DNA of 51,369 nucleotides, from the NCBI RefSeq assembly GCF_028712165.1, contig NZ_JAQTQR010000004.1, forward strand, positions 7,102 through 58,470. Reading direction: 5' to 3'. The notes beneath the pieces were generated by a model, which saw nothing but the letters and a program-made list of their open reading frames with translations, was not told where the DNA came from and did not search any database. The stretch comes from Sulfuricurvum sp. GTDB lineage: Bacteria > Campylobacterota > Campylobacteria > Campylobacterales > Sulfurimonadaceae. This document shows, piece after piece, positions 1-51,369 of the stretch. Made by a program: the position numbers and the translations under genes. Position 1 is the first letter of the stretch. Every line of letters begins with the position of its first letter.

Positions 1-405
1 TCATGCTAAAAGATTTCTTAATCGCTAAAAAAAATCCATTTTTTTTTAAAACTGTGTAATATTCACACTGTGATATCGTTGTGAATAAGTCCTCTCACTT
101 TTGAATCGAAACAAGACAAAAAACTTCCTGATTTAAGAAAATTTTTATCTAAAAATACCCTGAATCAACCTTTATTCAAACTCACTTAAAGTGCCTAAAA
201 TAGGGGTTTTGAGCGAATTTATCCCCTTTAAATATTAATTAAGCAACTGTTATAAAAAGTTATTCACATTTGAGAAGATTTTTTTTTCAATTTAAAGCAC
301 GTAATCTGCCAGTAATCAAAATGTAATCCCTTTGAAATCCATATTGTTTACTCTTTCAAAAATAAGATACACAAATAAGTGTTTCTGTTAGAAAGGGTAT
401 AAACG
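1..405. other. AT-rich non-coding region with DnaA-box-like sites
   Basis: No gene of useful length is seen here. The stretch is very AT-rich and has exact TTATTCACA sites at 80-88 (minus strand) and 260-268 (plus strand), plus the near match ATATTCACA at 59-67. All three contain TTCAC, the reported core of epsilonproteobacterial DnaA boxes. Long A and T runs at 28-50 and 283-290 would melt easily. The region also serves as upstream sequence for the acyltransferase gene at 406, which has an AGAAAGGG ribosome-binding site just before its ATG. An ATG on the minus strand at 4-2 could begin a divergent gene that leaves the window, but this cannot be tested here. Confidence 0.5.
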
Positions 406-2130
406 ATGGTTAGTGCAGAATATATTTTACGCAAAGAACATCCGAAAGTATTTCAATATCCTTCACTTGTCAATAAAACGATTGTTGGATTAACGCGGTT
501 ACTTCTCCATGAAAAATCGATCAATCGTTTTATGGAACAGCATGAAGAAAAAAGCGGATTGGAATTTATCGATGCCGTTTTGAAATATTTAAATGTTTCA
601 TATAAAACGGTTCATCGTCAAATTGAAAATATTCCTACTATGGGTAAAGTAATAATTGTTGCCAATCATCCTTTGGGAGCCTTAGATGCTCTTTGTTTGA
701 TTCAGATGGTGTGTTCGGTACGTCAAGACAAAAAAGTAAAGATTGTCGCTAATCGTATGCTAGGAGAAATAACACAGCTCAAAGAGTTCATGATAGGGGT
801 AGATAATTTTAATGATAAACTCTCAAAACATGCTCTGCGTCAAATCGATAATGCTCTGCAAGCGGAAGAAGCGGTAATCTTTTTCCCCTCAGGAGAAGTT
901 TCACGTGCTGGACTATTTGGAGTTAAAGAGGGTTTATGGAAAGGTGGATTTGTAAAATTCTCCAAACGCAATTCTGCCCCGATCCTTCCTATTCATATCA
1001 AAGGTAAAAACAGTCCGCTCTTTTATGCCGTCTCATGGATTTATAAACCGTTAGGGGCTCTGTTGCTCAGTCATGAGATATTTGCAGCACGAAATCATGT
1101 ATTTGATTTTACGATCGGAGAGATGGTAAGTGAAAAAGTAATAGGGGATTTTAACCTGAGTGAAAAACGTCATGCGAGATTGTTCCGTAAACACCTTTTA
1201 CGCATCGCAAAAGGGAAAAAGGGGATATATCCTACCGAATGCTCTATTGCACATCCTGTATCACGTCAGGAGCTTCGAAGCGAACTTCGTCGTGGAGAGT
1301 TATTAGGACATACCAGTGACAACAAAGAAATATATCTTATAGAGCATGAGAATGCTCCGAATATCATCAATGAAATCGGACGACTTCGTGAATACTCATT
1401 TCGCAAAGTCGGAGAAGGGAGCGGTCATGCTCGTGATATCGATGCGTATGACCGTTATTATCATCATTTAGTGCTTTGGGATGATGAAGCTTTGGAAATC
1501 GCTGGAGCTTATCGTATCGGCGAATGTGAATGGATTCTCTCGTGGTTGGGTAAAGAGGGATTGTATATGAGCGATTTGTGCGATATGAACGATCAATTCG
1601 ACTCTGTATTGGAAGATGCGATTGAGCTTGGGCGAAGTTTCGTGCAGCCGAAATATTGGGGAAGCCGTGCATTGGATTATCTCTGGCAAGGGATCGGTGC
1701 CTATCTCAGCCATAATCCTCAGGTTAAATATATGATGGGACCGGTGAGTATATCGGGGAGTTTTCCAAAACATGCTAAAGAGGCATTGGTCTATTTCTAT
1801 ACCCTTTATTTCGGGTCAGACAATACAATGGTAAGAGCAAAGTCCCCTTATTTTCTTTCGGATTATGTACGCTCAGAATTTGAAGAATTATTTGATGGGA
1901 ATAATTACATTGAGGATTTTAAACGTCTTAAAGATTATCTCAAAGCCCTTGACGTCTCTGTCCCTACACTTTATAAACAATACAGTGAATTGTGTGAAGA
2001 AGGGGGAGTTCAGTTCATGGATTTTGGTATCGATGCAGATTTTAATAACTGTATTGACGGCTATATTCTCGTTGATATCCGTAAAATAAAAGAGTCAAAA
2101 CGTCAAAGATATATCAGAGCGGTGGAATAA
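406..2130 (+). CDS. olsF: OlsF-like bifunctional acyltransferase (PlsC domain + OlsB-like GNAT domain)
   Basis: This 574-residue protein has two acyltransferase modules. The N-terminal half is PlsC-like: NHPLGALD at about residues 87-94 fits the catalytic NHxxxxD box, and FPSGE at about 160-164 fits the second acyl-acceptor motif. From about residue 300 the protein resembles the N-acyltransferase (GNAT/OlsB) family, with the YLIEH, EIGRLREYSFR and YDRYYHHLVLWD segments. This order matches OlsF, described in Serratia and Flavobacterium, where the C-terminal part N-acylates ornithine and the N-terminal part adds the second fatty acid to make ornithine lipids. The ATG at 406 follows AGAAAGGG. 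Its end overlaps the convergent pseudouridine synthase gene by 17 bases. A role in another aminolipid is possible. Confidence 0.75.
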   Translation: MVSAEYILRKEHPKVFQYPSLVNKTIVGLTRLLLHEKSINRFMEQHEEKSGLEFIDAVLKYLNVSYKTVHRQIENIPTMGKVIIVANHPLGALDALCLIQMVCSVRQDKKVKIVANRMLGEITQLKEFMIGVDNFNDKLSKHALRQIDNALQAEEAVIFFPSGEVSRAGLFGVKEGLWKGGFVKFSKRNSAPILPIHIKGKNSPLFYAVSWIYKPLGALLLSHEIFAARNHVFDFTIGEMVSEKVIGDFNLSEKRHARLFRKHLLRIAKGKKGIYPTECSIAHPVSRQELRSELRRGELLGHTSDNKEIYLIEHENAPNIINEIGRLREYSFRKVGEGSGHARDIDAYDRYYHHLVLWDDEALEIAGAYRIGECEWILSWLGKEGLYMSDLCDMNDQFDSVLEDAIELGRSFVQPKYWGSRALDYLWQGIGAYLSHNPQVKYMMGPVSISGSFPKHAKEALVYFYTLYFGSDNTMVRAKSPYFLSDYVRSEFEELFDGNNYIEDFKRLKDYLKALDVSVPTLYKQYSELCEEGGVQFMDFGIDADFNNCIDGYILVDIRKIKESKRQRYIRAVE

Positions 2131-3037
2131 GTTCCATCGCCTCAAAACACTCCGCTACAAAGTCTTTCTCCGAAACAATATGATAATGCTCTTCTTCGTA
2201 TGTGAATTCAAGCGAATGGGCGTGAAGCAATAGACGTGTTGAACTCCCAATACGTAGACGCTCTTCTTCTGACAACTCTTTATTTATAAACCGAATGACG
2301 TCTTCTTCTGAAGGGCCGTATACCGGATCACCGATGATCGGATGTTTCACGTGGAACAAATGGACCCGAATTTGATGGGTACGACCAGTGAGAGGAGATG
2401 CTTCTACGAGGGTCATATCGTGTTCAGGAAAGTACCGTATAGGTTTAATAAGGGTATGGGCAGGTTTGCCTTTTGGATCAACTTTAACGACCATACTGAT
2501 TAAAAGATTCGGATGATCGATTCTAAATAAGGGTTCTCGTATGTCAAGATCGTGTTCGATATGACCTTTAACCATAGCAAGATAACGCTTCGTAATGGCA
2601 CGGCTAGAGAATAACTTCTTTAAAACAGTTTCACTTGTTTTATTGCGAGAAACTAAAACCAATCCGCTTGTTTCTTGATCGATACGGTGTGTCGCGTTAG
2701 CATGATCACCAAACTGATATTTTATCTCATCATTTAGTGTATAAGGTGAACGTCGGCTGTGTGGATGTACGCTCAAACCGCTGGGTTTGTCAAAAATGGC
2801 AAAGTCGTTAGTTACAAACATCGGTTTGAATCCACGCGATAACGCTTCAAAACAGATGAACTCAATATCGCCCTCTATGTATCCGAATTGATCGTCCATA
2901 ACAATACTGTTTTGCGTTAGTCGACCTCTTGCTATGAGTCGTTGACACTCACTTCGTGACAAACCTAACTCACTCATCAAAAAAGAGATAGCCGTTTGAC
3001 GTATAGGTGAATGGAGTTTTTTGGTGATAAAAGGCAT
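2114..3037 (-). CDS. RluA-family rRNA/tRNA pseudouridine synthase (copy 1)
   Basis: The 307-residue protein begins with an S4-like RNA-binding segment (about residues 12-70) and continues into the RluA catalytic domain. The catalytic aspartate lies in AHRIDQETSGLVL (about residues 117-129), matching the HRLDxxTSG signature. The motifs RTHQIRVHL and GDPVYG near residues 220-240 complete the family pattern. It would isomerise uridine to pseudouridine in rRNA or tRNA. The gene is 5 bases downstream of a close paralogue on the same strand, and both start MPF-IKKLH, so a tandem duplication is likely. The exact target (RluC, RluD or other) cannot be read from sequence. Confidence 0.85.
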   Translation of the reverse strand: MPFITKKLHSPIRQTAISFLMSELGLSRSECQRLIARGRLTQNSIVMDDQFGYIEGDIEFICFEALSRGFKPMFVTNDFAIFDKPSGLSVHPHSRRSPYTLNDEIKYQFGDHANATHRIDQETSGLVLVSRNKTSETVLKKLFSSRAITKRYLAMVKGHIEHDLDIREPLFRIDHPNLLISMVVKVDPKGKPAHTLIKPIRYFPEHDMTLVEASPLTGRTHQIRVHLFHVKHPIIGDPVYGPSEEDVIRFINKELSEEERLRIGSSTRLLLHAHSLEFTYEEEHYHIVSEKDFVAECFEAMELIPPL

Positions 3038-3042
3038 CGTAT

Positions 3043-3957
3043 TTATTTTGCTTTCATGGCATCAAAACATTGTGTTATGAAGTCTTCTCTGGAAACGATA
3101 TGATAGGGATTGTCTCCATACCTAAATTCGAGTGAATGGGCATGGAGCAAAAGGCGTGATGCACCCGTGTTTCTAAAGCGTTCTTCTAGAGACATTTCTC
3201 TATCTAGAAAACGGACGGCATCATTTATATCTTGATTGTATATAGGATCCCCAACGATCGGATGTTTCACGTGGAACAAATGGACACGTATTTGATGCTG
3301 TCGTCCGGTATAGGGTGAGGCTTCGACCAATGTGGTATCCGTCTCAGGAAAATACTGAAGCGGTGTAATAAAAGTACGTGAGGGTTTACCTTCGGGATGG
3401 ACTCGCACAATCATTCGTACGATAGAACTCTCATCTTCACGACGCAACAGAGGTTCTTGAATATCAAGAGGCTCTCTCAGGTGCCCTTTGACCATAGCGA
3501 GATAGCGCTTGGTGATTTCACGGTCTTCAAACATCATTTTCAAAACACGCTCAGAGATTTTATTGCGTGCCGCTAAAACGAGTCCGCTTGTCTCTTGGTC
3601 GATACGATGGGCGATGTTAGCATCATGACCGAAGCGGTGTTTGATCTCATCATTGAGACTATAGGGAGTATGGCGATTTTGAGGGTGAACGAGAAGACCG
3701 CTGGGTTTGTCATAGACAGCAAATTCTTCAGCAACAAATGTCGGCTCGAGTCCCATCGATACCGGCTCGAAGCAGACAAAATCGAAATCTCCTTCGATAA
3801 ATCCGGCGTTGTTAGACATGGCAACACCGTTTTGGAAAAGTCTCCCTTTGGAAATAAGACGCTGCGCTTCACTTTGCGCAATTCCTAATTCATGCATCAA
3901 AAACAGGAATGCTTTTTGACGAGTTGGAGCATGGAGCTTTTTGATGACAAAGGGCAA
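3043..3957 (-). CDS. RluA-family rRNA/tRNA pseudouridine synthase (copy 2)
   Basis: This 304-residue paralogue of the adjacent gene has the same plan: an N-terminal S4-type RNA-binding segment, the catalytic box AHRIDQETSGLVL, then RQHQIRVHLFHVKHP and GDPIY. Over their lengths the two proteins are clearly alignable, with many identical blocks and conserved indels. It is first in the two-gene minus-strand unit, and its ATG at 3957 faces purB across an 80-base divergent spacer. In C. jejuni a member of this family also sits next to purB and nrdA, so this is probably the syntenic copy, although which copy is ancestral is uncertain. Confidence 0.85.
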   Translation of the reverse strand: MPFVIKKLHAPTRQKAFLFLMHELGIAQSEAQRLISKGRLFQNGVAMSNNAGFIEGDFDFVCFEPVSMGLEPTFVAEEFAVYDKPSGLLVHPQNRHTPYSLNDEIKHRFGHDANIAHRIDQETSGLVLAARNKISERVLKMMFEDREITKRYLAMVKGHLREPLDIQEPLLRREDESSIVRMIVRVHPEGKPSRTFITPLQYFPETDTTLVEASPYTGRQHQIRVHLFHVKHPIVGDPIYNQDINDAVRFLDREMSLEERFRNTGASRLLLHAHSLEFRYGDNPYHIVSREDFITQCFDAMKAK

Positions 3958-4037
3958 TTTAATTCCTTTTTAGGGAGGGTTGGATAAACTCTATTTACAT
4001 AATAAGATGCGCATTTTAGCATAGTAAGGAAGCAGAT

Positions 4038-5366
4038 ATGGTAGATCGTTACGCCAGAGAAGAGATGAAATCCAAATGGAGTATTCAGGCAAAATATCAA
4101 GCATGGCTCGATGTTGAAAAAGCGGTAGTTGTTGCGTGGAATAAATTGGGTCTTATTCCTGATGAAGATGCAGAGAAAATTGTTAAAAATGCAGGTTTCA
4201 GTGTTGAGCGTATTGATGAGATCGAAGCGATCACTCGCCACGACTTGATCGCATTCACAACGTCCGTTTCAGAAACGCTCGGAGAAGAGAGCCGTTGGTT
4301 CCATTACGGTATGACATCATCCGATACGGTTGATACTGCTGTCGCTCTTCAGATGCGCGATTCATTGGTACTTATTATCGAAGATGTCAAAATGGTAATG
4401 GAATCGATCAAAAAACGTGCGGAAGAGCACAAGATGACATTAATGGTTGGACGTTCACACGGTATTCACGGTGAGCCGATTACGTTTGGTTTGGTGTTAG
4501 CCGTTTGGTATGATGAAATGGCACGACATCTTACAAACTTAGAACAAACGATGGAAGTGATTTGTGTCGGTCAAGTATCCGGAGCGATGGGTAATTTTGC
4601 TCACGCGCCGTTAGAACTGGAAGAGTATGCATGTGAAGCGTTAGGACTCAAGCCGGCTCCTGCATCGAATCAGGTTATTCAACGTGACCGCTATGCCCGT
4701 CTTGCTTCGGCGTTGGCATTGTTGGCAAGTTCGGTTGAGAAATTTGCCGTGCAAGTTCGTCACTGGCAGCGTACCGAAGTATATGAATGTGAAGAGTTCT
4801 TTGCAAAAGGGCAAAAAGGCTCATCCGCAATGCCTCATAAACGCAATCCGATTCTGACAGAGAATATCACAGGGTTAGCACGTATGGTTCGTGCCTATGT
4901 TATACCTGCGATGGAAAACGTCGCGTTATGGCATGAGCGAGATATCTCTCACAGCTCTACCGAGCGTTTCTGGTTGCCGGACAGTTTTATCACATCTGAT
5001 TTTATGCTTCACCGTCTTAACAGTGTTATTGCCAATCTCGTCGTTTATCCTGAAAATATGATGCGCAATCTTAATCTCACCGGGGGACTGGTTTTCTCAC
5101 AACGTGTTTTACTCGAACTTCCACTCAAAGGGGTAAGTCGTGAAGATGCATACCGTATCGTTCAACGCAATGCGATGAAAGTATGGGAAGGATTACAGCA
5201 AGGAAACAGTGCTGTAAATGAAAAAGGGGAAAGTCTTTATCTGCAGTATCTATTGGCCGATGAAGAACTAAGAGAAAGTTTGAGCGAAGAAGCGATCCGT
5301 GAATGTTTCAATTTTGATTACTACACCAAAAATGTTGATCGAATATTTGCGAGAGTGTTCAAATAA
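4038..5366 (+). CDS. purB: Adenylosuccinate lyase
   Basis: The 442-residue protein is a fumarase/aspartase-superfamily lyase. It cleaves adenylosuccinate to AMP plus fumarate, and SAICAR to AICAR plus fumarate, in purine synthesis. The superfamily signature SSAMPHKRNP is at about residues 262-271 and carries the catalytic serine loop. RSHGIHGEP at about 139-147 gives the conserved histidines, and MTSSDTVDTA at about 93-102 is the substrate-binding stretch. Length is normal for the short PurB type. The ATG at 4038 follows GTAAGGAAG. It is divergent from the pseudouridine synthase genes and upstream of nrdA, an order also found in Campylobacter. Confidence 0.96.
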   Translation: MVDRYAREEMKSKWSIQAKYQAWLDVEKAVVVAWNKLGLIPDEDAEKIVKNAGFSVERIDEIEAITRHDLIAFTTSVSETLGEESRWFHYGMTSSDTVDTAVALQMRDSLVLIIEDVKMVMESIKKRAEEHKMTLMVGRSHGIHGEPITFGLVLAVWYDEMARHLTNLEQTMEVICVGQVSGAMGNFAHAPLELEEYACEALGLKPAPASNQVIQRDRYARLASALALLASSVEKFAVQVRHWQRTEVYECEEFFAKGQKGSSAMPHKRNPILTENITGLARMVRAYVIPAMENVALWHERDISHSSTERFWLPDSFITSDFMLHRLNSVIANLVVYPENMMRNLNLTGGLVFSQRVLLELPLKGVSREDAYRIVQRNAMKVWEGLQQGNSAVNEKGESLYLQYLLADEELRESLSEEAIRECFNFDYYTKNVDRIFARVFK

Positions 5367-5405
5367 TTATCATAAAAATAGTTTCTTTCGGTATAAGAAA
5401 CAATA

Positions 5406-5436
5406 CAATATTGAGTGATTATAATACACCATATTG
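5406..5436 (+). promoter_or_regulatory. nrdA promoter -10 flanked by two CAATATTG-like boxes
   Basis: TATAAT at 5420-5425 is a strong -10 candidate about 90 bases before nrdA. A perfect 8-base palindrome, CAATATTG, lies just upstream at 5406-5413, and a near copy, CCATATTG, lies at 5429-5436 around the expected transcription start. The boxes are centred 23 bases apart. No good -35 is seen, as is common in this phylum. The arrangement suggests an operator, but the regulator is unknown. The 23-base spacing is not the roughly 31-base spacing I associate with NrdR boxes. Confidence 0.4.
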
Positions 5437-5514
5437 TCTGGCTCATCTGAGACAAAACAGCCAAAGAGATTCTCTTTTTGGTATTCAAAATAGACGGATT
5501 ATTAAGGGAGAGAG

Positions 5515-7881
5515 ATGCTAACTATAGTTAAACGAAACGGCCGCCGTGAACCGTTGGATATTACAAAAATTCAAAAATATACTTCTGCTGCTGTCAAAGG
5601 GCTGATAAACGTATCACAAAGCGAACTGGAAGTCGATGCGCAGATCCAGTTCCGTGACGGAATCAACAGTAATGAGATTCAGCATACTCTGATTAAAACA
5701 GCCGTTGATAAGATCGACATTGATTCGCCTAACTGGACGTTTGTAGCATCCCGTCTCTTTTTATACGATCTTTATCACCGCGTAAACGGATTTACCGGTT
5801 ACGGCACATTAGAGAGTTATTTTGAACGCGGTGAAGCTGAAGGACGTATTCTCCTAGGGCTCAGAGATAAATTTGATTTGGCGGATTTGGATGCGTATAT
5901 CGTTCCTGAACGCGATTTGGAATTTAATTACCTCGGCGTCAAAACTTTGTACGACCGTTATTTGATCAAAGATCGTCAAGGCGATCCGATCGAGCTTCCT
6001 CAGCATATGTTTATGGCCGTTGCGATGTTCCTGGCACAAAACGAAACCGACCGTCAGGGTTGGGCGAAAAAGTTTTATGACATGATGTCTAAATTCGAAG
6101 TGATGATGGCGACCCCTACTCTCTCCAACGCCCGCACCAATCGTCATCAGCTCAGCTCATGTTATATCGGTTCTGCACCGGATAATATCGAAGGGATTTT
6201 CGATGCCTACAAAGAGATGGCATTGCTCTCCAAATTCGGCGGAGGAATCGGCTGGGATTGGACACAGGTTCGTGCCATGGGTTCGTTCATCGACGGACAT
6301 AAAAATGCCGCAGGCGGAACCGTACCGTTTTTGAAAATCACCAACGATATCGCGATTGCAGTCGATCAGCTCGGAACCCGCAAGGGGGCTATCGCCGTTT
6401 ATCTCGAGCCGTGGCACATGGACGTCAAAGATTTCCTCGATGTGAAGAAAAACTCAGGTGAAGAACGCCGACGTGCGCATGATTTGTTCCCTGCCCTATG
6501 GATCAACGATATGTTTATGAAACGTGTTGTCGAAGACGGTATTTGGACGATGTTCGACCCGTTCGATGTGAAAGAACTCAGCGAGCTTTACGGCGATGCA
6601 TTTGAGAAACGTTATCTCGAACTCGAGCAAGATCCTAATATTGTAAAAGAACACACGAAAGCAAAAGATCTTTGGAAAAAGATTTTGACGAGTTATTTTG
6701 AGACAGGAAGTCCGTTCCTGTGTTTCAAAGACAGTGCAAATCGTGCCAATCCGAATGACCATTACGGAATTATCCGCAGTTCGAACCTTTGTACCGAGAT
6801 TTTCCAAAATACACAGCCGAACCATTATCTGATCAAAATCAAATACGAAGACGGTTCATTCGTGACATTCGAAGAAGATGAGATCGTAAAAGTCGACAGC
6901 GGAATCGAAAAACCGGCTAACAAAGTTACGGCACTCGATTCTCTCGGAGGACGCCCAATCTATATCGTGGAAAAAGAGAAAGTAGACGGCGCAACGGCGG
7001 TATGTAATCTCGCATCGGTCAACCTCTCACGCGTTCATACGAAAGAGGATATCGACCGTATCGTTCCGGTTGCGATCCGTGCTCTCGATAACGTTATCGA
7101 TCTCAACTTCTACCCGTTGGAAAAAGTCAAACGGACGAATATGCGCAGCCGTGCAATCGGTTTGGGTGTTATGGGTGAAGCTCAAATGCTTGCCGAAAAC
7201 AAAATCGTTTGGGGAAGCCAAGAACATTTTGACAAAGTCGATGAAGTGATGGAATCGGTGAGCTATAACGCGATTCTCGCTTCGAGCAACCTCGCTGTCG
7301 AAAAAGGAAAATATGCTGAGTACGAAGGGTCAAAATGGAGCCGCGGAATCCTCCCTATGGATCATGCGACCGCAGAAGTCCAAAACCTCGTGGATCGCGG
7401 CGGATTGTTCGCTCCGAATTACGAATGGGACGAGCTTCGTGAAACAATCAAAAAACAAGGGATGCGCAACGGCTATCTGATGGCGATCGCACCGACCTCT
7501 TCGATCTCGATCCTCACAGGGACGACTCAGACGATTGAGCCGATCTACAAACGCAAGTGGTTTGAAGAGAACCTCTCGGGTCTTATTCCGGTCGTTGCAC
7601 CGAAACTCAGCCCTGATACATGGGGATACTATACTCCGGCGTACGATTTGGATCAAACGATCCTCGTCAAAGCGGCGGCAATCCGTCAAAAATGGATCGA
7701 TCAGGGGCAAAGTCTCAATATCTTTATCACCCTTGATCGTGCCAGCGGTAAATATCTAAACGATATCTACATGCTCGCATGGAAACTGGGTCTCAAATCG
7801 ACCTACTATCTCCGCTCTCAATCACCGGAGCAAAAACAAGATACAGCAGACCGCTCGATGGAGTGTGAAGGGTGCCAGTAA
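5515..7881 (+). CDS. nrdA: Class Ia ribonucleoside-diphosphate reductase, alpha subunit
   Basis: This 788-residue subunit reduces ribonucleoside diphosphates to deoxy forms with NrdB. An N-terminal ATP-cone begins at residue 1 (VKRNGRREPLDITKI). The active-site residues can be placed: C216 (SSCYIG) and C497 (VCNLAS) as the redox pair, N424/C426/E428 (NLCTE) as the thiyl-radical centre, Y764-Y765 (STYYLRS) for radical transfer, and the CEGC tail at 784-787 that recycles the disulfide. E428 and C497 are 69 residues apart, against 21 in E. coli, so about 48 residues are inserted there, while the other spacings match. The ATG follows GGGAGAG. The partner nrdB is on the other strand, ending 3.8 kb away at 11643. 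Confidence 0.96.
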   Translation: MLTIVKRNGRREPLDITKIQKYTSAAVKGLINVSQSELEVDAQIQFRDGINSNEIQHTLIKTAVDKIDIDSPNWTFVASRLFLYDLYHRVNGFTGYGTLESYFERGEAEGRILLGLRDKFDLADLDAYIVPERDLEFNYLGVKTLYDRYLIKDRQGDPIELPQHMFMAVAMFLAQNETDRQGWAKKFYDMMSKFEVMMATPTLSNARTNRHQLSSCYIGSAPDNIEGIFDAYKEMALLSKFGGGIGWDWTQVRAMGSFIDGHKNAAGGTVPFLKITNDIAIAVDQLGTRKGAIAVYLEPWHMDVKDFLDVKKNSGEERRRAHDLFPALWINDMFMKRVVEDGIWTMFDPFDVKELSELYGDAFEKRYLELEQDPNIVKEHTKAKDLWKKILTSYFETGSPFLCFKDSANRANPNDHYGIIRSSNLCTEIFQNTQPNHYLIKIKYEDGSFVTFEEDEIVKVDSGIEKPANKVTALDSLGGRPIYIVEKEKVDGATAVCNLASVNLSRVHTKEDIDRIVPVAIRALDNVIDLNFYPLEKVKRTNMRSRAIGLGVMGEAQMLAENKIVWGSQEHFDKVDEVMESVSYNAILASSNLAVEKGKYAEYEGSKWSRGILPMDHATAEVQNLVDRGGLFAPNYEWDELRETIKKQGMRNGYLMAIAPTSSISILTGTTQTIEPIYKRKWFEENLSGLIPVVAPKLSPDTWGYYTPAYDLDQTILVKAAAIRQKWIDQGQSLNIFITLDRASGKYLNDIYMLAWKLGLKSTYYLRSQSPEQKQDTADRSMECEGCQ

Positions 7882-8243
7882 AGCCCCTGAGTGCTTTGAC
7901 GCTCAAAAACCTGCTTGACCGTATCGATTTCGCCCGTCAGGGTGAAATCCGCTCCCTCACTCCACTCTCCCCTACTTCCATCGAAATCCGTTTCAGTGTT
8001 CAGGATATTGCACGCGGTTATGACTGGATCGATATACTGTTTCGAGTAGAGGGCGTGAACGACGCCAAACTCGTTAGTGACAATGTTCTGCGTGCGTTGG
8101 ATATGTCTGAGGGGGTAACGGTGGAACTAACACCAAAGAGCGCTGCGTTAGCGATCGGCAGTTATGCTGGACGCTGTGATGAAGCACCGTGTTACATCAT
8201 CGGAACCTCACTCGGATACGAAGAACTCCCTTTTAGCGGGTAA
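7872..8243 (+). CDS. Small conserved-looking protein translationally coupled to nrdA
   Basis: I do not recognise this 123-residue protein. It starts at a GTG (7872) inside the last codons of nrdA and overlaps that gene by 10 bases, which implies coupled translation in one transcript. The composition is that of a soluble acidic protein with no signal peptide or membrane span. A central segment reads IEIRFSVQDIARGYDWIDILFRVEGVNDAKLV in pieces and predicts a beta-alpha fold. Two cysteines near the end, in GRCDEAPCYIIG, form a CxxxxC pair. The fixed position behind nrdA suggests a link to deoxynucleotide supply, but this is inference only. Confidence 0.7.
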   Translation: MPVKPLSALTLKNLLDRIDFARQGEIRSLTPLSPTSIEIRFSVQDIARGYDWIDILFRVEGVNDAKLVSDNVLRALDMSEGVTVELTPKSAALAIGSYAGRCDEAPCYIIGTSLGYEELPFSG

Positions 8244-8251
8244 TCACTGAC

Positions 8252-8311
8252 GTTCGTGGTGAGCTTGTCGAACCATGAACTTTTACCCTTCGACAGGCTC
8301 AGGGCGAACGG
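8252..8311. repeat. Dispersed palindromic repeat (RPEPVEG-type) between convergent genes
   Basis: Two arms, 8252-8274 and 8287-8311, are imperfect inverted copies around a short loop. The right arm contains CCTTCGACAGGCTCAGGGCG, a sequence I know as a widely dispersed intergenic repeat in many proteobacteria. Read on the minus strand, the right arm encodes SVRPEPVEG, the characteristic C-terminal tail it adds to neighbouring proteins. It lies between the convergent genes ending at 8243 and 8283 and could fold as a hairpin that ends transcription on either strand. No other copy was noticed in this window. Confidence 0.75.
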
Positions 8312-8741
8312 AGTCAAGTAATCCATTCACACAACTCTCGATCATCGAATAAACGTGCTCAAACCCTTCAAAACCGTCAAAAAAGTATGGATCGGGGACA
8401 TCTGCCCCCGCATGCCCGTAATCTCCCAATTTAACTAAGTTTGTACATCCCATCGTCTTGAGATCGTTATAGTTGCTTTGATCCAATGCGACGATCAGAT
8501 CAAAGCAGCTGAAATCGGCTTTGGTTACCTGACGGGCACGGAGAGTAGAAATATCGATGCGGTGATTACGGGCAACGGTGATTGAGTGTTTGCAGGGAGG
8601 CTCTCCGGCATGCCAGTGGCTCGTTCCGGCAGAGTCGACTGTGATGCTGTGGCCACCCTCTTCTATCAATACGCGTGCGACTCCTTCAGCAATCGGCGAA
8701 CGGCAGATATTTCCTAAACAGACAAAGAGAACGGATTTCAC
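8283..8741 (-). CDS. Low-molecular-weight protein-tyrosine phosphatase family
   Basis: The protein starts VKSVLFVCLGNICRSP, which contains the phosphate loop C-x5-R (CLGNICRS) at the very N-terminus, as in LMW phosphatases. The general-acid aspartate is in VPDPYFFDG near residue 120. I chose the GTG at 8741 (152 residues), because it gives the family N-terminus and overlaps the upstream gene's TGA as GTGA. A longer frame to 8840 would add 33 unrelated residues. It would dephosphorylate tyrosine, or possibly arginine, residues on proteins. The last nine residues, SVRPEPVEG, come from the palindromic repeat and are probably not ancestral. It is the last gene of the nrdB operon. Confidence 0.85.
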   Translation of the reverse strand: MKSVLFVCLGNICRSPIAEGVARVLIEEGGHSITVDSAGTSHWHAGEPPCKHSITVARNHRIDISTLRARQVTKADFSCFDLIVALDQSNYNDLKTMGCTNLVKLGDYGHAGADVPDPYFFDGFEGFEHVYSMIESCVNGLLDSVRPEPVEG

Positions 8742-9676
8742 TTTTTCTCCAGCAAACATAAAAAGAATCCGTCGATCGTATCGGTAGGTAAAATACGGAC
8801 ACCGTTTTGGATCCGTTCGTCGAAAATCTCTTTTCCCCACCGTTTTAAAGGCTTTTGAATGTTATCGAAGGGTAAGGTCAGGGGTAACGTATTTAAATGC
8901 TCTCCATGACGCTCTAAGAGGTGCTGAAGAGGGCTTTCGTTCTCTTCGGGAGAAAATGAACAGGTACAATAGAGCAATTTTCCACCGGGTTTGAGGGCAT
9001 CGAATGCGGAGAGGAGCAATCGGCGCTGGAGTTTTGAGGTCTCTTTGACTTTGTGAATGGTCCAAAACGACATCGATTTGGGTTCATGCGTTTTAAATCG
9101 CGCTTCCGAGGAACACGGTGCATCCAGGAGGATGCGGTCGAACATCTCGGGGCATTTTTTACCCACACTCCGTCCGTCGGTCATGTAGGTGTGAGCATTG
9201 GTAACCCCCTGGCTCTCCAGATTGTCGCGGAGACGGAAAAAGCGTTCGCGTGAGAGTTCTACCGCTGAGAGCCATCCGGTGTTTTCCATCATCCCTGCGA
9301 GCATCAGTGTTTTTCCTCCGGGTGCGGCGGCGAGATCGAGAACCGTCTCTTCGGGCTTTGGGGCGAGGATGAGCGGAGCGATCATGGAGGCGAGGTTCTG
9401 GATATAGAGCCTGCCGCCGTAAAACGGATCGCTCTGGGTGAGGCGGAGTTTGTCTTCGGGAGCGATGCGGTAGACTCCCTCCAGCCACCCTACCCGTTCA
9501 AACGATATACCTGCGGCATGCAGCTCCGCTTCGAGGGCTTCCGGAGTCGATTTGAGCGTATTGACCCGAAAGGTGACCTGTTTGGGAGAATCAAAAGTGC
9601 GGATAATGGCGTCAAACTGATCACGTGGAACAATCTGGGAGAGGCGCTCGACAAAAGCTTCAGGAAGGGTTGTCAT
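8738..9676 (-). CDS. RsmB/NOP (NSUN) family RNA cytosine-C5 methyltransferase
   Basis: This 312-residue SAM-dependent enzyme has the family motifs: VLDLAAAPGGKT (SAM binding, about residue 113), LDAPCSSEARF with the catalytic PC dipeptide (about 186), and LLYCTCSFSPEENE with the second conserved cysteine (about 235). It would methylate C5 of a cytosine in rRNA or tRNA. It is shorter than E. coli RsmB and lacks an N-terminal NusB-like domain, so it is closer to RsmF or archaeal-type members. Start and stop codons overlap both neighbours by four bases (ATGA at 9673-9676, GTGA at 8738-8741). Confidence 0.85.
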   Translation of the reverse strand: MTTLPEAFVERLSQIVPRDQFDAIIRTFDSPKQVTFRVNTLKSTPEALEAELHAAGISFERVGWLEGVYRIAPEDKLRLTQSDPFYGGRLYIQNLASMIAPLILAPKPEETVLDLAAAPGGKTLMLAGMMENTGWLSAVELSRERFFRLRDNLESQGVTNAHTYMTDGRSVGKKCPEMFDRILLDAPCSSEARFKTHEPKSMSFWTIHKVKETSKLQRRLLLSAFDALKPGGKLLYCTCSFSPEENESPLQHLLERHGEHLNTLPLTLPFDNIQKPLKRWGKEIFDERIQNGVRILPTDTIDGFFLCLLEKK

Positions 9677-10284
9677 CGTTTGCGTACCGCCATACGGACG
9701 ACGGAAGCGATTCCGATATGCCCTCTTCCCTCGTTGAGTTCCGTTTCGGTTTCGCAGAGTTCGAGTATGTCACAAGGTGTCTGCTCTAAAAGTGTGCGTA
9801 ATTCATCGGCAGTATAGAGAAGCGTTTCATCTTTGGGGCCGCCGGTTGTGCGCGGAAGCTGGTGAATGGAGAAAAACTCCCCCGCAAAAATGGCACCTGG
9901 TTTGAGATGGTCAATGACTTTTGAAAACACGTCACTGCGGAGCGGTTCAGCAAGGTGGAGAAAAGAACATAAAATCGCATCATAGTGTTCACCCGGCTCC
10001 CAGTCTTCCAAATCGGTGTGAATAAGGCTCAGGCTAAATCCAAGCGAGTGTGCCAAAGCTTCCGCTTTTGCCAAACCGATATCACTGGCATCGAGTGCGG
10101 TGACGGTATGACCCTTTGTCAACGCATAGGCGGCATTGCGCCCTTCTCCTTCGCCCAAAAAGAGGATGCTTTGTCCCTTCTCCAACGTGTCGATATGGGA
10201 GGCGACGTATTGATTCGGCTCTTTACCGTAAAAATACCCCTCTTTGGCAAAGCGTTCGTTCCAAAATTCGCGTTGATCACTCAT
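9673..10284 (-). CDS. Class I SAM-dependent methyltransferase (TehB/thiol-type)
   Basis: With the ATG at 10284 the product is 203 residues. This start overlaps the pcm stop as ATGA and gives [12 protein letters not shown], a usual opening for this family. A longer frame to 10320 would run into pcm coding sequence. [20 protein letters not shown] is the SAM-binding motif I (GxGxGRN), followed by VTALDAS and, later, ILCSFLHL. The family resembles small-molecule methyltransferases such as TehB. The substrate is not predictable. It sits in the middle of the nrdB operon with two other methyltransferases. Confidence 0.8.
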
Positions 10285-10925
10285 CGTACCACTCCGTCTA
10301 GTACCGGAACAAAATCGCATACTTCGAGGGGATCTTCATGGATGACACCGCCTCGTTTCGTAAATCGGGTGATGACCTGCTCACGTCCTCGCTCCATCGG
10401 TGCCAAGAGGATCCCCCCTTCTCGCAGCTGATCAAAGAGTTTTTGTGGGATGACGCGTGCCGAAGCGGAGAATAAGATACGATCAAACGGGGCATACTGC
10501 TCCCAGCCGTTTTGTCCATCATCGGTTCGGGTGTGAATATTTCCTAAATGGAGGGTGCGAAAACGCTCTTTGGCTTCCAGCAGCAGCGATTCGATCCGCT
10601 CTATCGTAAAAACGCGGCGGAAAACTTTGGACAGCACTGCCGCCTGATAGCCGCTGCCGCATCCGATTTCGAGTACGCTGTCACATCCCTCTGGAGACAG
10701 ATACTGCGTCATTTTTGCGACCGTCAGCGGCGAGGAGATGTATTGCTGTGCACCGATCGGGAGTGCATCCAGACGATAGGCATTGTGCCGCATGGCAATC
10801 GGGACAAACATTTCACGATTGGTATGGACGATTGCCTCTTTGATATTGGCGCGAAGAGGAAATTTTTTAGCGATCTCTTCGGCCATCCGGGAGGTTTTAA
10901 TTATGGTGATTTTATCGATGCTCAT
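10281..10925 (-). CDS. pcm: Protein-L-isoaspartate O-methyltransferase
   Basis: The 214-residue protein carries the PCMT pattern. [19 protein letters not shown] and [17 protein letters not shown] form the N-terminal substrate region, [16 protein letters not shown] is SAM motif I, and [11 protein letters not shown] follows. It methylates abnormal isoaspartyl residues in aged proteins and starts their repair. Length and motif spacing are typical. It overlaps the genes on both sides by ATGA. The next gene upstream is a nitrilase-family hydrolase, so the two may be co-regulated as damage-repair functions. Confidence 0.93.
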
Positions 10926-11656
10926 TCGATTCCTACATTGAGATATCGGCGCATTGAGAGGACGGTGCGCTCTTCAAAATGCGAAGTTAAAAGTTCGGCT
11001 CCGTTGTTACGGATCTCCCCGCCGAAGGGGGTGATGATACCGCTCATGGCACTGGTATCCTCGTTGGACGCATCGGAGGCGATAACGTAGCATTGGTTCA
11101 TTATCGCAAGTGCGTTGGTTAAAGTGGTGAAATGATCTGCTCGGAGTTTTCCCCATTGAGCAGGGATCACGATGATATCGCACCCTTCCATCCGCTGCCA
11201 TAGTGTTTTAAACCGTAGCTCGAAACAGATGAGGATACCGATTGTAATCCCCTCAAATACAAAAGGGGTTATTGCACCCTCTTCTCCCGAAGTAAAATGT
11301 TCATGTTCGGCACCCAATGCAAAGAGTTTCACTTTGGCTTGACGGTGAAGAATCGTATCATCGTGAAGTGCATAGGCGACGTTGTAAAACTCATTCCCCT
11401 CTTTGGTAATCGCAGTGAGGATCAAAAGACGATTGGCTATACATTTACGCAGTTTTTCCAGTGCCACAGCGGTAAATGCCGCAGCTTCGTCAAAACGGTC
11501 ATACGCAAAGCCGCTGAGAGCAACTTCCGGAGCAACGATAATGGCATCTTCGGGAGATTGATCGATCAGTGAGATGAGACGGTCGAGATTTTTTTCAAAA
11601 CTCTTATCGGTCTCAAAACAAAGCGATACGATGGAGCGATTTTTAGAAGTCGTCAA
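10922..11656 (-). CDS. Carbon-nitrogen hydrolase (nitrilase superfamily)
   Basis: This 244-residue protein has the three catalytic parts of the nitrilase fold: Glu in [11 protein letters not shown] (about residue 43), Lys in [12 protein letters not shown] (about 108) and Cys in [11 protein letters not shown] (about 143). It should hydrolyse an amide such as deaminated glutathione, a carbamoyl compound or an omega-amide. The exact substrate is not visible. It overlaps the nrdB stop by 14 bases and the pcm start by 4, so it is translated from the nrdB message. It is slightly shorter than the usual 260-280 residues. Confidence 0.85.
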
Positions 11657-12662
11657 AGCTGAGGCTTCCTTTGGAATAGTTCGTCACGGTTCCCTCAAAG
11701 AAGTTCGTTTTTTGGTCGTTGAATTTCGAGAAATCATCCACCCATTTGATCGGATTGGCAACGTTGTAGAGCGGTTTTAGCCCGACTGCGCTAAGGCGGT
11801 TGTCGGCGAGATACTGGATGTATTGTTCCACGATTTCGTTGGTAAGACCCAAAATCTGCCCTTGGGTGATGTATTGACCCCATGCGACTTCCAATGCGAC
11901 CGCTTTGCGGAACATATCGTAGACCTCTTCGATGAGTGCTTCGGTGAACAGATCCGGACGTTCACGGCGCAAGGTATTGATAATGTTTTGGAACAAGACG
12001 AGATGGGTTACTTCGTCACGCTGGATAAAACGGATCATTTGGGCACTTCCGAGCATTTTTCCCGAACGTGCCAAGGTGTAGATGTAGGTAAATCCGCTGT
12101 AAAAGTAGATCCCCTCTAAAATTTGGTTTGCAAAACAGGCTTTGACAAAAGCGCTCTCGCTAGGGTCATTTGCAAGCTCGGTATAGCGCGCTGCGATCGA
12201 GTCATTTTTGGTTTTGAGCATCATGTCACGGCGCCAGAGGTCGTAAATCTCTTCAGAGTTTTGACTGATCGAGTCAACCATTACCGCGTAACTTTGGGAG
12301 TGAAGCGCCTCTTCGAAGCTTTGGCGTACCAAGATGAGGTTGATCTCCGGTGCCGTCACATACGGGTTGACGTTATCCATCAGGTTGTTGGTTTGGAGGC
12401 TGTCCATAAAAATAAGTTGTGAGAGCGCTTTGTCGTACGCGGTCTTTTCCATCTCGGTGAGGTATTTGTAGTCGACTGCATCACGGGTCATATCGACCTC
12501 TTTAGGGAACCATGTGTTGTTGAGCATCATCTCCCAGAGGTTATAGGCCCATTGGTATTTGATGTTGTTGAGCTCGAAAATACCGGTCGGATTACCACCG
12601 AAAATCTGTCGATCGTTTACATGTTCATTAGAGGCTGGATTGTAAATTTGTTTTCGCTTCAT
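11643..12662 (-). CDS. nrdB: Class Ia ribonucleoside-diphosphate reductase, beta subunit
   Basis: The 339-residue subunit forms the di-iron tyrosyl-radical cofactor used by NrdA. D87 (IFMDS), E118 and H121 (EEALHSQSY) align with the first-site metal ligands D84, E115 and H118 of E. coli, and Y125 aligns with radical tyrosine Y122. A second set of ligands is expected in the [17 protein letters not shown] and [10 protein letters not shown] segments. Because Y125 is present, this is the tyrosyl-radical type and not a Mn/Fe class Ic form. It is the first gene of a six-gene minus-strand operon and is divergent from the DUF748 gene. Confidence 0.95.
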
Positions 12663-12759
12663 TACGGCTATCCCTGTGTGCAGATAAAGTAGATGATTAT
12701 GTCGAAATATAGATTTAAGTATGATAAAATGAAAAGAGTTTTTCTATAGGGGTGACGAG

Positions 12760-15700
12760 ATGAATAAAGGGATAATCTTCAAATCGTTGGCAGCCAGTGT
12801 GGCGATTTACAGTGCGGCAGGTTTTTTCGGGGTTCCGTATCTTCTCAAAAACGTAGTTCCCCAAAAGGTGGATGAAGCGACTCAAGGGGGAAAACTCTCC
12901 ATAGAATCGGCATCTTTCAACCCGTTTACGTTTCATTTGAAACTTAAAAAGCTCTCCTTCAAAACACCACAAAATAGCGACTTTTTTGCCCTTAAGGCTT
13001 TTTCGATCAATCTCGACCCCACGGATTATTTGTGGCGCGGAGGTGTGGTCGTCAAAGATATCCGATTGAGCGAGCCTAAAATTACGATTCGCCGTGCTCA
13101 GAACGGAGATTTTAATTTCAAATGGCTTACTGAATTGGGTGGAGATGATAATAAAACGCAAGAGAAACCTTCCGAGCCTTTAGCACTTATCATCAAACAT
13201 TTTGCCTTGGATGAGGGAACGCTGGATTATAACGATTATTCGGACGGAAAAGCCTATAGTGTCGGATTGGGGCCGATTGGATTCAACCTCGATAACATCG
13301 ATCTGCGTCACCTGTCAAAAGCAAATGGGAAAATACGTATTTATGCAACGATCAATGAGGGGGGCTTTCTTGAACTGAAAAGTAAAGTCAATTCCCTCTC
13401 TCCTCTGACATTGGATGGAAGTGTAGCGTTTGATTCGGGAAAACTTTATACCCCGTGGCGCTATTTCAAAGAGAAGTTTCCGATCGAAGTGGCAGACGGG
13501 ACAGCAAGCTTCGGATTTGATTACCGCTTTAACAGCAATGATATCAACGCGACCGAACTCTCGAATCTCCATTTTGAAATGGACAAATTGCGTGTGATCC
13601 CAAAAGGGGAAGATCGCAATCTCCTCACCCTCGCTTCGCTCAAAGTGACACATGGAAATGTCCAGCCTCTGCGAAAGATTTTTAATGCTGAGTCTCTTAG
13701 TGTAGGGGGAATCAATCTGGCTGCGCAACGATCTCACGAGGGGAAAATTGACTGGATAGAATATGTTGATCAGATCCAAAAAGCATTCCCTGAAGATGAA
13801 AATGAGACTAAAGTGCCGTGGCATTTCGCGTTGGGAAGTGTGAACGTCGAGAATGTAGGGCTGCAGTGGAACGACCTTGCACCGCGTGAACCGTACACGG
13901 CGAGTGTGAATAACTTTTCGCTTCACACCGGAGCGCTCAGCAGTGATGAAAATACTCCGCTGACACTTTCTTTGGGGACGGATGCTATACACGTTACACG
14001 CAAAAGTGACAATGTTCAGGCTTTCGGTATCGAGGGTATCGGAGTGGAAGGGATAGAGGTCAATCGCTTCGCGCATAGGGCAACAGTGAAGAGCGTTTCG
14101 ATTTCCAAACCGACAGCATCTTTAAAACGGCTCAAAGACGGTTCTATCGATGTGACGCACTATCTTTATTCATCGCCACAGAAAGCCGAGTCCGAGCCTT
14201 CTGCTCCTTGGGATTATCAACTGGATGAAATTAGTCTTCATGACGGAGCCCTTGGATTTATCGATGAGGTTCCTCACAAAAACGTAGCGTTGAATTTTGA
14301 TCAGTTGAACGGGGGTATTCGATATTTTAGCAGCGATGCGAAGGCTAAAAATGATATTTCCCTTTCGACAAGGGTGAATGAAAAAGGATTGTTGGAACTC
14401 AAAGGGGATTTGGTTCGTGCACCGCTTCGCAGTAACGGAACATTTGCACTCAAAGGGATCGATTTATCGATTTTTGATCCGTATCTCGAGCCTGCCAGTT
14501 ATGCATCTTTACGCAGAGGGATGTTGGCGGTTACAGGAAATTATGACTTTACCCCGGCAAAAACGGCGGTTAAAGGGAAAGTAGCGCTTAGCGATTGGGT
14601 TGTGAACGATACGAGAGACGATAGTGTGCTGTTGGGGTGGCAGAATATCGGTGCAACCCCGTTTGTGTATGCCTATCCCGACAACCGGCTTAAAATCAAT
14701 CAGTTGGCGATTGACGGGTTTTATACGAATGCTTTGATTGATTCGAAAAAAGTTTTGAACTATTCTACGTTGAGTAAAAAAAGTGCAAGTGATTCCAACA
14801 CAACAAAATCTTCCGGGAACCCTTTTGGTCTCGATATTGTCAAATTGGTATTACGCGACAGTAGTGCCAATTTCAGCGATATGTCTTTGCCTCTGCCGTT
14901 TAAAACCTACATCCATGATTTGGAAGGTTCGGTACTGGGAATTTCGACGACTAAAGACGTAACGACGTTTGTAAAACTTCGCGGGGGGGTCGATCAGTAT
15001 GGACTGGCAAAAATCGACGGACAGATCAATACTGCCGCCCCTAAAAAATATACCGATATCAAAGTGGCATTCGACAATCTTGAACTCAAAAGCTATACCC
15101 CGTATTCCCTCGAATTTTTGGGATATAAAATTGACGGCGGTAAACTCTTTTTAAATCTTGGATACAAAATTGATCAGGGACAAATGAACGGCGATAACAA
15201 GGTAGTTATCAAACAGATTGAACTGGGTGCTGAGAAAGAGGGGGGATCACCGTGGCCGATGCGCCTGGTCGTAGCATTGCTTGAAGACAGCGAAGGGATC
15301 ATTGATGTTAATCTTCCTGTCGAAGGGGATGTGAATAAGCCTGACTTCAAATACGGCAGCGTCGTTTGGCAGGTCATTAAAAATCTATTTACCAAAGCGG
15401 TAACATCGCCGTTTCGTTTGTTGAGTTCTATGCTGGGGATTGAAAACGATAAGCTCTCTTCGATCGATTTTGAAGGGGGGTCATCCGTTCTTCAGCCTCC
15501 TCAGATCGAAAAACTCGATCAGATCGCCGCGATGCTAGAAAAACGTCCTAAACTGTCATTGAATATCTATGGTGGCTGGGATGCAGTTTCCGACACACAT
15601 GCGCTAAAAGCAAAAAAACTGGTTCAAGCAGCACTCAAACGGAATAAAGATTTAAAAATTGATACCCCTCAGGCAATGAGCCTAGATCTTCTCGAAGATA

Positions 15701-16005
15701 TGGCGGATGATTCTTTGGATTCCAAAGAACTTAAAGCAATTAAGAACAATTTGGAAGAAAAATATCCGGAAGAGGCGGCATTTGTTCGTCATTACAGTGA
15801 TGTATTGATCGAGAAACTTATTGCGATTCAAACACTTGCACCGGAAGAGACACAGCTATTGGCGCATCAGCGTTCCGAAGGGATACGGGCATATCTTCTG
15901 AAAAATGCAGGTCTCGAAAAACGGCTGATAGTTAAAGGGGAAGAAGCTGCCAAATCATCTGCGTCAGGAGAGATTCCGACTCGGCTTGAGATCGTTGTCC
16001 CATAA
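12760..16005 (+). CDS. Large DUF748/AsmA-like envelope protein
   Basis: This 1081-residue protein has an N-terminal hydrophobic anchor (about residues 8-30, SLAASVAIYSAAGFFGVPYLL) followed by a long beta-rich body, as in the AsmA/TamB-like DUF748 family. The conserved opening includes LSIESASFNPFTFHLKLKKL and LRDIRL-like repeats. Near residues 790-900, repeated LFLNLGYKIDQGQM and DVNLPVEGDVNKPDF segments match the DUF748 C-terminal part. The tail (about 905-1081) resembles an OmpA-like region (IDFEGGSSVLQPPQIEKLDQIA). Related proteins bridge the periplasm and move phospholipids, so an envelope lipid-transport role is plausible but inferred. The RBS is GGGGTGACGAG. Confidence 0.8.
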   Translation: MNKGIIFKSLAASVAIYSAAGFFGVPYLLKNVVPQKVDEATQGGKLSIESASFNPFTFHLKLKKLSFKTPQNSDFFALKAFSINLDPTDYLWRGGVVVKDIRLSEPKITIRRAQNGDFNFKWLTELGGDDNKTQEKPSEPLALIIKHFALDEGTLDYNDYSDGKAYSVGLGPIGFNLDNIDLRHLSKANGKIRIYATINEGGFLELKSKVNSLSPLTLDGSVAFDSGKLYTPWRYFKEKFPIEVADGTASFGFDYRFNSNDINATELSNLHFEMDKLRVIPKGEDRNLLTLASLKVTHGNVQPLRKIFNAESLSVGGINLAAQRSHEGKIDWIEYVDQIQKAFPEDENETKVPWHFALGSVNVENVGLQWNDLAPREPYTASVNNFSLHTGALSSDENTPLTLSLGTDAIHVTRKSDNVQAFGIEGIGVEGIEVNRFAHRATVKSVSISKPTASLKRLKDGSIDVTHYLYSSPQKAESEPSAPWDYQLDEISLHDGALGFIDEVPHKNVALNFDQLNGGIRYFSSDAKAKNDISLSTRVNEKGLLELKGDLVRAPLRSNGTFALKGIDLSIFDPYLEPASYASLRRGMLAVTGNYDFTPAKTAVKGKVALSDWVVNDTRDDSVLLGWQNIGATPFVYAYPDNRLKINQLAIDGFYTNALIDSKKVLNYSTLSKKSASDSNTTKSSGNPFGLDIVKLVLRDSSANFSDMSLPLPFKTYIHDLEGSVLGISTTKDVTTFVKLRGGVDQYGLAKIDGQINTAAPKKYTDIKVAFDNLELKSYTPYSLEFLGYKIDGGKLFLNLGYKIDQGQMNGDNKVVIKQIELGAEKEGGSPWPMRLVVALLEDSEGIIDVNLPVEGDVNKPDFKYGSVVWQVIKNLFTKAVTSPFRLLSSMLGIENDKLSSIDFEGGSSVLQPPQIEKLDQIAAMLEKRPKLSLNIYGGWDAVSDTHALKAKKLVQAALKRNKDLKIDTPQAMSLDLLEDMADDSLDSKELKAIKNNLEEKYPEEAAFVRHYSDVLIEKLIAIQTLAPEETQLLAHQRSEGIRAYLLKNAGLEKRLIVKGEEAAKSSASGEIPTRLEIVVP

Positions 16006-16057
16006 CGGTTAATATTTAGTTCAATCGGGCTTATTTTTAAATTTGTCCGATTCATCC

Positions 16058-16063
16058 TATAAT
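16058..16063 (+). promoter_or_regulatory. Probable -10 element for the YeiH-type transporter gene
   Basis: TATAAT lies 30 bases before the ATG at 16093. No consensus -35 is visible 17 bases upstream, where the sequence is a T/A run. Just before it, AATCGGGC (16023-16030) and GTCCGATT (16045-16052) can pair around a 14-base AT-rich loop and may end transcription of the preceding gene, although there is no following T-tract. Confidence 0.4.
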
Positions 16064-16092
16064 GTCATAAAATAAATTTTATAGGAGAAGCT

Positions 16093-17196
16093 ATGCCGTT
16101 TTCACCCGCAAAGCGTAAAGGTACCCTCAGCGGTATCCTGTTTGTCGCTATCTTTGCCGCTGCCGCAACGATGATCGCCGACATCGGTATTATTAAAAAT
16201 CTTGGAATTTCACCGTTAGTAGTGGGGATTGTATTGGGGATCTTTTTTGCCAATACCCTGCATAACCGTATCCCTTCCGTTTGGGAAGGGGGGATTACCT
16301 TTTCCGGTAAGAAGATTCTCCGTTTTGCAATCGTGTTTTACGGTTTTCGGATTACATTTCAGCAAATCGAGCAAGTGGGAATAGAGGGATTTATGGTCTC
16401 TTTGATCATGCTTTCTACCACATTTATTCTCGGAACTTTTTTATCTCAAAAGTTTTTTAAACTTGATCGCGACACGTCAATGCTGACTGCCGCCGGTGCA
16501 TCGGTATGCGGCGCGGCAGCAGTCTTGGCAACCGAGCCGGTACTAAAAAGTGAAGAGCACAAGGCTGCAATCGCTGTATCCATGGTCGTTCTTTTTGGAA
16601 CCATCTCCATGTTTTTGTATCCTGTACTGTATGCTGCTATCATCGTTCCTGCCACAGGCTTTTTACATATGGACCCTTCAACGTTTGGAATGTATGTAGG
16701 CGGTACAATCCATGAAGTAGCTCAAGTTGTAGCTGTACCTGCATCTATTCCGGGTGCCGATCAATCAATGGCAAATACAGCGGTTATTGTTAAAATGACG
16801 CGTGTTATTTTGATCGCTCCGATGTTGATTGTATTGGGAATCTATCTCTCATATGCAGCTAAGAAAAGCGGAACAACCGGAGGCGGTGTTAAACTGGTGA
16901 TCCCTTGGTTCGCCGTTTATTTTATCGGTATGGCCGGCGTTAATTCACTTATCCTGAATTTTACAGATGCACATGCGGGTGAAGCGATTGCAACAACAAT
17001 CAGTTCTGCGATCGCAAATATCAATATGGTCGATACGTTCTTGCTAACGATGGCAATGACGGCTCTTGGAATGGGAACACGGTTCTCAAAATTCAAAGGG
17101 TTGGGATTGGCTCCTATTTATGCGGCAGGTTCCATGTTTATCTGGTTGGTAGTGGGCGGTTTCGTTATTACCCAATGGGTTGTAGCAACGTTTTAA
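16093..17196 (+). CDS. YeiH/UPF0324 family putative sulfate exporter
   Basis: The 367-residue integral membrane protein has about ten hydrophobic helices and the family hallmarks: LGISPLVVGIVLGIFFANTL near the start, GKKILRFAIVFYGFRITFQQI (about 75-95), and TAAGASVCGAAAVLATEPVL (about 135-155). A conserved GGTIHEVAQVVA stretch is at about 210-222. These proteins are named putative sulfate exporters in databases, but the substrate is poorly tested. In a sulfur-oxidising bacterium, export of a sulfur oxyanion would make sense, which is inference from presumed lifestyle. The RBS is TAGGAGAAG. It appears to be transcribed alone. Confidence 0.85.
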   Translation: MPFSPAKRKGTLSGILFVAIFAAAATMIADIGIIKNLGISPLVVGIVLGIFFANTLHNRIPSVWEGGITFSGKKILRFAIVFYGFRITFQQIEQVGIEGFMVSLIMLSTTFILGTFLSQKFFKLDRDTSMLTAAGASVCGAAAVLATEPVLKSEEHKAAIAVSMVVLFGTISMFLYPVLYAAIIVPATGFLHMDPSTFGMYVGGTIHEVAQVVAVPASIPGADQSMANTAVIVKMTRVILIAPMLIVLGIYLSYAAKKSGTTGGGVKLVIPWFAVYFIGMAGVNSLILNFTDAHAGEAIATTISSAIANINMVDTFLLTMAMTALGMGTRFSKFKGLGLAPIYAAGSMFIWLVVGGFVITQWVVATF

Positions 17197-17206
17197 TTTC
17201 TTCCTC

Positions 17207-17272
17207 GGGGGAACCCCCCCCGCTTCATTTCAGGCTTTTAAACTCTATGGCAAATATTTTAAAAGCATAGAG
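17207..17272 (+). other. Intergenic structured RNA candidate: G/C hairpin plus interleaved inverted repeats
   Basis: GGGGG (17207-17211) faces C8 (17214-17221) and can form a compact hairpin just after the transporter gene, with no strong T-tract. Downstream, GCTTTTAAA (17234-17242) pairs with TTTAAAAGC (17258-17266), while CTCTATG (17243-17249) pairs with CATAGAG (17266-17272). The four arms are in the order a, b, a', b', so the two stems are either alternative or a pseudoknot. Base 17266 is shared. Function is unknown. Confidence 0.35.
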
Positions 17273-17408
17273 ATACTTCACGATCAGTTCAATTTTTTCA
17301 AATTCAGATATGACAACAGCGCAATGAACAATTGTATAAATTTTACACTTGTCACAGTGTTCATCTATGAATGTTACCGATTACAATATCATGAAAAAAA
17401 TGAGTCTC

Positions 17409-18125
17409 ATGAAAAATATCTGTATCGTAAAAACAGGTTCGACTTTTTCTGCAACACGCGCTGATTTTAATGATTTTGAAGATTGGATTATCAGCCGATT
17501 GGATCTGACACAATCCAGCCCATTCACGGTGAATGTACAAGCAGGGGAGTCTTTGCCCGATCTGAGAGCGTGTGACGGTATCATCCTGACTGGGTCTCAC
17601 TCGATGGTGACAGATGAAGACGTATGGAGTCAAAAAACTGCTCAGTGGCTTAGAGACGTAGTGCATCAAAAAATTCCACTCTTGGCAATATGTTACGGGC
17701 ATCAACTGCTCGCTAAATCTTTAGGCGGCGTATCGGATTATCATCCTAACGGTATGGAGATCGGTACGGTAGAAATCAAGCTCACTGAAGATATTCAAGA
17801 TGATCCGCTGTTCTGTGAACTTCCTGATCGTTTATTTGCCCATACGATTCACTCTCAGACGGTATTGGAACTCCCTTGCTGTGCTGTAAAGCTTGCCTAT
17901 AATTCACATGATGAAAATCATGCGTTCAGGATTGGAAAATGTGCTTGGGGCGTTCAATTTCATCCGGAGTTTACTAGAGCTATTATGAACGCTTATATTG
18001 AAGAAGTTGCGAAAACAGAGAAGTTTGACGTAGAACAAAAACAGAAATTGCTTGAGCAATTGCAAGAAACAGAGGAGTCCAATGCGCTTTTGAAAAAATT
18101 TGAGAGCCTAGTTGGACAATATTAA
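17409..18125 (+). CDS. Class I glutamine amidotransferase (GMP synthase-like)
   Basis: The protein is a triad glutamine amidotransferase of the GMP-synthase-like group. The nucleophile cysteine is in LLAICYGHQLLA, and the histidine and glutamate are in GVQFHPEF. The oxyanion region is GIILTGSHSMV. Several in-frame starts exist: TTG 17349 and ATG at 17367, 17391 and 17409. I chose 17409 (238 residues) because the first beta-strand, ICIVKTG, begins at once, as in relatives. None has a strong ribosome-binding site. Members act as stand-alone amidases or hydrolases of gamma-glutamyl compounds. Here there is no synthetase partner nearby, so the substrate is unknown. Confidence 0.75.
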   Translation: MKNICIVKTGSTFSATRADFNDFEDWIISRLDLTQSSPFTVNVQAGESLPDLRACDGIILTGSHSMVTDEDVWSQKTAQWLRDVVHQKIPLLAICYGHQLLAKSLGGVSDYHPNGMEIGTVEIKLTEDIQDDPLFCELPDRLFAHTIHSQTVLELPCCAVKLAYNSHDENHAFRIGKCAWGVQFHPEFTRAIMNAYIEEVAKTEKFDVEQKQKLLEQLQETEESNALLKKFESLVGQY

Positions 18126-18185
18126 CCATTCTCAATGAGAGCATTTAGAATTTTGCGTCAGTGATTCCGATTTAGTTTAGATAAA

Positions 18186-19694
18186 TTATCTTTTTCGATA
18201 ACTCAATGCTTCTAATAAATGTCCTTTCCTAATCTCTTCAGAGTCTTCGATATCGGCGATCGTCCGAGCTACTTTAAGAACTCGGCTTACTGCCCGAAAT
18301 GATAATCCGAATCTTCCTATCGCCTGATCGATTACCTGCTGAGCTTCTGAATTTAATGGACAGTATTGTGCTATCTCAGCATCGCTTAGCGCACCGTTGA
18401 GTCGTTCTTGCCCCCGTTGTTTTTGACGTAAAAAGGCCTGACGTACGATCGTATGAAGATCGTGTGAAGTGACACTGGATTTATCTTCGGAACTGACAGC
18501 ATGCATTTGCACATACAGGTCGATGCGATCCAAAAAAGGGTCCGAGAGACGTGATTTATATCGATTGATTTCCAAATCACTGCATCGACAGGCTACGGAA
18601 GTACTGAAGAGATTTCCGCAAGGGCAGGGGTTCATCGCCGCAACAAATAAAAAATTGGCATCATAGGTCACTTTTGTATTGACACGTGAGATGCGGATAT
18701 GGCGATCTTCCAATGGCTCGCGTAATGCCTCAAGAACACTTTTGGAAAAGTGGGGAAGTTCGTCAAAGAACAGTATTCCCCCATGTGCCAATCCTACTTC
18801 ACCAATTTGTGCTTTATGTGTGCCGCCACCGAAGATACTTGCCCCAGTACTGGAGTGATGCGGTGAGCGAAAAGGGCGTGAAGGGGTAAAGGTCGGCTCT
18901 TTGCCTTCCAATATCTCAAGTTTGGCACATTCGAGCATTTCATCGTTATGAAGAGGAGGCATGATATGAACCAACCGTTTGGCAATCATCGATTTACCCG
19001 ATCCAGGGGAACCTTCCAAGAGAAGATTATGCATTCCGCATGCCGCGATCAAAGCAGAGCGCTTGGCGTGTTCCTGTCCTTTGATTTCACTAAAATCAAG
19101 GGGGTAATGCTGATGAAAATAATAGGTTTGATCATTATGGATGACGTGATTAAAATCAAAAGAGGAAACATGTGACTGGGATTTTGGAAGTTCTTCGGCA
19201 CGTAACAGATTGAGCGTATCGGTAAGGGAGTTAACTCCGAAAAATTCAATTCCCGGTATTTTAGAGAGTTTAGGCAAGCTTATGTTGGGGACAATAGCGC
19301 GTGTAATTGCCCCTTGATTCGCCAAAGAGAGAATGATAGGGTAGAGTAGGGTATTTTCGGTAACATTCCCATCCAGCCCCAGTTCTCCAAATACGTACCA
19401 ATCTTCTATATTCCCGTCATAGTTTTCTAATGCAATGAGTGCCGCGATAGGAAGGTCGAAATGGGAGCCTTCTTTGCGCAAATCGCTAGGAGCCAGATTA
19501 ACAGTGAGCCGTTTTGGTGGAAATGTGAAACCGTTGCTCAAAAGGGCAGATTTAACCCGCTCTTTGGACTCGGTGATTGCGGTATTGGCCATACCGACAA
19601 TGGTAAAGGCCGGAAGCCCTTTCGTAGCGGTAAATTGAACCTCCACGGTTTTAGCGTCTATTCCTTCGAATGTTGCGCATTGCAATTGTTTCAT
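18186..19694 (-). CDS. comM: YifB/ComM family AAA+ ATPase (Mg-chelatase-like)
   Basis: The 502-residue protein has an N-terminal Lon-like domain (about residues 1-170, AFTIVGMANTAITESKERVKSAL), a AAA+ Mg-chelatase-like core with Walker A in EGSPGSGKSMIAKRL (about 230) and Walker B in GGILFFDELPHFSK (about 310), and a C-terminal helical domain (about 400-500). A Cys cluster, NPCPCGNLFSTSVACRC, is typical of the family. ComM is a hexameric helicase that promotes branch migration during natural transformation. It is alone on its transcript and convergent with the amidotransferase gene. Confidence 0.92.
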   Translation of the reverse strand: MKQLQCATFEGIDAKTVEVQFTATKGLPAFTIVGMANTAITESKERVKSALLSNGFTFPPKRLTVNLAPSDLRKEGSHFDLPIAALIALENYDGNIEDWYVFGELGLDGNVTENTLLYPIILSLANQGAITRAIVPNISLPKLSKIPGIEFFGVNSLTDTLNLLRAEELPKSQSHVSSFDFNHVIHNDQTYYFHQHYPLDFSEIKGQEHAKRSALIAACGMHNLLLEGSPGSGKSMIAKRLVHIMPPLHNDEMLECAKLEILEGKEPTFTPSRPFRSPHHSSTGASIFGGGTHKAQIGEVGLAHGGILFFDELPHFSKSVLEALREPLEDRHIRISRVNTKVTYDANFLFVAAMNPCPCGNLFSTSVACRCSDLEINRYKSRLSDPFLDRIDLYVQMHAVSSEDKSSVTSHDLHTIVRQAFLRQKQRGQERLNGALSDAEIAQYCPLNSEAQQVIDQAIGRFGLSFRAVSRVLKVARTIADIEDSEEIRKGHLLEALSYRKR

Positions 19695-19766
19695 CCCTAC
19701 TCCATTGTTTGTTAGAGCAATAGGATAGTGGGAATAAACGTGTAGGCCAGTTGTTCAGTATCTGTC

Positions 19767-20006
19767 TTACCTCTGAGCAATACAAGTCGTATTAAGAGGA
19801 TTTTGCTTACTCAACTGTACTAATTCGCCCTTTTTCCTATCGCAATTTTGTTTGGCTTTTTCGAGCGCTATGTCTGCACTTGTTTTTCCACCGCCTATAT
19901 TTTTTAATACAGCTACGGTACTGAAAAACATAAAGAGGAAGCAGGCTGAAATAATAGCCCCAACCAGATAGATGCTGTAGTATTTTTTATTGAGCAGGAG
20001 TTTCAT
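19767..20006 (-). CDS. Small single-span membrane protein, unknown
   Basis: I do not recognise this 79-residue product. It has a short charged N-terminus (MKLLLNKKYYS), one strongly hydrophobic helix at about residues 11-34, and a lysine-rich tail with two cysteines. The ATG follows a good GGAGG site 6 bases upstream, which supports a real gene. It lies alone between comM and the def terminator. It could be a membrane-anchored or exported peptide. No neighbour gives a hint of function. Confidence 0.6.
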   Translation of the reverse strand: MKLLLNKKYYSIYLVGAIISACFLFMFFSTVAVLKNIGGGKTSADIALEKAKQNCDRKKGELVQLSKQNPLNTTCIAQR

Positions 20007-20165
20007 CGTACACCTCCAAAATGAATTGTCGGTATATTGTAATGCCCTTAAAATAAATACTATTACTGTTTTTCAGAACGGATAAAAAATTTAAGCTTCT
20101 AAATATAACTGCATTTAACTGATAAAGTTATATTAAACGAGGTAATTGTATCAAAAGTAGGGTAG

Positions 20166-20198
20166 GAAAAAATAAATATTGCATATTGCAATATTTAT
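20166..20198 (-). terminator. Rho-independent terminator after def
   Basis: ATAAATATTGCA (20172-20183) and TGCAATATTTAT (20187-20198) form a perfect 12-base inverted repeat with a three-base loop. On the minus strand the stem is followed directly by a run of T residues (20171-20166). It ends the tig-clpP-GGDEF-def operon just past the def stop at 20206. Confidence 0.8.
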
Positions 20199-20205
20199 GA
20201 AAAGG

Positions 20206-20721
20206 TTATTTTTTCTCTTTTTGAGCTTTTTTATACTCTTTTTCAAATTTTTTCCGGCGATAATAGGAGAGTTTTTCGATGAAAAGTTTCCCTTCCAAAT
20301 GATCGATTTCGTGCTGGATTGCGATGGAAAGAAGGTCTGTCGCATGGAGTACACAAGGTTCACCATGTCGATCTTGGTAGTGGAGGGTAAGTGATTCGTA
20401 TCGCTCAACATCCTCGTAGAAACCTGGGACACTTAAACACCCTTCTTGATATAAGACATTTCCTCTTGGAGTATGGATAACTGGGTTGATAATTTCGATG
20501 AGATTCTCTTTGTGCTGTTTTCCGTCTTCATCAGGTATACAGAGGATAATGGCACGAATAGGGTTCGCAACCTGTATCGAGGCTAATCCGATTCCGTTTG
20601 AACTCATCATGGTTTCATACATATCATCTAAAAAACGGTGCAGCAAGCCATCAAAATTGGTTACCTCAAGGGAACGGGTTTTAAGTTGTTTGTCTGGATA
20701 AGTAATAATTGGGAGAATCAT
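20206..20721 (-). CDS. def: Peptide deformylase
   Basis: This 171-residue metalloenzyme removes the formyl group from nascent proteins. The three motifs are present: GIGLASIQV (motif 1, usually GxGLAAxQ, with Ser in place of one Ala), EGCLSVPG with the metal-binding Cys, and QHEIDHLEGKLF with the two His ligands and catalytic Glu. It is the last gene of the trigger factor - ClpP - GGDEF - def operon, 7 bases after the GGDEF gene, and is followed by a strong terminator. The tail is rich in Lys and Glu. Confidence 0.95.
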   Translation of the reverse strand: MILPIITYPDKQLKTRSLEVTNFDGLLHRFLDDMYETMMSSNGIGLASIQVANPIRAIILCIPDEDGKQHKENLIEIINPVIHTPRGNVLYQEGCLSVPGFYEDVERYESLTLHYQDRHGEPCVLHATDLLSIAIQHEIDHLEGKLFIEKLSYYRRKKFEKEYKKAQKEKK

Positions 20722-20728
20722 AGTGACC

Positions 20729-21760
20729 TTACGAATTGCAGACCATGTAGCGGAGGGTAGGTTCCTTGTCTGCCGCTTCCATAGCGTTTAATGTGCATAC
20801 GAGAGTTTGCTCAACTCCGACGGATGAATTAAGCTCAGCGACGCCGATGGCGATACGCAGTTGAATTTCCTGCTCAGCTAGGAAAAAGTTACTGGAGGCG
20901 ACAAGGTCAAATAGACGCTCTGAAGCTCGCTTTGCACTCTCCAAATCGGTATGTTTGAGTACCATAGCAAATATACCTTCCCCGTAGTGGGCAACAACAT
21001 CACTGCGTCGTGATGTTTTGAGAAGCAATCGGGCAACCGTTCGTACCATCAGCTGCTGTGCTTTTTCGCTTTGAATCGCATTGGCATCTTTGGAGAGACG
21101 TACGGTAATCAGTGAGCTTTTATGCTTGAATTCATCGATAAGATGACACTCTTGTTCGAGTCTCATAATAAGATAGCGTTTGTTATAAACTCCAAATTGG
21201 TTGTCAAAGATCGTCTCGTTTTCAACTTGCTTGACGATGCTCGCAGTCTCATCATAAATAGTCTTCATATGGGTAACCTGTTTTTTCAGGATACCGCTTA
21301 GTTTGCCGACATCATTCCCCAATGAGGCAAGTAAATCGTTTGCTCCGCTCAAAGAAGGGATATTTTTGATCTCTTCTTTTCGTTTGTCCAAAATTTTCTC
21401 CATAAGGGAGATGTTTTTGTACAAGGTAGCGCTGAGTTGAAGAATACTTTTGACTGAGGAAAATCCGCGTTTGAGAGTTTTTTCCAGCTCAATGCTTTTT
21501 TCATCTTCATTATTTTCTTCAAGCTCTAAGATTGCACCGATTTGACGGCGAAGACTTTCACTTTTTTCTTCCAAAATACGGTCGAAATAGAGTGAAAAAT
21601 TATTAGGAGTAGGGGGGAGATTATCCGAGATAAGGGCGGTGAGGACCTCTTTTGCGAATATTTCAAGATCGCTGGTAGGATCACCTAAAGAATTGGCACT
21701 GATAAATCCCTCTTCGCCGCTTTGGCGTTGTGAGCGTTTAGGATCAGCGATCGTCGCCAT
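20729..21760 (-). CDS. GGDEF-domain protein with degenerate active site
   Basis: The 343-residue protein has a helical N-terminal half (about residues 20-180, charged, coiled-coil-like) and a C-terminal GGDEF-type domain (about 185-340). The signature region reads RRSDVVAHYGEGIFAMVL, so the catalytic GGDEF loop is GEGIF at about 260-264. Loss of the aspartate and changed glycine pattern predict no cyclic-di-GMP synthesis. Degenerate domains often bind nucleotide or partner proteins. It lies between def and clpP, 7 and 10 bases from each, and must share their transcript. In C. jejuni def and clpP are adjacent without this gene. It has no membrane span. Confidence 0.75.
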   Translation of the reverse strand: MATIADPKRSQRQSGEEGFISANSLGDPTSDLEIFAKEVLTALISDNLPPTPNNFSLYFDRILEEKSESLRRQIGAILELEENNEDEKSIELEKTLKRGFSSVKSILQLSATLYKNISLMEKILDKRKEEIKNIPSLSGANDLLASLGNDVGKLSGILKKQVTHMKTIYDETASIVKQVENETIFDNQFGVYNKRYLIMRLEQECHLIDEFKHKSSLITVRLSKDANAIQSEKAQQLMVRTVARLLLKTSRRSDVVAHYGEGIFAMVLKHTDLESAKRASERLFDLVASSNFFLAEQEIQLRIAIGVAELNSSVGVEQTLVCTLNAMEAADKEPTLRYMVCNS

Positions 21761-21770
21761 CTTTTAGCCT

Positions 21771-22367
21771 TTACTTCTCTTCTTTTTCTTTTTGAACAAG
21801 TACTTCGTCGATGATACCATAAGTCACCGCTTCAGCAGCTGACATGAAGTTATCACGATCGGTATCTTTTTCAAGTTTCTTAACGCTTTGCCCGCAGTTT
21901 TTAGCCAAAATCTCGTTGAGCTCTGCTTTCATACGTAAAATTTCTTTCGCTTGAATCTCGATATCGGTTGCCTGGCCTTGTGCACCGCCGAGAGGTTGAT
22001 GGATCATGATACGTGCATGAGGCAGGGCATAACGTTTTCCTTTTGCACCTGAGCTGAGCAAGAATGCACCCATGGATGCCGCTTGACCGATACAAATAGT
22101 ACAGACATCCGGACGGATGTAGTTCATCGTATCATAGATTGCCATTCCCGAGGTGATAACACCACCGGGAGAGTTGATATAAAAATAGATATCTTTTTGT
22201 GGATCTTCCGCTTCCAAAAAGAGCAATTGTGCCACAATAGAAGAGGCAACAGGGTCGTTTACCTCTCCGCTGAGCATGATAATACGGTCTTTGAGAAGAC
22301 GTGAATAGATATCATATGAGCGCTCTCCGCGCCCCGTTTTTTCAATGACGTAAGGGATATAGCTCAT
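21771..22367 (-). CDS. clpP: ATP-dependent Clp protease, proteolytic subunit
   Basis: This 198-residue serine protease forms the tetradecameric chamber fed by ClpX or ClpA. The catalytic triad is visible as S98 (GQAASMG), H123 (MIHQP) and D172 (DTDRDNF). Length and motifs are standard. Its ATG at 22367 overlaps the trigger factor stop by one base (TAATG), so the two are translationally coupled. This clpP-tig pairing, with def downstream, is conserved in Campylobacter. Confidence 0.97.
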
Positions 22368-23668
22368 TATGCCTCTTTGATTTTATCGTTAAGCAATTTA
22401 CTCAACACACGATCTTCGATCATCGCCATTTGAATGGCAGGAAGATACCCGGATTCTTGGTAGTGTTTGTAAACCGCAGCAGGATCTTGACCCATTTGCA
22501 TTGCTTCGTAATAGATTGTTTGCATCAATTCTTGCTCGTTAACGATGATGTTTTCAGCTTTTGCCAAAGCATCAACAATGAAGGTTGCTTTAACCGCGCG
22601 GCATGCATCGTCGCGGAACGTTTCACGCATTGCTTTTACTTGTTCAGCATCGTTGCGGAGTTCTTCGAGTTGCGCTTCGCTTAAGTCGCGTGCTTTTTTA
22701 TTGAGTGCCATATCCATCTCTTGTTCTACGATGAACTCCGGAAGATCAATAGTGTATGCAGATACAAATGTTTCCATCAAATTAGGTTTGAGTTCATCGT
22801 TGTAGAGGCTACTCATTGCTTCACTTTGAAGTTGTTCTTTCACTTTTTCTTTGAGCATATCAACGCTTGCATCGTCAAATCCAGGAAGCATTTTTTTCGC
22901 CAATTCGTCATCGATGACTACCGCTTCTTTGGTTTGGATCGCATTGATTTTTACTTTAAATTGAGCCGGTTTTCCCGCTAGTTTTGCTCCGCCGTAGTTT
23001 TCAGGGAACGTGACGTCGATGGTTTTTTCTTCATCTTTTTTCATACCGATAACTTGATCTTCAAATCCCGGGATAAATTGGCCGCTTCCGAGACGAAGAG
23101 CGAAGTTTTCAGCTTTCCCCCCCTCGAATGCTTCGCCGTCAACGAACCCTTCAAAATCAAGAAGGGCTGTGTCGCCGCTTACAAGCGCACGGTCTTCATC
23201 GACATTGACCAAAGGTGCTTGCGCTGATGCGAGTTCTTCGATACGCGCAGTGATAGCAGCGTCGTCGATAGCAGGTTTGGTTACATCCGGAACCATCGCT
23301 GCGTAGTCACCGAGTTCGATTGAAGGGCGGGTAGCAACGATAACTTCAACATCAATACCGTTGTCGTTTTTTTCAAATTTAGAAATTTGAGGTTCACCGA
23401 TTAATGTATCAGAAGCGATTTTCATCTCTTCGAGAGCTGCGCTCAAAAGGTCGCGTAACGCTTGCGCTTCGGCATCTTGAACCAAACGCTCACCGTATTG
23501 CTTTTTCACCGCACTGACGGGGACTTTTCCTTTGCGGAAACCGGCAATTTTTACATCTTTAGAGAGTTGATTGGCGATTTTTTCGATGTTGCTATCGATG
23601 GTACCGCGAGTGATAGCCGCATTGATTTTTGCGTTGGCTGAGTCGATTTTATTGGTTGTAATTTGCAT
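22367..23668 (-). CDS. tig: Trigger factor (ribosome-associated chaperone/PPIase)
   Basis: The 433-residue protein has the trigger factor order: ribosome-binding N-domain with the signature-like GFRKGKVP at about residues 43-50, FKBP-type prolyl isomerase domain (about 150-240, [20 protein letters not shown]), then a helical C-terminal chaperone domain. It binds nascent chains at the ribosome exit tunnel. It is the first gene of the operon that continues with clpP, the GGDEF protein and def, all acting on or near new proteins except the GGDEF protein. It is divergent from folE. Confidence 0.97.
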
Positions 23669-23806
23669 TGAATCCCTTTTGCTGTTATGTCACTATGTGA
23701 TCAAATGGGGGCAATAATATCCAAAAAGGGTTAATTGTACGCTGAATTAAAATAAAAGCAAAGACATGATACAGTCCTATTAATAATATTCAGCATGAGA
23801 GAATCG

Positions 23807-24394
23807 ATGTCAAACCCAAAAGATCAACAAAATTTTGAAGAAGCGGTCAAAACCATGATGCGCTATGTCGGAGAAGACGTAAACCGTGAGGGGTTGGAAA
23901 AGACCCCCGGCCGTGTATTGAAAGCGTATGAGTTTATGTTCGGCGGCTATCAGGAAGATCCGCAGACTATTTTGAATTCTGCTATGTTTTCCAGCAGCAA
24001 TGATGAAATGGTATTGATCAAAGATATCGAATTTTACTCAACTTGCGAGCATCATCTTCTTCCGATTATCGGTCGTGCGCATGTGGCGTATATCCCGGAC
24101 GGAAAAGTAGTCGGGCTCTCCAAGATTCCACGCGTGGTGGACGTTTTTGCACGGCGGATGCAAATCCAAGAGCAGCTCACCGAACAAATAGCCGATGCGC
24201 TGATGGAAGCGGTCTCTCCAAAAGGGGTTGCGGTTGTTATTCAGGCACGCCACATGTGTATGGAGATGCGCGGGGTTCAAAAAATCAGTTCGACGACGAC
24301 TTCGAGTGCATTGCGCGGATTGTTTAAACGTGATGAAAAAACGCGGATGGAATTTTTCAGCCTCATCAATTCCTCTAGCGGTAACCGCTACTAA
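23807..24394 (+). CDS. folE: GTP cyclohydrolase I
   Basis: The enzyme converts GTP to dihydroneopterin triphosphate, the first step of folate synthesis. Zinc-ligand motifs are clear: STCEHHLLP with Cys and two His, and [11 protein letters not shown] with the second Cys. [23 protein letters not shown] is the conserved helix. I chose the ATG at 23807 (195 residues), with a GAGAG stretch upstream. The ATG at 23795 would add MRES and is also possible. fliI follows 3 bases after its stop, the same pairing as in C. jejuni. Confidence 0.95.
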
Positions 24395-24397
24395 ATT

Positions 24398-25705
24398 ATG
24401 CCGTTAAAAGCACTTCGCAGCCGTTTAGGGATTGAAAAGCTCACAACCGTATTCGGTACAGTGACGAAAATCAGTCCTACCGTCATTGTTGCGGAAGGGC
24501 TGCATGTCAGTATCGGTGATACCGTGCTGATGATCTCAGAAGTCAATGGTGCAGAGGCTATGGGGATGGTGAGCGAAGTAGAACGCAACCGTTTTTTCAT
24601 AACACCGTTTCGATTTATCGAAGGATTTCGTGCCGGAGACAAAGTCTATCCGAATCAGACCGGAATGATGATCGAAGTCGGAGAGGCTCTGTTGGGACGG
24701 GTCGTTGATCCGTTTATGAACCCTATCGACGGAAAAGGGCCTATCGGAGGAACCCATCTCGAGTCGATCATTAAAGCCCCTATTGCGGCAATGAAGCGGG
24801 GAATGATCGATGAACCGTTCAGTGTCGGGGTGAAAACGATCGATGGATTGCTCACTTGCGGGAAAGGGCAAAAACTCGGGATTTTTGCAGGAAGCGGGGT
24901 TGGTAAATCGACGTTGATGGGGATGATTGTCCGTGGCGCCGATGCACCGATCAAAGTGGTAGCCTTGATCGGGGAGCGGGGACGTGAAGTCCCCGAATTT
25001 ATCGAAAAATCGCTCGGCGGCAATCTCGAAAACACCGTTTTGGTCGTTGCGACGAGTGACGATTCACCGCTTATGCGGAAATACGGTGCGTTTAGTGCGA
25101 TGAGTGTGGCGGAGTATTTTAAAGGCAAAGGGCATGATGTCCTTTTTATGATGGATTCGGTAACCCGTTTTGCAATGGCGCAGCGGGAGATCGGTCTGGC
25201 TCTCGGAGAACCTCCTACCTCGAAAGGGTATCCCCCATCATCTCTTACACTGTTGCCGCAATTGATGGAACGTGCAGGTAAAGAGGAAGGGAACGGTTCG
25301 ATTACCGCTTTTTTCACGGTACTCGTCGAAGGAGATGATTTGAGTGATCCGATCGCCGATCAATCACGATCGATTTTGGATGGACACATTGTCCTCTCTC
25401 GCGAATTGACCGATTTCGGTATTTACCCTCCGATTCATATTCTGAATTCCGCTTCGAGGGTAATGAATGATATTATTACTCCGGAACATCTTGCTGCCGT
25501 TAGACGTTTCCGACGTCTCTATACACTGTTAAAAGAGAATGAGATGTTAATTCGGATCGGTGCATATGTACAGGGGACCGATAGGGAACTGGATGAAGCA
25601 ATGGCTAAAAAAGCCAAAATGGAAGCGTTTCTTTCTCAAGAGTCTATGAGTATTTCCCACTTCCAAGAGACTATCGATCAGTTGATCGATTTGATGGGGA
25701 GTTGA
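24398..25705 (+). CDS. fliI: Flagellum-specific ATPase of the export apparatus
   Basis: The 435-residue protein is an F1-beta-like ATPase that powers flagellar type III export with FliH and FliJ. Walker A is GSGVGKST at about residues 165-172, Walker B is VLFMMDSVTRFAMAQREIGLA near 250, and the FliI/YscN signature PSSLTLLPQLMERAG follows. No fliH is beside it, since flagellar genes are scattered in this phylum. It starts 3 bases after folE and should be co-transcribed. Its presence implies a motile cell. Confidence 0.96.
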   Translation: MPLKALRSRLGIEKLTTVFGTVTKISPTVIVAEGLHVSIGDTVLMISEVNGAEAMGMVSEVERNRFFITPFRFIEGFRAGDKVYPNQTGMMIEVGEALLGRVVDPFMNPIDGKGPIGGTHLESIIKAPIAAMKRGMIDEPFSVGVKTIDGLLTCGKGQKLGIFAGSGVGKSTLMGMIVRGADAPIKVVALIGERGREVPEFIEKSLGGNLENTVLVVATSDDSPLMRKYGAFSAMSVAEYFKGKGHDVLFMMDSVTRFAMAQREIGLALGEPPTSKGYPPSSLTLLPQLMERAGKEEGNGSITAFFTVLVEGDDLSDPIADQSRSILDGHIVLSRELTDFGIYPPIHILNSASRVMNDIITPEHLAAVRRFRRLYTLLKENEMLIRIGAYVQGTDRELDEAMAKKAKMEAFLSQESMSISHFQETIDQLIDLMGS

Positions 25706-25787
25706 TTGATTCCTTAAAGCAGTCTAAGCATAAAAAACCCTTAAGGTGAATATAACATCGTTTGCACTATTATCCCAAAAGTTAAAC

Positions 25788-25804
25788 AAGACTAATTTAG
25801 TCTT
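25788..25804. promoter_or_regulatory. IscR type 1-like palindrome upstream of nifS
   Basis: AAGACTAATTTAGTCTT is a 17-base near-perfect palindrome 29 bases before nifS. Its core, GACTAATTTAGTC, fits the IscR type 1 core pattern GACT-RWWWY-AGTC at every position. Type 1 sites bind Fe-S-loaded IscR and repress isc genes. A TATTAT at 25768-25773 may be a -10. No iscR gene is in the window, so the regulator would be an unlinked Rrf2-family protein. Confidence 0.5.
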
Positions 25805-25811
25805 TTATTAG

Positions 25812-27047
<1,236 letters not shown>

Positions 27048-27058
27048 AAGGAACCACT

Positions 27059-28033
27059 ATGGCAAAAAATGATCTATTGGGCGGATCTCTTTGGGATCAG
27101 TACTCAAATAAAGTAACTACGTTGATGAATAACCCTCATAATCAAGGTGAAATCAGCGAAGAAGAAGCTGCAGCGGAAGGACACAAACTGATCGTTGCCG
27201 ATTTTGGAGCGGAGAGTTGCGGTGATGCCGTCCGTTTATACTGGGCGGTCGATCCTGCTACGGATACAATTGTAAAATCAAAATTCAAAAGTTTCGGGTG
27301 CGGTACGGCGATTGCAAGTTCAGATATGATGGCAGAGCTTTGTATCGGAAAAACGGTTCAAGAAGCGGTCAAAATTACGAATATCGATGTGGAAAAAGCA
27401 CTTCGTGACGATCCGGAAACTCCAGCTGTTCCACCTCAAAAAATGCACTGTTCGGTTATGGCATATGATGTTATCAAAAAAGCAGCAGGGCTTTACCTCG
27501 GTGTGGATGAGAACAGTTTCGAAGATGAGATTATCGTGTGCGAATGTGCCCGTGTAAGTCTTGGAACGTTGCGTGAAGTCATTAAGCTCAATGATCTTAA
27601 AACGGTTGAGCAGGTAACCGATTATACGAAAGCTGGCGGCTTTTGTAAGTCTTGTATCAAACCGGGCGGACATGAAGCGCGTGAATACTATCTTGTTGAC
27701 ATTCTCGCTGATGTACGTGCTGAAATGGATCAAGAGAAAATGCGTTCCGCTGCAGATGCCGGAGCGATGGGTGACTTTGAATCAATGACACTGGTACAGA
27801 AAATCAAAGCGATTGACAGTGTTGTGGATGATTCCATCCGACAGTTCTTGGTCATGGACGGCGGTAATATGGAAGTTATCGATATTAAAGACTCTCCGGA
27901 ATATATCGATGTCTATATCCGTTATTTGGGTGCATGTAATGGATGTGCGAGTTCAAGTACCGGAACATTGTATGCGATCGAAGCGACACTCAAAGAAAAA
28001 CTTTCTCAGAAAATCCGCGTATTACCAATTTAA
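27059..28033 (+). CDS. nifU: NifU Fe-S cluster scaffold
   Basis: The full three-part NifU plan is present in 324 residues. The IscU-like N-domain has cysteines in ESCGDAV, GCGTAIASSD and MHCSVMAYD. The central [2Fe-2S] part has CECARVS and CKSCIKPGG. The C-terminal Nfu domain has the CNGCASSSTGT cluster site. I chose the ATG at 27059, after AAAGGAA. An earlier frame from 27029 would overlap nifS and add 10 odd residues. It builds and transfers Fe-S clusters using sulfur from NifS. Confidence 0.95.
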   Translation: MAKNDLLGGSLWDQYSNKVTTLMNNPHNQGEISEEEAAAEGHKLIVADFGAESCGDAVRLYWAVDPATDTIVKSKFKSFGCGTAIASSDMMAELCIGKTVQEAVKITNIDVEKALRDDPETPAVPPQKMHCSVMAYDVIKKAAGLYLGVDENSFEDEIIVCECARVSLGTLREVIKLNDLKTVEQVTDYTKAGGFCKSCIKPGGHEAREYYLVDILADVRAEMDQEKMRSAADAGAMGDFESMTLVQKIKAIDSVVDDSIRQFLVMDGGNMEVIDIKDSPEYIDVYIRYLGACNGCASSSTGTLYAIEATLKEKLSQKIRVLPI

Positions 28034-28045
28034 TACGTTCTTCTT

Positions 28046-28065
28046 ATTCCCGCTTATGCGGGAAT
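28046..28065. terminator. Stem-loop between convergent nifU and RTX gene
   Basis: ATTCCCGC and GCGGGAAT form a perfect 8-base stem with a TTAT loop. It sits 13 bases after nifU and 6 bases from the end of the convergent RTX gene, so it could stop transcription from either side. Neither flank has a long T-tract, so termination is probable but not certain. Confidence 0.55.
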
Positions 28066-28070
28066 TGATA

Positions 28071-31000
28071 TTAAATCACCACGAAATCGGCATTGGTGAG
28101 GGTAGGGTGTGAACCGCTTCCGAGGATGGCAAACTGGACTGCGGCACCGCCACCTGATCCATCCGCATCGTAGCTCAGTGCCCCGGTCGTCATGTTGTAG
28201 ACGATATAGTCGTCTGCGTCTTGTGCCAACCCATTAACGCTCGCTACAAAATTGGAAGCGTTTAGGGTACTGATCGATGTCAGTGCGCTGAAGATTGCGT
28301 TATCCAGTTGGATACTGTCGGTTCCGTTGGTGAAGTCGGTGATCGTGTCTTTGTTGGTGCCGGCATTGAGGGTTGTATCGAATACAAAGGTATCTGATCC
28401 TTCGCCCCCGGTCAAAGTATCGTTTCCACCTCCACCGTTGATCGTGTCGTCTCCGTTATATCCCCGAATGATATTATCCGAACCGTTACCGCTTAGAATA
28501 TCGTTGTAGTTACTCCCATACAGTCTTTCAAAATTCAAAATCGTATCGTTTCCGTTCCCGATGGTATTCTGAACGCCAGTTATGTTTAATGAAACGGTAA
28601 CTCCCGCACCCGAATCGTAATACGATACGGCATCGATTCCATTTCCCCCGTCTAAAATATCGTCTCCTGTTCCTTTGCCCGCGTAGATGATATCGTTTCC
28701 GTCCAGACCCAATATCGTATTGCCTAAAGCGTTTCCTCTCAATGTATCGTTATAGTTTGACCCAATGAGATTCTCGAAGTTCAAAACCGTATCCACTCCG
28801 GCCCCAACCGTGTTCTGTGCCGTAGTCGTTTTAATACTCACTCCGACTCCGGCACTAGCCGTAGCGTAACTCAAGGTATCGATTCCATCTCCCCCGTCTA
28901 GGGTATCGTCACCAACACCTCCGTCGATCGTGTCATGACCCAAACCACCATCGATTGTGTCGTTCCCTACCCCTCCGGAGATCGTGTTGTCTCCCGTATT
29001 TCCGGTTAATACATCGTCATATGAACTCCCGATGATATTCTCGATACTCATCAAGATATCTATCCCAGCACTTCCGGTGTTCTGTGCTGATGTATTCGAT
29101 AATGCTACGCTCACTCCTCCGGCGGCCGTAGCATACGATACTGTATCCATGCCGTTTCCGCCGTCGATAGTATCGTTTCCACCTCCACCGTTGATCGTGT
29201 CGTCTCCGTTATATCCCCGAATGATATTATCCGAACCGTTACCGCTTAGAATATCGTTGTAGTTACTCCCATACAGTCTTTCAAAATTCAAAATCGTATC
29301 GTTTCCGTTCCCGATGGTATTCTGAACGCCAGTTATGTTTAATGAAACGGTAACTCCCGCACCCGAATCGTAATACGATACGGCATCGATTCCATTTCCC
29401 CCGTCTAAAATATCGTCTCCTGTTCCTTTGCCCGCGTAGATGATATCGTTTCCGTCCAGACCCAATATCGTATTGCCTAAAGCGTTTCCTCTCAATGTAT
29501 CGTTATAGTTTGACCCAATGAGATTCTCGAAGTTCAAAACCGTATCCACTCCGGCCCCAACCGTGTTCTGTGCCGTAGTCGTTTTAATACTCACTCCGAC
29601 TCCGGCACTAGCCGTAGCGTAACTCAAGGTATCGATTCCATCTCCCCCGTCTAAAATATCATTTCCATCTTTGCCTTCAATAGTGTCATTGCCTCCGAAC
29701 CCGGAGATTGTGTCAAAGCTTCCGTTCTCGATTAAGTCACCCGAAAGAATATCATCGCCCGATGTTCCGTTTAATACCAGATCATCCCGTACGGAGATAA
29801 TCTGCACCAGTGTGCTCCCTGTGGCGCTCAATGCTCCTCCAGTACCCTGATCGCTCACATTGCCGTCATTGAAGACCCAATCTATCTGTATGCTAGAAGG
29901 TGGCATATCACTAGTATTGCTGTAAGCGATGGCATGTACGGTTTGATCCACTAGCGTCTGGGTTGCATTAGCATTAAAAGAGATGACGAGTGTTCCATCC
30001 GCATAATAATAAGTACCGACTACAGTTCCGGATACACTTACGTCTCCCTCAGATGTTCCGGCTACGATTCCGGCTCCGGAAAACTGATCTTCGATGTTTG
30101 CATCACCGTGTCGTGCCAGAGTCAATGTCGATCCGTTGTAGTTATCGATTGTTTTGAGCTCGGTATCACGGATAGTGCCGCTGCTCCCCATGAGAGTGAC
30201 CGGTGTCCCATTTTCGATATAGGTCAGGTCCTGAATCGCCGTTGTAACGATTCCATCACCATCAAAAGAGGTATCCAGCGAGCCGTCGATGTTATAACGG
30301 ACCACAGTAAAATCTCTACTTCCGTCGATCGTAGCGGTTCCGACTACGACAATTTTTCCATCCGGCTGCAGGCTCATGCTATAACCGATATTAGAATCTG
30401 TACCAATGTCGGTCGATATTTTACCGCTGACACCGAAAGAGGTATCCAGCGAGCCGTCGATGTTATAACGGACAATTGCAAAGTCGGTAGTAGAGTTTGT
30501 AGCGTAACCACCCAACAGGATTTTTCCGTCAGATTGAATTACGACACTATAGGCAATATCCGCTGATGTTCCAACCGGAGTGATTATCATCCCGTCATCG
30601 CTGAAAGTGGTGTCGAGCGAACCGTCGGAATTGTACCGGACGACGGCGAAGTCGCTACTCGACCCGCTACCGCTGAAACCGGCGACGATTATTTTTCCGT
30701 TATCCAGAACAGTGACACTTTGGGCGGCTGAGTAATCGGATACGGCGGTCAATACAATGCCGTCACTGTCAAAGGACGTATCGAGTGAACCGTCGCTGTT
30801 ATACCGTACAAGGGCGAAAACCTCGTTACTGAATCCGGCCACCAAAATTTTGCCGTCTGCTTGGAGAGTGATATCTTTGCCGGAATCAAAATTAGTTCCC
30901 AGATCGGTTGACACTTTTCCGTTAGTGCCGAAAGTGGTATCGAGTGAACCGTCACTGTTATAGCGGGCAAGGGCAATATCGTTTGTGTTATTTGTTGTAC

Positions 31001-31442
31001 CGGCAGCCAGAATTTTCCCATCCGATTGTACAACAATGCTATTGATCGAGTCGTAGGAAAAAAAATTCGTAGTAACCATACCGTCGCCGTCGAAGGTTAT
31101 ATCAAGTGTACCGTCGCTGTTATAGCGGACGATAGCAAAATCATTATCATTGGATGCATTTCTACTTGAACCGGACAAAAGGATCTTCCCGTCATCCTGA
31201 ACTATTACGGAGTCGGCAGAATCATAACTGGTGCCGACTGCCGTTATCACGATTCCGTTATCGCCAAGGGTAGTATCAAGACTGCCGTCACTGTTATAGC
31301 GGACAAGGACAAAATCGTATTTGCTGCCGTTGGCACGGTAGCCTCCCACCACAATTTTGCCGTCTGGCTGAATAAAGACGCTTTGTGCCGTATCAGCAAG
31401 ATTATTTCCTGTAAAAAGAGTGGGTGGCGTGTTGATGGACAT
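28071..31442 (-). CDS. Delta-60 repeat / RTX calcium-binding protein, probable type I secretion substrate
   Basis: The ATG at 31442, after AAGGA, gives 1123 residues and no Sec signal. Residues about 10-395 hold seven delta-60 repeats of about 55 residues, each with PDGKI-like and RYNSDGSLDTTF motifs. About 400-545 is a cadherin-like beta domain. About 550-1010 contains RTX-type glycine/aspartate repeats of the GGxGNDxI kind that bind calcium. The last 110 residues, with GSDTFVFDT and a hydrophobic end (DFVVI), look like a type I secretion signal. The secretion genes are not nearby. A 251-residue offset repeat in the RTX part is encoded by identical DNA. It may be a surface or adhesion protein. 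Confidence 0.8.
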   Translation of the reverse strand: MSINTPPTLFTGNNLADTAQSVFIQPDGKIVVGGYRANGSKYDFVLVRYNSDGSLDTTLGDNGIVITAVGTSYDSADSVIVQDDGKILLSGSSRNASNDNDFAIVRYNSDGTLDITFDGDGMVTTNFFSYDSINSIVVQSDGKILAAGTTNNTNDIALARYNSDGSLDTTFGTNGKVSTDLGTNFDSGKDITLQADGKILVAGFSNEVFALVRYNSDGSLDTSFDSDGIVLTAVSDYSAAQSVTVLDNGKIIVAGFSGSGSSSDFAVVRYNSDGSLDTTFSDDGMIITPVGTSADIAYSVVIQSDGKILLGGYATNSTTDFAIVRYNIDGSLDTSFGVSGKISTDIGTDSNIGYSMSLQPDGKIVVVGTATIDGSRDFTVVRYNIDGSLDTSFDGDGIVTTAIQDLTYIENGTPVTLMGSSGTIRDTELKTIDNYNGSTLTLARHGDANIEDQFSGAGIVAGTSEGDVSVSGTVVGTYYYADGTLVISFNANATQTLVDQTVHAIAYSNTSDMPPSSIQIDWVFNDGNVSDQGTGGALSATGSTLVQIISVRDDLVLNGTSGDDILSGDLIENGSFDTISGFGGNDTIEGKDGNDILDGGDGIDTLSYATASAGVGVSIKTTTAQNTVGAGVDTVLNFENLIGSNYNDTLRGNALGNTILGLDGNDIIYAGKGTGDDILDGGNGIDAVSYYDSGAGVTVSLNITGVQNTIGNGNDTILNFERLYGSNYNDILSGNGSDNIIRGYNGDDTINGGGGNDTIDGGNGMDTVSYATAAGGVSVALSNTSAQNTGSAGIDILMSIENIIGSSYDDVLTGNTGDNTISGGVGNDTIDGGLGHDTIDGGVGDDTLDGGDGIDTLSYATASAGVGVSIKTTTAQNTVGAGVDTVLNFENLIGSNYNDTLRGNALGNTILGLDGNDIIYAGKGTGDDILDGGNGIDAVSYYDSGAGVTVSLNITGVQNTIGNGNDTILNFERLYGSNYNDILSGNGSDNIIRGYNGDDTINGGGGNDTLTGGEGSDTFVFDTTLNAGTNKDTITDFTNGTDSIQLDNAIFSALTSISTLNASNFVASVNGLAQDADDYIVYNMTTGALSYDADGSGGGAAVQFAILGSGSHPTLTNADFVVI
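28416..28900 (-). repeat. 485-bp perfect direct repeat, copy A (within RTX gene)
   Basis: By line-by-line comparison this segment is identical to 29169-29653, offset by 753 bases (251 codons). The identity includes third codon positions. It stops abruptly at both ends: copy A is followed by GGGTATCGTC where copy B has AAATATCATT. It encodes the C-terminal of the two repeated blocks. Confidence 0.9.
29169..29653 (-). repeat. 485-bp perfect direct repeat, copy B (within RTX gene)
   Basis: This is the second copy of the identical segment, separated from copy A by 268 bases that encode a diverged, but related, RTX block. Both copies keep the reading frame. Homologous recombination between them would delete or add 753 bases without a frameshift. 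Confidence 0.9.
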
Positions 31443-31507
31443 GCAAAAATCCTTATAAAAAGTTATCAAATGAATATAGTTTAACTATAATCATTAATCA
31501 AAAAAGT

Positions 31508-31513
31508 ATTATA
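31508..31513 (-). promoter_or_regulatory. Possible -10 element for the RTX gene
   Basis: On the minus strand TATAAT lies 65 bases before the chosen ATG at 31442, in an AT-rich spacer. No convincing -35 is found at the usual distance. The 31443-31705 spacer holds no other gene that I can support. Confidence 0.35.
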
Positions 31514-31655
31514 CAATCTATATTAACAAACTAGAACAATAATTAGTTGAAAAATTCTCTATTTGTATTATGTGTGGATTTTAATACGTGAATATGGGAA
31601 GTATAGTAAAGAGTCCGAAAACTAAATAATAAGTGAAAGTCACATCAAGCAGTGG

Positions 31656-31687
31656 GAGATAGTTGTTATTTTATGAACAACCATCTC
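31656..31687. other. Long stem-loop downstream of phoH
   Basis: GAGATAGTTGTT (31656-31667) and AACAACCATCTC (31676-31687) are inverted with one mismatch (a G-U pair in RNA), giving a 12-base stem and 8-base loop. It lies 19 bases after the phoH stop on the minus strand. There is no T-tract, so it may be a processing or stability element instead of an intrinsic terminator. Confidence 0.5.
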
Positions 31688-31705
31688 GGAATGGGGAAGT
31701 GAAAG

Positions 31706-33172
31706 TTAAAAATTCTTATCAAACCAATCCGCAACTTGACTTCTAATCGTATGGCGTAATTGAATCCCTGCGACAAAATTATTGTGCTGTGCTTTGTTCA
31801 GCAAGCTGACAAGGGCATTGCGTCGTTTGGAAAGGAACGGATGGTCAATTTGTCCCGGGTCACCCATAATGACGAGTCGTGTTTCATCCCCCATACGGGT
31901 TCCTATGAGCTTTAGGGTAGCATTGGTCATATTTTGAGCCTCATCGATAATGACGAATTTACGCGAGATTGTCGTTCCGCGCAGATGGGCGATGTCCATG
32001 ACCTCGATATTGTATTTTTTCATAAATACTTCGGTAGCATTTTCCCGTTTAATAGAATTGGTGTTGCCCGTGTATTCGACCCGTGCGTCGATAGAGCGCT
32101 TGCTTTGATGCTCGATCGTAAAGTTGACCGCCGAGTAGAGGGGATACATAAAATAGCCGAGCTTTTGTTCTTCGTCCCCTTTACGAAATCCCAATTCTGC
32201 TTGCTGATCGTTGGAAGTAACGGTGTTACGGGCATAGACGATCCCCTCAACGATCCCTTCTTCGACCAATTCCAGTCCCGCTTGCAGTGCGACCAGCGTT
32301 TTTCCTGATCCGGTAGAACCTGCGACTACGGTGACGTAGTTTTGGGGATGGGTCATCATCGCATAATAGAATTTTTGTTCCAGATTGAGAGGACGAACCA
32401 ATTCTTCGTTGAAATGTTCTCCAAAGCGTCGATCGAAATCGCACCATTCGATTTGGTTGTTAAAACAAAAAGCGTGGCGCTGTATTCCCGTCTCGTACAT
32501 CTCTGAAGAGGTGCTGAGCGCTTTTTGGACAAATGTGATTTGATCAAAATTATGGTGCTCGACATCTGCGGGGAGAACGGGTGTCTCTTCATACTCATAG
32601 TTATAGGTAAAGTCGATTTGTTCCGGTGCTTCGACGCTGCTGTTGCGGATGCTTTGCGTTCGGATTCCTCGAATCTCGGCGGCAATTCGAAACGACATAT
32701 CGTTGCTGAGAAGGGTAAGATCATAGTCATCAGCGATTTCGGCGATTTTCGCGTCATTTATCCCTTTGGGTTCGGAGAAGTTATGCGATACACGGTAGTT
32801 CTCCCGGTGAACGATAAAGAGATCGATAAGGTTGGCCTCGCCGCCATGGAGAGAGCGGTCAAAATTGAGTGCCAATCGGTAGTAGCGGTCATTTTTACAC
32901 TCATCGACATCAACATGCTTACGAACGCATTCGGGGAGTTCTATAAAGCTGATCGGTTCACCCCATGCCGCATCGGCAAGACGAAAAAATTCACGTGCTT
33001 GGAAGCCTGCTTCGGAGCGCATATCGTCTTTTTTACTGTTAAGTTCGCCTAAAACGATATTAGTGATAACGATACCGTTTTGGTTCTCATCACTGATTCG
33101 TAAAATGTTGGTTGGATCATCTAAAATAACGGAGGTGTCGAGGAGATAGCAGTTTTGAGTTGGACTCATCAC
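31706..33172 (-). CDS. phoH: PIN-PhoH fusion protein (PhoH2/YlaK-like RNA helicase-nuclease)
   Basis: The 488-residue protein joins an N-terminal PIN nuclease domain (about residues 7-165, YLLDTSVILDDP with the acidic residue, later SNDMSFRIAAE) to a PhoH ATPase (about 265-480). Walker A is AGSTGSGKT near 285, and Walker B is FVIIDEAQNMT. PIN-PhoH (PhoH2) proteins unwind and cleave RNA in other bacteria. Two adjacent ATGs (33172 and 33169) are possible starts. It follows aroC by 60 bases on the same strand. Confidence 0.88.
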   Translation of the reverse strand: MMSPTQNCYLLDTSVILDDPTNILRISDENQNGIVITNIVLGELNSKKDDMRSEAGFQAREFFRLADAAWGEPISFIELPECVRKHVDVDECKNDRYYRLALNFDRSLHGGEANLIDLFIVHRENYRVSHNFSEPKGINDAKIAEIADDYDLTLLSNDMSFRIAAEIRGIRTQSIRNSSVEAPEQIDFTYNYEYEETPVLPADVEHHNFDQITFVQKALSTSSEMYETGIQRHAFCFNNQIEWCDFDRRFGEHFNEELVRPLNLEQKFYYAMMTHPQNYVTVVAGSTGSGKTLVALQAGLELVEEGIVEGIVYARNTVTSNDQQAELGFRKGDEEQKLGYFMYPLYSAVNFTIEHQSKRSIDARVEYTGNTNSIKRENATEVFMKKYNIEVMDIAHLRGTTISRKFVIIDEAQNMTNATLKLIGTRMGDETRLVIMGDPGQIDHPFLSKRRNALVSLLNKAQHNNFVAGIQLRHTIRSQVADWFDKNF

Positions 33173-33232
33173 AAAGAACCCTTTTTATAGGAATTCTCTA
33201 TGGTAGTGAAAGAAAGCTTAAAGATATTGAAA

Positions 33233-34306
33233 TTAGAGGTAATACCCTTTGATTCCGTTCATAGTAGAACCCATGTTGAGTAGTATCATATCAGCAATAA
33301 CAAGTGCCGCCATTGATTCGGCAACAACCGAACCGCGCACAGCGACACATGGATCGTGCCGCCCTTTTAGGGAAACACTGACGCTTTCATTGGAGGTGTT
33401 GGTACTCTCCTGATCGATAAAGATCGATGGGGTAGGTTTAAAATGGACGCGGAGGATAACATCGTCTCCATTACTCATTCCGCCCAAAATTCCCCCTGAA
33501 TGGTTGGATTTAAACCCTTTGGGAGTAATCGGATCATTGTTTTGAGAAGCGAGTAATTCTGCACTGTGTATTCCCTCGCCAATCTCAACTGCTTTTACGG
33601 CATTGATCCCCATCATCGCTTCTGCGAGTATTGCATCAAGTTTATAATAAAGCCCCTCTCCCAATCCGACCGGAAGGTTCGAGATTTTCACCGTAGCGAC
33701 GCCGCCGACTGAGTCATGAGCATTTTTTGCTTCCAAAATAGCCGCTTTTTGAGCTTCTTCAACGTTTTTATCGAGAGCATAGATAGGGCTGTTCTTTGGA
33801 TAACTAAAGTCGAGGGCATGCGCTTCGATTCCGTGGATTGCACTGATACCGCTGGCAAATTCAATTCCCAAAGAACGGAGCATCAGTTTGGCCACCGCAC
33901 CTCCTGCAACCCGCGCTGCTGTTTCACGTGCACTTGAGCGTCCGCCGCCGCGATAGTCGCGTAAGCCGTATTTGTGAAAATAGGTAAAATCGGCGTGTCC
34001 CGGTCGGAAGATATCTTTGACATTGGAGTAGTCACCGCTCTTTTGATCGGTGTTGTAGATCACTAATGTTATCGGGGTTCCGGTACTAAAGCCTTCGAAA
34101 ACACCGCTGAGGATTTCAACTTTGTCGGCTTCTTTGCGAGCGGTTGCAAACTCGTTTTGTCCCGGTTTACGGCGGTCAAGCTCGCTTTGAATAAAGGCTT
34201 CATCGATCTCTAATCCGGCAGGAACACCGTCAAGAACACAGCCGATTGCTTTGCCATGCGACTCGCCGAAGGTGGTCATTGTGAAACGTTCCCCGAAGCG
34301 ATTCAT
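33233..34306 (-). CDS. aroC: Chorismate synthase
   Basis: This 357-residue enzyme makes chorismate from EPSP using reduced FMN, the last shared step of aromatic synthesis. Signature segments are visible: [14 protein letters not shown] (signature 1, residue 14 on), [14 protein letters not shown] with [20 protein letters not shown] (signature 2), and the C-terminal [10 protein letters not shown]. It overlaps rnc by ATGA at 34303-34306, so the two are translated together. It lacks any fused flavin reductase domain, as expected for the monofunctional bacterial type. Confidence 0.97.
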
Positions 34307-34983
34307 TTGAGTTCCTTTGATAGCATTTCAAGCGCTATTTGCGCCGCTTCCTGTTGGGCTTGTTTCTTGCTTTTTCCCTGTGCGGAAGCATATCGTTTTC
34401 CGTCGATGATGACGGCAACCTCAAACTCTTTTTTGTGGTCAGGTCCGTGCGCGGCGATCAGTTGATATTCGGGTGTTGTTCCGTAATGGGCTTGGGTTAG
34501 CTCTTGCAGAGAAGTTTTATAGTCTTTAAAGAGCGAATCAAGCGAAATATCGGGATGAACGTGTTCGAGAAGTTTGATCGTGATCTCTTGTACTTTGCCC
34601 AAACCGGTTTCAAGGTAGATGGCACCCATAAGGGCTTCGAAGGCATTTGAAAGCAATGAGCTTTTGGTTCGTCCACTGTTGTTCTCTTCGGCATTGGAGA
34701 GATAGATGTGTTCACCCAATTCCAAGTGGTTTGCCAAAGAGGTAAATCCCCCTTCGTTGACGAGTGAAGCGCGCATTTTAGAGAGTTTCCCCTCATCAAA
34801 ATCACGAAACTTTGTATAGAGATATTCTCCGACGATCAAATCGAGTACCGCGTCGCCTAAAAACTCGAGGCGCTCATTATTGTAGGGCTGTTTGTAGCTT
34901 TTATGCGTCAGCGCTTCAATAAGGAGCTCTTTCTTTTTAAAGGTGTACCCTAAGCGTTCTTGCAGGGTTTCTAAATTATTCAT
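34303..34983 (-). CDS. rnc: Ribonuclease III
   Basis: The 226-residue double-strand RNase has the signature [21 protein letters not shown] at about residues 36-56 with the catalytic Glu and Asp, a second acidic site in [12 protein letters not shown] (about 110), and a C-terminal double-stranded RNA-binding domain (about 150-225, [16 protein letters not shown]). It processes rRNA precursors. It overlaps rnhA by one base (TAATG) and aroC by four. Confidence 0.97.
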
Positions 34984-35417
34984 TACCGTGTTAATCCTTG
35001 TTTAAATTTTTCCGCCTCTTCTCGGGCGATTTGGTCGCATTGTTCATTTTCGGGATGACCGTTATGCCCCCGAACCCAGACGCCGTTTATACGATGTCCG
35101 GCAGAGACGGCAATGTATTCGTGCCATAGATCGGGATTTTTGACCTTGGCAAAATTGCGTTTTACCCACCCCTCCAGCCACTCGTTAATCCCTCGGATTA
35201 CGTAGCTCGAATCGGAGATGATGGTGACATCACAAGGCTCTTTTAGTGCGCGAAGTCCTTCGATTACCCCAAGCAGCTCCATACGATTGTTGGTCGTATG
35301 GGCTTCCCCGCCGCGGACGATGCGCTCTTTGTCTCCGTAACGCAAAATGGCTCCATACCCGCCCGGTCCCGGATTACCCAGCGCCGAACCGTCACTGAAG
35401 AGAGTTATTTTCTTCAA
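34983..35417 (-). CDS. rnhA: Ribonuclease HI
   Basis: The 144-residue enzyme removes RNA from RNA-DNA hybrids. The four catalytic acids are visible: Asp in [17 protein letters not shown], Glu in [13 protein letters not shown], Asp in IISDSSYVI, and Asp in [12 protein letters not shown]. Length is standard, and the basic handle region, [16 protein letters not shown], is present. Its start overlaps the upstream TPR gene by 26 bases. Confidence 0.95.
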
Positions 35418-36435
35418 ACCGTTCCTTTGTGAGGTTCATAATACCGTGGACTGAATCAATCGCATGGCAATGCGGGCAGCGGTGAAACGGCAAAAATGAG
35501 ATTGCATTACATTCATCACACGTGTATTCAAACTGCAGCGTCGCTTTTTGCATGCCGCATCGGTGCAGAGCAATGAGGGTGTCGAGTTCGAATATGGAAC
35601 TCCCCTCTGCCAGATTAACCGATCCTTTTGCCGTGAAAAGCTCGCGTAAATACGTGTTACTTGCAATTATATCCAAATCAAGATTTTCATCCCCAATCCG
35701 CCATAAAATATCGCTCAAACGGGTGCTTAGAGATTGGTCATAATGTTTCCATCCTAGCAGCGGGCGGAAAGTAAAGAGCCATTCAAAAACCATATATCCG
35801 AGTTTATGGTGGCTTTCATAGAGATCGATAAGTTTTTGGGCTTTCTCGTCTATGTTGATTCGGTGGTCGCCGATGAGGATGCGGCATTCGAGATACAGTT
35901 TTTCACTTACCGTATCGGGAGAGAGCTCGAGGAGCGATTCCATCACCTCTAACGCTTTATCGTATTGTTGGAGTTGTTCATAAATTAATATGAGAAAGTG
36001 CAGGGCTGAGGGTGTTCGTGGATGATTTTGGAGGACTTGGAGGAATGTCTGACGGGAACGTTCCAGAAATCCGGCCTTGAAAAAACTTTTTCCCAGAAGC
36101 AGCAGGGCATCTTTTTGAAAAATAGGGTCACGGTTTTTGGAAAGAAGTGCATGATAGATTTCAACACTTTTCTCATAATTTCCCTGATGCTCAAAACTTT
36201 GAGCCAATAACAGCCACGATTCACTGGAAAGAGAGTTTTGTTGAACCTGCTCTGTTAGTTTAGCTCCTTCTCCTATCGATTCGAATTTGCCCAAAAATGA
36301 TTCGAGATCACGGAGCTCTTTAGCGGCTTTATGCCGACCCCACCAATAGCTTAGGAAGGAGAGGATAAAGAGGAGGATAAAAAAAACGACAACACCGAAA
36401 AGGGGATCGCGAAATTCAATAAAAAATGTGTCCAT
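35392..36435 (-). CDS. LapB-like TPR protein with membrane anchor and zinc ribbon
   Basis: The 347-residue protein has one N-terminal membrane helix (about residues 10-32), several TPR units (about 65-220) and a C-terminal CxxC...CxxC rubredoxin-like motif (CDEC, then CPHC, about 305-322). This is the layout of LapB (YciM), which controls LPS synthesis with FtsH in E. coli. The family assignment is by architecture only. It overlaps rnhA and is 6 bases from the lipoprotein gene, and Campylobacter has a TPR gene in the same position. Confidence 0.7.
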   Translation of the reverse strand: MDTFFIEFRDPLFGVVVFFILLFILSFLSYWWGRHKAAKELRDLESFLGKFESIGEGAKLTEQVQQNSLSSESWLLLAQSFEHQGNYEKSVEIYHALLSKNRDPIFQKDALLLLGKSFFKAGFLERSRQTFLQVLQNHPRTPSALHFLILIYEQLQQYDKALEVMESLLELSPDTVSEKLYLECRILIGDHRINIDEKAQKLIDLYESHHKLGYMVFEWLFTFRPLLGWKHYDQSLSTRLSDILWRIGDENLDLDIIASNTYLRELFTAKGSVNLAEGSSIFELDTLIALHRCGMQKATLQFEYTCDECNAISFLPFHRCPHCHAIDSVHGIMNLTKERFEENNSLQ

Positions 36436-36441
36436 TCCGTA

Positions 36442-36903
36442 TTATATCCGTGAAAAGGTTATTTCGCGAACGGTTTGTCCGTCCGGATCCAGCGCATAGT
36501 GAACGGAAGGCTCATTCGCATAACTACACGTATCATTTTTGCAGACCAAGTCGGCTCGGGGTGTTAAGATGTCACCGATCCCTTGATGATATTTGTTTTT
36601 GATCAAAGGGGATACGATGTGAATGGATGAGATTTTTTTTCCTGAGGGATCAGAACTGATTTGGGCTATCACGTTTTTACCCCTCTTAATCTGGTAGATC
36701 GATTCAGGGTGCTCAGGTGAAATCTGGGTGAATTTATCAAAGCTAAAACCGTTTAGACGGGTATTGACTTCCTCAAACGGGACGTTTGGATGGATAGAAC
36801 CCAATCCCTCTTCGCTAATTACGAGCGGATAGGGGAACTCGTCACTTTGGGTTGAACATCCTGCAAAGATCACTATTGCGACGAGTGCGAGCAGAAGCTT
36901 CAA
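36442..36903 (-). CDS. Lipoprotein, DUF1131-like
   Basis: The start is probably TTG at 36903, overlapping the recJ stop as TTGA, with GGAG upstream on the minus strand. This gives a 153-residue product with a signal peptide ([16 protein letters not shown]) and a lipobox ending at Cys. A frame beginning further upstream would add residues that do not look like a signal peptide. The mature part (ISEEGLGSIHPNVPFEEV, then ISSIHIVSP and GIGDILTPRADLVC) resembles the DUF1131 family, which includes E. coli YfeY. Function is unknown. Confidence 0.7.
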   Translation of the reverse strand: MKLLLALVAIVIFAGCSTQSDEFPYPLVISEEGLGSIHPNVPFEEVNTRLNGFSFDKFTQISPEHPESIYQIKRGKNVIAQISSDPSGKKISSIHIVSPLIKNKYHQGIGDILTPRADLVCKNDTCSYANEPSVHYALDPDGQTVREITFSRI

Positions 36904-38495
36904 AATACCCGCTCCACCATGAGCTGGATCGAAACACGGCCATTCCACTCATTTTTATTGACGGTATAGCTGCACGACATCTTTTTGTCCTCAGGACATG
37001 CCAATGTTCGTCGAAAGGCGATGAGTTCGAGGGTTTTGGAGCTCACTCGGGATGGGCGCAGTTCCAGACGGCTGTGGGACTGGTCGCTGCCGAAGAGTTT
37101 GACCGTTACCACTTCCGCATCGCGAATCAGAAAACGGGGACGTGGATTTCCCTCACCATAAGGCTCAAAGCGCTCCAGAATTTCCAATAGCTGAAAGTTT
37201 ATCGCCTCATGCTCCAACTCTCCGATGATCTCATTGTGCGGAATAAAATCGGTCGGATTGACGTTTTTCGAGGCCACGTTGATCCCTCGTCGAAATGCGT
37301 CCACATTCTCAGCACTCATGGATAATCCTGCGGCCATCTTATGGCCGCCAAATTTAGCGAGCAGGTGCTCTTGGGATTTGATTAGGGTGTAAAGATCGAC
37401 ATTCCCGATACTGCGGCCGGAACCTTTGGCAATACCGTTATGGATGCTTAGAACAATGGCGGGTTTTTGAAAATGGTTCACTAGGCGGGAAGCGACAATT
37501 CCGACGACTCCCTCGTTCCAGTGCTCACCGGCAACGACAATGATAGAGCTGTTTGGATCGACATGCTGCATTGCTTCGGCTGTGGTCTGGGCTTCCGTCT
37601 CTTTTCGCAGAGTATTGAGTGCGCTGAGGAGCTCAAATTGATGATACGCTTTCTCTGTCGTATCGGCCAGTAAAAAGTCGAGGGCGATTTTTGCATCTTC
37701 GAGCCGTCCCGCAGAGTTAATACGAGGAGCGATCTGAAAAGCGATATCTTCCGAAGATACGGTAGAACGGTTAAGAAAATCACGAATCATGGCAAAAGGG
37801 GAGAGGGTAGAATTCTGCATCATCTCCAACCCCGTTTTGACAATGGAGCGATTGATCCCGATAAGCGGCATCACATCGGCGATAATGGCAAGGGCCAAAA
37901 ACGGGAAAAACTGCCGCATGTTAATGGTGAGTTCCAACTCTTGTTTGAGCAGACCCATCAGCAGCCATCCTACTTGCGCACCGCAGATATCCTTGAACGG
38001 ATAGGGACAATCGATTTGTTTCGGGTTGATAATCGCATACGCATCCGGCAGGGTATCAGAGGGAGTATGATGGTCGGTAATAATCAGGTCTATCCCTCTC
38101 GATTGACACACCTCTGCCGCTTCGATTGCGTTGATCCCGTTGTCAACGGTAAAAATAACATCGGCATCGAGCCGTTCCAATACATTTTTCGAGACTCCGT
38201 ATCCATCGGTAAAACGGTTCGGTATCGTAGTGATCAGAGGGTAGGGGATGAGGTCAAAAAACCGCTTAACGATTGCGGTAGAAGTAACCCCGTCGACATC
38301 ATAATCGCCGACGAGTGCGATACGTTCATTGTTTCGGATAGCGCGGGCGAGCCGCTCGGCACCTTTCTGGGCATCTTTGAGCTGGCTTGGGTGAGGAATG
38401 TCGGAGAGTTTTTCGCTTTGTGCCTCAAAACGGCGTGCTAAAAAACTCCCGAGTGTTGTATGATCGAGAAGGGGTACCTCAGGCAGGATTGGCAT
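36900..38495 (-). CDS. recJ: Single-stranded-DNA exonuclease RecJ
   Basis: The 531-residue protein (ATG 38495) has the DHH phosphoesterase motifs: [14 protein letters not shown] (about 62-75), [18 protein letters not shown] and [10 protein letters not shown] in the DHHA1 part. An OB-fold region follows near residue 430. RecJ degrades 5'-ended single strands in recombination and mismatch repair. TTG at 38501 is an alternative start two residues upstream. Either overlaps the end of pyrG by 17-23 bases. It is shorter than E. coli RecJ (577), like other members in this phylum. Confidence 0.93.
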
Positions 38496-40107
38496 GTGCA
38501 AAGGTTGCTTTCACAAATCCGAGGATTGAGGCGTTAGGACTTTGAAGACGTGAGGTGAATTCAGGGTGGAACTGTACCCCTAAAAACCATGGATGGGCCG
38601 GAATTTCGACTGCTTCGATCAAACCGTGGGATTCTCCTGTTACGACCATTCCTGCTTTTTCAAGTGCTTCACGGTACGTCGGATTGGCTTCGTATCGATG
38701 ACGGTGACGTTCAAAGATAAGCGGTTCATTGTTGTAGGCGGAACGGAGGTTGGAACCTTCTTTAGTCTCACACGGATATTCGCCCAAACGGAGTGTTCCC
38801 CCCATTGGCGAATGGTGTGTACGCAATTGTGTTTCCCCTGATTGGTCGATGAAGTTGTCGATAAGATAGATCATCGGATGCGTCGTATCCGGGCTAAATT
38901 CGATAGAGTTGGCATCTTCATAGCCGAGGACATTACGGGCATACTCCACGATAGAGAGCTGCATCCCAAGACAGATTCCCAAATAAGGGATTTTATTTTC
39001 ACGGGCATACCGGATAGCTTGAATTTTTCCTTCGACACCGCGATTTCCGAATCCGCCGGCAACCAGAACCGAATCACAGTCGCTGAGAAGTGCTTCAGCC
39101 CCTTGGGTTTCGATTTTTTCACTGTCGACCCAGTGGATGGCAACGCGGGTATCGAGATGGGCACCGGAATGGATGAGTGCTTCGATCAACGATTTATACG
39201 ACTCTTTGAGTTCCAAATATTTGCCTACAAAGCCGATGGTGACATGATATTTAGGGGAAACGATTTTTTTGACCAACGAATCCCATTGTTCCATATCGGG
39301 TTTGAGTTCGCCTAAGCCCAACTCTTTACTGATAGGAGCGAGGATATTTTGTTGGAGAAAACTGAGCGGTACGGCATAAATCGTTAGTTCATCCATTGCT
39401 TCGATGATACTGTCGCTGCTGACGTCACACGCGAGAGCGAGTTTCTTTTTAAAGGTTCTTGGGAGTTTTTCTTCGCTTCGGGCAATAATCATCTGTGGAG
39501 TGATACCGATACGGCGAAGTTCTTGAACCGAGTGCTGTGTCGGTTTGCTTTTGTGCTCACCTGCGGCTTTGATGAAAGGGATGAGAGTGACGTGGATAAA
39601 AAAGGTCCCTTCAACTTCATCATCGTGTTTCATGGTTCGAATCGCTTCCATAAACGGAAGACCTTCGATATCTCCGACGGTTCCGCCGAGTTCTACTACG
39701 AGAATATCGTGCCCTTCACCCGCTTTTTTGATTCGATCGACGATTTCTCCGACGATATGGGGAACAACTTGGATCGTTTGTCCGAGATAGCCACCCGTAC
39801 GCTCGCGCTCGATAACACTGCTGTAGACTTGTCCCGTCGTAAAATTGCTGGTACGTAAAAATGATGCGTCGAGGAAGCGCTCATAATTTCCGATATCCAG
39901 ATCGGTTTCGGCACCGTCTTTGGTGACGAATACTTCCCCATGCTCCAGCGGACTCATCGTGCCGGGATCGACATTGATATATGGATCGATTTTGAGCATC
40001 CCGACCTCTTTGCCTGAGTGCTTGAGGAGTGCTCCGATGCTGGCAGCCGTGATCCCTTTTCCGAGTGAACTGAGTACACCGCCGGTTACAAAAATATATT
40101 TAGTCAT
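38479..40107 (-). CDS. pyrG: CTP synthase
   Basis: The 542-residue enzyme converts UTP to CTP using glutamine. The N-terminal synthetase domain (1-266) has [16 protein letters not shown] and the [12 protein letters not shown] motif. The C-terminal glutamine amidotransferase has the nucleophile loop [10 protein letters not shown] (Cys about 380) and [11 protein letters not shown]. It is the first gene of the long minus-strand cluster that ends near phoH. TATAAT on the minus strand near 40205-40210 is a possible promoter. Confidence 0.97.
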
Positions 40108-40250
40108 TGAGTCATTCCTTAGCGCTTTAGTGTTTTTACGATGGGGTTAAATGGGTCGTGATGATCCAAAACGTCGACAAACTGCCGCTCTTCTTAAGGA
40201 ACGTATTATATACTTTTAAGACTTATAAATAGCTACTTGAAAAATAAAAA

Positions 40251-40278
40251 GTGCATAATTCTGCACGGACGCTATAAT
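40251..40278 (+). promoter_or_regulatory. Promoter candidate with palindrome before the Kef-type gene
   Basis: TATAAT at 40273-40278 is a good -10. The palindrome GTGCA-TAATTC-TGCAC at 40251-40266 overlaps the -35 and spacer region, where a regulator could block polymerase. The regulator is not identified. The spacer to pyrG (40108-40338) otherwise holds no supported gene. Confidence 0.4.
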
Positions 40279-40338
40279 GAATAGAAGCAAGTGAAAATGT
40301 AGCCAATCGGGAAAGATTTCGTTGGCGTAAGGAAATCA

Positions 40339-41946
40339 GTGGAATCGGCACTCTATTACGTTACAACGGCTCTTGGAATATCCATTGTCGTCAACTTGAT
40401 ATTAAAACGGCTGGGGATTTCACAAATCATCGGATATATTATGACCGGTGTGGTGGTCGCGTATGCATTTGATTTGCGTCATATGGACAATTCGCATGCG
40501 CTGGAATCGATTGCCGAGTTCGGAATTGTTTTTTTGATGTTTACGATCGGTTTGGAGATGTCGTTGCAGCGTCTCGCAAGGATGAAAATCGATGTCTTTT
40601 TTAACGGCTTCTTGCAAACCACGATTACAGCATCTATCTTTTTTGCATTGACTTACGGTGTTTTTCATTTGAACCTGGCGACATCATTGATTGTTTCCAT
40701 GTCGCTTGCCCTCTCCTCAACAGCAGTAGTCCTGAGTTATCTTAAGTCAACCAAAGAGATCACACGTCCGTATGGACAAAGATCGATGGGGATTCTCATC
40801 TATCAAGACATTGCCGTTATCCCTATTCTTTTATTGATCGGTTTTTTGGGGACAGGCGGGGATATTGCTTCGGTTTTGATTCAAACGGCTCTGAGTGCTA
40901 TTGTGATTGTAGGATTGTTGTTTGTTGTCGGGAAAAAGGTGATGGCATGGTTGCTCCATTTCTCCTCATCGAGCAATGTCGAAGAACTTTTTATGGGATC
41001 GGTTCTCCTTATTGTCGTCGGAGCTTCTTTGGCAGTTCATGCTTTCGGCTTTACCTATTCGTTGGGAGCGTTTATCGCAGGGATGATCATCGCGGAGACG
41101 CGTTATCATCACAAAGTCGAATCGGACATCGCCCCGTTTAAAGATCTCTTGTTGGGGACGTTTTTTGTAACCGTCGGGATGAAAATCGATTTGGCATTTT
41201 TTGCGTTGCATGCACTTGAAGTAATGGGATTATTGATTGCCATTATGCTGATAAAAGCGGTCGTTATTTTCGGAGTCGTCAACATCTATTCAAAGTCCAA
41301 AACAGCGTTTAAAGCCTCTATCGCAATGGCGCAGGTCGGAGAATTTTCATTTGCGGTTTTTGCTTTGGCGAGCAATCATAAACTTCTGGATGGGGCCTTG
41401 TCTCAAATGTTGGTATTAGCGGTCGTATTGTCGTTACTGATTACCCCTTTTATCCTCTCCAATATTTCAAAAATCAGCGCTTTTTTCTTTCGTGAACCGG
41501 GGGTTGTCGAAGATTTCAGTATGCTAAGTACGGAAAAAAATCATATTTTAGTGTGCGGATACGGGATTGTCGGACGTTTTGTAGTTAAAGCTCTTCGTGC
41601 TGAGGGGGTTAGTTACATTATTATTGACAACAGTTACAAGCATGTTCAAGAAGCGATAGCTCATGGAGAAAAAGCGTATTACGGAGATATGTCAAAAACT
41701 GCTATTTTGGATAAAGTACATGCCGCAGATGCCGCGAGCGTCATTGTGACATTGGATAATTTAGAGAAAAAGCGATTGGTTTGTGAAGCAGTTCTTGATT
41801 ATGCACCCAAAGCAAAAGTAGTGGTTAAAGTTGTCAGTCTGGAGGAGAAGCGAACCTTACGCGATCTTCCGATCAGCGTAACGGTGGATGGGAAACGTGA
41901 AGTCGCAGCCCGCCTTGTGAGCGAAGCGCTTTATTGCGATATATGA
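40339..41946 (+). CDS. Kef-type cation:proton antiporter with RCK domain
   Basis: The 535-residue protein has about 12 membrane helices in a CPA2 (Na/H exchanger) fold (about residues 1-385), then an RCK/TrkA-N domain from about 398 with the dinucleotide-binding motif ILVCGYGIVGRF. YQDIAVIPILLL and FTIGLEMSL are family segments. It should exchange K+ or Na+ for H+. The start is GTG at 40339, directly after TAAGGAAA. It is shorter than KefB/KefC (about 600), lacking extra C-terminal sequence. Confidence 0.85.
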   Translation: MESALYYVTTALGISIVVNLILKRLGISQIIGYIMTGVVVAYAFDLRHMDNSHALESIAEFGIVFLMFTIGLEMSLQRLARMKIDVFFNGFLQTTITASIFFALTYGVFHLNLATSLIVSMSLALSSTAVVLSYLKSTKEITRPYGQRSMGILIYQDIAVIPILLLIGFLGTGGDIASVLIQTALSAIVIVGLLFVVGKKVMAWLLHFSSSSNVEELFMGSVLLIVVGASLAVHAFGFTYSLGAFIAGMIIAETRYHHKVESDIAPFKDLLLGTFFVTVGMKIDLAFFALHALEVMGLLIAIMLIKAVVIFGVVNIYSKSKTAFKASIAMAQVGEFSFAVFALASNHKLLDGALSQMLVLAVVLSLLITPFILSNISKISAFFFREPGVVEDFSMLSTEKNHILVCGYGIVGRFVVKALRAEGVSYIIIDNSYKHVQEAIAHGEKAYYGDMSKTAILDKVHAADAASVIVTLDNLEKKRLVCEAVLDYAPKAKVVVKVVSLEEKRTLRDLPISVTVDGKREVAARLVSEALYCDI

Positions 41947-41947
41947 T

Positions 41948-42262
41948 TTATTTTGGCGGTTGTTCTGTAACGAGCCATTGAAGATAGCGGATGGACCAGT
42001 CTAAATCTTCGATTGCAATATCAATCGCTTCGAGTGGCTGATCCAAATTGACTTTTAACTCTTTAAGACGTTGTTTTAAATACTGAGCCATAGAGTAATA
42101 GGTATTAAGCGAAGTATCATCTTGCGCTTTGATGATCAGATCTTCGAGTGTCTCAACGAGGGCTTTTTCATTCGGGAAAATATTTCCCGCTTTGCGAAGG
42201 GTTCGCTGCACCTTTTGCAGATGCGGCATATCAACTTTGAATTTTTCAGGATTTGCGGACAT
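41948..42262 (-). CDS. Small helical protein of unknown function, downstream of pyrE
   Basis: I do not recognise this 104-residue protein. It is mainly alpha-helical by composition, charged, without a signal peptide or membrane span, and has no cysteine. Repeated leucine-lysine patterns (TLRKAGNIFPNEKALVETLEDLI) suggest a helical bundle. It overlaps the pyrE stop by one base (TAATG), so it is translationally coupled to pyrE, and its stop is one base from the convergent Kef-type gene's stop. It probably lies in the secG-frr-pyrE unit. Confidence 0.75.
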   Translation of the reverse strand: MSANPEKFKVDMPHLQKVQRTLRKAGNIFPNEKALVETLEDLIIKAQDDTSLNTYYSMAQYLKQRLKELKVNLDQPLEAIDIAIEDLDWSIRYLQWLVTEQPPK

Positions 42263-42870
42263 TAATTACCTCGTGATCCCGGTTTGATTGCTTCAGAACC
42301 ATCAGCGCACAACGGACAAGCATCCGGTGCGTACATTTCAAAATCGAAATCAGCGAGTGCAAACAGCGGTTTATCAGCCGGTAAGGCACAGTTGGATTTT
42401 CGCTCCAAAGCACTCCCGTCACGTTTGCAAAAACCACGGTTGGCAAGAGCCGCGAATCCGACGACGACACCGCCGAGGGCTTCGATCGCCTTTGCTGCTT
42501 CCATGGCTGAGCCGCCGGTTGTGATAATGTCTTCACAAATGAGGACTTTTTCACCTGCGCTGATTTCAAATCCACGGCGGATTTGCATCTCACCGTTTAC
42601 CCGTTCCGCAAAAATTGAGCGTTTGTCGAGTGCGGTTGCAAGGGCAAAGCCTGCGATCAAACCGCCAAGAGCCGGAGCGCATACGGTATCAATTTCGATT
42701 CCGTTGGCTTGAATGTTTGCAGCCAGTGCATCGGCGAGAAGCTTCGCCGTGCGAGGTTGTTCCAAGACTTTCGCCGATTGAAGATAATAAGCAGAATGAT
42801 TGCCCGAGCTGAGTTTAAAATGCCCTTCGAGCATCGCGCTCGCATCGAGATAGATTTGTTTGATATCCAT
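42262..42870 (-). CDS. pyrE: Orotate phosphoribosyltransferase
   Basis: The 202-residue enzyme adds PRPP to orotate to give OMP in pyrimidine synthesis. The PRPP-binding motif [17 protein letters not shown] lies at about 109-125, and [15 protein letters not shown] and [14 protein letters not shown] are standard. Two cysteines in DACPLCADG near the end are an addition found in members of this phylum. It follows frr by 5 bases and overlaps the downstream small gene by one. Confidence 0.95.
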
Positions 42871-42875
42871 TAGGG

Positions 42876-43433
42876 TTATACCGTCAAGATATCTTGCTCT
42901 TTATTTTTGAGCAATTCTTCGATTTTAGCAATAAATTTATCGGTGATTTTTTGGACTTTATCTTGAGCACTTTTGGACTCATCGACGGTTACCAATTTGT
43001 CTTTTTCGAGTACTTTGATTTTGTCATTTGCTTTTTTACGGTCATTACGTACCGCAACTTTTGCATCTTCCGCCATACCGCGTGCTTTTTTCGCAGTATC
43101 TTGACGTTGATCTACTGTCATCGGAGGAAAGAAAAGTTTGATTTCGGTTCCGTTGTTATTTGGATTGACACCGATATCGGCTTTCATGATCGCTTTTTCG
43201 ATGACTGAGAGCATCGATTTGTCCCACGGAGAGATGGTGATGGTAGTTGCATCGGTTGCGAGTACGCTTGCCGCTTGATCGATCGGGGTCATTGAACCGT
43301 AGTTATCGATACGAACATTATCCAAAATTTTTGTTGTGACTCTCCCTGTTCGGAGTGTACGGAAATTACTCAATAGGTGATCACAACTTCCTTGCATTTT
43401 TTCTTCACAAAATTGATAGACTTCGTTTAGCAT
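42876..43433 (-). CDS. frr: Ribosome recycling factor
   Basis: This 185-residue protein splits post-termination ribosomes with [27 protein letters not shown] (read in pieces) and the basic helix [35 protein letters not shown] region are the hallmark segments. Length is standard. It lies between secG (15 bases upstream) and pyrE. Confidence 0.96.
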
Positions 43434-43448
43434 GAAATTCCCTTCGTC

Positions 43449-43769
43449 TTATTTGGTGGTTTTGTTGATATCGTTTACGACATTGATCGTCGGTGCTGCA
43501 ACGTTATTGTTCTCTACCATTGCATCTACAACGGAAGCACTTTTTTGCTCAGCGTAAAAATAGCCCAATGCGATTGTATTGACAACGAAAACAAATCCGA
43601 GGAAAAAGGTAACTTTTGCTAAAAAAGTTCCCGGTCCTTTAGCTCCAAATACCGATTCATTTGAGCCGCTGTAAGCCCCTAAACCGATGCTAGAACTTTT
43701 TTGTAAGAGTACAGCGATGGTGATCATAACAACCAAAACGATCTGCACGATGAGCAGTATACCTGTCAT
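43449..43769 (-). CDS. secG: Preprotein translocase subunit SecG
   Basis: The 106-residue protein has two membrane helices (about residues 3-20 and 50-72) around the conserved loop LLQKSSSIGLGAYSGSNESVFGAKGPGTFLAK, read in pieces. It assists SecYE in protein export. The C-terminal tail is polar and variable, as in other members. It is the first gene of the secG-frr-pyrE unit. Confidence 0.93.
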   Translation of the reverse strand: MTGILLIVQIVLVVMITIAVLLQKSSSIGLGAYSGSNESVFGAKGPGTFLAKVTFFLGFVFVVNTIALGYFYAEQKSASVVDAMVENNNVAAPTINVVNDINKTTK

Positions 43770-43907
43770 GTTTATCCTTGATTTTTTAAAAAGTTCGCGA
43801 TTATAGCATAGTGTTGATGAACCCCTTATGAAAGTAAGTCAGCAATCATGGTGAGGGTTTAAACTGTTTGTGACTAAAATTCCTTATCTAATATGAGGTG
43901 AGTATGT

Positions 43908-44858
43908 ATGGATACCAAACGACTGATCGTTTTTGGCGGTATTATTGCCGCAATTGTTATTGGAATGAGTTTTTTTTCTCCTAAGCTTCAAATGAAACAA
44001 GAATCAATAAAACTTCCGGTTGTTTCGGTGAGCACTTTTTCATTATATGAAGTTGCTCATGCGGTTGCAGGGGAATCGTTGGAGATACATCCGATTATAC
44101 CGCTGGGAACGGATGCTCACATGTTCTCTCCGAATCCTAAACAGGTGGCCGGCATTACCGAATCGGCATTGTTTATCTACAACGGTGCGGGATTTGAGAC
44201 GTGGGCGGAAAATTTGAAACAAACCTTGCCTAAAACGACGCAGGTTATCGATATGAGTCAGCATGTTGCATTGATCAAAAGCGAAGGGCATGGGGATCAT
44301 GATCAAGGAGAAGAACATCATCATGAGGGTATGTACGACCCTCACTATTGGCTTGATATCGACAATATGATCAAAATGACACAGATGCTCGATCGTGAGT
44401 TTTCTAAACTCTCTCCGGTAAATGCAGAGCTGTATCACGGGAATGCCGCTGCTTATATCGGAAAACTCCAGAAACTAAAATCTGAATATGCTGCCGGATT
44501 GGCCGAATGCAAGAATCGCACCCTGATTACCAACCATGATGCATTCGGGTACTTGGCAAAAGCGAATCATCTTGAAAATGTGTCGGTCATCGGCCTCTCC
44601 TCGGATGAACAGCCGAGTGCAAAAAATATTGCCGATATTATTAGTTTAGTAAAAGAACACGGGGTAAAAACTATTTTCTTCGAAGAGTTTATAAACGACA
44701 ACGTCTCCCAAACGATCGCACGCGAGACGGGAGCAAAGGCCCAAAGCCTCCAACCGTTAGAGAATATTAGTGAAGATGAGTTAAAATCGCATCAAACGTA
44801 TCTCACGATTATGGATGAGAACTTGAAAAAACTACGTGAAGCGATGGAGTGCCGTTGA
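43908..44858 (+). CDS. znuA: Zinc ABC transporter, substrate-binding protein
   Basis: The 316-residue protein has an N-terminal hydrophobic segment (about residues 6-25) and the cluster A-I/ZnuA fold. Metal ligands are expected in the segments PLGTDAHMFSP (His, about 67), DPHYWLDI (His, about 143) and LITNHDAFGYL (His, about 207). A histidine-rich loop, GHGDHDQGEEHHHEG (about 127-141), is typical of zinc binders and argues for zinc over manganese. No lipobox cysteine is present, so it is likely periplasmic or anchored by its N-terminus. It overlaps znuC by 10 bases. No clear Fur/Zur box was seen before it. Confidence 0.9.
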   Translation: MDTKRLIVFGGIIAAIVIGMSFFSPKLQMKQESIKLPVVSVSTFSLYEVAHAVAGESLEIHPIIPLGTDAHMFSPNPKQVAGITESALFIYNGAGFETWAENLKQTLPKTTQVIDMSQHVALIKSEGHGDHDQGEEHHHEGMYDPHYWLDIDNMIKMTQMLDREFSKLSPVNAELYHGNAAAYIGKLQKLKSEYAAGLAECKNRTLITNHDAFGYLAKANHLENVSVIGLSSDEQPSAKNIADIISLVKEHGVKTIFFEEFINDNVSQTIARETGAKAQSLQPLENISEDELKSHQTYLTIMDENLKKLREAMECR

Positions 44859-45610
44859 AATTTTCCCCGAGTCTTTTCGATGTGAACAGCCTCAACTTTG
44901 AACGACAGGGAAATCTTGTCCTCAAAGGGGCGACATTTCGTATTTTACCGGGGGAGTATTGTGCCATTATCGGACCAAACGGCGGAGGGAAGACAACCCT
45001 TATCCGTCTTTTGCTGGGGCTTGAAAAACCGACATCGGGTGAGATTAAACTGTTCGGTACTCCGCAAAACCGCTTCCGTGATTGGAACCGTATCGGATAT
45101 GTCCCTCAGCGCTCCGCTCTCGTAGATAGCACATTTCCCGCAACAGTGCGTGAAGTGGTAGGGATGGGACGATATGCCAGACGGGGAATTTTAGGATTTG
45201 AATCCGCCGAAGACAAAGCTGCTATCGCAGAGGCGATGGAGCTGATGGGAGTTAGTGATTTGTCAGACCGCCTCATCGGCAATCTTTCCGGCGGTCAGCG
45301 TCAGAGGGTAATGATTGCCCGTGCACTGGCCTCTAAGCCTGATGTGTTGATTGTGGATGAACCCAACACCGGGGTTGATGTTGAATCGCAGCACCGCTTT
45401 TACGAACTGCTTCGAACTCTAAACCGTACCAGAAAAATGTCCATCCTTTTTATTACTCACGATATCGGTGTGATTGCCGAGGATATTAGTCGTGTTTTAT
45501 TTGTCAACCAAACGTTGCTGGTTTCTCAAAGTCCGGCTGAAATGATCCGGTGTGACGAGATGAGCCGGCTTTACGGAGTACCTGCCCATGTCGTTTGTCA
45601 TAATCATTAG
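44849..45610 (+). CDS. znuC: Zinc ABC transporter, ATP-binding protein
   Basis: The 253-residue ATPase has Walker A in IIGPNGGGKTTLIRLLLG (about residues 42-49), the ABC signature LSGGQRQRVMIARAL and Walker B in VLIVDEPNTGVD. GTG at 44849 is the likely start, inside znuA. The TTG at 44855 overlapping the znuA stop is an alternative. It energises the ZnuB channel. Confidence 0.93.
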   Translation: MPLKFSPSLFDVNSLNFERQGNLVLKGATFRILPGEYCAIIGPNGGGKTTLIRLLLGLEKPTSGEIKLFGTPQNRFRDWNRIGYVPQRSALVDSTFPATVREVVGMGRYARRGILGFESAEDKAAIAEAMELMGVSDLSDRLIGNLSGGQRQRVMIARALASKPDVLIVDEPNTGVDVESQHRFYELLRTLNRTRKMSILFITHDIGVIAEDISRVLFVNQTLLVSQSPAEMIRCDEMSRLYGVPAHVVCHNH

Positions 45611-45619
45611 GATGCGATC

Positions 45620-46417
45620 ATGATGGAAATGTTAAATTATCCCTTTATGCAGCGTGCTTTTGTCGCAGGGCTGATGATCGCCGTTTTGGCATCATTGAGC
45701 GGATCTTTTATCGTTTTACGCCGCTACTCGCTGCTCAGTGAAACTCTGGCGCATGTCTCTTTAGTCGGGGTCTCTGTGGGACTCTTATTTGGCATGAGTC
45801 CGCTTTGGATGGCGGTTTTGGCCTCTTTGGTTGCCTCGTGGATGATTGAGTATCTGCGAAGCGTTCATGGGATGTATTCGGATTCGGTTCTGGCGATTTT
45901 CTTATCGGGTTCATTGGCTTTAGCGATCGTGATCGTCTCACTGGCAGGATCGTTTAATGCCTCACTGTTCAGTTATTTGTTTGGTTCGATTCTTTCGGTC
46001 AGCGTAGAGGATTTATGGGTAATGGGGATTTTCGGATCACTGGCGATGGGATTGCTGCTCGTCTTTTTCAAAGAGCTCTATTTTATAGCTTTTGATGAGG
46101 ATGTCGCTCGTGCCGGGGGAATCCGGGTCACAATGTTGAACTTTATGCTCGTCAGTGTGATTGCTATCATTATCGCTCTCTCTATCCGAGTGGTCGGAAC
46201 ATTACTCATCGGGGCATTGATGGTGATTCCTGCCGTTGCCGCGATCCGATTCGGGATGGGTTTCTATCCTACTACGCTGCTAGCGATAGGATTAGCCCTT
46301 ATCTCCGTAGTCATCGGGCTCAGTGCTTCGTACTTTTTCTCCCTCCCAAGCGGTGCGGCGATCGTCTTATGTTTGTTAGTTATTTTTATCGTCGCATTGG
46401 TCGTTAATCGCCGATGA
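45620..46417 (+). CDS. znuB: Zinc ABC transporter, permease protein
   Basis: The 265-residue permease has about eight hydrophobic helices and the ABC-3 family pattern: FIVLRRYSLLSETLAHVSLVGV near residues 31-52 and, later, ALSIRVVGTLLIGALMVIPAVAA. It forms the membrane channel with ZnuC. Two adjacent ATGs (45620, 45623) follow AGGATG. Its stop overlaps the methyltransferase start by ATGA (46414-46417). Confidence 0.92.
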   Translation: MMEMLNYPFMQRAFVAGLMIAVLASLSGSFIVLRRYSLLSETLAHVSLVGVSVGLLFGMSPLWMAVLASLVASWMIEYLRSVHGMYSDSVLAIFLSGSLALAIVIVSLAGSFNASLFSYLFGSILSVSVEDLWVMGIFGSLAMGLLLVFFKELYFIAFDEDVARAGGIRVTMLNFMLVSVIAIIIALSIRVVGTLLIGALMVIPAVAAIRFGMGFYPTTLLAIGLALISVVIGLSASYFFSLPSGAAIVLCLLVIFIVALVVNRR

Positions 46418-47106
46418 GCAGTGCCTGTCATGAGTTTTCCCGCTACGCCGCCGAGTACGGCAGCCGCAATGTTATTCAGCGTCTTGTTGCCCAAAAACTG
46501 ATTTCTTCCACCCCTGATCAGCCTAAATGTATTTTGGATTTGGGATGCGGAAACGGTACCCTTTATTCACTCATCGATTGGGAGTGTGATCATTTCGTCG
46601 GCGTTGATTTTTCTGAGCAGATGCTCGAACATCACCCTAAGCTAGAAAATGTCGAGTTGATTTTGGGCAATTTTAATAATCCGGAATTATTTGAGAGGCT
46701 AAGTGATAAAACATATGATCGTATCTATTCCGCTTCGGCATTGCAGTGGTCGGATGATTTGGAAAGTGTCTTCAAATCTTTATCCTCACTTAACACACCG
46801 ATGTCACTCGCAATCTTTTCATCAGGCACTTTTAAAACATTGCATGAATGTGCGGGAGTCACTCCATTGCTTCGAAGCAGTGAGGAAGTAATCTCAATCG
46901 CAGAAAAATATTTCAATGCACAGTTTGAAGTTTTACACACTACTTTGGAGTTTGATTCCGTCCGAGAGATGTTTCGCTACATCAAGCGCAGTGGTGTTAG
47001 CGGCGGCCGAAGAGTGCTAGACTTTTCACAAACAAAACGGCTTATGGAAACTTATCCTCTCAATTATCTCGAATTTGAGATCGTGTTTATTACTTCTATA
47101 GTGTAA
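46414..47106 (+). CDS. BioC-like SAM-dependent methyltransferase
   Basis: The 230-residue protein has SAM motif I in ILDLGCGNGTLYSLI (about 39-53) and the downstream FDRIYSASALQWSDDLE-type segment characteristic of BioC, the malonyl-ACP O-methyltransferase that starts the pimelate chain of biotin. The opening, HEFSRYAAEYGSRNVIQ, also fits. It overlaps znuB by four bases, so it is in the znu transcript. A terminator hairpin follows at 47116. Biotin genes are not nearby, so the assignment rests on sequence resemblance. Confidence 0.7.
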   Translation: MSSACHEFSRYAAEYGSRNVIQRLVAQKLISSTPDQPKCILDLGCGNGTLYSLIDWECDHFVGVDFSEQMLEHHPKLENVELILGNFNNPELFERLSDKTYDRIYSASALQWSDDLESVFKSLSSLNTPMSLAIFSSGTFKTLHECAGVTPLLRSSEEVISIAEKYFNAQFEVLHTTLEFDSVREMFRYIKRSGVSGGRRVLDFSQTKRLMETYPLNYLEFEIVFITSIV

Positions 47107-47115
47107 TTTCTAATA

Positions 47116-47141
47116 ACAAAGGCCTCTTTGTATCCTTTTTT
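47116..47141 (+). terminator. Rho-independent terminator after znuACB-bioC
   Basis: ACAAAG (47116-47121) pairs with CTTTGT (47126-47131) around a GCCT loop and is followed by a six-base T-tract (47136-47141). It lies 10 bases past the methyltransferase stop. Confidence 0.65.
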
Positions 47142-47234
47142 ATATTGTTGTTTACTGTTTGTTTAAAAAGTATTTCATTTTTATTTACTTTCCGGATTTA
47201 TCATTTTCTTATCTTTAGTTGATAGGAGAAAATC

Positions 47235-48227
47235 ATGAAAACGCAAATACTCGTTTCAGCGGCTTTGGCCGCATTACTTCTTGGTACAACTGTTCTTCAA
47301 GCCGAAGTGGGGGATTACGGATTTGACAGCGAGGGTGGGTTCAATCATCCGACAGCAAGGATAAAACATACTGACAGTTTTGGAGATACGTATTATTCTT
47401 TGAAAGCGAAAAATGCCAAAGCGTGTGTCGATAAAGAAACACATGCCCAACATCAAAAGCTAAAAAATACTCCTTCAGAGGTGCTTCAAGCCTTAAATAA
47501 AACGTTTGAGGCGATAAAAGCTCTTGATAAAGGGGAAGTGAATTTGGCGAAAAATAGCTTGAGTTCTGCAACAGATCTATTTGATACGGCACTCAAGGCC
47601 AATCCAAAATTAAAACGGGTTCCTGTTTCGGTGGATGTAGAGGTGAATGAACTTGATCTTTCACCAAATGAGATTAAAACGCTCCTCAAAATGGCAGACA
47701 ATGCGCTCACTCAAAAACGGACACAGGATGCACGTGATCTGCTGATACCGCTGAGAGATGAAATGACAACAACAACACAGTACCTTCCGATGGAGCTCTA
47801 TCCCAAAACAACGAAAGCTGCCCTCGACGCTCTGAATAAAGGGGACAAAAATAAAGCGCTTCAGACGCTGAAAGAGGGATTGAGTACGATTGTAACCGAG
47901 TCCGTCATAGAACCTATCCCGTTACTTGAAGCTCAAGAGAATATTACAGAGGCTTTACATCTAGACAAAAGCAAGAAAAAAGAGGCAATACAGCGGCTTG
48001 ATATTGCAAAAATGGAGTTAAACAAAGCGGTCTTACTTGGCTATATGGATGAGAACTCACAAGAGTATAAACATTTGAAAACACAGATAGAAAAAATTCA
48101 AAAAGGGGATGGTACGGAATCCCGTTTAGAAACATTCTATGATGATATCAAAGATTCTTTTTCAAGTTTGATCAAAAAAGCACAAAGTGAATCGCATAAA
48201 CTTCTATCCAGTATAAAAACGTCGTGA
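47235..48227 (+). CDS. YfdX-family protein, exported
   Basis: The 330-residue protein starts with a Sec-type signal (about residues 1-23, ending LQAEV). The mature part is helical with TPR-like repeats, and segments such as VDVEVNELDLSPNEIKTLLKMADNALTQ (in pieces) and YLPMELYPKTTKAALDALNKGDKNKA match the YfdX family. E. coli yfdX is in an acid-resistance regulon. Here the protein should be periplasmic and its function is unproven. The RBS is ATAGGAG. It stands alone between two terminator/promoter spacers. Confidence 0.78.
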   Translation: MKTQILVSAALAALLLGTTVLQAEVGDYGFDSEGGFNHPTARIKHTDSFGDTYYSLKAKNAKACVDKETHAQHQKLKNTPSEVLQALNKTFEAIKALDKGEVNLAKNSLSSATDLFDTALKANPKLKRVPVSVDVEVNELDLSPNEIKTLLKMADNALTQKRTQDARDLLIPLRDEMTTTTQYLPMELYPKTTKAALDALNKGDKNKALQTLKEGLSTIVTESVIEPIPLLEAQENITEALHLDKSKKKEAIQRLDIAKMELNKAVLLGYMDENSQEYKHLKTQIEKIQKGDGTESRLETFYDDIKDSFSSLIKKAQSESHKLLSSIKTS

Positions 48228-48307
48228 TAAGGTAGAGCCTAAATTTAAACTCTTATTTATAATGATAGGTTAAATCAAAATAGATACACTTTTTTGATGT
48301 AAAGCGT

Positions 48308-48313
48308 TATACT
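48308..48313 (+). promoter_or_regulatory. Possible -10 element for the small gene at 48350
   Basis: TATACT lies 37 bases before the ATG at 48350. A TTGATG at 48294-48299 is only 8 bases away and too near to be its -35. Most of the spacer 48228-48349 is AT-rich and otherwise empty. Confidence 0.35.
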
Positions 48314-48349
48314 ATTCCTACAATATAGAATTCTCATAAGGAGAACATT

Positions 48350-48724
48350 ATGCGAGGAATTGAAAAATACGATAACCTCAAAGAGGTTATCCCCAATCTT
48401 ATGCCAGTACTTCGAGATGCGGTTCAGTCAGAGTTTTTAGAAATCAAAAAAATTGATAAAGAATGTGAAAAATTTATTGCGACCTGTGAACAATTTCCTG
48501 AGCTTAAAAAGGCAGAATACGTTATCTTCTCGCAACATATTAAAAAAAATGAGCACAAGTATGAGATGTTTGTCTTTATTGACGGAGCGGGAAATACGGT
48601 TCGTCATATCACGGGGGCAGAAATGGAGCTTTATGGATTGCTTGGATCATGTGCCGATCTTCATGTTTCTGAAGAATATATTGAAAAAGAACTCCATTGT
48701 GTCGGCGATGAGTGTCGCCATTGA
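48350..48724 (+). CDS. Small acidic protein, unknown
   Basis: I do not recognise this 124-residue product. It has no signal peptide or membrane span. The C-terminus has two cysteines (LHCVGDECRH), a CxxxxC pair beside a final histidine that could bind metal. A strong AAGGAGAA site precedes the ATG, which supports a real gene. The body has alternating charged helices and a beta-hairpin-like part (YEMFVFIDGAGNTVRHI). It is convergent with the flavoprotein gene, whose stop is 13 bases away. Confidence 0.7.
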   Translation: MRGIEKYDNLKEVIPNLMPVLRDAVQSEFLEIKKIDKECEKFIATCEQFPELKKAEYVIFSQHIKKNEHKYEMFVFIDGAGNTVRHITGAEMELYGLLGSCADLHVSEEYIEKELHCVGDECRH

Positions 48725-48736
48725 TTCAATATCTTA

Positions 48737-49945
48737 TTATAATCTGAGTGTTTTCAAAACGCCGTTCGCTGCAAATACTCCGCTGGCAAAAGAAGCGGTC
48801 AATAAATAACCCCCTGTCGGCGCATCCCAATCGAGCATTTCACCTGCGCAAAACACATTAGGCAGAACCTTGAGCATTAGATCTTCTGTAAGCGCTTCAC
48901 GCTTCACGCCACCTGCGGTGCTGATAGCTTCATCGATGGGCTGCATTTCTGTGATGGTGATAGGAAAACGTTTAATACATGCTGCAACAGCGATGGGATC
49001 AGACCACTGATTTTTTGGTAATAATTCACGGATTAGTGCCCCTTTAACCGTTTCTAATCCCGCTTTACGCCAGATATTATCGGTAGATTGTTTAGAGGAT
49101 GAGGTGAGACGTGATATCAATTCGACTTCTGCAATATAGGGTAAAAGGTCTAAATAGAGGATTGCCGTCCCATGTGCCATAACTTCCTCACGAAGCGGAC
49201 GCGACAGTGCGTAGACTAATCCCCCTTCGATACCATAGGTTGTTAAAACGGCTTCGGAGGAGCTGACACTCTCTTCTCGGTTGCCGACCCATCCCGATAT
49301 ATTTTTTAACGGCTTGCCTAGATGAGATTTTATAAATTCAGACCAAGCCGCTTTAAACCCGCAGTTTGAGGGTAGCAAAGGATTTATTTCTACACCTTTG
49401 GATGCTAACATATTTATCCACGCGCCATCTGAACCCAAACTAGCCCAGCTTCCACCACCCAAAGCTAAAATGGTTGCATCAGCGCTCACGACTACTTCTC
49501 CATCGGAACTGGCAAATCGTGAAGAGCCTTCGTCGGTAATTCCCTGCAAGTAATGACGACAATGGACACGGACACCCCGTTTTTTTAATGAAGAGAGCCA
49601 GCGTCGTAACAGCGGAGCGGCTTTCATTTCGGTGGGGAAAACCCGTCCCGATGTTCCGACGAACGAATCTACTCCCAAACTCTTCATCCACGCTCGGATT
49701 CTAGTAGCATCAAATGAATCGATCATAGGCTTTAACCATGCTTGTTGATCGTAACGGAGGATGAAGTCATCTATTGGTTCATTATGGGTGATGTTAAGTC
49801 CCCCTTTGCCTGCCATGAGGAACTTTCTCCCCACCGAGGGTTTCGATTCATAAATATCGACACTCATCCCCGCTGCAGATAAAATATCCGCTGCCATTAA
49901 CCCTGCCGGTCCCGCTCCGATGATAACGATGTGCTTCTGATTCAA
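48737..49945 (-). CDS. HI0933/BaiN-family NAD(P)/FAD-dependent flavoprotein
   Basis: The 402-residue protein has the FAD-binding Rossmann motif IVIIGAGPAGLMAADIL at the N-terminus, GRKFLMAGKGGLNITH (about residues 44-59) and a C-terminal GEMLDWDAPTGGYLLTASFASG, which mark the HI0933-like family, closest to the TIGR03862 type. The reaction is not firmly known; some members reduce unsaturated substrates. It overlaps the thiamine gene downstream by ATGA (49942-49945), so the two may form one unit. Confidence 0.85.
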   Translation of the reverse strand: MNQKHIVIIGAGPAGLMAADILSAAGMSVDIYESKPSVGRKFLMAGKGGLNITHNEPIDDFILRYDQQAWLKPMIDSFDATRIRAWMKSLGVDSFVGTSGRVFPTEMKAAPLLRRWLSSLKKRGVRVHCRHYLQGITDEGSSRFASSDGEVVVSADATILALGGGSWASLGSDGAWINMLASKGVEINPLLPSNCGFKAAWSEFIKSHLGKPLKNISGWVGNREESVSSSEAVLTTYGIEGGLVYALSRPLREEVMAHGTAILYLDLLPYIAEVELISRLTSSSKQSTDNIWRKAGLETVKGALIRELLPKNQWSDPIAVAACIKRFPITITEMQPIDEAISTAGGVKREALTEDLMLKVLPNVFCAGEMLDWDAPTGGYLLTASFASGVFAANGVLKTLRL

Positions 49946-50328
49946 CGACTCTCGTTACCGAGGTCCAAAAGGTTTTTCTTTTCTAAGGTATAGAGTTCGT
50001 AGCGGATATGTTTGAACTGTTCACTCAAAGCAGGTTCTACTATCTTATAGAGTTCTTCCAAAACGCGAGAAGATTCTTGTCCACGTTTGTAGTTGGCTAT
50101 GAGTATAGATCGCAGATCGGTGCGGTTCATCTCCGTTTGCATAGTAGGTCGTAATACATCATTTGCACTGTCCCGTGAGGCGAGGAGTACTTCGAGAGGT
50201 TCGATGCGGCATTGATGTCGGAGGGATTTGAGTTGTGAGGCGAGTTCCTTGTCATTGTGAACATAGCGCGCTATATCCTCAATCACACGGATTCCCTCTT
50301 TGAGTCGGTTGAGATTGGCATCCACCAC
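49942..50328 (-). CDS. ThiD2-like hydroxymethylpyrimidine phosphate kinase
   Basis: The core starts VVDANLNRLKEGIRVIEDIARY and ends HIRYELYTLEK, both typical of ThiD2, a domain found N-terminal to ThiE in cyanobacteria and stand-alone elsewhere. It has been reported to phosphorylate HMP-P for thiamine synthesis. I prefer the GTG at 50328 (128 residues), which follows GGAG after 9 bases. GTG at 50325 is an alternative. A longer frame back to 50490 would enter the Bax-inhibitor gene and add residues that are only that gene's antiparallel reading frame. No thiE is seen in the window. The function is by family. Confidence 0.75.
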   Translation of the reverse strand: MVDANLNRLKEGIRVIEDIARYVHNDKELASQLKSLRHQCRIEPLEVLLASRDSANDVLRPTMQTEMNRTDLRSILIANYKRGQESSRVLEELYKIVEPALSEQFKHIRYELYTLEKKNLLDLGNESR

Positions 50329-50353
50329 CCGGAGAAGCTCCGGAGGAAGGATG

Positions 50354-51064
50354 TTACTCGTCGCTGCTGCCACCGAAGATTCCGAAGAGTTGGAGCAAAG
50401 TGATAAATAGGTTAAAGAAATCCAGATACAGTGCAATCGCACCGTCCATAGGTGTTTCGTATGCACCGCGGATAACGTTTTGGGTATCAATCAAAACCAT
50501 TACACTGATGACGAGCAAGAAAATAGCCTGAATCGCAACATAGATCATTGGACTTTTCAGGAAAAAGATGTTGATCAATGAAACAGCCAAAATAATAAAG
50601 AAAGCGATCATGATCGGCTTCGTCCACGATGTAAAGTCTTTAGAGCTTTTAATCGCAAAGAAACTTAGACCGCCGAACAGTGCTGCCGTCATAAAAAACG
50701 CATTTCCTACTAACGTCGCTCCACCTGACATGTGTAAAACATGACTGAGCAGAGGGGTAATGATAACGCCGCTTAAAAATGTAAAGGTAAATAATCCGAT
50801 CATATTAACGCCGGGTTTGTTTTTGATCATTTGTAGACCAAACATACCAAACAGCATCCATGGAATAGCAATCCACCAATAATTCGCCGCGACGATTCCC
50901 GCAAACGGCATACCGACATAAGCACCTACACCGCCTGCCAACATGGATGCGGCAAACAATTTATAGGTATCTTTAACAAACGAAACGATCTGCGCTTCAC
51001 TTTTGTAAGCGCTCTCGTAACCAAAAGCACCTTCTCGTGCGTATTCGCGATCATATAAAGCCAT
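50354..51064 (-). CDS. Bax inhibitor-1/YccA family membrane protein
   Basis: With the ATG at 51064 (after AAGGAAAAAGCT) the product is 236 residues with a cytosolic N-terminus and seven hydrophobic helices. A longer frame to 51163 lacks a ribosome-binding site. TYKLFAASMLAGGVGAYVG near residue 34 and the C-terminal segment DTQNVIRGAYETPMDGAIALYLDFFNLFITLLQLFGI (in pieces) fit the UPF0005/BI-1 family. Relatives interact with FtsH or leak Ca2+, but the function here is open. Confidence 0.88.
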   Translation of the reverse strand: MALYDREYAREGAFGYESAYKSEAQIVSFVKDTYKLFAASMLAGGVGAYVGMPFAGIVAANYWWIAIPWMLFGMFGLQMIKNKPGVNMIGLFTFTFLSGVIITPLLSHVLHMSGGATLVGNAFFMTAALFGGLSFFAIKSSKDFTSWTKPIMIAFFIILAVSLINIFFLKSPMIYVAIQAIFLLVISVMVLIDTQNVIRGAYETPMDGAIALYLDFFNLFITLLQLFGIFGGSSDE

Positions 51065-51097
51065 AGCTTTTTCCTTATAAGGGTTTTTACAAAAGGG

Positions 51098-51103
51098 ATT
51101 ATA
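51098..51103 (-). promoter_or_regulatory. Possible -10 element for the Bax-inhibitor-1 gene
   Basis: On the minus strand TATAAT lies 34 bases before the chosen ATG at 51064, preceded by TG to make an extended -10 (ACTGTATAAT). No consensus -35 is visible. Confidence 0.45.
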
Positions 51104-51250
51104 CAGTAGTTCTATTAACCGTTGATTTGAAAATGGGGATAAAAAAAGATTTTCAGAGTGCAAAACCGGGTAATAATGTTACATATTTACAAAGGTAAAA
51201 TAAAAAGTAAATTTATTTTGACATATTTTAAATATTTAGCGAAAAACCTC

Positions 51251-51279
51251 TTGACATCTTTTACATTTTCCCCTATAAT
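51251..51279 (+). promoter_or_regulatory. Strong sigma-70 promoter, likely rRNA operon
   Basis: TTGACA (51251-51256) and TATAAT (51274-51279) are both perfect consensus with a 17-base spacer. The upstream 60 bases are very AT-rich and could act as an UP element. No other promoter here is as strong. The following 90 bases (51280-51369) have no coding potential and contain ATTGAAAACTAAGT, a motif seen in rRNA leaders of this phylum. It is therefore most likely a 16S rRNA operon promoter, with the rRNA beginning outside the window. Confidence 0.75.
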
Positions 51280-51369
51280 TCCCGTCCACAAACGCTGATA
51301 GGCCTTGAGTTAAGGTACTGAGTTTGAGTTTGAGATCATTGAAAACTAAGTAGGTCAAACGGTTCGAGA
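51280..51369 (+). ncRNA. Probable rRNA operon leader (partial)
   Basis: This untranslated stretch follows the consensus promoter and includes ATTGAAAACTAAGTAGG at 51338-51354. I infer a pre-16S leader, but no 16S sequence (AGAGTTTGATC-like) is reached before the end. Confidence 0.45.

Follow-up and report, generated by a model that had tools for sequence, protein, structure and literature searches.

The perfect palindrome just before nifS in a Sulfuricurvum sp. genome is one version of an operator conserved throughout nearly all of the Campylobacter phylum. Judging from comparative sequence data, it is most likely bound by an Rrf2 repressor specific to the Campylobacterota, here called C3, whose cluster-loaded form would repress and whose loss of the cluster would derepress. 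Among open PMC papers, our searches found none that describes the regulator or the operator.

The palindrome and the nifSU promoter

In the window (the whole stretch of 51,369 nt analysed), GACTAATTTAGTC is read at 25790-25802 on the forward strand as an exact match to the IscR type 1 core GACTRWWWYAGTC. A pattern search finds this one match in the window, compared to a mean of 0.01 in shuffled sequences. Direct reading thus confirms the first-pass annotation, in which a palindrome at 25788-25804, just before nifS, was said to fit the type 1 core at each position. The features of the locus are as follows.

25768..25773, + strand: predicted −10 hexamer TATTAT, placed by the hexamer offset common to most distinct promoters
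25785..25807, no strand assigned: 23-bp operator from the class-wide alignment, consensus about AATTARGACWAAWTTWGTCYTAATT; matrix score 19.1 at this site
25788..25804, no strand assigned: 17-bp perfect palindrome AAGACTAATTTAGTCTT, which contains GACTAATTTAGTC; read directly and by pattern match with shuffles
25833..27047, + strand: nifS, cysteine desulfurase, presumed first gene of the operon (TIGR03403, PF00266)
27029..28033, + strand: nifU, Fe-S scaffold, as the listed open reading frame (27062 is the likelier start; PF01592, PF04324, PF01106)

The palindrome ends 28 bp before the nifS ATG (25833). The NifS product scores 729.9 bits against TIGR03403 (nifS_epsilon, cut-off 587.7) and is 96% identical to NifS of the nearest named relative, and NifU has a modular, three-domain architecture that does not reach TIGR02000 (219.5 vs 273.3 bits). 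With NifS and a modular NifU, the target belongs to the NIF system. A second NifS copy, 60-63% identical, was found in all eight genomes of the family that were tried (L347 on contig 76 of this genome, and L340-L346), and the operator is absent at this paralogue in 8/8 (maximum matrix score 1.3). Adjoining the 3' end of nifU on the opposite strand is a gene for a 1132-aa protein (28071-31469, − strand) with delta-60 repeats, RTX-like calcium-binding repeats and an internal duplication.

Among 109 distinct promoters, 75 have their best −10 hexamer starting 16-18 bases upstream of the operator. From this sequence geometry we infer a nifS transcription start near 25780, which would put the operator at about +5 to +27. 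A position just past the predicted start suits a roadblock.

A scan of all 2.72 Mb of the genome, as proposed in the first-pass annotation, finds the 13-nt pattern 5 times and its reversed control once. Three of the four exact matches other than the nifS site lie within coding frames and one (contig 45) beside fliD, and we set them aside as coding or unsupported. With up to 3 mismatches to the 17-mer there are 10 places genome-wide (controls 10 and 8), and with fewer than 3 the nifS site alone. Neither the mismatch nor the pattern search found a second convincing operator in this genome, so the regulon here may be nifSU alone. Chance is best excluded by the conservation of the site at nifS across relatives.

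Conservation of the operator at nifS

A NifS search matched 176 of 200 class genomes, and from a second search, of named public genomes, we retained 80 loci. Promoters were read as a first set of 30, with 40 more by stretch, and a second set of 80; the two sets are not independent, some promoters being identical or nearly so. Group f2 of the class genomes was taken as Helicobacteraceae. The operator, also seen at nifS in consensus scans early on, is present at nifS in 87/87 promoters outside Helicobacteraceae and Thiovulum, with scores of 10.9-28.7 (shuffle maximum 12.3) from a matrix trained on those same 87 promoters. Among promoters left out of the matrix, 28/28 non-f2 promoters were positive, all scoring at least 17.7, for a total of 115/115 outside the two groups. 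In the matrix scan of nifS promoters of Helicobacteraceae and Thiovulum, 0/33 had the site (maximum 3.2); two further f2 promoters scored 11.8 (L032, a weak site) and −1.3, so that 34/35 lack it. The first-pass annotation had staked its reading on the palindrome being conserved in nifS promoters of relatives, and the alignment bears this out.

In f5 genomes (L246-L250) nifS is without the operator, and a TTGAT-N4-ATCAA-like palindrome of CRP/FNR type lies ∼60 bp upstream instead.

A candidate regulator

The reading had likewise hung on there being an Rrf2-family gene in the genome, and three were found. One of them encodes C3 (contig 84, L007, 1495-1899, − strand), lies directly before flhA and carries the pattern Cys-X6-Cys-X7-Cys. 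C3 belongs to the Rrf2 superfamily both by profile cut-offs (TIGR00738, 106.7 bits vs 73.3; PF02082, 100.1 vs 30) and by its predicted winged-helix fold. The structure model has a mean pLDDT of 90.5 and gives 37 solved-structure matches at E ≤0.001, with Rrf2 proteins leading. In an alignment of C3 proteins selected from the retrieved loci, C91, C98, C106 and Glu8 are invariant (19/19), and in a tree that joins E. coli IscR and NsrR to 72 Rrf2 proteins of the Campylobacterota, C3 is one clade with support 98/98. The C3 relatives of f5 are divergent, with Ala as residue 8 in the members seen, and in L200, a Campylobacter-like C3, the full three-cysteine pattern is missing, the sequence there being CSNGIYPNHKENC.

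C3 is present in 136/137 genomes outside f2 and in 0/63 within it (136/200 class genomes); the sole non-f2 exception, G028, has a divergent C3 relative (L194). Thirteen f2 genomes do have some Rrf2 protein, all of other types. Among named genomes, C3 was found in 8/9 with the operator and in 0/8 without it, two of the latter being Thiovulum. The exception, a Sulfurimonas single-cell genome with the operator and no full C3 match (1.5e-11), is perhaps an incomplete genome. The joint absence of site and C3 may represent one or two losses only.

In 17 genomes with the operator at nifS, C3 is the only Rrf2 protein. The other two Rrf2 proteins of this genome, L006 (CymR-like by its best model, at 116.4 bits, below that model's cut-off of 195) and L008 (outside the C3 clade), were rejected as the binder because their types are missing from these 17 genomes. 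An operator-like site also precedes the C3 gene itself in 7/49 C3 loci, compared to 0/31 loci of other Rrf2 genes (Fisher p 0.027), and in 8/49 with a 150-bp window; these sites are spread over about five lineages. The C3 gene of this Sulfuricurvum is without the operator (matrix score −8.2). The site thus tracks a three-cysteine Rrf2 subfamily, and the prediction of an Rrf2-family regulator for a NIF system is, by comparison of genomes, well supported.

The C3 gene abuts flhA, which suggests that an Fe-S regulator and a flagellar export gene share one transcript. In C. jejuni, the gene next to Cj0882c (flhA), Cj0883c, is listed as encoding an Rrf2 regulator (PMC11202532). In a transposon screen of C. 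jejuni 81-176, a mutant in an Rrf2 gene had a mouse colonisation defect (PMC5438104); the mutated gene may be C3 or another, and the phenotype is possibly a polar effect on flhA.

Comparison with known Rrf2 regulators

E. coli IscR resembles C3 in having an Rrf2 fold, three cysteines and, as predicted for C3, Fe-S assembly targets and self-regulation, and its type 1 sites share the GACT-N5-AGTC core with the palindrome of this genome (PMC3899308, PMC5411485). The 13/13 core positions fit at our site and the full core is found in 6/87 nifS sites, but against the 25-nt type 1 consensus our site fits at 19/25 positions and at none of the four YY/RR flank positions, and those flanks are found in 0/87 nifS sites. 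By comparison, a site in the iscR promoter of E. coli itself fits 24/25. The flanks of the putative C3 sites are the opposite, with purines before GAC, and unlike iscR the C3 gene lies outside the assembly operon. C3 has the three cluster cysteines of IscR, but it is 24% identical to E. coli IscR and scores 56.1 bits against the IscR equivalog TIGR02010, far below the cut-off of 207.55. Aligned to E. coli IscR, it has Lys for Gln44, Ala for Glu43 of the recognition helix, and no residue aligned with the cluster ligand His107. Ala at position 43 lets apo E. coli IscR bind type 1 sites (PMC5411485, PMC3899308).

Among footprinted operators the best likeness is to GAC-N7-GTC, the one bound by Myxococcus RisR. 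This pattern in AT-rich flanks describes our site and is exact in 46/87 nifS sites; many others have GAT/ATC, or one half that differs. RisR, an Rrf2 protein of group IS6 from Myxococcus xanthus, has the footprinted palindrome T(t/g)GAC-N7-GTCC(t/a) with AT flanks, and its holo form represses the isc and suf operons (PMC9973013). Like C3, it is an Rrf2 protein with three cysteines and with recognition residues unlike those of E. coli IscR (PMC9973013). The published cysteine positions of RisR are C92/C102/C108 (PMC9973013), a spacing that differs from C91/C98/C106 in C3. The RisR gene adjoins suf and RisR controls isc and suf (PMC9973013), whereas the C3 gene adjoins flhA and the sites lie at nif, suf and others.

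Among solved structures, RsrR comes nearest to C3 in both sequence and fold, followed by IscR and CymR. RsrR of Streptomyces venezuelae aligns with C3 at Glu8 and at LAK of the recognition helix, and has His33 vs Leu33 in C3. RsrR is a redox regulator, and its targets differ from the candidate targets of C3. Thr41/Ala44/Lys45 of Streptomyces coelicolor NsrR resemble Ser38/Ala41/Lys42 of C3, and residue 8 of NsrR is likewise acidic, serving there as a cluster ligand; unlike C3, NsrR has NO detoxification targets and another operator (PMC5411485).

The type 1 label is rejected because both the flanks and the family cut-offs fail. In place of 'IscR type 1', the operator and its candidate regulator are better described as Campylobacterota-specific and RisR-like.

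Other candidate targets

In genomes without a NifS match at E 1e-40, the operator lies at a divergent sufB/nifU-like promoter. Further Fe-S genes with the operator are sufB, mrp, nfu and one for a thioredoxin-like [2Fe-2S] ferredoxin, and the genes for Tpx and superoxide reductase, which defend against oxidants, have it too; the families were assigned by domain search. Among the matches listed we tabulated 75 sites, leaving out G093 and G135. The target gene classes were set after the neighbors had been seen and several sites are orthologous copies; so counted, 24 of the 33 strong non-f2 sites listed face nifS (two of the 24), sufB/nifU, mrp, nfu, tpx, superoxide reductase or [2Fe-2S] ferredoxin, and 3 of the 42 weaker or f2 sites listed face a gene of the target classes, all hydA. 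The strong sites L311, L312 and L327 face genes without a clear Fe-S link.

Two very strong operator matches, both at position 1501, are L266 (27.3) and L272 (26.4); their neighbors, which we take to be thiG-like and NapA/FmdE-like genes, are possible further targets. Eleven f3 g8 genomes (L285-L295) have in common TTAAGATAAATTTTGCCCTAA (one with ACCC), scoring 13.8-15.7 and located, in those with a called gene start, ∼80 bp upstream of a gene for an amino-acid-binding protein. These sites, and L333, a strong f2 site (22.5) before a threonine-synthase-like gene, were treated as chance or unrelated.

Proposed mechanism and alternatives

In the mechanism that we propose, a cluster-loaded C3 dimer would bind just downstream of the nifSU start and block transcription. 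The cluster would be held by Cys91, Cys98 and Cys106, and perhaps by Glu8 as a fourth ligand. On exposure to oxygen or oxidants, or when iron is short, the cluster would be lost, C3 would fall off, and more NifS and NifU would be made, closing a feedback loop of the kind known for IscR and RisR. Repression by holo-C3 is suggested by the analogy with RisR and IscR, by the position of the site and by a joint protein rise in C. jejuni; because of Ala41, C3 may have an apo-binding mode. A chemostat study of C. jejuni found a joint increase of NifS, NifU, Mrp and Tpx once aerobiosis exceeded 100%, and did not settle how oxygen is sensed (PMC5656828). SodB and AhpC rose too under oxygen stress (PMC5656828) and are not among the operator targets predicted here.

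The palindrome might instead be read by another class-wide regulator (Fur, PerR or a CosR/HP1021-type protein) with C3 as a bystander, since Helicobacteraceae are without many genes besides C3. We consider this unlikely: sites precede the C3 gene itself and not other Rrf2 genes, and the site is absent from Helicobacter, where Fur and HP1021/CosR-type proteins occur. Fur controls nifS in H. pylori, and the earlier remark that iron control of NIF systems has mostly been linked to Fur fits Helicobacter, which has neither the site nor C3. In C. jejuni, the main text of a Fur/PerR study names neither nifS nor nifU (PMC4491227).

A genuine type 1 operator bound by an orthologue of IscR would account for the complete 13/13 core and the three-cysteine Rrf2 protein, but is very unlikely given the 19/25 fit at our site, the core in 6/87 and the flanks in 0/87 nifS sites, and the low IscR score, Ala for Glu43 and missing His107 of C3. 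Most improbable of all is an RNA hairpin in the nifS leader, acting as an attenuator or stability element. The repeat does lie within the predicted leader and its RNA folds at −5.2 kcal/mol (z −2.92), but the hairpins are weak, the GAC...GTC letters are fixed with a symmetry that reaches into the AT flanks, and the same repeat occurs between divergent sufB/nifU-like genes and up to 226 bp from an mrp start, placements that suit a DNA operator.

Implications

Fe-S assembly is vital and oxygen-sensitive in microaerophiles such as these. If C3 is the repressor at nifS, it may, more tentatively, be the sensor of Fe-S status and oxygen that the ancestor of the Campylobacterota already had. It would then follow NIF or SUF, whichever the cell uses, command cluster carriers together with peroxide and superoxide defence, and be wired to flagellar export via flhA; with its loss from Helicobacteraceae and Thiovulum, nifS in these groups would have come under other control, e.g. 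by Fur. A candidate sensor, operator and regulon can now be named for an oxygen response of the C. jejuni type. Helicobacter is a common model for the NIF system of Campylobacterota, and it may mislead about NIF regulation in the rest of the phylum.
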